Source: Dehalococcoidia bacterium
Lineage (GTDB): Bacteria > Chloroflexota > Dehalococcoidia > Tepidiformales > Tepidiformaceae
Direction: 5' to 3'
Length of the DNA: 37,063 bases
Assembly: GCA_007118095.1 (NCBI GenBank)
Contig: SKSF01000116.1
Location: forward strand, 1 to 37,063
Position 1 is the stretch's first letter. Each line of letters begins with the position of its first letter. A program made the position numbers and the translations under genes. Shown piece after piece: positions 1 to 37,063 of this stretch. Below the pieces are notes generated by a model. That model saw only the letters and a list, made by a program, of their open reading frames with translations, had not been told where the DNA came from and made no database searches.

Positions 1-68
1 CAATGCGATGCAAGTCACGCCGCGGCGCCAGTCACCGCGTCCCTGACCCCTCGAAGAGCATTCGGATA

Positions 69-88
69 AATGTGACATGGGTCACATT
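69..88. promoter_or_regulatory. Perfect Crp/Fnr-type dyad upstream of the stress gene
   Basis: The arms AATGTGAC and GTCACATT are perfect inverted repeats around ATGG. The core fits TGTGA-N6-TCACA, the consensus for Crp-family dimers. Its centre is about 190 nt before the universal stress start codon. Related dyads stand before the cupin/multicopper oxidase pair and before the cupredoxin gene. That it binds a regulator is inference; no Crp-family gene is in the window. Confidence 0.6.
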
Positions 89-175
89 GGTTCTCTTGCC
101 CCGCAATGATCCTGAAGGACAGGCACAGGGCGGAACGTTCAGCTCACCCTCACCCCACCGCCCTGTGAAGCCCGG

Positions 176-241
176 CCGGCCGTTCCTGGCGTTGCGGCCA
201 AACGGCCGGGTCTTCAGCGCCGTCGCCCGCCCCGGCGGGCG
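176..241 (+). promoter_or_regulatory. Two strong hairpins in the leader of the stress gene
   Basis: Bases 176-184 (CCGGCCGTT) pair with 201-209 (AACGGCCGG). Bases 224-231 (CGCCCGCC) pair perfectly with 234-241 (GGCGGGCG) across a two-base gap. The second hairpin ends 14 nt before the GGAGG at 256-260. If transcription starts near the dyad at 69-88, both lie in the 5' leader. They could stabilise or attenuate the messenger, or terminate an upstream transcript; there is no T-run after either. Confidence 0.4.
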
Positions 242-267
242 GCGGCGGGAACCACGGAGGTTCGGTC

Positions 268-792
268 ATGCGGGTCCTGGTAGCAATCGATCGCAGCGAC
301 ATCGGAGAGTCGGCCCTGGCCGCCCTGTCCGAATGGGTTCAGTCCAGCGGCGCGGACGTCTGTCTCTTGCATGTTGTGCATCCGCGCGAGGTTCACGAGA
401 CCGCTCAGGCGAGCAAGTACGCGCATGCCCTCACCCCCGCGGCGAGTTACACGGGCCAGATGCTCCCCTTCTCGGCCCGGTCGGATAAGCTCGCCGAGAA
501 CCGGTCCCAGGCCCTCGCGCGTCTGCGCGAAGAGCGCCGCGATTTCCTGCGGGAACGGGTCCGGGAGCATTTCCCGGGCGGCGAGCACACCACGATCGTC
601 GAAATGTCGGAGGACATCCCGCACACCATCATCGAAATGGCCGCGCAGGTGCAGGCCGACTTCATTGCGATGGCCACACACGGCCGCGGGCCCCTCGGGC
701 AGGCGCTCCTTGGCAGCGTCGCAGAGCGGGTTGTGCGTGAGGCCCCGGTGCCCGTGCTCCTGGTTGGACCACATATGCGCGAAGCCGCATGA
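268..792 (+). CDS. Universal stress protein (UspA family)
   Basis: This 174-residue protein is a single-domain Usp fold, a cytosolic nucleotide-binding stress protein. The N-terminus MRVLVAIDRS supplies strand 1 and the usual Asp (D8). Near the C-terminus, THGRGPLGQALLGS (137-150) followed by VPVLLVG is the ATP-loop signature of the form G-x2-G-x9-G-S. The first Gly of that loop is Ala here, a common variant, so ATP binding is likely but not certain. An insert around residues 45-90, rich in Ala and Arg, makes it longer than the usual 140-150 residues. GGAGG at 256-260 with 7-nt spacing fixes the start. A 13-bp terminator hairpin follows, so it is probably monocistronic. A perfect Crp/Fnr-like dyad lies upstream, consistent with stress- or oxygen-linked control, which is inference. 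Confidence 0.93.
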   Translation: MRVLVAIDRSDIGESALAALSEWVQSSGADVCLLHVVHPREVHETAQASKYAHALTPAASYTGQMLPFSARSDKLAENRSQALARLREERRDFLRERVREHFPGGEHTTIVEMSEDIPHTIIEMAAQVQADFIAMATHGRGPLGQALLGSVAERVVREAPVPVLLVGPHMREAA

Positions 793-808
793 GGACATCC
801 CCCTCAAA

Positions 809-838
809 GCGATGCCCCGGCATTTGCCGGGGCATCGC
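809..838 (+). terminator. Rho-independent-type terminator after the stress gene
   Basis: A perfect 13-bp stem (GCGATGCCCCGGC / GCCGGGGCATCGC) encloses an ATTT loop, 17 nt after the stress-gene stop codon. The T-tract is poor (GCCGTTTC), as often in high-GC genomes. Confidence 0.8.
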
Positions 839-966
839 GCCGTTTCAGGACGGGATCAACTCTGCTCCCGATCCTCATTCGGATTCGTCCCGTCACTCCG
901 CCGGACGAGCGCGCCACGCGACCACGGCGTCCCCCAAATGGTTGTTTGCGAAAGTGCTGCCTGTTG

Positions 967-1233
967 TTACTCGCCGACCCGGAGTTCGATCTCGTGGTCG
1001 CGTGCAGCCTGTGCCACCTTTTCCCAGTACTCATCGATCGCCCGCAACGCATCCGCCGGGAAGGAATCAAGCAGGAAGTGGTTGTCAACAGCACACGAGC
1101 TGCAGCTTCGCACCGGGCTCCACTCCTGGCGAAGCCGGTGCTCCTGCAGTACGTCATAGAGCGTCACCCGGTACCGACCGCCACAGTTGTGGCATGGCCG
1201 TTCGACGAACGCCTGGTTGAGGATGCTTTCCAT
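967..1233 (-). CDS. Small zinc-ribbon protein, unknown function
   Basis: An 88-residue protein with two Cys pairs, CHNC near residue 14 and CSSC near residue 44, spaced as in a zinc ribbon. The second half (ALRAIDEYWEKVAQAARDHE) looks like one amphipathic helix, and the protein ends in ELRVGE. I recognise no named family. The upstream cupin stop and this start overlap as TGATG (TGA 1235-1233, ATG 1233-1231), so translation is almost certainly coupled and the two products probably act together. No terminator is obvious downstream, where it converges on the stress gene. A metal-dependent or redox-sensing partner of the cupin is possible, but this is speculation. Confidence 0.8.
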   Translation of the reverse strand: MESILNQAFVERPCHNCGGRYRVTLYDVLQEHRLRQEWSPVRSCSSCAVDNHFLLDSFPADALRAIDEYWEKVAQAARDHEIELRVGE

Positions 1234-1610
1234 CAGTCCGCGCCACCCGTCACGGTCAGCAACACGACGGATTCCGCCGTCGCCTCGTGCCGGTGCGGCA
1301 CATTCGGCTGCAACATTACGATTTGTCCGGGTCCCATGTCTGTACCGGAGCTGCCCGCCTGCAGGCGGATGCCGCCCCGCAGAACCTGCACGATCACGAC
1401 GCCAGGTGCGGTATGCTCTTCAAGCACATCCCCTTCCTTCATCGCCATCAGGATCAGCGAAACGCCGGACTCCCGCGCAATGTTCTCGGTCTTGCGCTGG
1501 GACCCGGGCAGCTCTTGCAGTAACCGGTCGGCTGTAGCCTCCAGGTCGATGTGGTGTACGGGAGCCGGGTGCGGGTAGTCACCCGTTGGTTCGCGTGTCG
1601 TATCAGGCAT
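1233..1610 (-). CDS. Cupin-domain protein
   Basis: A 125-residue single-domain cupin. The first 40 residues are a charged leader. The beta-barrel then shows LEEHTAPGVVIVQVLRGG, with a His for cupin motif 1, and PNVPHRHEA for motif 2, so a metal site is plausible although motif 1 is degenerate. Family members of this kind usually lack a known reaction. Many sit beside DUF2249 proteins in Fnr-controlled, nitrogen-oxide-linked clusters (family knowledge, not shown here). AAGGAG at 1619-1624 with 8-nt spacing sets the start. It is the first gene of a two-gene operon with the zinc-ribbon protein. The Crp/Fnr-like dyad at 1777-1792 is centred about 175 nt upstream, close to the distance seen for the stress gene. 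Confidence 0.87.
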   Translation of the reverse strand: MPDTTREPTGDYPHPAPVHHIDLEATADRLLQELPGSQRKTENIARESGVSLILMAMKEGDVLEEHTAPGVVIVQVLRGGIRLQAGSSGTDMGPGQIVMLQPNVPHRHEATAESVVLLTVTGGAD

Positions 1611-2069
1611 CTCGAAATCTCCTTGCCGGGCCTCCAGCGTCCTGGCAACGCCAGCGCGGGATTGGGCCAGTACCCACCATTATCGCCTGTTTCAACAGGC
1701 ACAAGGAACGGTCGAATGGCCGCGCGTAACCGGCCTGGCCGGCCACTCGATCCTCCCATGTTTGCGCTGTCTCGTTCGTGACTTTTGTCACGGCTTCCGC
1801 CCGGCTCCCCCCCGACCATGGACGTATAACGACGGAGAGAGCCGCCAGGAAATGCAGAGACGAACACACGCAACTCACAGCAGAACGCAAGGGACGATAG
1901 GCCCACTGGTCCGGGCCCAACGGCCGTCCCGGTATGCATGCTTCCAGCGGCACACACAACCCGGGCAGTTACGCCCAAATGGTCCGTTAAACGACCAGCC
2001 ATTCGCCCGTAGGGCACAACACCACAACGCTCAAACTGAAGGATGCAACGCCCGATGAAGGAGAACACC
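1611..2069. other. Divergent control region between cupin and multicopper oxidase
   Basis: This 459-base stretch holds no convincing gene. It contains the cupin ribosome site (1619-1624), the dyad at 1777-1792, and an imperfect inverted repeat TGGTC-N8-GACCA at 1980-1997, 73 nt before the multicopper oxidase start. It also holds AAGGAG at 2058-2063 for that gene. Open frames here have no ribosome site and no recognisable product. Confidence 0.6.
1777..1792. promoter_or_regulatory. Crp/Fnr-like dyad between cupin and multicopper oxidase genes
   Basis: CGTGAC-TTTT-GTCACG is a perfect inverted repeat with the same GTGAC-N4-GTCAC core as the site at 69-88. It lies between divergent genes, nearer to the cupin, and could serve either direction. 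Confidence 0.55.
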
Positions 2070-3152
2070 ATGACCCAGAAGCCAGTAACGCCGCAGATCG
2101 GCCGCAGGGGATTCCTGCGCAAGGCAGGGCTTTTCGGTGCATCCATTCCGGTGCTCGGTGGTGCCGTCGCCGCCGCCTGCTCGAGCGACGACGACAACGC
2201 GCAGCAGAACGGTAATGGTAATGCCAGCGAGAACGGCGACGACAATGGCGATAACGGCCGCCCCGGCTACCAGCAGATGGACGACCACCATCGAAAAGGG
2301 GTCGAGCTGTTCTTCGAAAACCAGGAAAACCCCATCACCAGCGGCCAGGGCAATGTCCCACTCGAATACCGCATGGAGGACGGTGTCAAGGTCTTCGACC
2401 TCACCGTCGACGAATTCGAATGGGAAGTCACGCCCGACCGCACCGAGATTGCCCGCGGGTACAACCAGATGCTCCCGGGCCCGGTCATCCGCGTCACCGA
2501 GGGCGACAACGTCCGCATCAACGTGACGAACAACCTCCCCGACGAGAGCACAGCCGTCCACTGGCATGGCCTCGTGCTCCCGTTCGAAATGGATGGGGTG
2601 CCGTACCTCACCCAGGACCCGATTACCCCCGGCGAGACCTTCGTCTACGAGTTCCCCATCCGGAACACCGGGACGCACATGTATCACTCGCACCACAACG
2701 CGCTCGACCAGGTCAACCGCGGCCTCCTTGGCGCCTTCATCGTCGACCCGGCCGACCCGGCCGACTACCCGGAGTACGACCATGAGTTCATTGTCGTGCT
2801 GAACGACTCCTCTCACGGGTTCACCATCAATGGGAAAGGCTTCCCGGCGACCGAGGCCTACTTCGTGAAGCGGGGTGACCGCGTCATCTTCCGGTTCATG
2901 AACGAGGGGCTCATGCATCACCCGATGCATCTCCACGGCATGCCGATGGAAGTCTTCGCCCGCGACGGCTATCCGATGAACCCGCCCCAGAAGATGGACA
3001 ACCTGGACATCGCGCCTGGCAGTCGCTTCGACGCCCTGGTCGAGGCCACCGAACCCGGCGTCTGGGCGTTCCACTGCCATGTCCTCTCCCATGCCGAGGG
3101 CTCCGATGGCATGCACGGCATGGTTTCCGCACTCGTCGTCGAAGACGACTGA
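2070..3152 (+). CDS. Exported multicopper oxidase (laccase-like), Tat lipoprotein
   Basis: This 360-residue enzyme should oxidise phenols or metal ions with reduction of O2 to water, outside the membrane. Residues 11-37 form a twin-arginine signal (GRRGFLRKAG) ending in VAAAC, a probable lipid-attachment Cys (C37). An Asp/Asn/Gly-rich linker follows (38-64). All four copper motifs are present: HWHG (164-167), HSHH (206-209), HPMHLH (284-289) and HCHVLSH (335-341). A Met at 348 is a possible type-1 axial ligand, two residues further out than usual. The length suits a two-domain oxidase. I chose the ATG at 2070 because AAGGAG at 2058-2063 sits 6 nt before it; the upstream ATGs at 2043 and 2055 lack a site. 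A terminator hairpin follows. The cupredoxin near 28 kb, with a similar linker, may be an electron partner (inference). Confidence 0.93.
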   Translation: MTQKPVTPQIGRRGFLRKAGLFGASIPVLGGAVAAACSSDDDNAQQNGNGNASENGDDNGDNGRPGYQQMDDHHRKGVELFFENQENPITSGQGNVPLEYRMEDGVKVFDLTVDEFEWEVTPDRTEIARGYNQMLPGPVIRVTEGDNVRINVTNNLPDESTAVHWHGLVLPFEMDGVPYLTQDPITPGETFVYEFPIRNTGTHMYHSHHNALDQVNRGLLGAFIVDPADPADYPEYDHEFIVVLNDSSHGFTINGKGFPATEAYFVKRGDRVIFRFMNEGLMHHPMHLHGMPMEVFARDGYPMNPPQKMDNLDIAPGSRFDALVEATEPGVWAFHCHVLSHAEGSDGMHGMVSALVVEDD

Positions 3153-3176
3153 CACCACCACGACAGCAATGTGAAC

Positions 3177-3205
3177 GAGGGAGGGCGTCATTGACGCCCT
3201 TCCTC
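3177..3205 (+). terminator. Terminator after the multicopper oxidase gene
   Basis: GAGGGAGGGCGTC pairs with GACGCCCTTCCTC (13 bp with one G-T wobble) around an ATT loop, followed by TTCGTTGCTT. It begins 25 nt after the stop codon. Confidence 0.8.
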
Positions 3206-3271
3206 TTCGTTGCTTGAACTCCCGGGTCACACAGGCCGAGCGCGTGCTACGGTGAACGCGGACAGCGAACC

Positions 3272-3703
3272 ATGCGGATCGCCTTCGATACAAACCTGCT
3301 CGTCGCCGCCCTGGTCAACCCCTCCGGGGCATCCGCCTCGATCGTGGAACGATGGCGGCGTGGCGAGCTCATCTTCGTCGCCTCGCGTGCGACCCTCCGC
3401 GAGGCCGAGCAAGTGCTGGGCGGTGGCTGGGTTGCGCGCGTGGCCAGCGGAGGGGCACGCGCGCAGCTCGTCCGTGACCTCTTCGAGAACACCGAACAGG
3501 TCGACGCACCCAGGATCGCCAGCCTCCCGCCCCTCAAAGACGCGGGCGACCGGCGCCTCGTCGAAGCGGCGGTCGCCGGCAACGCTGCCTACCTCGTGAC
3601 GTCAGACCGCGAAGTACTGCTCCGGCGCGGTCATGACTCCGTCGAGTTCATCACTCCCGACCAGCTCATCTCGTTGCTCAAGAAGCGCCGATCTGGCAGC
3701 TAG
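3272..3703 (+). CDS. PIN-domain protein (putative toxin-type RNase)
   Basis: A 143-residue PIN domain of the kind annotated as toxin component, PIN family (COG1569-like). PIN toxins cut RNA using a cluster of acidic residues. Here these would be D6 (RIAFDTNLLVAAL), a Glu in REAEQ (44 or 46), D93 (DRRLVEAAV) and D112 (LVTSDREVL), in the expected order. No antitoxin precedes it: only 119 nt and a terminator separate it from the multicopper oxidase. It may therefore be a solitary PIN protein or part of a separated pair. Its stop codon interlocks with that of the convergent hydrolase gene in the sequence CTAG. No clear ribosome site precedes the ATG, so start confidence is lower than identity. 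Confidence 0.85.
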   Translation: MRIAFDTNLLVAALVNPSGASASIVERWRRGELIFVASRATLREAEQVLGGGWVARVASGGARAQLVRDLFENTEQVDAPRIASLPPLKDAGDRRLVEAAVAGNAAYLVTSDREVLLRRGHDSVEFITPDQLISLLKKRRSGS

Positions 3704-4539
3704 GCCGGCTCCCACTTGAAACCGGACTCGACACGCCGCACATGCCCGGTCGTAAGGATGGGCCAGTGGCCGCCTGTTACCAGCGCCTGCCGGTCGGCTG
3801 CCAGGTTCGCCAGCTTCCCGCGCGATGCCACCGACGCCTCCGGGTCGATATCGACCGCGGGGATCCAGTCATGATGCTCGAACTGCAGCGGGTGATGCGC
3901 CGCGTCCCCGGTAATCACCAGGTGCTCGCCACCCGAAGCCACCATCACCGAGCAGTGCCCCGGCGTGTGCCCCGGTGTCGGGATCATCGTCACCGATGGG
4001 GTCACCGTCTGTTCGCCGTCGATGGGCGAGAGCCGGTTGCCCTGCTGGAGCGCCGCGACCACCCGTTTCGCCGTTCGCGTGAACTGGCTCTCCTCGCTCC
4101 CCATGAAGTGGTCCACGTCCTTTTGATGCACGTACACCGTCGCGTTCGGGAAGCTCAGCTCGCCCTCGCCCGGCAGGTCCAGGTCCCAGCCACAATGGTC
4201 CGGGTGCAGGTGCGTGTGGACGACCGCCGTGATCTCGCCAGCGTCGACGCCAAGGTCGCGCAATCGCGCCGGCAGTTCGCCACCGCCCGGCGCGCCGGTT
4301 TGGCTCCCCGCGGTGCCAAAACCGGAGTCCACAAGCACCACCCCGGTACCCGAGCGGATGAGAAACGTCCCGAAGTTGAAGGGGATCGGGTCGTCTGGCT
4401 TCGTCAGCCCCAGTGCGCGCGTCCACCCTTCCGCGTCAAAGTCGCGGAAGAACGAGCTCATGTCGCGGTCCGGCGCGCCGTCGCTCAACGCCGCGATCTC
4501 CGCGTTGCCTACCGTGAAGGTCTCCATTAGCCGGGACAT
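3700..4539 (-). CDS. Metallo-beta-lactamase-fold hydrolase (lactonase/OPHC2-like)
   Basis: A 279-residue MBL-fold enzyme. The metal signature HTHLHPDH (108-115) gives the HxHxDH ligands. A further His in TPGHTPGH (191 or 195) and D212 in GDAAHH complete a two-metal site. The N-terminal ALSDGAPDRD and the overall size resemble MBL hydrolases related to quorum-quenching lactonases and the phosphotriesterase OPHC2, but the substrate cannot be read from sequence. No signal peptide is visible, so it is cytosolic. The frame extends 13 codons further, but a GGGAGGG just upstream of 4539 favours this ATG. The gene is convergent with the PIN gene and overlaps its stop. It is divergent from the CE1758-like oxidoreductase gene, with about 130 nt between them. 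Confidence 0.88.
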   Translation of the reverse strand: MSRLMETFTVGNAEIAALSDGAPDRDMSSFFRDFDAEGWTRALGLTKPDDPIPFNFGTFLIRSGTGVVLVDSGFGTAGSQTGAPGGGELPARLRDLGVDAGEITAVVHTHLHPDHCGWDLDLPGEGELSFPNATVYVHQKDVDHFMGSEESQFTRTAKRVVAALQQGNRLSPIDGEQTVTPSVTMIPTPGHTPGHCSVMVASGGEHLVITGDAAHHPLQFEHHDWIPAVDIDPEASVASRGKLANLAADRQALVTGGHWPILTTGHVRRVESGFKWEPA

Positions 4540-4673
4540 CGCAATCCCTCCCGCTACGTTTTCGCAGCACTCTAGCACTTCGCTGGCCCGGTAGAGTCGG
4601 CGCCGGGGCCGTGTGTGGTCGTTTAATGTGCCGCCACGGCCCCGGCTGGGACAATGAATGGAGGAGGAAGACC

Positions 4674-5777
4674 ATGCAATTCGGCATCTTTTCCGTCGGC
4701 GACGTCACCCGCGATCCCACGACCGGCCGGACGCCCACTGAGGCGGAGCGCATCCAGGCGATGCTCAAGATTGCCCTGAAGGTCGAGGAAGTCGGCCTCG
4801 ATGTCTTCGCAACCGGCGAACACCACAACCCGCCCTTTGTCCCTTCCTCGCCGACGACCATGCTCGGCTATATTGCCGCGCGCACGGAGCGCATCATCCT
4901 CTCCACCGCCACCACGCTCATCACCACCAACGACCCGGTGAAGATCGCCGAAGACTACGCGATGCTGCAGCACCTTGCCGGCGGCCGCGTGGACCTCATG
5001 ATGGGCCGGGGCAACACCGCTCCCGTCTACCCCTGGTTCGGGCAGGATATCCGCCAGGGAGTGCCGCTCGCGCTTGAAAACTACGCGCTCCTCCACCGGC
5101 TCTGGCGCGAAGAAGACGTGAATTGGAGCGGCAAGTTCCGCACGCCCCTCCAGCACTTTACCTCCACGCCGCGCCCGCTTGATGGCATCCCGCCGTTCGT
5201 CTGGCACGGCTCCATCCGCACCCAGGAGATCGCCGAGCAGGCGGCTTACTATGGCGACGGTTTCTTCCACAACAACATCTTCTGGAACATCGAACACGTC
5301 CAGCGCATGGTCGACCTCTACCGCGAGCGCTTCGAATATCACGGCCACGGGAGCGCCGATCAGGCCATCGTCGGCCTCGGCGGCCAGGTCTTCGTCCGGC
5401 CGAAGGCCGAGGACGCCATCCGCGAATTCCGCCCATACTTCAACCACGCACCCGTCTATGGCGGTGGCCCGCCGCTCGAAGACTACATGCGCAACACGCC
5501 CCTCACCGTCGGCAGTCCCGACCAGGTGATTGAGCGCTACGCCTCCATGCGCGACTACGTCGGCGACTACCAGCGGCAGCTCTTCCTGGTCGACCACGCC
5601 GGGCTGCAGCTCGAAACCGTGCTCGAACAGGTTGAGTACCTCGGGTACGAAATCGTCCCCGCGCTCCGCAAGATCATGGCCGAGGGTCGGCCGGCCCACG
5701 TCCCGGAAGCGCCGACGCACGAATCGCTCAAAGGGAAGGCCAGGCCGGCTGTTGCTGACGCCGTGGTCGGCGTGTAG
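4674..5777 (+). CDS. LLM-class flavin oxidoreductase, CE1758 family
   Basis: A 367-residue luciferase-like (beta/alpha)8-barrel oxidoreductase. The start MQFGIFSVGD and the blocks FATGEHHNPPF, ILSTATTLITTNDP, RVDLMMGRGN and PPFVWHGSIRT match the CE1758 family of FMN-dependent monooxygenase-like proteins. The usual partner there is a CE1759-family FMN reductase encoded next door; none is present in this window, so reduced flavin must come from elsewhere. The substrate is unknown. GGAGGAGG at 4660-4667 sits just ahead of the ATG at 4674, which rules out the upstream in-frame ATG at 4611. The gene converges with the NHL gene, with only 10 nt between stop codons and no clear terminator. Confidence 0.92.
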   Translation: MQFGIFSVGDVTRDPTTGRTPTEAERIQAMLKIALKVEEVGLDVFATGEHHNPPFVPSSPTTMLGYIAARTERIILSTATTLITTNDPVKIAEDYAMLQHLAGGRVDLMMGRGNTAPVYPWFGQDIRQGVPLALENYALLHRLWREEDVNWSGKFRTPLQHFTSTPRPLDGIPPFVWHGSIRTQEIAEQAAYYGDGFFHNNIFWNIEHVQRMVDLYRERFEYHGHGSADQAIVGLGGQVFVRPKAEDAIREFRPYFNHAPVYGGGPPLEDYMRNTPLTVGSPDQVIERYASMRDYVGDYQRQLFLVDHAGLQLETVLEQVEYLGYEIVPALRKIMAEGRPAHVPEAPTHESLKGKARPAVADAVVGV

Positions 5778-5787
5778 CGCCCGGCTG

Positions 5788-7041
5788 TTATTCGGGCGGG
5801 CGGCCGGCGAAGATCTCGATGCCGGCCTCGCCTAGCCGGATAACCCTCCCGTTGCCGTTCTCTACAATCAGTACCTGTCCGCCCACCAGGATCACCATCT
5901 CCGGATCGTCGATCGCCGCGACATCGGTCGGCGTTCCGGGGGCTGCAAGTCCCGGCCGACCTGTCCCGATGAGCCCCTGGATGGTCCCATCCGGGAGGAG
6001 CTTGCGGATCGCATGGTTGTGCTCGTCACCGATGAAGACGGTACCGGAATCGTCGACAAACAGCGCCTGCGGTGTATCGAGCAGTGCTTCAACCGCGGGA
6101 CCACCGTCGCCCGCGTATCCGAGTTCGCCGGTCCCCGCGATGGTCGTGATGCTGCCATCGTGTTCCACGCGGCGTATCACGTGGTTAAAACTGTCCGCGA
6201 TGAGCAACCGCTGCTGCTCGTCTACGGCGACCCCGTATGGCCAGTGGAGATCTGCACGAAGTGCCGGGCCCCCGTCCCCCGTATAGCCCGGGTTGCCGGA
6301 ACCCACGACGGTATCGATGGTCCCATCGGTACGGATAACGCGGATTCGGTGGTTTCCGAAGTCAGCGACATAGAGATTCCCCGCCGCGTCGAAACGCACA
6401 TCATATGGCGCATTGAGCTGTGCCTGCCGTGCAGCCCCCCCATCGCCGCTGAACCCACGCGTGCCGTTGCCCGCTACCCGCTCAAGCGATCCGTCATGGT
6501 TGACGCGGAGCACGGCATCGCTGTACGAATCCGCGATATGCAGCCGCCCGTCCCCGTCGATGGTCATCCCCTCCGGCGACCCCAGTGCTACCTTGCGGGC
6601 GTCCGGGCCGTCATGCGCGCGCCCGCGTCTCCCCGTCCCGGCGAGATGCTCCGCCTGTCCTGCCGGCGTTATACGCCAGACCATGCGGCCTGCCGTACCT
6701 GCCCCCCGGTCAGCGAGATAGACGTTGCCCTGTGCATCCGCGGTCATTCCCGACGGATAGACGAGTGCCAGGTTGGAAGCTGGGCCACCGTTACCTGCTT
6801 CGGCCGGGCTCAGCGGCGGGTTACGCAGCTCCAGAAGCGTCCACCGGAGCGGGGCGGCCACGGGAGCCTCTTCGCGCAACCAGTAGGTGAAGCGCCCCCG
6901 TCCGTCCGCGCCTGCAAACATCGCCGCAGCGAGGGATAGGAGCACCACGACGGCAACCGGTGCAGCGGCCGCCACGAGGAGCCGTCGCGACACCGTCATC
7001 GGTCTTTTCGTTGTGCCTGGGCTATCCGTAGACGTGGTCAT
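5788..7041 (-). CDS. Membrane-anchored NHL-repeat beta-propeller protein
   Basis: A 417-residue protein with a short cytosolic N-terminus, one membrane helix (about 20-43, LLVAAAAPVAVVVLL) and an exported domain made of six NHL blades. The repeats share the pattern L-x-x-P-x-G/D-hydrophobic-x-x-D-x-x-G-x-hydrophobic-x-hydrophobic-A-D-x-x-N-H-x-I-R, for instance NLYVADFGNHRIRVI. Linkers of the type GNGTRGFSGDGGPA join the blades. Such propellers bind ligands or partners rather than catalyse; the ligand is unknown. The downstream ATG at 6996 (MTVSRRLL) is an alternative start, and neither has a strong ribosome site. It is divergent from the SAM hydrolase gene, sharing a 255-nt upstream region. 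Confidence 0.88.
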   Translation of the reverse strand: MTTSTDSPGTTKRPMTVSRRLLVAAAAPVAVVVLLSLAAAMFAGADGRGRFTYWLREEAPVAAPLRWTLLELRNPPLSPAEAGNGGPASNLALVYPSGMTADAQGNVYLADRGAGTAGRMVWRITPAGQAEHLAGTGRRGRAHDGPDARKVALGSPEGMTIDGDGRLHIADSYSDAVLRVNHDGSLERVAGNGTRGFSGDGGAARQAQLNAPYDVRFDAAGNLYVADFGNHRIRVIRTDGTIDTVVGSGNPGYTGDGGPALRADLHWPYGVAVDEQQRLLIADSFNHVIRRVEHDGSITTIAGTGELGYAGDGGPAVEALLDTPQALFVDDSGTVFIGDEHNHAIRKLLPDGTIQGLIGTGRPGLAAPGTPTDVAAIDDPEMVILVGGQVLIVENGNGRVIRLGEAGIEIFAGRPPE

Positions 7042-7296
7042 GAAGCCAAGGAGACCGCCCGTACGTTGATATCTTGTCGATACCCTGTCTGATCATCGGT
7101 TGGGACGTGCCGGCGGCGTGGCGCAATGGTGCAGCGCGCACACGAGAAGGGGACAGTGAGTCGCGGCCGAGACGGACCAATTTATTCCTCACGTGGCACA
7201 CGCCGCCGGGTATCGGCGGATTCTCCATGGCGATGAATCACAGGGCTGCGCCCCACCTGACACCGGCGTGGACGTCGGCGGCGGTATCCTGACGCT

Positions 7297-8085
7297 ATGC
7301 CCCCGCTCATCACGCTCACCACCGACTTCGGGATGCGCGACCCATATGTCGCCGCCATGAAGGGTGTTCTTGCTTCACGCTGCCCCGGCGCCGCGGTTGT
7401 CGACCTCTCCCATGACATCGCTCCCCATGACGTCCTTGGGGGAGCGCTCTTTCTCGCCGCGTCGCTCCCGTACTTCCCCTCTGGCACGGTGCACGTCGCG
7501 GTAGTGGACCCCGGCGTCGGCAGCGACCGCCCCGAAATCGCGGCCCGGTGGCAGGAACAGTACCTGGTGATGCCCGACAACGGTCTCGCGACCCTCCTCT
7601 GGCGGGAATGTCCGCCGGATGCCGTCCATACGATTACCACTGCCTCACCGCCCGGCAGCGAAGTCAGCCCGACGTTCCACGGCCGCGACATCTTCGCGCC
7701 CGCGGCGGCAGCCCTGGCCAGCGGGACGCCGCTTGAAGGCCTTGGCCCGGCTGCGGCCGCCCCGGTAGAGCTCCACTTTCCGCACCCGCGCTTCGAAGGT
7801 ACCCGCGTCCACGGTGCAGTCGTCCATATCGACCACTTCGGCAACGCCACCACGAATATTCCGCGGTCGCTCCTGCCCGCCGGGGCCGTCCGCGTGTCTG
7901 CTGCCGGGCGCGATATCGGGCCGGTGCGCCGGACCTACGCCGACGTCTCCCCGGGCGAGCCGCTGGCATTGATTGGTAGCAGCGGCTACCTGGAGATCGC
8001 GGTCAACCAGGTGAGCGCTGCCGCGCAGCTCGGTCTCGAGCGCGGGACCGAGGTCACCGTTGCCCGGGCTGACAGCCCTGGTTGA
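7297..8085 (+). CDS. SAM hydroxide adenosyltransferase (DUF62 family)
   Basis: A 262-residue member of the DUF62/fluorinase-like family, which in most bacteria splits S-adenosylmethionine to adenosine and methionine with a water-derived hydroxide. ITLTTDFGMRDPYVAAMKG opens the N-terminal domain. The Asp-Arg-His triad is D71 (VVDPGVGSDR), R78 and H128 (TFHGRDIF). VHIDHFGNATTNI and LIGSSGYLEIAVN mark the C-terminal beta domain. The chlorinase/fluorinase-specific loop is absent, so halogenation is not expected. It is cytosolic. The gene appears monocistronic, divergent from the NHL gene. The ATG has no strong Shine-Dalgarno, but the protein begins exactly where the family does. Confidence 0.94.
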   Translation: MPPLITLTTDFGMRDPYVAAMKGVLASRCPGAAVVDLSHDIAPHDVLGGALFLAASLPYFPSGTVHVAVVDPGVGSDRPEIAARWQEQYLVMPDNGLATLLWRECPPDAVHTITTASPPGSEVSPTFHGRDIFAPAAAALASGTPLEGLGPAAAAPVELHFPHPRFEGTRVHGAVVHIDHFGNATTNIPRSLLPAGAVRVSAAGRDIGPVRRTYADVSPGEPLALIGSSGYLEIAVNQVSAAAQLGLERGTEVTVARADSPG

Positions 8086-8148
8086 GCACGAGCCGAAACG
8101 TTTCTCCATGAGCCTGCAATCGAGCGGCGCTCCCGGCAATGCGCCTGT

Positions 8149-8164
8149 TGCCCGCAACCGGGCA
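8149..8164 (+). terminator. Weak terminator-like hairpin after the SAM hydrolase gene
   Basis: TGCCCG pairs with CGGGCA around a CAAC tetraloop, 64 nt after the stop. There is no T-run, so it may only mark a transcript end. Confidence 0.35.
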
Positions 8165-8211
8165 CGGTGGGGGCGGTAATACGCTGGTCTTGCCGGCGCG
8201 AGGAGTAATGC

Positions 8212-8562
8212 ATGTCGAAACCGACCGCAAAGACCGGGCGGCTGCTGCTGTTCGTCGAAGATTTCACCCGTGAGCCAACGGGTCTCGACGGCATGGAGCG
8301 CCTGTCGCTCGACTTGCGCGTGAAGAATCCACTCGGCTCACCCGGGACCGTGGCCTGGCTGCCGCCGGCAGAAGTCCACGATGACCAGGGCCGTGTGTTC
8401 GATGCACAGCCCGACGACGACTGGGCCAGCCCGCTCGAACCCGGTGACGAAGTCGTGACCCACCCACTCTTCGAGATCAGTGTCGATGCAATGGATCTCA
8501 CGCTCGTGCTTGGCCCCGGTACGGAAGACGAGGTCGAGATCGAGCTCGTCCCTGGCGCCTGA
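8212..8562 (+). CDS. Hypothetical small beta-rich protein
   Basis: A 116-residue acidic protein that I do not recognise. Alternating hydrophobic residues (GRLLLFVEDF, RLSLDLRVKNPL, DLTLVLGPG, EVEIELVPG) predict an immunoglobulin-like or DUF4352-like beta sandwich. There is no signal peptide or membrane segment. AGGAG at 8201-8205 with 6-nt spacing supports the ATG. It lies 63 nt before the baeRF-like gene in the same direction, so the two may be co-transcribed. Confidence 0.75.
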   Translation: MSKPTAKTGRLLLFVEDFTREPTGLDGMERLSLDLRVKNPLGSPGTVAWLPPAEVHDDQGRVFDAQPDDDWASPLEPGDEVVTHPLFEISVDAMDLTLVLGPGTEDEVEIELVPGA

Positions 8563-8625
8563 CCGTCGCCTGGCCCTCGCGTCGCCGCGTTTGCGACATC
8601 CCCCGTTCGAACGAAGGAAAGACCA

Positions 8626-9729
8626 ATGTGGCTGAACCGCTTTATCGACGACATCTCCAATTGGGATGCTGAACCCCCGTTTATGTGTATCTCGCTGGAC
8701 CTCCGTCCCGGCCCTGGTGGCCGGCCCTCCGCGCCGAACGCACTCCGCGCAGCGTGGGCCAACGAAGGACAGGAAGACCTCGAAAAGTATCGAACGTTCG
8801 GTGACACCATCGAACTCACAGGCGAGCTCGTCGACGAAGCCATGCGCGACGACACCGAAGGCATCTTCCTGGTCGCGTCTGCGCAGGCGCCCACCGAACC
8901 ACGCATCATGTCGTTGCCCATCGCCTGCCGCAACGACATGCGCGTTGTCGACCGCCCGTGGCTGTTCGAGCTGGAGCGGACCGCCTACTTCGCCGCGCGC
9001 CCTGTTGTTACCGTCTTCACCGACCGCGAAGACACCGACATGATGCGCGTCATCTTTGGGGAGCGGGAATCGGGCGACCAGGTTGAGCACGCCACCCATG
9101 CGCTCCAGAAGCTGCACGGGCGCACGGATGCCGAAAGCATGGTCGGGACGCCCACGAGCTTCGGGGGCGGACACGCCTGGAACAAGATCGAGAACATCGT
9201 CGACGAGCACCGCAATGCGGCAGCGCGGGAGAGCGCCGAAGCGGTCGTGGACCTGGTCCAGGAGAACGACATTCTCGTCATCTCGGGCCCGGTCAAATCG
9301 CGCTCGAACCTGGTCAATCACCTCCCGGAAGGGCTCAGCGTTGTCCTCCGCGAGGACGAAGGCGGGTTCGGGACGGAGCGCGAACGCCGTGCCTATTCCG
9401 CGGACCTGGCGTGCCGGGTTCAGACGGAAGCCGCTGACCAGCTCGCATCGTCCGTGCTGGCGGGCGACTATGGTGAGCTCGTCGCCCGTGGCCGCGAACC
9501 CATGGACATGATGTTTACCGAGGGCCGCGTCGCCCGATTCGTCGTGCACGAAGATGCGGTGACCCACTGGGGAGACCACATGGACGCCCGCCTGATCGAA
9601 GGCCAGCACGACAACTGGCTCGGTGAAGCGCTCTGGAAGGCACGGGAAACCTCGGCTGAGGTGCTCTTCGGCCAGCACCCGCCAGTCCTGCACGATCACC
9701 AGGGGGGCATTGCCACCCTTCGGTGGTAG
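8626..9729 (+). CDS. Bacterial eRF1-like protein (baeRF/Vms1-type), putative ribosome rescue
   Basis: This 367-residue protein resembles the bacterial archaeo-eukaryotic release-factor (baeRF) families. These carry the middle and C-terminal folds of eRF1 and are thought to act on peptidyl-tRNA or ribosomes. The N-terminal part (to about 125) begins with a short acidic leader and CISLDLRPGPGG. The central part has the typical YFAARPVVTVFTDRED strand followed by an acidic loop. The C-terminal third has VARFVVHEDAV and ends in GGIATLRW, very like the usual GGIGALLRW terminus. I cannot see a canonical GGQ motif, though GFGGGHAW-like Gly-rich stretches (around 177-181) exist. Function is inferred from fold style. 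AAGGAAA at 8614-8620 supports the start. The stop lies 23 nt before the CAP-domain gene. Confidence 0.72.
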   Translation: MWLNRFIDDISNWDAEPPFMCISLDLRPGPGGRPSAPNALRAAWANEGQEDLEKYRTFGDTIELTGELVDEAMRDDTEGIFLVASAQAPTEPRIMSLPIACRNDMRVVDRPWLFELERTAYFAARPVVTVFTDREDTDMMRVIFGERESGDQVEHATHALQKLHGRTDAESMVGTPTSFGGGHAWNKIENIVDEHRNAAARESAEAVVDLVQENDILVISGPVKSRSNLVNHLPEGLSVVLREDEGGFGTERERRAYSADLACRVQTEAADQLASSVLAGDYGELVARGREPMDMMFTEGRVARFVVHEDAVTHWGDHMDARLIEGQHDNWLGEALWKARETSAEVLFGQHPPVLHDHQGGIATLRW

Positions 9730-9752
9730 GCGTGCGATTCCGGGAGTTGTCC

Positions 9753-10292
9753 ATGCATGTCACCAGCCGGCGGATCCGCGTGGCCGCGGCCATCATCGCG
9801 GCCGCAATCCTGCCCGCTGCGTGTCAGGTCCTTGAAGAACCGCGCACGCCGCCCGACGACTATGTGACGCCCGAGCTCACCCCCGCGGACCCGGACCTCG
9901 GTGCGCTCGAACGCGAAGTCGAAGACAGGATCAACGACGTCCGGGTCGAACACGGCGAATCCACACTCGCGCGGAACGATACGCTCGCCGCCGTTGCCCG
10001 TGAGTACAGTTGCCGCATGGCAGGGGAGGACTTCTTCGCCCATGAGAGCCCCGATGGCGACGCCGTCGACGACCGCATCCTGGACGCGGGAATACGCTTC
10101 CGCCATGTCGGCGAAAACCTCGCCCACCTCGGGGGCATTGCCAACCCGGGCGAAACAGCGGTAGAGGGCTGGATGGAAAGCGAGGGGCACCGCCAGAACC
10201 TTCTGCGCGGGGACTACACCGAAACAGGCGTCGGCATCTGCCGTGGCGACGACGGGCTCTACTTCACCCAGATCTTCCTGCGTCCCCCATAG
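9753..10292 (+). CDS. CAP/SCP-domain lipoprotein
   Basis: A 179-residue exported protein. The leader SRRIRVAAAIIAAAILPAAC gives a signal peptide with a possible lipid-attachment Cys at 24. A Pro/Asp/Glu-rich spacer is followed by a CAP (SCP/PR-1) domain: VEDRINDVRVEHG, AAVAREYSCRMA, FFAHESPDG, HVGENLAH, GWMESEGHRQNLL and YTETGVGICRG. The His residues of FAHESP and EGHRQN and the Glu of GEN match the CAP cavity, so a divalent metal may bind. Roles of bacterial CAP proteins are unsettled. CGGGAG at 9741-9746 supports the ATG at 9753 over an upstream one at 9723 that overlaps the previous stop. Confidence 0.92.
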   Translation: MHVTSRRIRVAAAIIAAAILPAACQVLEEPRTPPDDYVTPELTPADPDLGALEREVEDRINDVRVEHGESTLARNDTLAAVAREYSCRMAGEDFFAHESPDGDAVDDRILDAGIRFRHVGENLAHLGGIANPGETAVEGWMESEGHRQNLLRGDYTETGVGICRGDDGLYFTQIFLRPP

Positions 10293-10431
10293 GGCCGCCC
10301 GCCGGGCACACCGGACACAGCTTCGCAACGCTACGCCTCCGCAACGTTATCCTGCCGCAAAGTTCGCTGCGCGATGATGGCACTGTCCGGGCCTTCCCCG
10401 GGCGATCCACCCGCTTCGCGGGGAGCGCTTG

Positions 10432-10953
10432 ATGGTCTGGCTTCTGATCCGTGGCGCCATTGCAGGTTTCGCCGCGACCGTCCCGATGACGCTCGTGATG
10501 CTTGCCATGCACCGCTCCCTCCCCCGCGAACGGGAGATGCCCCTTGCTCCGCAGGAAGTGACCGAAGGAGTTGCGGAAGTCGCGGGCGTCGAAGATGCCA
10601 TCCCCCCGCCCGCCTTTCCCCCGGTCGAAATCGCTGCCCACTTCGGTTATGGCGCCGCCGCCGGCACCATCTACCAGCTCCTGCTCGGTTCGCGCTTCCT
10701 CGCGCGCATCGCGTTCGGCATGACCTTTGGGTTCGCGGTCTGGGCGGGCAGCTATCTCGGGTACATTCCCGCGCTCGGTATCCGCCGGCCCGCGTACGAA
10801 GACCCCGCGGAGCGTAACCTCACGATGATTGCCGCGCACCTGGCGTGGGGTGCCGCCCTCGGGATGCTGGCCTCCTGGGCCTGGGAGAGGCAGACAGAGA
10901 CCGCGCAAACAGGGGACAGCAGGAAGCGGGTCGCGGACGGGGATGCCTCGTGA
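10432..10953 (+). CDS. Small integral membrane protein (DUF1440/YagU-like)
   Basis: A 173-residue protein with about four membrane helices: 3-22 (LLIRGAIAGFAATVPMTLVM), about 68-85, 90-113 and 128-147. A Pro-rich loop (AIPPPAFPPVE) lies between helices 1 and 2. The pattern of small-residue helices with conserved AHFGYGAAAGTIYQLL resembles DUF1440 inner-membrane proteins, but I am not sure of the family. Function is unknown. GGGGAG before the ATG at 10432 gives good spacing; a TTG lies one codon upstream. Its stop overlaps the next start as GTGA, so it is coupled to the 6-phosphogluconate dehydrogenase. Confidence 0.8.
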   Translation: MVWLLIRGAIAGFAATVPMTLVMLAMHRSLPREREMPLAPQEVTEGVAEVAGVEDAIPPPAFPPVEIAAHFGYGAAAGTIYQLLLGSRFLARIAFGMTFGFAVWAGSYLGYIPALGIRRPAYEDPAERNLTMIAAHLAWGAALGMLASWAWERQTETAQTGDSRKRVADGDAS

Positions 10954-11933
10954 CGAAAGCACGCGCACCAGCAACCTTCGGCGTCATCGGCTGCGGCACC
11001 ATTGGCGGCAATGTCGCTCGCCAGGCAATCGACCGCGGTTACCGCGTCGTCACGCACGACATCGGCGGTGTCCCCGCCGACATCCTCGCGTCCGGCGCCG
11101 CGGAAGCTGTGAACCTCGACCAGCTCGCGTCCGAAGTGAAACGGCCGCGCATCGTCTTCCTGTTCATCCCCGCGGGCCCCGCGGTCGACGACGTCCTGGA
11201 AGGCCTCGCCGCAGTCTTTGACCCGGGTGACATCGTTATCGACGGCGGCAACTCCTACTGGGGTGACTCGCGCCGCCGGCACGAACGGCTCGCGGCCGAC
11301 GGCCTTGCCTTCGTCGACCTGGGGACAAGTGGCGGAGCTGCCGGCGCGCGCCGGGGCGCCTGTTTCATGGCCGGATGCGAACCCGATGTCTTCGCCTCCA
11401 TCGCGCCCATCCTCACCGACCTCGCCGTCAAGGGTGGAGTTATCCACGCAGGGCCACCCGGCGCGGGCCATTTTGTGAAGCTGGTACATAACGGCATCGA
11501 ATTCGGAATGCTCCAGGCCATCGCCGAAGGCGTCGGCCTGCTCAACCGGTTCTACGATAACGATGCCGACACCGTGGGAGCTGTCCTTGAAGGGTGGCGG
11601 CATGGTTCGGTCATCCGGTCATGGCTCCTCGACCTCATGGCCGAGGGATTCAACCGCGAACACGGGCTCGAAAAGGTCTCCGCCCACGTCGAAGACACTG
11701 GCGAAGTGAACTGGCTCGTCAGCGACGCGATGAACATGGAAGTCCCGGTCCCGATCACGGCCCAGGCGGTCATGACTCTGCTCCAGTCACGCGCAGGTGA
11801 TCGCGACTACGAAAAGGCGATTGCGCTCATGCGCCACGGATTTGGTGATCATCCAATTGGTCCCGAACCCGCAATCGCCCGGCACCGGCACCAATCGCGA
11901 GTCGGCCCGCCCATGGGCCCGGAGCCATGGTAG
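10950..11933 (+). CDS. 6-phosphogluconate dehydrogenase, decarboxylating (short YqeC/GntZ type)
   Basis: A 327-residue enzyme converting 6-phosphogluconate to ribulose 5-phosphate and CO2, making NAD(P)H. The Rossmann motif is GVIGCGTIGG (11-20). The substrate site shows VDLGTSGGAAGARRG (122-136). The catalytic Lys and Glu lie in HFVKLVHNGIEFGM (K177, E184). SRAGDRDYEKAIALMRHGFGDH closes the core. At about 300 residues plus a C-terminal tail it belongs to the short class, often NAD-preferring, rather than the 470-residue Gnd. It starts at a GTG that overlaps the previous gene's TGA by four bases; in-frame ATGs further upstream lie inside that gene. It converges with the histidine kinase, with 7 nt between the genes. 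Confidence 0.93.
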   Translation: MTKARAPATFGVIGCGTIGGNVARQAIDRGYRVVTHDIGGVPADILASGAAEAVNLDQLASEVKRPRIVFLFIPAGPAVDDVLEGLAAVFDPGDIVIDGGNSYWGDSRRRHERLAADGLAFVDLGTSGGAAGARRGACFMAGCEPDVFASIAPILTDLAVKGGVIHAGPPGAGHFVKLVHNGIEFGMLQAIAEGVGLLNRFYDNDADTVGAVLEGWRHGSVIRSWLLDLMAEGFNREHGLEKVSAHVEDTGEVNWLVSDAMNMEVPVPITAQAVMTLLQSRAGDRDYEKAIALMRHGFGDHPIGPEPAIARHRHQSRVGPPMGPEPW

Positions 11934-11940
11934 ACAGCAG

Positions 11941-13527
11941 CTATTCTTCGTACCGCGGTAACCGTACACGTACTTCGGTGCCCGGGCGGTCAGCCCGCGG
12001 TTTCACTCGTATCTCCCCGTGCATCAGTGCCACCAGGTGTTTGCACGCCGGCAGCCCAAGCCCCAGCCCGTAAACACTGTCCTTGCCCGAAGCGCCGCGT
12101 ACAAACACGTCAAAGAGCCCCTCCTCGTCCTCTTGCCGTATCCCCGGGCCCCGGTCGCGTACCAGGATCTCAATTGCCGTGGAATCCCCTGCGACCAACA
12201 CTTCGACTGGTTCACCGGCGCCGCTGTACCGGTGCGCGTTAGAAAGCAGGTTCTGGAGCACCTGTTCGATCCCGGCCGGGTGTCCCAGCGCGAGCTCGTC
12301 CCCGCCTTCGACGCGCAACGAGAACTCCCTTTGGGGATGCTGCTTCGCGTATCGCGTCACGGTCTGTTCCACCACCCGGGCCGGGAGCACCGGCTCGAGC
12401 TCGACCTGGCCGTTTCCGGCGTCCGAAAGCGTCAACATGTTATCGATGATCTCCGCCAGGCGTGCTGCGTCACTGGCAAGCGCTTCGACGCACCCTGCCA
12501 GCATTTTCTGGTCCACGTCTTCGTAGTGTCGCTCCAGGTACCGTGCAATCCCGAGCACCGTCGTAAGCGGATTCTTCAACTCGTGCGACACGAGCCCCAG
12601 GAATTCGTCTTTTGCCGCGTTGGCACGCCGGAGCTCGGCGACCGCTTCCAACAGCTCGGCGTTCAGTTCGGTAACCTCCGCCTCCCGGTAGCGGACCTCG
12701 TAATGCTCGGTGACGTCAGCCAGCACGTTCATCGCGCCGATGAGCCTCCCATCCGCCCCCGTGACCGGGGTCGGGTGGGGGAGCACGCGCCGCCGCGTCC
12801 CGTCCGGCCGCTCCACGACGACCTCCTGCCCGCGAACCGCCCGTCCTTCGCGCAGGCAGACCGCCATGGGACACGCCTCGAGCGGCAACTCATCACCGCC
12901 GGGCCGGTACAGCTTCCACGAGCCGCACCATCGCTCCGTTCGCATTTCCGGCCGCCGGCCCCAGAGTTCTACCGCGGCCTCGTTGAATAGCGTGATGTAC
13001 CCGTCCCGGTCGGTCATGTACACAGCAACGGGAAGGTTCGTGACGAGGTTTCGGTATGTCGTTTCGCCGGGCTCCTCCCGCGGCGCTAATTCCGAGAGCA
13101 CCGCGATGGCACCGTCGACCGTTCCACGCTCGTCGTGAAGAGGGGTGATGTTCGCGGATACGGTCGCCGTCGATCCGTCCACCCGGGTGATCAGCAACGC
13201 TTCGCGCTCGTACGAGATACCTTCTGTGAGGACCCGGCTGATTGGCGCTGCAGTGGCCGCGTCAGCTTCCGGATTCCGTGCTGCGCGCGCCGAGCCAAGC
13301 AGGCTGTCCGCAAACGTCACTGGCTCCAGTCTCTCTCCCAGGAGGTCTGCAGCGCGGCCGTTATAGGCCGAAATGCGCCCGTGCTGGTCGCACACGAGCG
13401 CTGCCACTGGCATCGCCTCGAGCACGTCTCCAGCCGAACGATCACGGAACTGTGACGGTCGTAAAACGGCCTTGCGGCCATCGTGCGCGCTGGTGAAAGC
13501 TTTGGATGCCTTTGGACGGTCACTCAC
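11941..13527 (-). CDS. Soluble PAS-PAS sensor histidine kinase
   Basis: A 528-residue kinase with no membrane segment. Two PAS domains (about 35-145 and 155-275) precede a linker helix. A HisKA domain follows with H315 in LGLVSHELKNPL. The ATPase domain has an N-box (EQVLQNLLSNAHRYS, N430), a G1 box (DRGPGI, D458), an F-box (LFDVF) and a G2 box (GLGLGL). It should autophosphorylate in response to a cytosolic signal; no haem or flavin ligand is diagnosable in the PAS domains. No response-regulator gene is adjacent, so it is an orphan here. The start is a GTG with only a weak CCCGGGA upstream. It is divergent from the 139-residue unknown. Confidence 0.92.
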   Translation of the reverse strand: MSDRPKASKAFTSAHDGRKAVLRPSQFRDRSAGDVLEAMPVAALVCDQHGRISAYNGRAADLLGERLEPVTFADSLLGSARAARNPEADAATAAPISRVLTEGISYEREALLITRVDGSTATVSANITPLHDERGTVDGAIAVLSELAPREEPGETTYRNLVTNLPVAVYMTDRDGYITLFNEAAVELWGRRPEMRTERWCGSWKLYRPGGDELPLEACPMAVCLREGRAVRGQEVVVERPDGTRRRVLPHPTPVTGADGRLIGAMNVLADVTEHYEVRYREAEVTELNAELLEAVAELRRANAAKDEFLGLVSHELKNPLTTVLGIARYLERHYEDVDQKMLAGCVEALASDAARLAEIIDNMLTLSDAGNGQVELEPVLPARVVEQTVTRYAKQHPQREFSLRVEGGDELALGHPAGIEQVLQNLLSNAHRYSGAGEPVEVLVAGDSTAIEILVRDRGPGIRQEDEEGLFDVFVRGASGKDSVYGLGLGLPACKHLVALMHGEIRVKPRADRPGTEVRVRLPRYEE

Positions 13528-13806
13528 GACATAATCCCGGGAAAAGCGCCACCCACGTTCAGCTTAGCGTCAGGAAGGTTGCAGGAGCGCATACTGAACG
13601 ATATCCCGGCTCCACAGCCGGTATCACCTCGGTCGCAGCCGCATCGCATCACCCCGTCGCGCTCGCACCCCATCCGAGACCTTTACCGTTTCCCGCCGGT
13701 TCCTTCGGAAACGTTCGGTTCGCGCCACGGGCCGTTATATCTTGTTTGCGCTTCGCGACCGGAACCCAACGTGCGCGTAATTCCCCTGTGTCATGATGGG
13801 GGTCCG
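13528..13806. promoter_or_regulatory. Divergent upstream region of histidine kinase and unknown gene
   Basis: These 279 bases hold no gene that I can support. GGAAAC at 13707-13712 followed after 19 nt by CGTTAT at 13732-13737 resembles an ECF/SigH-type promoter reading rightward; this is a weak call. A G-run at 13798-13802 is the likely ribosome site of the right-hand gene. Confidence 0.3.
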
Positions 13807-14226
13807 ATGTCAGCGCAAACCACGCCGGTCACCTTCACGCTCGAAGAGCTCTGGCTCCTCCGGGCATTCGTACGGCACGAAGTCGCGCAACAGGAATCGT
13901 GGAAGTTCCCGCCTGCCAGCCTCGAACTCAACGACCAGGTCGCTGAAGCGATCCTGCTCTGCGAGGAACACGAACTGGGCGAGGCGGTCCTCCTCCTCAC
14001 GCGCGGCGATTGCCTGGTCATCGACGCGGTCATTCCGCAGGACGCGAAGTCCGTCAACGGCACACGGCTCGGGCAGACCATCCTGCTCAAGACCTTCGCC
14101 GCTCGCCGTGACCTTGCCGGCGGCCCGACCGCATCGGCCGACGAACCGTCGATACCTGACGAAGTGCTGAATGAGCGCATCAACCGTGCTCTTGGCGAAT
14201 ACAGAAGGAGTGGAGACGATGCCTGA
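13807..14226 (+). CDS. Hypothetical protein, 139 residues
   Basis: I do not recognise this protein. It starts with a Thr-rich segment, then a helix-rich half (TLEELWLLRAFVRHEVAQQE, QVAEAILLCEEHELGEAV), then a beta-like half (AVLLLTRGDCLVIDAVIPQ, LGQTILLKTFAARRDL). There is no signal or membrane helix. A G-rich ribosome site lies 4 nt before the ATG. The next small gene starts inside its last codons (8-nt overlap), so the two are coupled. The cluster from here to 15.4 kb consists entirely of unknowns. Confidence 0.72.
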   Translation: MSAQTTPVTFTLEELWLLRAFVRHEVAQQESWKFPPASLELNDQVAEAILLCEEHELGEAVLLLTRGDCLVIDAVIPQDAKSVNGTRLGQTILLKTFAARRDLAGGPTASADEPSIPDEVLNERINRALGEYRRSGDDA

Positions 14227-14359
14227 ACCAACCACAACTCCCGTCACAACCCCGACCGTTACTCCCGGCGAGAAGCCCTGGCAGGAAGAGTTCACCGATC
14301 CAAAGGAGATCTGTGACCAGCAGAAACGCGAAACGGCTTCGCCCGACGTCGCCCCCTGA
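14219..14359 (+). CDS. Small Pro/Thr-rich protein, 46 residues
   Basis: A 46-residue acidic peptide that starts MPEPTTTPVTTPTVTPGEKP and continues with EEFTDPKEICDQQKR. The first half is low-complexity Pro/Thr/Val and the second is charged with one Cys. AAGGAG at 14205-14210 with 8-nt spacing, and an 8-nt overlap with the preceding gene, support it as real. Function is unknown. An upstream in-frame ATG at 14171 is less likely because it lacks a ribosome site and overlaps far more of the upstream gene. Confidence 0.62.
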   Translation: MPEPTTTPVTTPTVTPGEKPWQEEFTDPKEICDQQKRETASPDVAP

Positions 14360-14422
14360 CATCCGGGCGAAATCCTGGCTCAGCGAGAGTCCACGTGAAG
14401 GTCCTGGAGGGAGGATCCGACT

Positions 14423-14977
14423 GTGCCGGTGAAAAACATCCCTGAACGCGGCCGGCGGGCACGCGTGCTCGCCTACCTCAGCGCGCCGGATATCCAGCGA
14501 CTCGAGCAGGGAGAGTGGTTGCCGCTGCGGATCAACCCCACGGCCGATGGACCCGACCAGAAACTCGTCGCCGTGCCAGCCGATGGCCCGGCACGGCGCG
14601 ACCCGTCCCTCCACGAGGCACTGCTCGACCTCGCGGCGGCGATCATCGAGGACGTTCGCGAAGCGTGTTATGCCCTGGAGGACCCGGACATCTGGTATCC
14701 CGGTGTCGACCACGGCATCGAACCTGTCCCCGATGAACATGTTGAACTCGTTATCTGGGCACTCCAGCGCGAGCTCGACCGTGAGCCACGGCCGCGGCGC
14801 GGGACTGGCGTGCGCCCCGCCGTCCCGCTGGCCAAACTGCCATGGCGCATCCAGCGCGCGCTCGTCGAAAGGCGCCGCCTGCGCTATGCGCAGTGGGGCA
14901 TCGGCCACGAAGAGTGGGCAACAAACACCTGGCATCCCGATAACGTCCCCGAAGATCCCGCCTGGGCCCCGTCCTAG
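14423..14977 (+). CDS. Hypothetical protein, 184 residues
   Basis: An unrecognised soluble protein with a GTG start placed 8 nt after GGAGGGAGG (14406-14414), a very strong ribosome site. The N-terminal 60 residues are mixed beta (RARVLAYLS, WLPLRINP, KLVAVPADG). A central helix (LHEALLDLAAAIIEDVREAC) and a Trp-rich C-terminus (LPWRIQRALVERRRLRYAQW, HEEWATNTWHP) follow. There is no signal, membrane helix or metal motif. It lies between two other unknowns on the same strand, 63 nt after the Pro/Thr-rich peptide and 48 nt before the next gene, so it is probably in one transcript with them. Confidence 0.75.
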   Translation: MPVKNIPERGRRARVLAYLSAPDIQRLEQGEWLPLRINPTADGPDQKLVAVPADGPARRDPSLHEALLDLAAAIIEDVREACYALEDPDIWYPGVDHGIEPVPDEHVELVIWALQRELDREPRPRRGTGVRPAVPLAKLPWRIQRALVERRRLRYAQWGIGHEEWATNTWHPDNVPEDPAWAPS

Positions 14978-15025
14978 GGGCGTCCCTCCAGCACGGATCA
15001 TGCCGGGCCGGGAGAAAGGCCACCC

Positions 15026-15409
15026 ATGCTGTTCCGGCGCCGCGCCCGCAATCTCCCGCTCGTCGCACAGGGCCTGTACTACCTGGTGACGGGCGCCTGG
15101 CCCCTCTTGCACTACCGCTCGTTCGAAGCCATCACCGGGAAGAAGACGGATAGCTGGCTCGTCAAGACCGTGGGTGTGCTCATCACGGTCATTGCTACCA
15201 CCATCACCTATTCGTCGCTCAAGCGTCGCGACAGCGCGGAGACTTACCTGTTGAGCTATACCGCCGCGCTGGGGCTTATCGCAGTCGATGTCTACTTCAC
15301 GGCACGCCGCGTCATCCCGCGCGTGTATCTGCTCGACGCCGTTGGCGAAGTCATTCTTCTCGCCCTCATCGAAATGCGCCGCCGGTCGCTCGGGCGAAAG
15401 CTCTCCTGA
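15026..15409 (+). CDS. Hypothetical membrane protein, 127 residues
   Basis: A small integral membrane protein with three or four helices: about 12-28, 46-62 (VKTVGVLITVIATTITY), 74-92 and 98-116. The block TGAWPLLHYRSFEAITGKKTD, conserved in unnamed bacterial homologues as far as I recall, lies after helix 1, and a basic tail ends the protein. Function is unknown. GGGAGAAAGG upstream (15009-15018) supports the ATG. It is probably the last gene of the unknown cluster that begins at 13807. Confidence 0.78.
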   Translation: MLFRRRARNLPLVAQGLYYLVTGAWPLLHYRSFEAITGKKTDSWLVKTVGVLITVIATTITYSSLKRRDSAETYLLSYTAALGLIAVDVYFTARRVIPRVYLLDAVGEVILLALIEMRRRSLGRKLS

Positions 15410-15617
15410 AAGCAGCGTCATCTCCAGAGCTTTGCGATACGTCGTCCTCGGCCCGTGATCAGCCGACCACCGTTTGAGCCGTACGCTCATCTGAAGAATT
15501 CACCAGTACGAGCACGATGGATGCAGCGGCACGGGATCGCTTGCGCCCCCACCTGGCCCGCTTGCCGCGCCTGGTTCGCCCGGGAAGCCATCCAGTCGCT
15601 CGGAGCGAGGAACCCGG

Positions 15618-16655
15618 ATGCATAGCGGGGTAATGAGTGCCCGCGGGGGGTGGCCACCCGGCGCACGCGAGCCACTGCATGATGTCCTGGAGTACTACAC
15701 ACGATATTTCCGCGACGACATCGTCGACCTGTCGTCATCGAGCCCGCACCCAACGCGGTTCGCCACTCGATGCGGAATAGCGGCTGGCGAAGATGACGCC
15801 ACCTTCGTCCCGCCGCGCGGCGCCCGCGAGGTTCGCGAACGCATCGCCGCCCGGTACCGTCGCGCCTCCGCCGACGACATCGTCCTGGCAAACGGCGCAT
15901 CCGAAGCGCTTGTCGCTGCTGCAAATGCCGTCGTCTCAAACTGCAGCACCGTAGCGGTCGAACGCGGCGTCTACCCGAGCTTCATCGAAGCGGCGCGCCG
16001 GAATGGCGCGGAGCTCTCAGGCGCAGCGGGCGCGCCCGGCGCCACCGTCATTGCCCTGTGTAACCCCACGGTGCCCGGTGGCCAGCTCCATCGCCGCCTG
16101 CCCCGCGCAGGGACCCGGCGCACCGTCGTCGTTGATGAATCCCACCTGGATATCGTGTATAGCTCCTGCACCGTCGATCGCGCGGCCGACGTATCCCCTG
16201 CCCATGTCAGCATCGGCGGATTCTCCAAGAGCCTGGGCTATGGTGGTCTTCGCATCGGCTGGGCGGTCACCCGGTCACCTCGCCTGGTGCACAGCATCGA
16301 CCGGCAGGTGCAGCTCCTCTCGGGTGGCCCCGCGAGCCCCGCCATCGAAGCGGCACTCTCCGCCACCGACGGCATGCGCGAGCGGGCAGACCTCATCCAT
16401 GCCGTCGTTCGCGAAAATGCCGCCCGTGTCTACCGTGAGCTCGACGCCTGCGGGTGGACCTACCGCCCCGCCGAGGCAGGTCTCACGGTCGAAGCCACAC
16501 CACCGCCAGGTACCCCGGGCGGGCTCGATCGGGTCCTCTATGCCCGCGGATACTTCCTCGTTCCGTGCAGCGTATACGGCACAGCTGGCAGCTATCGCAT
16601 CAGCCTGCTGGCGCCCGTTCACCACCTCCGCCAGGCGTTGAAGGGCGTATCCTGA
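15618..16655 (+). CDS. PLP-dependent aminotransferase (class I/II)
   Basis: A 345-residue fold-type I PLP enzyme of the HisC/AspC-like class. NGASEAL (92-98) forms the phosphate pocket. CNPTVPGG (148-155) supplies the Asn that contacts PLP. VVVDESH (170-176) gives the Asp that binds the ring nitrogen. GGFSKSLGYGGLRIGW (200-215) holds the Schiff-base K204 and R212. The usual DEAY tyrosine is replaced by Ser-His, so the substrate pocket may differ. The amino donor and product are unknown. GAGG at 15607-15610 supports the ATG at 15618; another ATG lies 15 nt further on. The dehydrogenase follows after 96 nt, in the same direction. Confidence 0.9.
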   Translation: MHSGVMSARGGWPPGAREPLHDVLEYYTRYFRDDIVDLSSSSPHPTRFATRCGIAAGEDDATFVPPRGAREVRERIAARYRRASADDIVLANGASEALVAAANAVVSNCSTVAVERGVYPSFIEAARRNGAELSGAAGAPGATVIALCNPTVPGGQLHRRLPRAGTRRTVVVDESHLDIVYSSCTVDRAADVSPAHVSIGGFSKSLGYGGLRIGWAVTRSPRLVHSIDRQVQLLSGGPASPAIEAALSATDGMRERADLIHAVVRENAARVYRELDACGWTYRPAEAGLTVEATPPPGTPGGLDRVLYARGYFLVPCSVYGTAGSYRISLLAPVHHLRQALKGVS

Positions 16656-16751
16656 GCGCCGCCTGTCCCGCCCGGATGCGCCGCATCGCGCAAAGGGCTA
16701 GCCTCGATCCAGGGACCCTGCACAATTGGCACGGTCGAGAAAGGGAAAGCG

Positions 16752-18155
16752 ATGTCGATTACCTCCATCAATCCCGCCACCGAAGAAGTTGAAGCCACGT
16801 TCGAAGGCCACAGCAGTGAAGACGTCGAACGCGCCCTCGCGACCGCCATTAACACCTTCCGCGACTGGCGGAAGACGACCTTCGAACACCGCGCGCAGCT
16901 CATGCGCAATGCCGCGAAGTACCTCCGCGATAACAAGGAACGCTTCGCCCGGCTCATGACGGCCGAGATGGGTAAGCCCATAACCCAGGCACAGGGCGAA
17001 GTTGAGAAGTGCGCCTGGTGCTGCGAGTTCTATGCGGAGAACGCTGCCACGTTCCTGGCTGACCAGGAAAAGCCCAGCTCGGCCACCGAAAGCTACGTCG
17101 CCTTCGATCCGCTCGGCCCCGTGCTGGCCATCATGCCGTGGAACTTCCCCTTCTGGCAGGTGTTCCGCTTTGCGGCGCCCGGGCTCATGGCCGGCAACGT
17201 CGGCATCCTCAAGCACGCGTCCAACGTCCCCCGCTCGGCGCTCGCAATCGAAGAGGTGTTCCGCGAAGCCGGTTTCCCCGAGGGCGCCTTTCAGTCGCTC
17301 CTGGTCTCCGGGAGCGCCGCCCAGGAGATGATCGCCGACGACCGCATCACCGCCGTCACCCTCACGGGCAGTGACTTCGCGGGCGCCCGCGTCGCCGAGG
17401 CCAGCGGGCGCGCCCTCAAGAAGAACGTGTTCGAACTCGGCGGCTCCGACCCCTACATTGTGCTTTCCGATGCCGACGTCGAAGCCGCGGCCGCGATGGC
17501 GGTCACCGCCCGCTACCAGAACACCGGGCAGAGCTGCATCGCCGCGAAGCGCTTCATTGTCGCTGACGAGATTGCCGATGACTTCACTACGCGGTTCATC
17601 GAAGCGGCGCAGCGCCTCCGCGTCGGCGACCCCATGGAATCCGAAACCGAAGTCGGTCCGCTCGCCCGCGAGGATCTCCTGACCGACCTGGAAGACCAGC
17701 TTCAGCGCTCTGTCTCACAGGGCGCCCGCTTGCTCAGCGGCGGCCACCGTGTCGAGCGCAAGGGCTACTTCTACGAACCCACCGTCGTCGGCGATGTGAC
17801 CCCGGAGATGCCGGTATTCGCCGAAGAGACCTTCGGCCCGCTCGCGGCAATCATCCGCGCGAAAGACGCGGATCAGGCGATCGAGTATGCCAACCGTTCG
17901 CAATACGGCCTGGGCGCCAACCTCTGGACGCGGGACATCGATACCGCCCGCCGGTTCGCCCGTGACATCGAAGCTGGATCCGTCTTCATCAATGGTATGG
18001 TTGCCTCCGACCCCCGCCTGCCCTTCGGCGGCGTGAAGCGCAGTGGCTATGGCCGGGAGCTCGGCGAGTTCGGCATCCGCGAATTCGTCAACATCAAGAC
18101 CGTCTGGATCGGTCCCCAGCGCACACAGAGCCCCGCGCCGCCCACCGCGGAATAG
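16752..18155 (+). CDS. Aldehyde dehydrogenase, succinate-semialdehyde type (Sad/GabD-like)
   Basis: A 467-residue NAD(P)-dependent aldehyde dehydrogenase of the YneI/Sad succinate-semialdehyde group. PWNFPFWQVFRFAAPGLMAGN (129-149) and K154 bind the cofactor, E228 (FELGGSDP) is the general base and C262 (NTGQSCIAAKRF) is the nucleophile. FAEETFGPLAA and LPFGGVKRSGYGRELG complete the signature. TGSDFAG replaces the usual TGSExAG in the nucleotide loop. It should oxidise succinate semialdehyde or a similar short aldehyde to the acid. The start ATG follows AAAGGGAAAGCG. It lies 49 nt before the ThDP enzyme, a pairing I recall as recurrent in bacteria, so one operon is likely. Confidence 0.93.
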   Translation: MSITSINPATEEVEATFEGHSSEDVERALATAINTFRDWRKTTFEHRAQLMRNAAKYLRDNKERFARLMTAEMGKPITQAQGEVEKCAWCCEFYAENAATFLADQEKPSSATESYVAFDPLGPVLAIMPWNFPFWQVFRFAAPGLMAGNVGILKHASNVPRSALAIEEVFREAGFPEGAFQSLLVSGSAAQEMIADDRITAVTLTGSDFAGARVAEASGRALKKNVFELGGSDPYIVLSDADVEAAAAMAVTARYQNTGQSCIAAKRFIVADEIADDFTTRFIEAAQRLRVGDPMESETEVGPLAREDLLTDLEDQLQRSVSQGARLLSGGHRVERKGYFYEPTVVGDVTPEMPVFAEETFGPLAAIIRAKDADQAIEYANRSQYGLGANLWTRDIDTARRFARDIEAGSVFINGMVASDPRLPFGGVKRSGYGRELGEFGIREFVNIKTVWIGPQRTQSPAPPTAE

Positions 18156-18204
18156 GCGGGTACCGTGGCCCCGTGCGCGGCACGGAGAAAGGCAGGCGCC
18201 TCCC

Positions 18205-19806
18205 ATGAATGTGAGTGAGCTATTTGTCCAGTGCCTCGAAAACGAAGGTGTCGAATACATCTTCGGGCTGCCGGGAGAAGAAAACCTGGACCTCATGGAC
18301 GCCCTCTCCCGCAGCAGGCAGATCACCTTCGTGACCACCCGCCACGAACAGGGCGCCGCCTTCATGGCCAACGTCTACGGCCGGCTCAGCACCTATCCCG
18401 GCGTCTGCCTGGCCACGCTCGGCCCTGGCGCCACCAACCTCATCACAGGCGTCGCCGACGCGCAGCTCGATCGCGCGCCGCTCGTGGCCATCACCGGCCA
18501 GGCGGGCCGCGACCGCATCTTCAAAGAGTCCCACCAGTACCTGGACATCATGTCCCTCTTCGCCCCGATCACCAAGTGGAACGCCCGGGTCGAACTCCCC
18601 GGGACCGTCCCCGAGATCGTGCGCAAAGGCTTCCGCCTGGCGCGCATGGAGAAGCCCGGCGCGACACACATCGAACTGCCCGAAGACGTTGCACACGCCG
18701 AAGTCATGGGCGAACCGCTCCCGGTCCGCCGTACGACCTACCCGGTCGCGCGCCCCGAGAGCATCGCCCGCGCCATCGACCTCCTCCAGGCGGCGAAGCG
18801 GCCCCTCATCCTGGCCGGGAACGGCGTCATCCGCCGCCAGGCCGCCGGTATGCTGACCGAGTTCGCCCGCCAGCTCGAAGTGCCCGTCGTGACCACCTTC
18901 ATGGGCAAGGGCGCCCTCGACTACCGCGATCCCCGCGCGCTCGCCGCCATGGGGCTCCTGGCGCCCGGTGCGCCGATGGGGGCGCTTGAAGAGGCAGACC
19001 TCGTGCTCGCGGTCGGGTACGACCTGGTCGAATGGCCCCCCGCTATCTGGAACGAAGACCGCTCGCGGACCATCGTGCACATCGACAGCACGGCCGCCGA
19101 GATTGACCGCAGCTATCTCCCGGCGACCGAGGTGGTTGGAGAGATCGGCGAGAGCCTGCGTGCGTTGGCGGATGCCTGTCACGACCGTGCCGCTCAATGG
19201 GACTGGGTACGCTTTCGTCCCCCGCAGCCCGGCGAAGACGCCGGCGAAGACACATTTCCCATCCAGCCAACGCAGCTCATGCGCGAACTGCACACCGTCC
19301 TCGGCGACGATGACGTGGTCATTAGCGACGTGGGCGTCCACAAGCTCTGGGTCGCGACACGATACCTGGCGGCCCGTCCCAACACCGTCGTCATCCCGAA
19401 CGGGCTTGCTTCGATGGGGATAGCCCTCCCCGGCGCGGTCGCCGCGAAGCTCGTCCACCCCGGCCGCAAGGTCGTCGCCGTTACCGGGGATGGCGGGTTC
19501 CTCATGAACTCCCAGGAACTCGAAACGGCGAAGCGCATGGGTACGGCCTTCGTCACGGTGGTCCTGGTCGACAACCGCTACGGTGTCATCCAGCTCAACC
19601 AGGAGCGCCGCTTCGGGCGCAGCTTCGGCGTCGCCTTCGAAAACCCGGACTTCGAAGCCTATGCCACCAGCTTTGGCATCCCCGCGTTCACGGTCGAAAA
19701 CGCCGCGTCTCTCAGACCGACTCTGCAAAAGGCGCTCGACCTGGACACTCCATCGCTCGTGGCCGTGCCCGTCGACAGCAGCCACTCGCCGGCCGGGCTG
19801 GATTGA
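18205..19806 (+). CDS. Acetolactate synthase-like ThDP enzyme (large subunit only)
   Basis: A 533-residue ThDP-dependent enzyme of the acetolactate synthase/pyruvate oxidase class. The Pyr domain has the catalytic Glu in TTRHEQGAAFMA (E48) and GPGATNLITGVADA. The central domain has PLILAGNGVIRR. The C-terminal PP domain has the ThDP/Mg motif opening with GDGGFLMN and closing with VLVDNRYG. There is no regulatory small subunit nearby, which suggests a catabolic or other 2-oxoacid role rather than branched-chain synthesis. The ATG at 18205 starts exactly where the family does; the frame extends upstream into the dehydrogenase but without family similarity. GGAGAAAGG upstream is 12 nt away, rather far. 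A 6-bp hairpin CCGTGC-GCG-GCACGG at 18171-18185 lies just before that ribosome site. Confidence 0.9.
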   Translation: MNVSELFVQCLENEGVEYIFGLPGEENLDLMDALSRSRQITFVTTRHEQGAAFMANVYGRLSTYPGVCLATLGPGATNLITGVADAQLDRAPLVAITGQAGRDRIFKESHQYLDIMSLFAPITKWNARVELPGTVPEIVRKGFRLARMEKPGATHIELPEDVAHAEVMGEPLPVRRTTYPVARPESIARAIDLLQAAKRPLILAGNGVIRRQAAGMLTEFARQLEVPVVTTFMGKGALDYRDPRALAAMGLLAPGAPMGALEEADLVLAVGYDLVEWPPAIWNEDRSRTIVHIDSTAAEIDRSYLPATEVVGEIGESLRALADACHDRAAQWDWVRFRPPQPGEDAGEDTFPIQPTQLMRELHTVLGDDDVVISDVGVHKLWVATRYLAARPNTVVIPNGLASMGIALPGAVAAKLVHPGRKVVAVTGDGGFLMNSQELETAKRMGTAFVTVVLVDNRYGVIQLNQERRFGRSFGVAFENPDFEAYATSFGIPAFTVENAASLRPTLQKALDLDTPSLVAVPVDSSHSPAGLD

Positions 19807-19812
19807 CCGGCC

Positions 19813-20514
19813 TCACGACTGTTCCGGGTTCGCCCCCACGTTCCGGCGGTCGGTCGCCTCAAGTTCATCGATCTTCCAGGTGCCGGTGCCCCGGGCGTGC
19901 TCCCAGCCCTGTTCCATCCAACGCGCGACCTGCGTCCGCTCGCGCCGGCTGCGCAATTGCGTTGTCGACACATCGAGCGGCCGCACCTTCACCTGGCCGC
20001 GCGAGCTCATCTCAAACCGGCGGAGCGCACCGAGTGGTCCGCGCTCCTGTGCCGGCGACGCTGCGACCACCCGGATCTCGACCGAGTCCACCTGGTCGTA
20101 GCCGTAGTCACCGTCGCCCGTTGTTTCGGTGACGAGGTCGTCGAACAGCTCCCCGAACGTGCCCAGCGACATCACACTCCCGGGGGCCATTGGACCTTCC
20201 CGGTATGGCGGGACGCCCGCCTCATCCGACGTGCCTCCCGAGGCCCCCTGGCTGCGCAGTCGCCGTGCCATCGTCCGGTCCCCGGTATTCACCACGGCGA
20301 ACACCATGGTCAGATGCGCTGTGAGCGGACTCATGTTTACCAGCAGACACCGCGTCGACTCATCCCCGTCGCCTTCCTCGTGCAGGATGAACCACGGCCG
20401 CCGCTGTTCCTTGTACTCCCGGTAGGCAAGCGACAGGTACACCACCCATACGATCATCATCAGCAGCGTGCCGAGGGCGCTCCCGGATTGCGCGAGGTCG
20501 GTCAGTGGCGGCAT
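19813..20514 (-). CDS. Membrane-anchored hypothetical protein
   Basis: A 233-residue protein with one N-terminal membrane helix (about 13-30, ALGTLLMMIVWVVYLSLAY) and then a soluble region likely to face the cytosol, since KEYKEQRR-type basic residues follow the helix. The soluble part is beta-rich with a long low-complexity loop (QGASGGTSDEAG) and ends in an acidic/basic tail. I recognise no family. The layout resembles small anchored proteins that modulate channels or cell-wall enzymes, but that is a guess. AGGGGGAA precedes the ATG. It is 114 nt downstream of the GH15 gene and may be the tail of that operon. Confidence 0.7.
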   Translation of the reverse strand: MPPLTDLAQSGSALGTLLMMIVWVVYLSLAYREYKEQRRPWFILHEEGDGDESTRCLLVNMSPLTAHLTMVFAVVNTGDRTMARRLRSQGASGGTSDEAGVPPYREGPMAPGSVMSLGTFGELFDDLVTETTGDGDYGYDQVDSVEIRVVAASPAQERGPLGALRRFEMSSRGQVKVRPLDVSTTQLRSRRERTQVARWMEQGWEHARGTGTWKIDELEATDRRNVGANPEQS

Positions 20515-20628
20515 TCATTCCCCCTCGGTATCCGTGCGTTGCGCTTCATGTCACCGCCCGGTCCGCGCGGCTTTTTTCGAACATTGCGATCGGCGGCTCC
20601 CTCCAGCCGTCATCTGTATGCCTCCCTG

Positions 20629-22533
20629 TCACGCGCCAGGCCGGGGACGGTGGTGCCGCGGCAAAGCCGTCGGCGGTATTGCAGTGGGCACATCCCGCCC
20701 CTGCGCGTGGGCGACAAAGAGGGTGCTCTCGATGAATCCGATGTGGCTGAGCGCTTGCGGAAAATTGCCGAGAAACTGGCCGGTCGAAGGGTCAATTTGC
20801 TCTGCGAACAAGCCCAGGTGGTTTGCACGCCCCGCCAGCCGCTCGTAGAGCTCGATGCCCTCCCGCTCACGGCCCGAGAGCACCAGGTTGTTGATGAGCC
20901 ACGTCGTGCAGAGAATACAGCCGCCTTCTTTCCCGGGGAGCCCATCGTCAACGACATAGCGGCGGACCAGCCCTTCGTCCAGGAGCTCTTTCTGCACCTG
21001 GTCGATCGTGCCCTGCGCGCGCTGGTCGTCGAACGAAATGAGCCCCTCGATCGGGATCATGAGTCCCGATGCGTCCATGGCCTCCGACCCGAAACGCTGC
21101 ACAAAGGCTCGCTTCTCCTGCGAGTATCCCTGCTCAAGGATGAGCTCGCGTACCTCGTTAGCCGCCCTGCGCCACCGCTCCACATCCCCGGCCAGCCCCT
21201 GCTCTTCTGCGAGCCGCACTGCCCGGTCGAGTGCCACCCACGTCATCAGCTTCGAGTAAACGTAGTGCGCGGCCTCGAGCGGCATCTCCCAGAGTCCGTG
21301 GTCAGGCTCCCGCCATGCCTCTGCCGCGAGGTCCGCGACGGCGGGAAGGAAACTCCAGATGTCATCCGCGAGCTCACAGCCATCGCTGAGCAGCTCGTCG
21401 GCGGCGTCCAGGATCTCGCCGAGCACATCGTGCTGTGCCTGCGACGCAGCCTCGTTCCCGATCTTCACCGGCGCCGACCCCCGGTAACCTTCGAAATGCG
21501 ACAGCTCTTCTTCGGGGAGTACCGTCTCGCCGCGCACACTGTACATAACATACAGATCCCCGCCGGACTGCTTGTGCGCCGCCGACGTCCTTTCGATCCA
21601 GTTCACAAACGCCTGCATTTCGGCGTGATGACCCGTCGCGACAAACGCCTGGCCGGTCATCCCGGCATCCCGTATCCAGGCATAGCGGTAGTCCCAGTTG
21701 CGGATCCCGCCGATGGTCTCGGGCAGCGATGTCGTCCCGGCCGCTGCGATGGCGCCGGTCTCGCCATGTGTCAGCAGCTTCAATACGAGTTCCGACCGCG
21801 TCACCAGCTGGTCGTAGGGCGCCGCCCATTCCCGCGTCCGCGTCGTTTTGTCCTTGTGGGCCCACGCTTCCCAGGCGTCAATCGTTTCCCGCAGCAGGTC
21901 GAACGCCCGCGGGTATCCAGCGGGCGCCTCCCGGTCCCAGCACTGGACCAGCGCCATGCGCGTCCCGTCCGCAAGGTGGAGGTGTACCTGCAACGTGTCG
22001 TTGCCCTGCTCGTCGCGCACGACCGAATGTTCACCCGGCGGGAGTCCGTCCAGCCCGAGCCATCGCGTCCCGTCAGTGGCTACAAACCGGCCGCCATCGC
22101 GCTCGATCCGCGTCGTCGTCCGGGCGTAATCGAACCGCGGCGCCCAGGTAACCGCCGCCTCGACATCGCCCTCCGCGGTCACGACGCGGAAGAGATACGG
22201 GTAAGCCGTTGACCCGCCGCAGCCGTCGAGGTCCCCGGTCAGCGGCAGGAAATCGGTGATAGTGAGCCGGCCGCCCTCCGTCGGGAAGCTGGTCTCCAAC
22301 ACGTTGGTGTCCCCCAGGTACCGCTGGTCACCGCGCCGCGGGCCACCGGGCGCGCTCACCTGGAACCGCCCGCCCTTGTCCACGTCCAGCAGCGCCGCAA
22401 ACACGCTCGGGCTGTCGATATCCGGGTAACAGAACCAGTCGATTGAACCGTCGCGCCCGGTGAGCGCAACGGTGCGCAGATTCCCCGTGACCCCGTAATC
22501 CTCGATTGGCTGATAGGGAGATGCGGCTGGCAT
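20629..22533 (-). CDS. GH15 glycoside hydrolase (glucoamylase/trehalase-like)
   Basis: A 634-residue GH15 enzyme hydrolysing alpha-glucosides such as trehalose, dextrins or isomaltose; the exact substrate is not readable. IEDYGVTGNLRTVALTGRDG and IDWFCYPDIDSPS mark the N-terminal beta domain. The (alpha/alpha)6 barrel shows GIRNWDYRYAWIRDAG (276-291), GLWEMPLEAAHYVYSK (413-428) with the likely general acid E416, and GLFAEQIDPSTGQFLGNFPQA (574-594) with the likely general base E578. No signal peptide, so it is cytosolic. The start shares one base with the upstream oxidoreductase stop (TGATG), so the two are coupled. It ends a minus-strand polycistron of LLM oxidoreductases. Confidence 0.93.
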   Translation of the reverse strand: MPAASPYQPIEDYGVTGNLRTVALTGRDGSIDWFCYPDIDSPSVFAALLDVDKGGRFQVSAPGGPRRGDQRYLGDTNVLETSFPTEGGRLTITDFLPLTGDLDGCGGSTAYPYLFRVVTAEGDVEAAVTWAPRFDYARTTTRIERDGGRFVATDGTRWLGLDGLPPGEHSVVRDEQGNDTLQVHLHLADGTRMALVQCWDREAPAGYPRAFDLLRETIDAWEAWAHKDKTTRTREWAAPYDQLVTRSELVLKLLTHGETGAIAAAGTTSLPETIGGIRNWDYRYAWIRDAGMTGQAFVATGHHAEMQAFVNWIERTSAAHKQSGGDLYVMYSVRGETVLPEEELSHFEGYRGSAPVKIGNEAASQAQHDVLGEILDAADELLSDGCELADDIWSFLPAVADLAAEAWREPDHGLWEMPLEAAHYVYSKLMTWVALDRAVRLAEEQGLAGDVERWRRAANEVRELILEQGYSQEKRAFVQRFGSEAMDASGLMIPIEGLISFDDQRAQGTIDQVQKELLDEGLVRRYVVDDGLPGKEGGCILCTTWLINNLVLSGREREGIELYERLAGRANHLGLFAEQIDPSTGQFLGNFPQALSHIGFIESTLFVAHAQGRDVPTAIPPTALPRHHRPRPGA

Positions 22534-23522
22534 CAGCCCGACCCCGCTCGTTTTGCCGGCGTGGGGATGAGCGCGGGCAGCACCTCGCGCCCGTAGACAT
22601 CGATGAACTCCGCCTGGTTGCGGCCCACGTTGTGGATATACACGCGGTCGAAACCGAGCTCGGTGTACGACCGCAGCCACGCCGCGTGTTCCTCGGGCCG
22701 GGAAGATGCGCGGATATGCCCGGCGACGTCCTGGCGCGAAATGTAAGCCGCTGCCGCTTCGAAGCCCGACGGGGTGGGGATCTCCGCGAGCGCTGCGCTA
22801 TCCAGGATGTTCGCTGACCACTGGTCGTGTGCCGCTGCCAATGCCTCCTCGTCCTGCGCCGCGTATGAATGCTGCGCTTGCAGGAAGATCGGTTTGCCCT
22901 CGCCCCCGCCTTCGCGAAATGCGGCGACGGTCTCCATCATCGCGTCACCGGGCTGCAGGATTGTGATGAGCGCATCCGCCCATCGCCCCACCCACTGGCC
23001 CGATGCCGGCGACACCGCCGCCCCCACCAACAACGGCGGTTCAGCCGGGGTTGTGTACAGTACGGCTTCTTCCGCGGTGAACGTCCCCCGGTGTGTCACG
23101 GTTTCACCTGCCCAGAGGCGGCGCATCGCGTCCGCTGCCTCCTCAATCCGAAGCTGACGCTCCCATTTCGGCGGCCACCGGTCATCAAGAAAGCGTTCGT
23201 TGACGGCGAGTCCGCTCCCCAGGGCGACCCAGGACCGCCCCGGGTACATCTCGGCGAGCGTCGCGCATGCCTGCGCGATGATGACCGGGTGATACCGGTC
23301 GATGGGTGCCGTCACCGTCCCGAACGACAGGGTGGTCGCCTGCAGCGCAGCTCCCAGCCACGACCAAGCAAACCCGCTCTCCCCTTGCCGGTTCGTCCAC
23401 GGCGCATAGTGGTCGGAGCACATGCCGGCCTGGAAGCCGGCCCGCTCGGCAGCCGTGGCCCACGCAAGCAACTGCGAGGGAGTGAACTGCTCATGCGACG
23501 CGTGATAGCCGAAAACGGTCAT
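22533..23522 (-). CDS. LLM-class oxidoreductase, TIGR03885-like
   Basis: A 329-residue luciferase-like barrel. MTVFGYHASHEQFTPSQLL, CSDHYAPW, GFAWSWLGAALQAT, VALGSGLAVNERF and the C-terminal RVYIHNVGRNQAEFIDVYG fit the TIGR03885 group of probable non-F420 flavin oxidoreductases. The flavin and substrate are not determined by sequence. I place the start at 23522, with GGAGA about 7 nt upstream, although the frame stays open another 65 codons with no family similarity. The stop overlaps the GH15 start by one base, so this enzyme and the glycosidase are made together; I recall LLM-GH15 pairs from other genomes. It lies 215 nt after the next LLM gene in the operon. Confidence 0.9.
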   Translation of the reverse strand: MTVFGYHASHEQFTPSQLLAWATAAERAGFQAGMCSDHYAPWTNRQGESGFAWSWLGAALQATTLSFGTVTAPIDRYHPVIIAQACATLAEMYPGRSWVALGSGLAVNERFLDDRWPPKWERQLRIEEAADAMRRLWAGETVTHRGTFTAEEAVLYTTPAEPPLLVGAAVSPASGQWVGRWADALITILQPGDAMMETVAAFREGGGEGKPIFLQAQHSYAAQDEEALAAAHDQWSANILDSAALAEIPTPSGFEAAAAYISRQDVAGHIRASSRPEEHAAWLRSYTELGFDRVYIHNVGRNQAEFIDVYGREVLPALIPTPAKRAGSG

Positions 23523-23737
23523 CGGGAATCTCCGCATGTGGTGTGTGGAAAACCAGGGCTGTGGTGACCATCCTTCAACCGTAGGCCACTCGTATCGCGG
23601 CGAGAACGTGAACGTGCGAGTCGGAATAGCATTGATAGGCACATCGCCGGGTGCGGCAGCAGCGTGCAATCCGGCGACGGCGTCAGCCGCGGCCTTGGCG
23701 AACGTTCCGAGGCTCACGGCTCACGGTCTGGAAGCGC

Positions 23738-24844
23738 CTACGCCGCGCGGAGCGTCCCGGCCAGTGCCGGTTTCAAGGAACGGCTAAAAAAGTCGACAAA
23801 CGCCTCCGGACGTGGCCCCACCTGGTGGATGTAGATGTGGTCGATGCCCGCGGCCGCGTACTCCTGGATTGCGTCGACAATCGGTCCGGTACTCGACGTA
23901 CAGATGATCTTGTTGGTGACTGCCCCCTGTGGGACATGCTTCACGGCATCTTCGAGCTGAGCTGGAGTCCGCAGGTCTGCCCGGAGTAACCACGAGAGCG
24001 CGGAGATGGGCCAGTGTTCGTGCGCAATCTGCCGGGCGCGCTCCTCGTCCTCGTCCCAGCAGAGCGTGATCTGCCCGTAGACGGACTTCTCACCGCCGCC
24101 TTCCCGCACACGCTCAATGAGTTCGGTATCGGGTCCCGTGACGACCAGCCCGTCGTTCTCCGCGGCGAGCTCGGCCGAGCGAGGGCCCGCCGCAGCGACA
24201 ACGATCTCCGGCGGGTCATCTGGCAACGTATAGAGCCTGGCTGCCTCCACCGTGAAGTGGTCACCGTGGTAAGTGTACTCTTCCCCGGACCACAGCCGCC
24301 GGATGATCTTGATGGCCTCCCGCAGCTTTGCCAGCCGGATGCCCGGCGTGTACCAGTGGTCGCCGGTGACGTGCTCGTTCAGGGCTTCCCCGGAGCCGAG
24401 CCCGAGCGTGAACCGCCCCGGCATCATCGCCGCGGTGGTGGCCGCGGCATGAGCAATGATCGCCGGGTGAATTCGACCCGAAGGGCACGTGACGCCCGTG
24501 CCGACCTTGATGTCGCGGGTCACGCTGGCGACGCCTCCGAGCAGTGACCACACGAACACACCCTCCCCCTGTTGGCTGATCCACGGGTGGAAGTGGTCCG
24601 TCGCCATCAGGAAATCGAAATCTGCTTCCTCGGCCATCTGCGCCAGCTTCACCAGCCGATCCGGCGGATGCTCTTCGCCGAAGAGCCCGAATCCCAGTTT
24701 CGGTGTTGTCTCCCCGCCCGTCGGCCGGTCCTGTGTGCCGGTAACGGGAGTGAACGACGGCGGGTCGCTCGCCGGGAATGACTCGTCCGCTTCCTCATCG
24801 ATCATGTTGCCCTGGCCGGGGCGGCGTTCTTCGGGCATCGTCAT
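23738..24844 (-). CDS. LLM-class F420-type oxidoreductase (TIGR03557-like) with an ESFPASDPPS leader
   Basis: A 368-residue luciferase-like oxidoreductase of the TIGR03557 group, related to F420-dependent glucose-6-phosphate dehydrogenase. FGLFGEEHPPDRLVKLAQ, ATDHFHPW, VGTGVTCPSGRIHPAII, LGLGSGEALNEHVTGDHW and IYIHQVGP are the family blocks. The first 48 residues are extra. They contain DEEADESFPASDPPSFTP, a motif otherwise known to me from tiny stand-alone proteins, so this looks like a fusion or an acquired leader. The upstream gene's TGA overlaps the ATG as ATGA (24844-24841), which supports the early start. Cofactor F420 or FMN is not decidable from the window. Confidence 0.9.
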   Translation of the reverse strand: MTMPEERRPGQGNMIDEEADESFPASDPPSFTPVTGTQDRPTGGETTPKLGFGLFGEEHPPDRLVKLAQMAEEADFDFLMATDHFHPWISQQGEGVFVWSLLGGVASVTRDIKVGTGVTCPSGRIHPAIIAHAAATTAAMMPGRFTLGLGSGEALNEHVTGDHWYTPGIRLAKLREAIKIIRRLWSGEEYTYHGDHFTVEAARLYTLPDDPPEIVVAAAGPRSAELAAENDGLVVTGPDTELIERVREGGGEKSVYGQITLCWDEDEERARQIAHEHWPISALSWLLRADLRTPAQLEDAVKHVPQGAVTNKIICTSSTGPIVDAIQEYAAAGIDHIYIHQVGPRPEAFVDFFSRSLKPALAGTLRAA

Positions 24845-25332
24845 GCATCACCTTTCCGTTGCCGGCTGGCTCGCGGCTCCGCCAGCGTGTCGTCCGGTGC
24901 GGTACGAAGCCCCTGGGCAAGCATGTCGGCAATCTCCGGTTTACTGAGCTGGTCGTCCGGGCTAAACAGGGACACCAGGTAGGCCGTCTCGTGCGGCGGG
25001 GTCTCGCCGTTCGTCACCGAGCCATCGCTCCAGGCATAAACGTCGAACGCTTCCCCCGGTGCCTTGTCGCCAAGCAGTTTCGCGACGGACTCTGCCATCG
25101 CGCCCAGGTCCGGCGCCTCGACAGTTTCCCTGTCCCGGGCAATCAGCTCACCTTCCGCCGCTGTCTCCTCGTCGGGCGGGACCGGCGGTTCATACATTTC
25201 CGGGTTCTCCTCGTCGGAGAGTCCATCAGAGACCAGGTCGCGCATTTCCACGCGCTCGTTCCCGAGTTCGGGCTCGCCTTCGAGCCGGCTCTCTTCGTTC
25301 GGCGCCTTCTCGGGCCGGGTATCACGCTCCAT
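24841..25332 (-). CDS. YAWSDGSVT-domain protein 1 (unknown family)
   Basis: A 163-residue protein, unnamed as far as I know. The first 70 residues are very acidic and Pro/Glu-rich and probably disordered (for instance EENPEMYEPPVPPDEE). Residues 75-143 form a compact domain, DLGAMAESVAKLL, DVYAWSDGSVT, AYLVSLF and KPEIADML, which is repeated in the protein at 30298-30792. A basic tail follows. GGAGG (25338-25342) is 5 nt before this ATG; another ATG lies one codon upstream. The stop overlaps the next gene as ATGA, making it the first gene of an operon with two LLM oxidoreductases and GH15. It has no catalytic motif that I can name. Confidence 0.75.
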   Translation of the reverse strand: MERDTRPEKAPNEESRLEGEPELGNERVEMRDLVSDGLSDEENPEMYEPPVPPDEETAAEGELIARDRETVEAPDLGAMAESVAKLLGDKAPGEAFDVYAWSDGSVTNGETPPHETAYLVSLFSPDDQLSKPEIADMLAQGLRTAPDDTLAEPRASRQRKGDA

Positions 25333-25613
25333 CATTTCCTCCACGCGGCAGCCTGCAATCCGCGGGCCGTCCGCCTGTGCGGGTACATGCCTCCAACCTC
25401 TACCCATGCCCGTCACGCCCGGATAACGCCGCATCCAGCCCTGCTTGCGAACCCGTAACCAGCGACGCTCGGGCGCCGCCGGCACATAGATCGGCCTCGC
25501 CCCGTGGCAATCCGTAACATCGATGATATGCGCCGGTGTGATGACGCTGCGGTTACTGTTCTACCATAACGCGAAGATGGCCATGCCAATCACAACACTG
25601 GAGGTTTGAATAC
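25333..25613. promoter_or_regulatory. Divergent region between YAWSDGSVT protein 1 and membrane protein
   Basis: 281 bases that must hold promoters for both directions. The leftward ribosome site is GGAGG at 25338-25342 and the rightward one is GGAGG at 25600-25604. A partly matched repeat GCGGTTA / TAACGC lies around 25547-25572. The stretch 25550-25610 is relatively AT-rich. I see no gene here; a longer leftward frame starting near 25485 has no ribosome site. Confidence 0.45.
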
Positions 25614-26216
25614 ATGTCGAAACAAGAGGCAAAGACCGGGACAAGTCTTGGTGCGCTTGGCGCCACCGAACAGGCCGGTGCGTTCGTTGTCGGCATCCTC
25701 GCCGTCGTCCTCGGGGTTATCGGCCTGCTCAGGGGCTTCGGCGTCTTCGAACAGGGCACAGTCGAACAGGCGCCCCTCACCGCAAACTTCGGCGCGGGGC
25801 TCATGTGGCTGATTCCCGCGGTGGCCGTTGCCATCCTTGCGGTAACGCTCGCGCGTGCGGATCACCCGCATAGCGGCGAGCAGGGAGCTTCCGGCCAGAT
25901 GGGCCACACCATTGCCTACCTCGGCGCCATCGTCACCGTCGTGCTTGCCGCCCTGGCCATCCTTACGGGCTTCAACTGGATCGGCCAGGACACTACCGCT
26001 GCTACGGGGCTGCTCTGGGGAAGCGCTTCCATCGTTTCGGCCTTCGTGACCCTGGCGGCCCACATGATCCCGCCGACCGCGGTCGCCGACCAGGACCAGC
26101 TCGTCCGCATGGTGGAATCCCGCGTCCGTGCGAGTGGCCCCGGCCCCGCCCCCTCAGCGGAGCCGGCGGCAAAGCAGAGCCCGGAATCTTCCGGGGGCTC
26201 ACAGCCAGGCGGTTAA
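25614..26216 (+). CDS. Hypothetical four-helix membrane protein
   Basis: A 200-residue integral membrane protein with helices at about 21-42 (AGAFVVGILAVVLGVIGLL), 60-80, 97-118 and 130-152. The N-terminus is short and charged. A 45-residue Pro/Ser/Gly-rich cytosolic tail starts after DQDQLVRMVESRVRA. I recognise no family. GGAGG at 25600-25604 precedes the ATG by 9 nt. It is divergent from YAWSDGSVT protein 1. No catalytic residues are visible; a small stress-type membrane protein is one guess. Confidence 0.8.
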   Translation: MSKQEAKTGTSLGALGATEQAGAFVVGILAVVLGVIGLLRGFGVFEQGTVEQAPLTANFGAGLMWLIPAVAVAILAVTLARADHPHSGEQGASGQMGHTIAYLGAIVTVVLAALAILTGFNWIGQDTTAATGLLWGSASIVSAFVTLAAHMIPPTAVADQDQLVRMVESRVRASGPGPAPSAEPAAKQSPESSGGSQPGG

Positions 26217-26260
26217 GGCATGCCGCCACGATGTGAGGCGGACATTTGAATGCTATGCAT

Positions 26261-26292
26261 GGCCCGGCTACCGTTAGACGCGGTAACCGGCC
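26261..26292 (+). promoter_or_regulatory. Near-perfect hairpin abutting a start codon
   Basis: CGGCTACCG (26265-26273) and CGGTAACCG (26281-26289) are inverted with one mismatch around TTAGACG. Adding flanking GGCC pairs gives a 12-pair stem with one bulge, ending at the base before the ATG at 26293. No Shine-Dalgarno is visible there, so the hairpin either masks the start of that gene, terminates the upstream gene, or is an operator. A T-run is absent. Confidence 0.5.
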
Positions 26293-26748
26293 ATGCGATC
26301 ACCTTTCAAATTCCTTACAAAGTTGCGCTGGACCCCGCGCGATATCGCTGGCCGCATGGCCGCGGCTCGCAGGCGGGGCACTGGCGCTTACCTCAACGAC
26401 TGGCAGTTCGTGCGTGACGCGACCTCTGCGGCCGCTACAAACGTCGACGATATGCTCGAGCCCATCGTGCACTGGTGCCGCGAGACCGTCGCGGGTACCA
26501 GGCGCCCTTGCGGTATCAGCCAGTTTGACCTCGTGGTGGCTGTGCACGGCACAGGAGGCGAGCCCCGCAGCCTGCTGTTTGAGCATCGGTCGCCGAACGA
26601 GCTCTACGGTGCCGAGTCGCTCGTCCAGGCGCTCCGCCGATTCCTCGAATCCCACGCGCTCGGGCCGACTACCAGAGTTTCGGTAGCGCTCTTCTCCTGG
26701 GGCGACGCGGCACACCGGGCTCTCCCTGCGGACGCCCGACCCGCATAG
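26293..26748 (+). CDS. Hypothetical protein, 151 residues
   Basis: An unrecognised protein. It has a basic N-terminus (FKFLTKLRWTPRD, MAAARRRG), then FDLVVAVHGTGGEPRSLLFE, a helix (GAESLVQALRRFLESHAL) and VSVALFSWGD. There is no signal or membrane helix. The start is uncertain: the ATG at 26293 abuts a hairpin and has no ribosome site, and the in-frame ATG at 26356 is an alternative. A long opposite-strand frame overlaps it and the next gene, but its product matches nothing. Moderate confidence that this strand is the coding one. Confidence 0.55.
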   Translation: MRSPFKFLTKLRWTPRDIAGRMAAARRRGTGAYLNDWQFVRDATSAAATNVDDMLEPIVHWCRETVAGTRRPCGISQFDLVVAVHGTGGEPRSLLFEHRSPNELYGAESLVQALRRFLESHALGPTTRVSVALFSWGDAAHRALPADARPA

Positions 26749-26820
26749 ACGTGCGGTGATGCCTTTGCTCGCGCATTCCGCGTAAACTCCCGGCCACACC
26801 AGCAGGCTGCGGAGGAATCT

Positions 26821-27765
26821 ATGCCCGAGATCATCACTGCGAGGGGGTCGGTCGATACGTCCCGGCTCGGCGTCACGCTCATGCACGAACACGTCGTCAC
26901 CAGGTCGCCAGGATTGTTCGAAGCCTGGCCTCACCTGTGGGACCGCGGGGCCGAGATGCAGCGCGCCGTCGGCCTGCTGTCCGGCGCGGCCGCCGAGGGC
27001 ATCAACACCATCGTCGACCTCACGACCATCGACCTTGGCCGCGATGTCGCCTTTGTACGCGATGTCGCGAAACAGGTCCCTGTTAACATCATCATGTGCA
27101 CCGGCGTCTGGCGGAACCCGCCTCGCTACTTCCAGCAAGCCGACGCCGACCACATCGCCGACCTCTTCGTCCGCGACATCGAAGAAGGGATGGAGGGCAC
27201 AGACGTCCGCGCTGGCATCATCAAGCTCGCGACTGAACCCGATGTCGACGAGCTAAACGACAAGCTCCTCCGCGCGGGAGCCCGGGCACATCGCCGCACC
27301 GGCGTCCCCATCAGCACCCATCACGACGTCTCCACGGGGTGCGGCTTGCGGCAACAGGACGTGTTCGAAAGTGAAGGTGTCGACCTGTCACGCGTCGTCA
27401 TTGGCCACTCCGGAGATACTGCCGACACGGACTACCTCGTCTCTATCATGAAGCGCGGAAGCACCATCGGCATGGATCGCTTTGGCATCGACCGCTTCTT
27501 GCCGACCGCCGAACGCACGGAGACGGTAGCCCGCCTCTGCGAAGTCGGGTACGCCGGGCAGATGGTGCTCTCGCACGATGCCAACAGCTACATGGACACC
27601 ATCCCGCCCGCGGTGAAAGCCGAGCGCATGCCCAACTGGCACTATCTGCACATCAGCCGCGATGTCCTGCCGGCACTGCGTCAGCGCGGGACCCCACAGG
27701 AGCAGATCGATACGATGATGGTTCACAACCCCCGCCACATCTTCGAACGGCAGGGTGCGTACTAG
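26821..27765 (+). CDS. Phosphotriesterase-like lactonase (PLL family)
   Basis: A 314-residue amidohydrolase-superfamily barrel. The binuclear metal site is visible: HxH at 22 and 24 (TLMHEHV), the Lys expected to be carboxylated at 135 (GIIKLAT), His 167 (STHHDV), His 196 (VIGHSGD) and Asp 253 (LSHDAN). Enzymes of this group mostly open lactones, sometimes with phosphotriesterase side activity; the natural substrate here is unknown. No signal peptide, so it is cytosolic. GGAGG at 26811-26815 with 5-nt spacing fixes the start. A strong bidirectional terminator follows. The neighbouring unknown gene upstream is 72 nt away. Confidence 0.94.
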   Translation: MPEIITARGSVDTSRLGVTLMHEHVVTRSPGLFEAWPHLWDRGAEMQRAVGLLSGAAAEGINTIVDLTTIDLGRDVAFVRDVAKQVPVNIIMCTGVWRNPPRYFQQADADHIADLFVRDIEEGMEGTDVRAGIIKLATEPDVDELNDKLLRAGARAHRRTGVPISTHHDVSTGCGLRQQDVFESEGVDLSRVVIGHSGDTADTDYLVSIMKRGSTIGMDRFGIDRFLPTAERTETVARLCEVGYAGQMVLSHDANSYMDTIPPAVKAERMPNWHYLHISRDVLPALRQRGTPQEQIDTMMVHNPRHIFERQGAY

Positions 27766-27792
27766 CGAAACCGGGCTTACGCCGGGAACGAA

Positions 27793-27821
27793 AGAGGGGG
27801 CAGCATGCCGCTGCCCCCTCT
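27793..27821. terminator. Bidirectional terminator between lactonase and cupredoxin genes
   Basis: A perfect 12-bp stem AGAGGGGGCAGC / GCTGCCCCCTCT with a five-base loop sits between two convergent genes. Rightward it is followed by ATGTTG; leftward it runs into TTCGTT. Confidence 0.88.
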
Positions 27822-27847
27822 ATGTTGAGTGCTGATGGGATGGCTGG

Positions 27848-28285
27848 TTATTCGACGACCGTAATCGTGCCCACCATCTCCGGCAGGTGGTAGTCGCACT
27901 CGAAGACGTACTCACCCGGCTCGTTCAGGGTCATCTCGAAGGTGTCTTCCTCACCCGGCTCCACAATGGGGTCTGTTTCGAAGTCCTGGCCCTCTTCTTC
28001 CGTCGCGCGCACGGCGAGATTGTGGATCTCGGCGCCCTCGTTCACCGCCGTCACGGTCACGGATGTCCCCGCCTCGACCGTGAATTCATCCGGCTCGAAG
28101 TAGTTGTCGTGCATGTCGACGGTGATCTCGGTCACCGCATCTGCGGCGCCATCATCATTGCCGTTCGCGTCGTCGGTGACGCCGTTGCCATTGTCGTCGT
28201 CGTTGCCACACGCCGCTGCCAGGGCCAGCATGCCGGCGAGCAATGCGGGCACCACCAGTGCTTTTATGCCAAATCGTCGATGCAT
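27848..28285 (-). CDS. Cupredoxin (type-1 copper) lipoprotein
   Basis: A 145-residue exported blue-copper protein. The signal peptide ends in LALAAAC (C26, probable lipid attachment), followed by an Asp/Asn/Gly-rich linker to residue 50. The plastocyanin-like barrel carries all four type-1 ligands: H88 (EIHNL), C130 and H133 (FECDYH) and M137 (LPEM). It should shuttle electrons on the outer face of the membrane. The linker style matches that of the multicopper oxidase near 2 kb. AAGGAG about 6 nt upstream supports the ATG. The leader includes a hairpin GCGGGC-N8-GCCCGC (28299-28318), and a GTAAC-N4-GTTAC dyad lies 82 nt upstream. Confidence 0.93.
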   Translation of the reverse strand: MHRRFGIKALVVPALLAGMLALAAACGNDDDNGNGVTDDANGNDDGAADAVTEITVDMHDNYFEPDEFTVEAGTSVTVTAVNEGAEIHNLAVRATEEEGQDFETDPIVEPGEEDTFEMTLNEPGEYVFECDYHLPEMVGTITVVE

Positions 28286-28298
28286 TCCTTGCTCCTTC

Positions 28299-28318
28299 GC
28301 GGGCGTTCCGTTGCCCGC
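28299..28318 (-). promoter_or_regulatory. Hairpin in the cupredoxin leader
   Basis: GCGGGC and GCCCGC pair around eight bases, touching the ribosome site (28292-28297). It could affect translation; a role is not demonstrated. Confidence 0.35.
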
Positions 28319-28365
28319 AATTATGTGTTCCCTTTCAGGGTATTCCTTGTTTCCCGTCCGGGCAC

Positions 28366-28381
28366 GTAACCTTGGTTACCA
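28366..28381. promoter_or_regulatory. GTAAC-N4-GTTAC dyad upstream of the cupredoxin gene
   Basis: GTAAC (28367-28371) and GTTAC (28376-28380) are inverted repeats around CTTG; six-base arms GTAACC/GGTTAC also pair. The geometry equals that of the GTGAC-N4-GTCAC sites at 69-88 and 1777-1792, with one symmetric base change. It is centred 88 nt before the start codon. It is a candidate site for the same regulator or for a copper sensor. Confidence 0.45.
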
Positions 28382-28559
28382 TCGACACTGGCCGTTGATT
28401 GGATGTGTGTATGTGCGCTATCCGTACAGCGACTGTGAGCAATGCGCGGAGCTTATTCCTGGAGTATCCGCCGCGCTCGTCGCCGGCTCAGTCGGAACAA
28501 TTCCTAACAAGAATGGTAGGTGAAAACAGCGGGAGCCGGTGCAGGATACCGCATCCGGC
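28382..28559. other. Gene-free gap beside the LigD-type gene
   Basis: No gene, terminator or repeat that I can support. It joins the cupredoxin control region to the end of the polymerase-domain gene; both are minus-strand. Confidence 0.5.
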
Positions 28560-29477
28560 TTATCTCCTGCGTAGCTCCTCCAGCATCCCCTCCAGCCGCT
28601 TTCGTGGTTCCCGGAGCGAACGTGCACGACGGTGCATCCCCTTCCAGGGGTTGGATGCGTCCGCGATCCGATCGCGAGCATTCCTGATCGTGAACGCTTT
28701 CGGGTGCACGTCCTCCAGCTCGTCCCAGTCGACCGGCATCGCCACCGGCGCCCCCGGCCGCGTTCGTACCGAGTAGGGCGCCGCGAACGACTGCCCGTAC
28801 GAGTTCCGCAGCGTATCGATGAAAATCCGGCTGCCGCGGTTCGCCTTGTACTGCTCCGTCGTCCGTGCTGCCGGCGCGCGAAGCACCAGCACTTCCGCTA
28901 CCCCCTGGGCGAACTCCCGCACCTCGTCGAAATCGGACGATCCGTCTAGCGGTACAACGATGTGCAGCCCGCGCGATCCGCTCGTCTGCACGAGTGTGGC
29001 CAGGCCCACTTCGGACAGCACTTCCCGCGTGTCGTGAGCGGCCGCCCGTACCGCCGGGAAATCGTCGCCCGGCGGGTCCAGGTCGAACACCATGATGTCC
29101 GGCCACCATGGCGACTCCGCTCGGCTCAGCCAAGCGTGCGGGGTGATGCACCCCTGGTTCACCATGTAAACGAGGTCCGCCGCCCGCCGACACACTGCCT
29201 GCTCGACGGTGCCCCCCTCCTTCTCGAGGCGGGCGCGTTCGATCCAGCCGGGGAAATGCTCGGGTGCGTTTCGCTGGTAGAAGCCGTCTTCCTCTATCCC
29301 GTCGGGATACCGTTCCATCGTGATCGGACGGCCACGCAGGAATGACAGCATCACTGGTGCGACGTCGCGGTAGTATTCCACAACCTCGCCTTTGGTTATG
29401 CCTCCGCCCCGAAACCATGCCTTGTCTTCGTTCGAGACCTCAACATGGTATGTGCTGAAGCGCAGCGTCCGGGTCAT
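28560..29477 (-). CDS. LigD-type polymerase domain (NHEJ primase-polymerase)
   Basis: A 305-residue stand-alone LigD polymerase (PolDom, archaeo-eukaryotic primase superfamily). The catalytic pair is FDLDPP (D132, D134). The nucleotide-binding block is TSGSRGLHIVVPL (165-177, H172), and D221 (IFIDTLRN) completes the metal site. HAWLSRAESPWWPD and RPITMERYPDG are family blocks. It would add or fill nucleotides at DNA ends during Ku-dependent end joining. No ligase domain, nuclease domain or Ku gene lies in the window, so partners must be elsewhere, or it works alone as a gap-filling polymerase. Its ATG overlaps the previous gene's TGA (ATGA), so it is coupled to the DUF2171-like protein. Confidence 0.92.
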   Translation of the reverse strand: MTRTLRFSTYHVEVSNEDKAWFRGGGITKGEVVEYYRDVAPVMLSFLRGRPITMERYPDGIEEDGFYQRNAPEHFPGWIERARLEKEGGTVEQAVCRRAADLVYMVNQGCITPHAWLSRAESPWWPDIMVFDLDPPGDDFPAVRAAAHDTREVLSEVGLATLVQTSGSRGLHIVVPLDGSSDFDEVREFAQGVAEVLVLRAPAARTTEQYKANRGSRIFIDTLRNSYGQSFAAPYSVRTRPGAPVAMPVDWDELEDVHPKAFTIRNARDRIADASNPWKGMHRRARSLREPRKRLEGMLEELRRR

Positions 29478-30190
29478 GACGAGTCCGCGTCGTTCCCCCG
29501 GACCAGTCCCTTGCGGCGGGCTTCCTGGTCTTCTTCGTCTCCCCGCGGGTCAATCTGGGCGTGCATGCCGGGGTCCGGTGCATCGAGGCCTGCCTCGAGT
29601 TGCGCAGGGTCAGTCAACGCCAGGGCGGGCAGCTCATCCTTCGCGTGCCCGAGCGAAACGCGCATCGCATCCGCGCGCTGGATGACCGACACGCTGAGCC
29701 AGAATGACTCACCATCACCCGGGCTGACCTGCACGTATTTGCTCCAGACAGAATCCACGTGCCCTACAAGGTGGTCGTCGGAGCTGTAGACCGCCGTACC
29801 CGGCCCTGCGTCCGCTGTGTCTGCGCGGTGCCCTCCCACATCCTCCTGGAACCGGTCGGGCCAGTGTCGGTCGAAGAAAGCTGGCAGGCGCTGTTGAAGG
29901 CGTTCCCGATCCCGCGGTTCGAGCTTCGCAATAGCTTCCTTCGTCGCTTCCTGCAGGCGGTGCGCCGTTTCCGGCTCCATCTTCTCTATCGCGGCGAGGA
30001 AGAGCGCGGCGACGTGATGCGCGGCATCGGCGCCCATGGCGCTCCAGCTCTCCAGGCGCTGGCGGATCGCCGTTTGGCGCTCCTCCGGAGGCAGCCGTTC
30101 CTCGGTATGCAGGAGCTCGCGCACGCGCTGCTCCGCCTGGTGCTCTGGAAGCCTCGTGAGTTCGTCGAAGGTGGTCGTATCAGTGGTCAT
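29474..30190 (-). CDS. Helical protein with a DUF2171/PRC-barrel-like domain
   Basis: A 238-residue protein in two parts. Residues 1-115 are a Glu/Arg/Leu-rich helical region (RVRELLHTEERLPPEERQ, KEAIAKLEPRDRERLQQRL). Residues 130-185 look like the PRC-barrel relative DUF2171: AVYSSDDHLVGHVDSVW, YVQVSPGDGESFWLSV and RVSLGHAKDEL. An acidic tail follows. Such barrels occur in general-stress proteins; the activity is unknown. The stop is coupled to the LigD polymerase gene by an ATGA overlap, so a DNA-damage or stress role is a reasonable inference. No strong ribosome site precedes the ATG. Confidence 0.8.
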   Translation of the reverse strand: MTTDTTTFDELTRLPEHQAEQRVRELLHTEERLPPEERQTAIRQRLESWSAMGADAAHHVAALFLAAIEKMEPETAHRLQEATKEAIAKLEPRDRERLQQRLPAFFDRHWPDRFQEDVGGHRADTADAGPGTAVYSSDDHLVGHVDSVWSKYVQVSPGDGESFWLSVSVIQRADAMRVSLGHAKDELPALALTDPAQLEAGLDAPDPGMHAQIDPRGDEEDQEARRKGLVRGNDADSS

Positions 30191-30297
30191 ATCGGCAACA
30201 GTCCGTGCGGTTTTCTATCCGTCCACCTTCGTCCTGGCACAGTGGCGGCACCATTACAGAGTGCTGTCTCGCACTTGCGGTGCGCTAACGTTCCGAA

Positions 30298-30792
30298 CTA
30301 GTCGCGGTACTCCTCGGGCGGACGATCGAGCTCGGTGTCCTCCCCCGGTTTGGGCTCCGCGAGGTCCATGCGCCGCCGCGCCGTGGTGATGCGCCCGGGC
30401 CCGGTCGGCGGGGCCGCTTCCAGCTCCTGGTCACCCGGCACATCTTTTGGCCGCGGCGGAGCATCGCGCGACTGTTCCTGCATCCCGCCCATGTTTCGGA
30501 CCGGCTCATCGCTTGCCTTCGAAAACGCGTCGTCCAGCTCGTCGTGTATCTCCGCGGGCGTGCGCCCTTCGCTGTCGCCGGTGAACACCGTAATGAGATA
30601 CGCCGACGGGTCTGCCGGGAACGCATCGGGCGTCACGGATCCGTCACTCCACGCATAGATGGGCCGCCCCGCCGCCACCGCGAAATGGTCGACGATGGCG
30701 CGCGCCATATGCGCCAGGTCCGGATCCCACTTGCCTTTGAGCGCCTCCTTGGCGCGTTGTTCTGTCGTCTCGCGGACGCCTCGCTCGGACAT
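30298..30792 (-). CDS. YAWSDGSVT-domain protein 2 (unknown family)
   Basis: A 164-residue paralogue of the protein at 24841-25332. The shared domain is at residues 25-92: DLAHMARAIVDHF, PIYAWSDGSVT, SAYLITVF and PAEIHDELDDAF. Here the domain is N-terminal and the disordered, Pro/Arg/Glu-rich segment follows it, the reverse of the first protein. AAGGAGA with about 4-nt spacing supports the ATG. It lies 21 nt after a small zinc protein and 107 nt before the DUF2171-like gene, so it probably shares a transcript with the LigD polymerase. No enzyme motif is visible. Confidence 0.78.
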   Translation of the reverse strand: MSERGVRETTEQRAKEALKGKWDPDLAHMARAIVDHFAVAAGRPIYAWSDGSVTPDAFPADPSAYLITVFTGDSEGRTPAEIHDELDDAFSKASDEPVRNMGGMQEQSRDAPPRPKDVPGDQELEAAPPTGPGRITTARRRMDLAEPKPGEDTELDRPPEEYRD

Positions 30793-30813
30793 AGATCTCC
30801 TTTTAGCCGCAGC

Positions 30814-31017
30814 CTACGCGGCGCCACCTGAGTCCCGCGTATATGGGGTGTCGGCCTCACGGACGTTCCCCGCCGCCGCACCGTCGCCGGCGGTCGGACG
30901 ATATGCCGACCTCTCCCTCGCGTGCGTCAGGCGGCGCTGCTCACCGCATTCGACGCAGCGGGCAAAAACCAGCGTCTGTGCGAATTGCCAGACGTGCGCA
31001 CATCCTCGTGCCTGCAT
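30814..31017 (-). CDS. Small zinc-finger-like protein, 67 residues
   Basis: A short protein with MQARGCAHVWQ, then FARCVECGEQRR, giving Cys-x-His and Cys-x2-Cys as a likely single zinc site. The Arg/Ala/Gly-rich rest is probably unfolded. AGGAGGT at 31022-31028 is the strongest ribosome site of the area, which decides this ATG rather than one 58 codons upstream. It is 21 nt before YAWSDGSVT protein 2 and probably the first gene of that operon. Nucleic-acid binding is possible but not shown. Confidence 0.65.
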   Translation of the reverse strand: MQARGCAHVWQFAQTLVFARCVECGEQRRLTHARERSAYRPTAGDGAAAGNVREADTPYTRDSGGAA

Positions 31018-31212
31018 GGCTACCTCCTGTGTATCGCGGCGCCGTAATCCTTGCCCATCATCGCGCGCCGCTCCTTGCGCCGCGGCAACGCGTCCCCCGG
31101 GGGCCCTTGCAGAGATGTTGAGTGAACAACCAACCCCGGGGCGGCAGGGAAATGCAAGCCGTGCCCCGGCGCGTGTCACTGGCTTGCGCACGGTGGCTCG
31201 TACGCTTGGTGA
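31018..31212. other. Divergent region before DUF2243 gene
   Basis: 195 bases containing the zinc protein ribosome site and presumably two promoters. I see no dyad or gene. Confidence 0.4.
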
Positions 31213-31686
31213 ATGATCTCACGCGATGCCGGGTGGCGTATCTATCCGCTCTTCATTGCCGGCATCGGCCTGGGCGGGTTCTTCGATGGCATCGTCTTCC
31301 ACTTTCTTCTCCAGTGGCACTACTTCGCGTCGAGCCGCATGGATTCAGACTCCGTGTCAGCACTCGAACGCATCATGATTGTGGACGGTACGTTCCATTT
31401 CTCAATGTGGATTGTGGCTGCGATCGCCATCTATCTCATCTGGCATGCGGCACGCCGCGACCTCTTGCCCTCCCGTCCCCACGTCTTCGCGGGGCTCATC
31501 CTCGTGGGCTGGGGCATCTTCAATATCGTCGACGGCGTGCTCTTCCACCTCGTGCTGCAACTGCACAATGCGCGCGAAGACGGCAATGTGGCGCTCTGGA
31601 ATGCAGCGTGGATTGGCTGGGGCGCCCTGTTCGCGCTCGCCGGTTGGTCGCTTGCCTTCAACCGCTACCGGCAGCTTCGGGAATGA
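31213..31686 (+). CDS. DUF2243 integral membrane protein
   Basis: A 157-residue four-helix membrane protein of the DUF2243 family. It has an internal duplication: GIGLGGFFDGIVFHFLLQWH (17-36) is echoed by GWGIFNIVDGVLFHLVLQLH (about 98-117). Each copy places His residues after an Asp-Gly in the membrane, plus HFSMW and IWHAA. Paired membrane His residues suggest metal or haem binding, but the family has no known function. It is orphan here: divergent from the zinc protein gene and convergent with the large kinase. Only a weak GGTG precedes the ATG. Confidence 0.9.
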   Translation: MISRDAGWRIYPLFIAGIGLGGFFDGIVFHFLLQWHYFASSRMDSDSVSALERIMIVDGTFHFSMWIVAAIAIYLIWHAARRDLLPSRPHVFAGLILVGWGIFNIVDGVLFHLVLQLHNAREDGNVALWNAAWIGWGALFALAGWSLAFNRYRQLRE

Positions 31687-31716
31687 CCGGCGCGTGGTGC
31701 TACGGGTGTCGGGTGC

Positions 31717-34095
31717 TTACGCACCGTCCATGTCATCGGCGATGCCCGGGAGCGTCACGACAAATTCCGCGCCGTTGCCGGGCTCGCTGTAGCACACGAC
31801 ATCCCCGTCGAGCTGGCGCACAATCTCACGCGTCAAATAAAGGCCCACGCCGTATCCATCCTTGCTGCTCGCGGAGGCGCTGCGGTGGAAACGTTCGAAG
31901 ATGTACGGGAGGTCGTCGCTGGCAATCCCCGGGCCCTGGTCGCTCACCCGCAGCAGGGCAGCGTCCGGTTTCATCTCAAGCGAAACCGTAATGGTCGCGG
32001 GGTCGCCACCATACTTCGCCGCGTTCGAAAGCAGGTTCGCGATGACCTGCCGTAGCCGCCCCTCATCCGAAATCACGACGCATTCGTCCGATGGCACGTG
32101 CGTTTCCAGCGTCACGCCGGGATACCGCGCGAGCAACGATTCCGTTTCACTTGTGACCAACTTGCGCAGGTCCACCGGCCCCCCTTCCACCACCAGCCGG
32201 TTCGATTCGATCCGGGACAGGTCCAGGAAGACATCGACGATGCGCGACATCCGTTCCGATTCTTCTGCGAGCGTCTCCGATGCCTCGTGCATCTCCTCGT
32301 CGAACATCTCCGGCGAGCCTCGCACCTTCCGGTCCATCCAGCGCGCAAGCCCCAGGATCGGAGTCAGTGGATTGCGTAGCTCGTGCGTGGCGAACGACAG
32401 GAAATCGTCCTTGCGTTGCGTCGCTGCGATCCGTTCAGTGATGTCCTCGAAAGCGATGACGGAGCCGACGCGCTCTTCGCCAACGACAATTGGCGAACAC
32501 CGGAAGCGGACAGGGAATGTCGCTCCAGAGCAATGGACGAAGATATCCTCGTCATCTCCCGAAACCGTGGAACCCCACACGGTGAGCGTCGGGCACGCTT
32601 TCTCACCACAGGGTCCTGTGTCTTCCAGCCCTTCATGGACGAGCTGGTGAAAGGGTGTACCCAGCACTGCGTCTGCCTGGTAGCCGAGGAGCGCTTCCGC
32701 TGCGGGGTTCATGAGGGCAATCCGCCCGTCAGCATCGAGCTGACAAACTGCGTATTCGACTGCTTCAAGGATGGTGCTCAGGCGCGCTCGCTCTTCCTCG
32801 GCTCTTTCGTAAAGGTGAGCTTTCTCAAGCGCAACGGCAGCGCGCCGCGCAAATGCCATCGCAACGTTCACGTCCCGTCCCGTGTACCTTCGATCGGATT
32901 CCGAGGTCAGAAACGTGACGGTCCCGAGGCACCCCTCCCGCCCGTTCAGTGGGGCTATGAGCACGGAACGGAGGCCCATGTCATGCAGCAACACCGCCCG
33001 TCTCTCCTCCGAAAGCCCGGCCCGCTGCAGCATCTCCTCGTCCACGACCGGGACATACTCGGGTTCGCCCGATTCCATGACCCTCCGAAGCGGTCCCCAT
33101 GGCATACTCGCAGCCGGGTAGCGGGCGGCAAGCTCCTGCCGGGCCGGGTCCTTGTGCAAAGTCAGCACGCGGTCCAGGTGACCGTCATCCCGGGACAGGT
33201 GGATGATGCACCAGTCCGCAAAGTATTCGAGTGACACCCGCGCAATCGACTCAAGCGTCTTGTCGGAATCCATCGAATAGGCGAGCTGCTTGCTGATTTC
33301 CGAGAGAAAGGCCAGCGAATCTTCGGCCCGCTTCCGGTCGGTCACATCGCGGAGGATGACCGTGAAGACCTTGCTGCCGTCCACGTCGGCCTGCGAAATC
33401 CGCGCCTCGGCGGGAAACCGTTCACCATTCGCACGCAGTCCCCACACTTCACGCGGGGACATCGCCCGCTCGCCCACGCCGGAGCGGCCGAAGCCACGAA
33501 TGTGCTCATCATGGACATTGCGGAACTCTTCCGGCAGCAGCACGCCCAGGTGCTGGCCTACCGCGCCGTCTGCGGGCCAGCCAAAGATCTGCTCCGCCCC
33601 CCGGCTGAACTGGGTTATGCGGTGCTCCTCATCGATCGTGATGATCGCGTCCATGGCCGAATCGAGGATCGCTTGTAACCGCCGCTCGGCCCGTTCTGCC
33701 CGTCCACGCGCTGCTTTTTGCGCCGTGATGTCGAAGCAGGTGCCGATATAGCCAAGAAATGTCCCATCGTCGTCGTAGTGCGGCCTGGCACGCTCGCTGA
33801 TCCATCGGTACTGCCCGTCGTCGCGCCGTAGCCGGTATTCCACCTCGAACGACTGTCGCTGCCTAAGCGATGCCCGGAATGTCTCGTTGTAGTGCGTGAC
33901 GTCATCGGGGTGGAGGCCTTCAGTCCAGCCCTCGCCTGTTTCCTGCTCGTGGCTCCGTCCCCGGAAGTCAAGCCAGGGCTGATTGAAATAGACGGCACCG
34001 CCGTCCATGTCCGACATCCAGACCAGGACGGGCGCCGTATCGAGTATCTCTTCCGCATCGGGCGGATGCGACAAGGCCCGCTCGGTATCACTCAT
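31717..34095 (-). CDS. Multi-domain soluble histidine kinase (PAS-PAS-GAF-PAS-HisKA-HATPase)
   Basis: A 792-residue cytosolic sensor kinase. PAS 1 spans about 15-125 (WISERARPHYDDDG, GYIGTCFDIT). PAS 2 is 137-258 (IITIDEEHRITQFSRGAEQIFGW). GAF is 275-425 (SVLIAPLNGREGCLGTVTFL). PAS 3 is 438-556, with Cys-rich PCGEKACP (495-502). HisKA follows, with H571 in SFATHELRNPL. The ATPase domain shows N691 (VIANLLSNAAKYGG), DQGPGI (D719) and GYGVGLYL. No membrane helix and no neighbouring response regulator. The start could be 34095, 34119 or 34140; GGAGA 11 nt before 34095 gives it slight preference. Domain order suggests integration of several cytosolic cues, possibly redox through the Cys motif (inference). 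Confidence 0.92.
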   Translation of the reverse strand: MSDTERALSHPPDAEEILDTAPVLVWMSDMDGGAVYFNQPWLDFRGRSHEQETGEGWTEGLHPDDVTHYNETFRASLRQRQSFEVEYRLRRDDGQYRWISERARPHYDDDGTFLGYIGTCFDITAQKAARGRAERAERRLQAILDSAMDAIITIDEEHRITQFSRGAEQIFGWPADGAVGQHLGVLLPEEFRNVHDEHIRGFGRSGVGERAMSPREVWGLRANGERFPAEARISQADVDGSKVFTVILRDVTDRKRAEDSLAFLSEISKQLAYSMDSDKTLESIARVSLEYFADWCIIHLSRDDGHLDRVLTLHKDPARQELAARYPAASMPWGPLRRVMESGEPEYVPVVDEEMLQRAGLSEERRAVLLHDMGLRSVLIAPLNGREGCLGTVTFLTSESDRRYTGRDVNVAMAFARRAAVALEKAHLYERAEEERARLSTILEAVEYAVCQLDADGRIALMNPAAEALLGYQADAVLGTPFHQLVHEGLEDTGPCGEKACPTLTVWGSTVSGDDEDIFVHCSGATFPVRFRCSPIVVGEERVGSVIAFEDITERIAATQRKDDFLSFATHELRNPLTPILGLARWMDRKVRGSPEMFDEEMHEASETLAEESERMSRIVDVFLDLSRIESNRLVVEGGPVDLRKLVTSETESLLARYPGVTLETHVPSDECVVISDEGRLRQVIANLLSNAAKYGGDPATITVSLEMKPDAALLRVSDQGPGIASDDLPYIFERFHRSASASSKDGYGVGLYLTREIVRQLDGDVVCYSEPGNGAEFVVTLPGIADDMDGA

Positions 34096-34220
34096 CAGGT
34101 CGTAATCTCCGATCGGCATCTCCCGGCAATGAGCCGACAAGATCTGATCATATATTAGCCTGTTTCGTCGCCCGAATCCTCGTTTGCGGAGGTGTTACGC
34201 CTTCCGGAGCAACGTGAGGG

Positions 34221-34255
34221 TAGCGCGCTAGCACAAAATGTGCGGAAAACCGCAC
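34221..34255. promoter_or_regulatory. Palindrome pair upstream of the HTH gene
   Basis: TAGCGCGCTA (34221-34230) is a perfect palindrome, and GTGCGG-AAAA-CCGCAC (34240-34255) is a perfect hairpin with an A4 loop. They lie about 80-110 nt before the HTH gene and in the kinase's upstream region, where an autoregulatory operator would be expected. Confidence 0.4.
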
Positions 34256-34331
34256 GCCACGGATGTAAGTCACCCTTTACGCACGAGGATCGATCGAATG
34301 GGCAAACTTTACCGTCAGTTTGGGAATCCCT

Positions 34332-34649
34332 ATGCGACATGCCATCGAACGTCCCAGTGAAATAAGCCGCATCGTGCGCAGGGCACGCCGGGGCAAGAAA
34401 TCTGGCTTTACACAGAACCAGCTTGCCAGGAAGGTGACAGCCGAGACCGACGAAACAGCAAGCCGCGATCAGATTGCCCGGTTGGAGTCGAGCAGGCCGC
34501 TACGCTTCGTGCCCGAGCTCCTGGTGGCGGTCGTGACCGTCCTCGGGATACCCATCCGGACGGTTGGGCGGGCCCTCACGCGCGATTTCGTCGCCCTCAT
34601 GCGCCGAAGCCCGAACGAGAAGAACGGCACAGACAACAAGGACTCGTAG
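34332..34649 (+). CDS. HTH (XRE-like) DNA-binding protein
   Basis: A 105-residue protein with an N-terminal helix-turn-helix of the Cro/CI-like type. SEISRIVRRARRGKK is followed by FTQNQLARKVTAET and DQIARLES, the order expected for helices 2-4. A second helical segment (LLVAVVTVLGIPIRTVGRAL) may form the dimer face. A TTG lies four codons upstream. It is divergent from the large kinase gene, across a region with two palindromes. It might control itself or the kinase. Target genes are unknown. Confidence 0.75.
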   Translation: MRHAIERPSEISRIVRRARRGKKSGFTQNQLARKVTAETDETASRDQIARLESSRPLRFVPELLVAVVTVLGIPIRTVGRALTRDFVALMRRSPNEKNGTDNKDS

Positions 34650-34730
34650 TTCGCGCAATCGCGACACGGTCAGGCCGCGCCACCAACAGCTGGCCCGCGC
34701 AGCTTGCACCCGCGTATCAGCACGTGCCGG

Positions 34731-35318
34731 CTACCACTGATTCACCTGCTTGTGTGCCCCCGATATCGTCGCGTCTGCTGCCAGCAGCACGTCGAAGACC
34801 TCCCGGTAGAGCACCAGGGCGTGCCACAACAGGTCAGGAGAGGAGGAGGCGCGCGCGTTTCGCTGGAACATCTCCCGGGCAGCCCGGTGCGTCGCTGCCT
34901 GCGCCGGGAATGACACCGAAAGGTCATCGACACACGTCTCCGCGTCCCGGCTCCGGTAGCCGCACGCCTGTGCCGCCCGGGTCACAAGCTGGTCCGCCTT
35001 GAGCAGCGCGATGCTCGGGTTGTCCCCGAAGGCCACTTCTGTCTGCTGCCATTCGAGGGTGAGTGTGTGCACGTCATCCGCGCTCATGCGCCGCAAACGG
35101 TACGAACGGACCCGCGCGAGCCGCCGGTCCAGGTCACGCATTGCCGCACGTTCGCTGCCGTATTGCCGCGCCAGTCGGTCGAATTCGTCCCCGAAGCGCT
35201 CGCGCAGGAACCCCCGGTGCTTCCGGCGGCGCGAGATGTGGAGCGAGCCCGCGAGCAACCCAATGAAGAGCAGGGGGCCAGCGGCCCCCGCCAGGAACGC
35301 CAGTGTCGTCGAGTCCAT
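34731..35318 (-). CDS. Single-helix-anchored conserved hypothetical protein
   Basis: A 195-residue protein: one membrane helix (about 5-27, LAFLAGAAGPLLFIGLLAG), then a basic segment (SRRRKHRG) and a helical soluble domain. The blocks RFGDEFDRLARQYGSERAA, LRRMSADDVHTLTLEWQQTE, NPSIALLKADQLV and DDLSVSFPAQAATHRAA fit an unnamed family common in actinobacteria, with RFGPEYDR and ADLSVDHP blocks as I recall them. Function is unknown. GGGGGAG precedes the ATG. It stands alone between the HTH gene and the permease gene. Confidence 0.8.
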   Translation of the reverse strand: MDSTTLAFLAGAAGPLLFIGLLAGSLHISRRRKHRGFLRERFGDEFDRLARQYGSERAAMRDLDRRLARVRSYRLRRMSADDVHTLTLEWQQTEVAFGDNPSIALLKADQLVTRAAQACGYRSRDAETCVDDLSVSFPAQAATHRAAREMFQRNARASSSPDLLWHALVLYREVFDVLLAADATISGAHKQVNQW

Positions 35319-35531
35319 CGGTTCTCCCCCTCCGTGTGCGCGATAATCCCTCGATCAACAGCCCGAGACTAAGGTTCCCGCATGGCGCTCCGGATAGCGG
35401 ATCCCCGCTTCCCCATTGCATCGCGCTGGCAACCTCGGCCAACGGCGCCCGGCACATGCTGTTAGCAAAGTGCAACGCAACGACGAGCCACTGTTTGCGT
35501 GCCATGTATCGGCCGCGCCTACGCTGGGCGG
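35319..35531. other. Gene-free region upstream of the permease
   Basis: 213 bases (329 to the permease start) with the ribosome site of the anchored protein at the left. No hairpin, dyad or convincing gene seen; frames on either strand lack ribosome sites. Confidence 0.45.
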
Positions 35532-35651
35532 ATGAGCGGCGTCCCCCGGGATATCCCGGTGCATGCGCAGTTAGCACAGGGTTCGGTGCATCCCATACCG
35601 GATCGTGAAACGGAGCTCGCCGTGCTGGCGGAGTACGCGCGGACCGTATGA
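35532..35651 (+). CDS. Possible 39-residue leader peptide coupled to the permease
   Basis: A short frame, MSGVPRDIPVHAQLAQ to LAEYARTV, ends with TGA at 35649-35651, overlapping the permease ATG at 35648 as ATGA. That overlap type recurs at verified gene pairs in this window. Its ribosome site is weak (GGGCGG) and its third-position GC (28 of 39 codons) is lower than neighbours, so it may be chance. It could set permease translation. Confidence 0.35.
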   Translation: MSGVPRDIPVHAQLAQGSVHPIPDRETELAVLAEYARTV

Positions 35652-36718
35652 ACCGCGAATCCTTTCGCTATGCCCCCAGCATAGTCCTGGGCGGCTCGAT
35701 CCTCCTGGGCATCGTCCTGCTCACGATGCTCGTCATTGAACTCCAGGTCGTCCTGGCTGTCCTGTTCCTGGGACTCGTGCTCGGCATCGCGTTCGCCCCG
35801 CTCGCCGATTACCTCTCCCGCTACCGAATCCCGCGTCCCGTGTCCGTCCTTGCCGTCTATGCCCTCGTTGCCGGTGTCCTGGCCCTCTTCCTCTGGTATG
35901 CAATCCCGCGAATTGCAGCCGAAGCGGAAACCTACATTGATGAGTCCGGCGAGCTTGCCGACCAGTATGAGGAGTTCGCGGAAGATACCCCGCTCCCCGC
36001 ACTCGAGGACGTCCAGGAGTTCCTGGCGGACTTCGCGGCCGGGATCGATGTCGCCGGGCAGGCTTTCATCGTCTTCGATATCGGCCTCTACTTTGTGTCC
36101 ATTCTCATCATCGCCATCTTCTTCACCATCTCGAAAGACCGGGCAATGGACTTCACCCTCTCGCTCGTCGCAGAGGACCAGCGGGAGCAGACGGCGCACG
36201 TCTTGGACGCCATGGCGCGCAAGCTGCGCCGTTACATGCTTGCGCAGCTCATTTCTATGGCCTTCGTGGGACTCTTCACGTACCTGGGACTGCTCATCCT
36301 CGGTGTCCCATTCGCGCTTATCCTGGGGGTACTTGCCTTCGTCCTGGGCATCCTGCCGGTCATTGGCGCGACCATCACGTTCGCCATTGCCTTCCTCCTG
36401 GCGCTCACCGAGGGCCTTACCATCGCCCTCATGGTCGCGGCACTCTATGTCGCTATCGAATCACTGGAAAGCTACGTACTGATTCCAATCGTCCAGCGGA
36501 GCCAGACGCGCATGCCCGAGCTCCTCATTCTCGTGGCCATCCTTGTCGGTGGCGCGCTGATGGGGATCCTGGGCGCACTCATCGCGCTACCGGCGACGGT
36601 GGTCCTCTACATCCTCGTGCACGATGTCATCGTCCCCTGGCGCCAGTCCCAGCTCGAACGCCGGGAAGCCGGGGACGAAGCGGAAGAAGCCCCGGCGAAG
36701 CCCGCCGAGGTCTCCTGA
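35648..36718 (+). CDS. AI-2E family permease (PF01594)
   Basis: A 356-residue polytopic membrane protein of the AI-2E/PerM family, with about eight helices. Helices 1-2 fill 10-50, helix 3 is about 63-86, a periplasmic or cytosolic acidic segment spans 92-130, and helices 4-8 lie between 140 and 333. ILGVLAFVLGILPVIGATI and the C-terminal LLILVAILVGGALMGILGALIALPATVV are the family signature. Members export small molecules or act as ion antiporters; the substrate is not predictable. A charged Glu/Ala/Pro tail ends it. It may be coupled to a 39-residue upstream frame through ATGA. It converges on the next gene with a hairpin at the junction. Confidence 0.92.
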   Translation: MNRESFRYAPSIVLGGSILLGIVLLTMLVIELQVVLAVLFLGLVLGIAFAPLADYLSRYRIPRPVSVLAVYALVAGVLALFLWYAIPRIAAEAETYIDESGELADQYEEFAEDTPLPALEDVQEFLADFAAGIDVAGQAFIVFDIGLYFVSILIIAIFFTISKDRAMDFTLSLVAEDQREQTAHVLDAMARKLRRYMLAQLISMAFVGLFTYLGLLILGVPFALILGVLAFVLGILPVIGATITFAIAFLLALTEGLTIALMVAALYVAIESLESYVLIPIVQRSQTRMPELLILVAILVGGALMGILGALIALPATVVLYILVHDVIVPWRQSQLERREAGDEAEEAPAKPAEVS

Positions 36719-36722
36719 CCGC

Positions 36723-37022
36723 CTAGGTCCGCTTGCGGACCTCCTCCACCAGCTGCGCCTTCGTCATCGAGCTGCGTCCGCGCACGTTCAGTTCTTTCGC
36801 CCGGTTGTACACCTCGTCCCGTGAACGCTCTTCGAGCGGCTGGTTCGGATTGCCGGTCCCGGTTGTCCGGGCATTTGGCGTCTGCCCTTCCTTGCGCCGC
36901 TGCTCGTTTACCGTCCGGCCAGCGATCTCCTTCGCGCGCTCCTCCTCGACGCCCCGTTCCTGTTGACTCTCCTTGATGTGCTCATACTGGCGCTCGTACT
37001 TGTCGCCTTTCTTGGATGGCAT
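36723..37022 (-). CDS. Small Rho-N-domain-like protein (plasmid stabilization-like)
   Basis: A 99-residue very hydrophilic protein. KYERQYEHIKESQQERGVEEERAKEIAGRTVNEQ at the N-terminus is a conserved small-protein block often annotated as plasmid stabilization protein. The C-terminal RDEVYNRAKELNVRGRSSMTKAQLVEEVRK resembles the helix-extended-helix Rho N-terminal/SAP-like fold that binds nucleic acid. The annotation of plasmid maintenance is historical and unproven. It is convergent with the permease, 4 nt apart, and its last codons form the junction hairpin. AGGGGG upstream of the ATG is a weak ribosome site. Confidence 0.85.
   Translation of the reverse strand: MPSKKGDKYERQYEHIKESQQERGVEEERAKEIAGRTVNEQRRKEGQTPNARTTGTGNPNQPLEERSRDEVYNRAKELNVRGRSSMTKAQLVEEVRKRT
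36725..36742. terminator. Hairpin at the permease/Rho-N gene junction
   Basis: AGGTCCGC and GCGGACCT are perfect inverted repeats around TT, inside the final codons of the minus gene and just after the permease stop. It fits a bidirectional terminator; there is no long T-run. Confidence 0.6.
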
Positions 37023-37063
37023 CTCGACCCCCTTTTCGGACGTTACTGGCCGCTACCCGGCGA

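Follow-up and report, generated by a model that had tools for sequence, protein, structure and literature searches.

The window, a stretch of 37,063 nucleotides of contig SKSF01000116.1 from a Dehalococcoidia bacterium, carries two small genes, P0003 and P0004, whose products share a domain that is referred to here as WxDG and named for its W-x-D-G motif. The two genes, their domains and the genes that follow them are as follows.

24841..25332, minus strand: P0003, 163 aa, with an acidic leader (residues 1-72, predicted disordered) followed by the WxDG domain (residues ~73-150)
24883..25119, minus strand: WxDG domain of P0003, modelled as helix 76-89, strand 98-101, strand 119-123 and helix 131-144
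24841..24844, minus strand: ATGA in which the stop of P0003 overlaps the start of the LLM oxidoreductase, read directly in the sequence
23738..24844, minus strand: F420-type LLM oxidoreductase (TIGR03557, E=3.6e-111), directly downstream of P0003
22533..23522, minus strand: FMN-type LLM oxidoreductase (TIGR03885, NCBIfam match), next in the operon
20629..22533, minus strand: GH15/trehalase-like glycoside hydrolase (Pfam/NCBIfam), last in the operon
30298..30792, minus strand: P0004, 164 aa, with the WxDG domain (residues ~22-98) followed by a low-complexity Pro/Glu-rich tail (residues 99-164)
30490..30735, minus strand: WxDG domain of P0004, modelled as helix, strand, strand, helix (mean pLDDT 82.9, pTM 0.73)
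29474..30190, minus strand: DUF2171-like protein (sub-threshold match), 107 nt downstream of P0004
28560..29477, minus strand: stand-alone LigD primase-polymerase domain protein (Pfam/NCBIfam)

Both open reading frames lie where a preliminary description of this DNA had placed them, on the minus strand, a detail which that description omitted; when the same coordinates are read on the plus strand, no comparable protein is encoded. Shine-Dalgarno-like sequences are located upstream of the ATG of P0003 (GGAGG) and of P0004 (AGGAG), and the codon usage of the two genes resembles that of the neighbouring enzymes (log-odds +52 and +43, respectively). Judged from these ribosome-binding sites and codon usage, P0003 and P0004 look like real genes. 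Promoter and terminator predictions at the window loci were uninformative.

The surroundings of the two genes also agree with the preliminary description, in that P0003 heads an operon of two LLM oxidoreductases and GH15, while P0004 precedes the DUF2171-like protein and the LigD primase-polymerase. The ATGA shared by P0003 and the F420-type LLM oxidoreductase suggests that these two proteins are co-translated. A similar ATGA overlap (29474-29477, minus strand) connects the DUF2171-like gene with the start of the LigD polymerase gene and suggests that this pair is translationally coupled. The DUF2171 assignment itself corresponds to a match of 19.8 bits (E=0.00099), which is under the Pfam gathering score of 25 bits. 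The F420-type LLM oxidoreductase matches TIGR03557 from residue 50 and the Pfam luciferase family from residue 59, and an N-terminal extension of ~45 residues containing EADESFPASDPPSFTP is situated ahead of its enzyme fold. A histidine kinase that has three PAS matches and a GAF domain is encoded upstream of P0004 in the same orientation (31717-34119, minus strand). Additionally, the host has a second LigD-polymerase gene (G000:C8:9480-10307), which is 37% identical to that of the window.

The domain common to P0003 and P0004 spans ~78 residues (about 75-80 across the family). In the BLASTP alignment, which pairs residues 74-150 of P0003 with residues 24-98 of P0004, 28/78 positions are identical (36%, E=4e-11). 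The Smith-Waterman score of the two proteins is 112, against a mean of 39.5, a standard deviation of 7.0 and a maximum of 71 among 2000 shuffles. When the nonamer YAWSDGSVT is masked, the remaining score of 56 (shuffles 36.8±6.2) is reached by 15 of the 2000 shuffles. The pairwise similarity of the shared domain is thus confirmed as well above chance, and the two proteins are paralogous, as had been proposed. The sequence blocks originally quoted are all present in P0003 and P0004, respectively: PDLGAMAESV and PDLAHMARAI, VYAWSDGSVT and IYAWSDGSVT, AYLVSLF and AYLITVF, and PEI and AEI.

The same description spoke of "reversed layouts" of the domain. The domain is indeed C-terminal in P0003 and N-terminal in P0004, but the arrangement amounts to a compact domain with a tail at either end. 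Both extensions are of low complexity, acidic at the N-terminus of P0003 and Pro/Glu-rich at the C-terminus of P0004, and BLASTP detects no mutual similarity between the leader of the former and the tail of the latter. The two layouts do not represent an exchange in the order of two folded domains. Since most members of the family consist of just the domain (8 of 10 copies are little more, at ~81-90 aa), the term implies less than it seems to.

AlphaFold2 models were built on four sequences. In the model of the P0004 domain, a helix (7-20, domain numbering) is followed by a strand (25-29), a short strand (34-35), a further strand (47-52) and a second helix (60-73). In the full-length model of P0003, the block is modelled at a pLDDT of 81-93 over residues 71-140, and its two helices and two strands (76-89, 98-101, 119-123 and 131-144) fall at alignment positions that match those of P0004. 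On this comparison of element positions, made in place of a superposition, the two domains are predicted to share a helix-strand-strand-helix fold. The predicted architecture comprises a helix, a strand, the W-x-D-G turn, a short strand, a loop, a strand and a helix. The 72-residue leader of P0003 is modelled at about 50 pLDDT with almost no structure and looks disordered.

No named family could be assigned to the domain, as the preliminary description had also stated. Pfam gives nothing for P0003 or P0004 even at E=1, NCBIfam yields one irrelevant match to them, far below its cut-off, and PHROGs returns weak matches alone, to families of unknown function. Other members show no match near any curated Pfam or NCBIfam cut-off. 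A sequence search of the PDB with a three-sequence profile produced nothing credible, Foldseek comparisons with the PDB and with viral structures (BFVD) gave no match with E below 0.4, and a literature search on the motif found no paper. Neither a match to a described family nor a difference in fold between the two window domains was encountered. The WxDG domain therefore appears undescribed, with no named family, solved relative or match in the fold libraries searched.

Profiles iterated over whole genomes recover 10 WxDG copies in 6 of the 38 genomes of the host's order, which all belong to one taxonomic family; eight of these copies lie beyond the window pair. At least four are found in the host genome (G000), namely P0003, P0004 and one copy each on contigs C108 and C27. 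The further copies are as follows.

G000:C108:3666-3911, plus strand: WxDG copy in the host (profile search)
G000:C27:31881-32129, minus strand: WxDG copy in the host (profile search)
G265:C449 (1183-1428) and G265:C421: two WxDG copies (profile search)
G206:C14, G557:C95 and G277:C54: one WxDG copy each (profile search)
G563:C153:19199-19450, minus strand: WxDG copy, an unnamed 85-aa protein (G563 is JAFKFP010000077.1)

D and G of the motif do not vary among the ten copies, nine of which have the W, and their alignment contains no conserved Cys or His, cofactor motif or catalytic-looking set of residues. The conservation of W, D and G together with the lack of any conserved Cys or His argues against an enzyme or a metal site.

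Beyond the order, 400 genomes of the phylum and 393 of the class gave no convincing member, with about 13 candidates scored per genome, which makes this absence weaker evidence than the counts within the order. The ten-member profile likewise found nothing convincing in the phylum outside the order, where weak matches were assessed from their length and incomplete coverage. In other searches of the phylum, matches at E 0.001-0.01 proved on inspection to be unrelated long proteins. When genome and viral collections were scanned by pattern and by tblastn with the two-sequence alignment, no relative was found, and phage, plasmid and viral-contig collections, queried with subfamily patterns or single members, gave no match. 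A scan of about 85,000 species genomes with the degenerate DNA pattern Y[AV]WxDGxVT, the motif of the acidic subfamily alone, returned seven matches, one of which, in G563, is related. The six others are repeat-domain, peptidase-like or serine-hydrolase-type proteins by reading, which carry the motif by chance. The related protein resembles the window pair in its domain, its acidic character and its motif (IYVWSDGSVT); unlike P0003 and P0004, it stands alone, without leader or tail. As far as these genomes indicate, the family seems scattered and fast-changing and has so far been found only in the order of the host. The existence of the WxDG family and its predicted fold can be proposed with high confidence.

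The ten copies fall into two subfamilies. In a tree of the ten short rows, the window pair and the G563 protein are set apart from the other seven with support of 94/92, which is less than full. These three form an acidic subfamily with a domain net charge of about -10 (about -10 and -11 for the window domains). The near-neutral subfamily, with a net charge of about -3.5 to +2, includes both further host copies (C108 and C27), the two of G265 and those of G206, G557 and G277. Its members share with the window domains the W-x-D-G core, the length and, as expected from the alignment, the helix/strand pattern, whereas they differ in a longer loop from the turn to the last strand, the lack of tails and the near-neutral charge. 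The sequence link between the subfamilies is visible at the profile level only: an HMM of the neutral members misses the acidic ones, and hhalign joins the two profiles over 70 columns (96% probability, E=2.9e-9). Common descent of both subfamilies is considered quite likely.

The genes around the other copies are diverse. The G563 copy is located upstream of two GNAT acetyltransferases rather than LLM or LigD genes. The C108 copy of the host (at 3639-3914) and the C449 copy of G265 both lie between a transketolase gene and an NYN-domain gene, on the strand opposite to both, and this is the sole position shared between genomes among the ten copies; the two genomes belong to one genus. The C421 copy of G265 adjoins OsmC, the G206 copy adjoins YbjQ, and the G557 copy is near an ABC transporter and an acyl-CoA-dehydrogenase-like gene (named by reading). 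A BrxC-like bacilliredoxin gene converges on the G277 copy (L134:4537-4809), which overlaps its 3' end by 4 bases. An unnamed 200-aa protein also adjoins the G277 copy. Contig C324 of G265 shows the window's grouping of LLM, cupredoxin and LigD genes; the LigD locus has neither P0004 nor the DUF2171-like gene and carries a Maf-like gene (by reading) in their place, and the position corresponding to P0003 is out of view because the LLM gene starts at the contig edge. With neighbours that differ at nearly every copy, the earlier functional reading of the domain in terms of "redox and repair" finds no support as it stands: no partner is conserved between copies, which leaves no basis for linking the domain to LLM oxidoreductases or to LigD. 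In the suggestion of a "small adaptor or sensor domain", the sensor part lacks support, given the missing Cys, His and cofactor motif, and the adaptor part stays conjectural.

The explanation tentatively preferred overall is that WxDG is a lineage-restricted domain that serves as a protein-protein interaction module. It would be a small globular domain, present in multiple copies at variable positions, either stand-alone or with one disordered tail, and would dock on a partner protein. In the acidic subfamily, the charged flexible tail may tether the partner or tune the contact with it. Paralogues would have landed ahead of different genes, and each of them would probably have a separate partner. 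This reading is favoured by the lack of catalytic or metal residues, the compact fold, the charged flexible tails and the changing neighbours. The interaction role taken by itself, along with any partners, is proposed with rather more doubt. The pairing of P0003 with the F420-type LLM oxidoreductase is the best candidate partnership because the two overlap in translation, and P0003 might act as an accessory or regulatory subunit of this enzyme. A bolder version, in which WxDG is a new recognition module that serves the F420-type oxidoreductase through P0003 and a LigD polymerase unit through P0004 in an order-specific stress response, is very unlikely.

Several other explanations are possible, and those of a sensor, a nucleic-acid-binding domain and a selfish element are less supported than the interaction module. 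A ligand- or redox-sensing domain could control downstream enzymes by binding a flavin or metabolite in the pocket around the W-x-D-G turn and signalling through the tail. The window copies, at the head of an F420/FMN oxidoreductase operon and ahead of an NHEJ gene, would suit such a role, as would the loosely stress-related OsmC, BrxC and YbjQ near further copies; however, conservation is confined to W, D and G, and the neighbours are inconsistent, several of them (GNAT, transketolase, ABC transporter) being unrelated to stress, so that sensing is regarded as unlikely. Binding of nucleic acids, by a domain akin to double-stranded-RNA-binding and related small folds, is less probable still. 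It draws on the order of secondary structure elements in the models, since the helix-strand-(strand)-strand-helix order presumably resembles that of double-stranded-RNA-binding folds, and on the location of P0004 beside a DNA-repair polymerase and of the C108 copy beside an NYN-domain protein. However, neither such a fold nor a basic face is indicated: Foldseek retrieved no fold of this kind from the PDB, and the window domains are strongly negative.

The patchy distribution and scattered positions of the copies, several of which are orphan genes on the strand opposite to their neighbours, could also be explained if the domain were the relic of a mobile or selfish element (an antitoxin, an immunity protein or a small phage-derived protein) that duplicates and is often lost. 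Such an origin is highly improbable, as the phage, plasmid and viral-contig collections gave no match to the subfamily patterns or single members, no toxin-like gene is paired with the copies, and the C108 copy is in synteny between transketolase and NYN genes in both genomes of the genus. The likelihood that the domain is a fragment of a known protein, truncated or diverged, such as the fumarase segment 'FPLVVWQTGSGTQ', is negligible. A four-sequence profile did match a fumarase in the PDB (4hgv, E=0.0013), and fumarase matches occur across the class, but the PDB match is lost with three-sequence and ten-sequence profiles, most members are compact stand-alone proteins, and the model does not have a fumarase-like fold. 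By the tests made, the VVWQTGSGT segment of this fumarate hydratase is not homologous to the YAWSDGSVT of the domain and resembles it by chance.

Uncultured bacteria commonly have undescribed, lineage-restricted families of small proteins, and the WxDG findings do not point to a surprising mechanism. The domain would make a small, easy target for structure determination and a definable new family of the Pfam type. Its interest would rise if a partner were shown, for instance the F420-type oxidoreductase translated directly after P0003.
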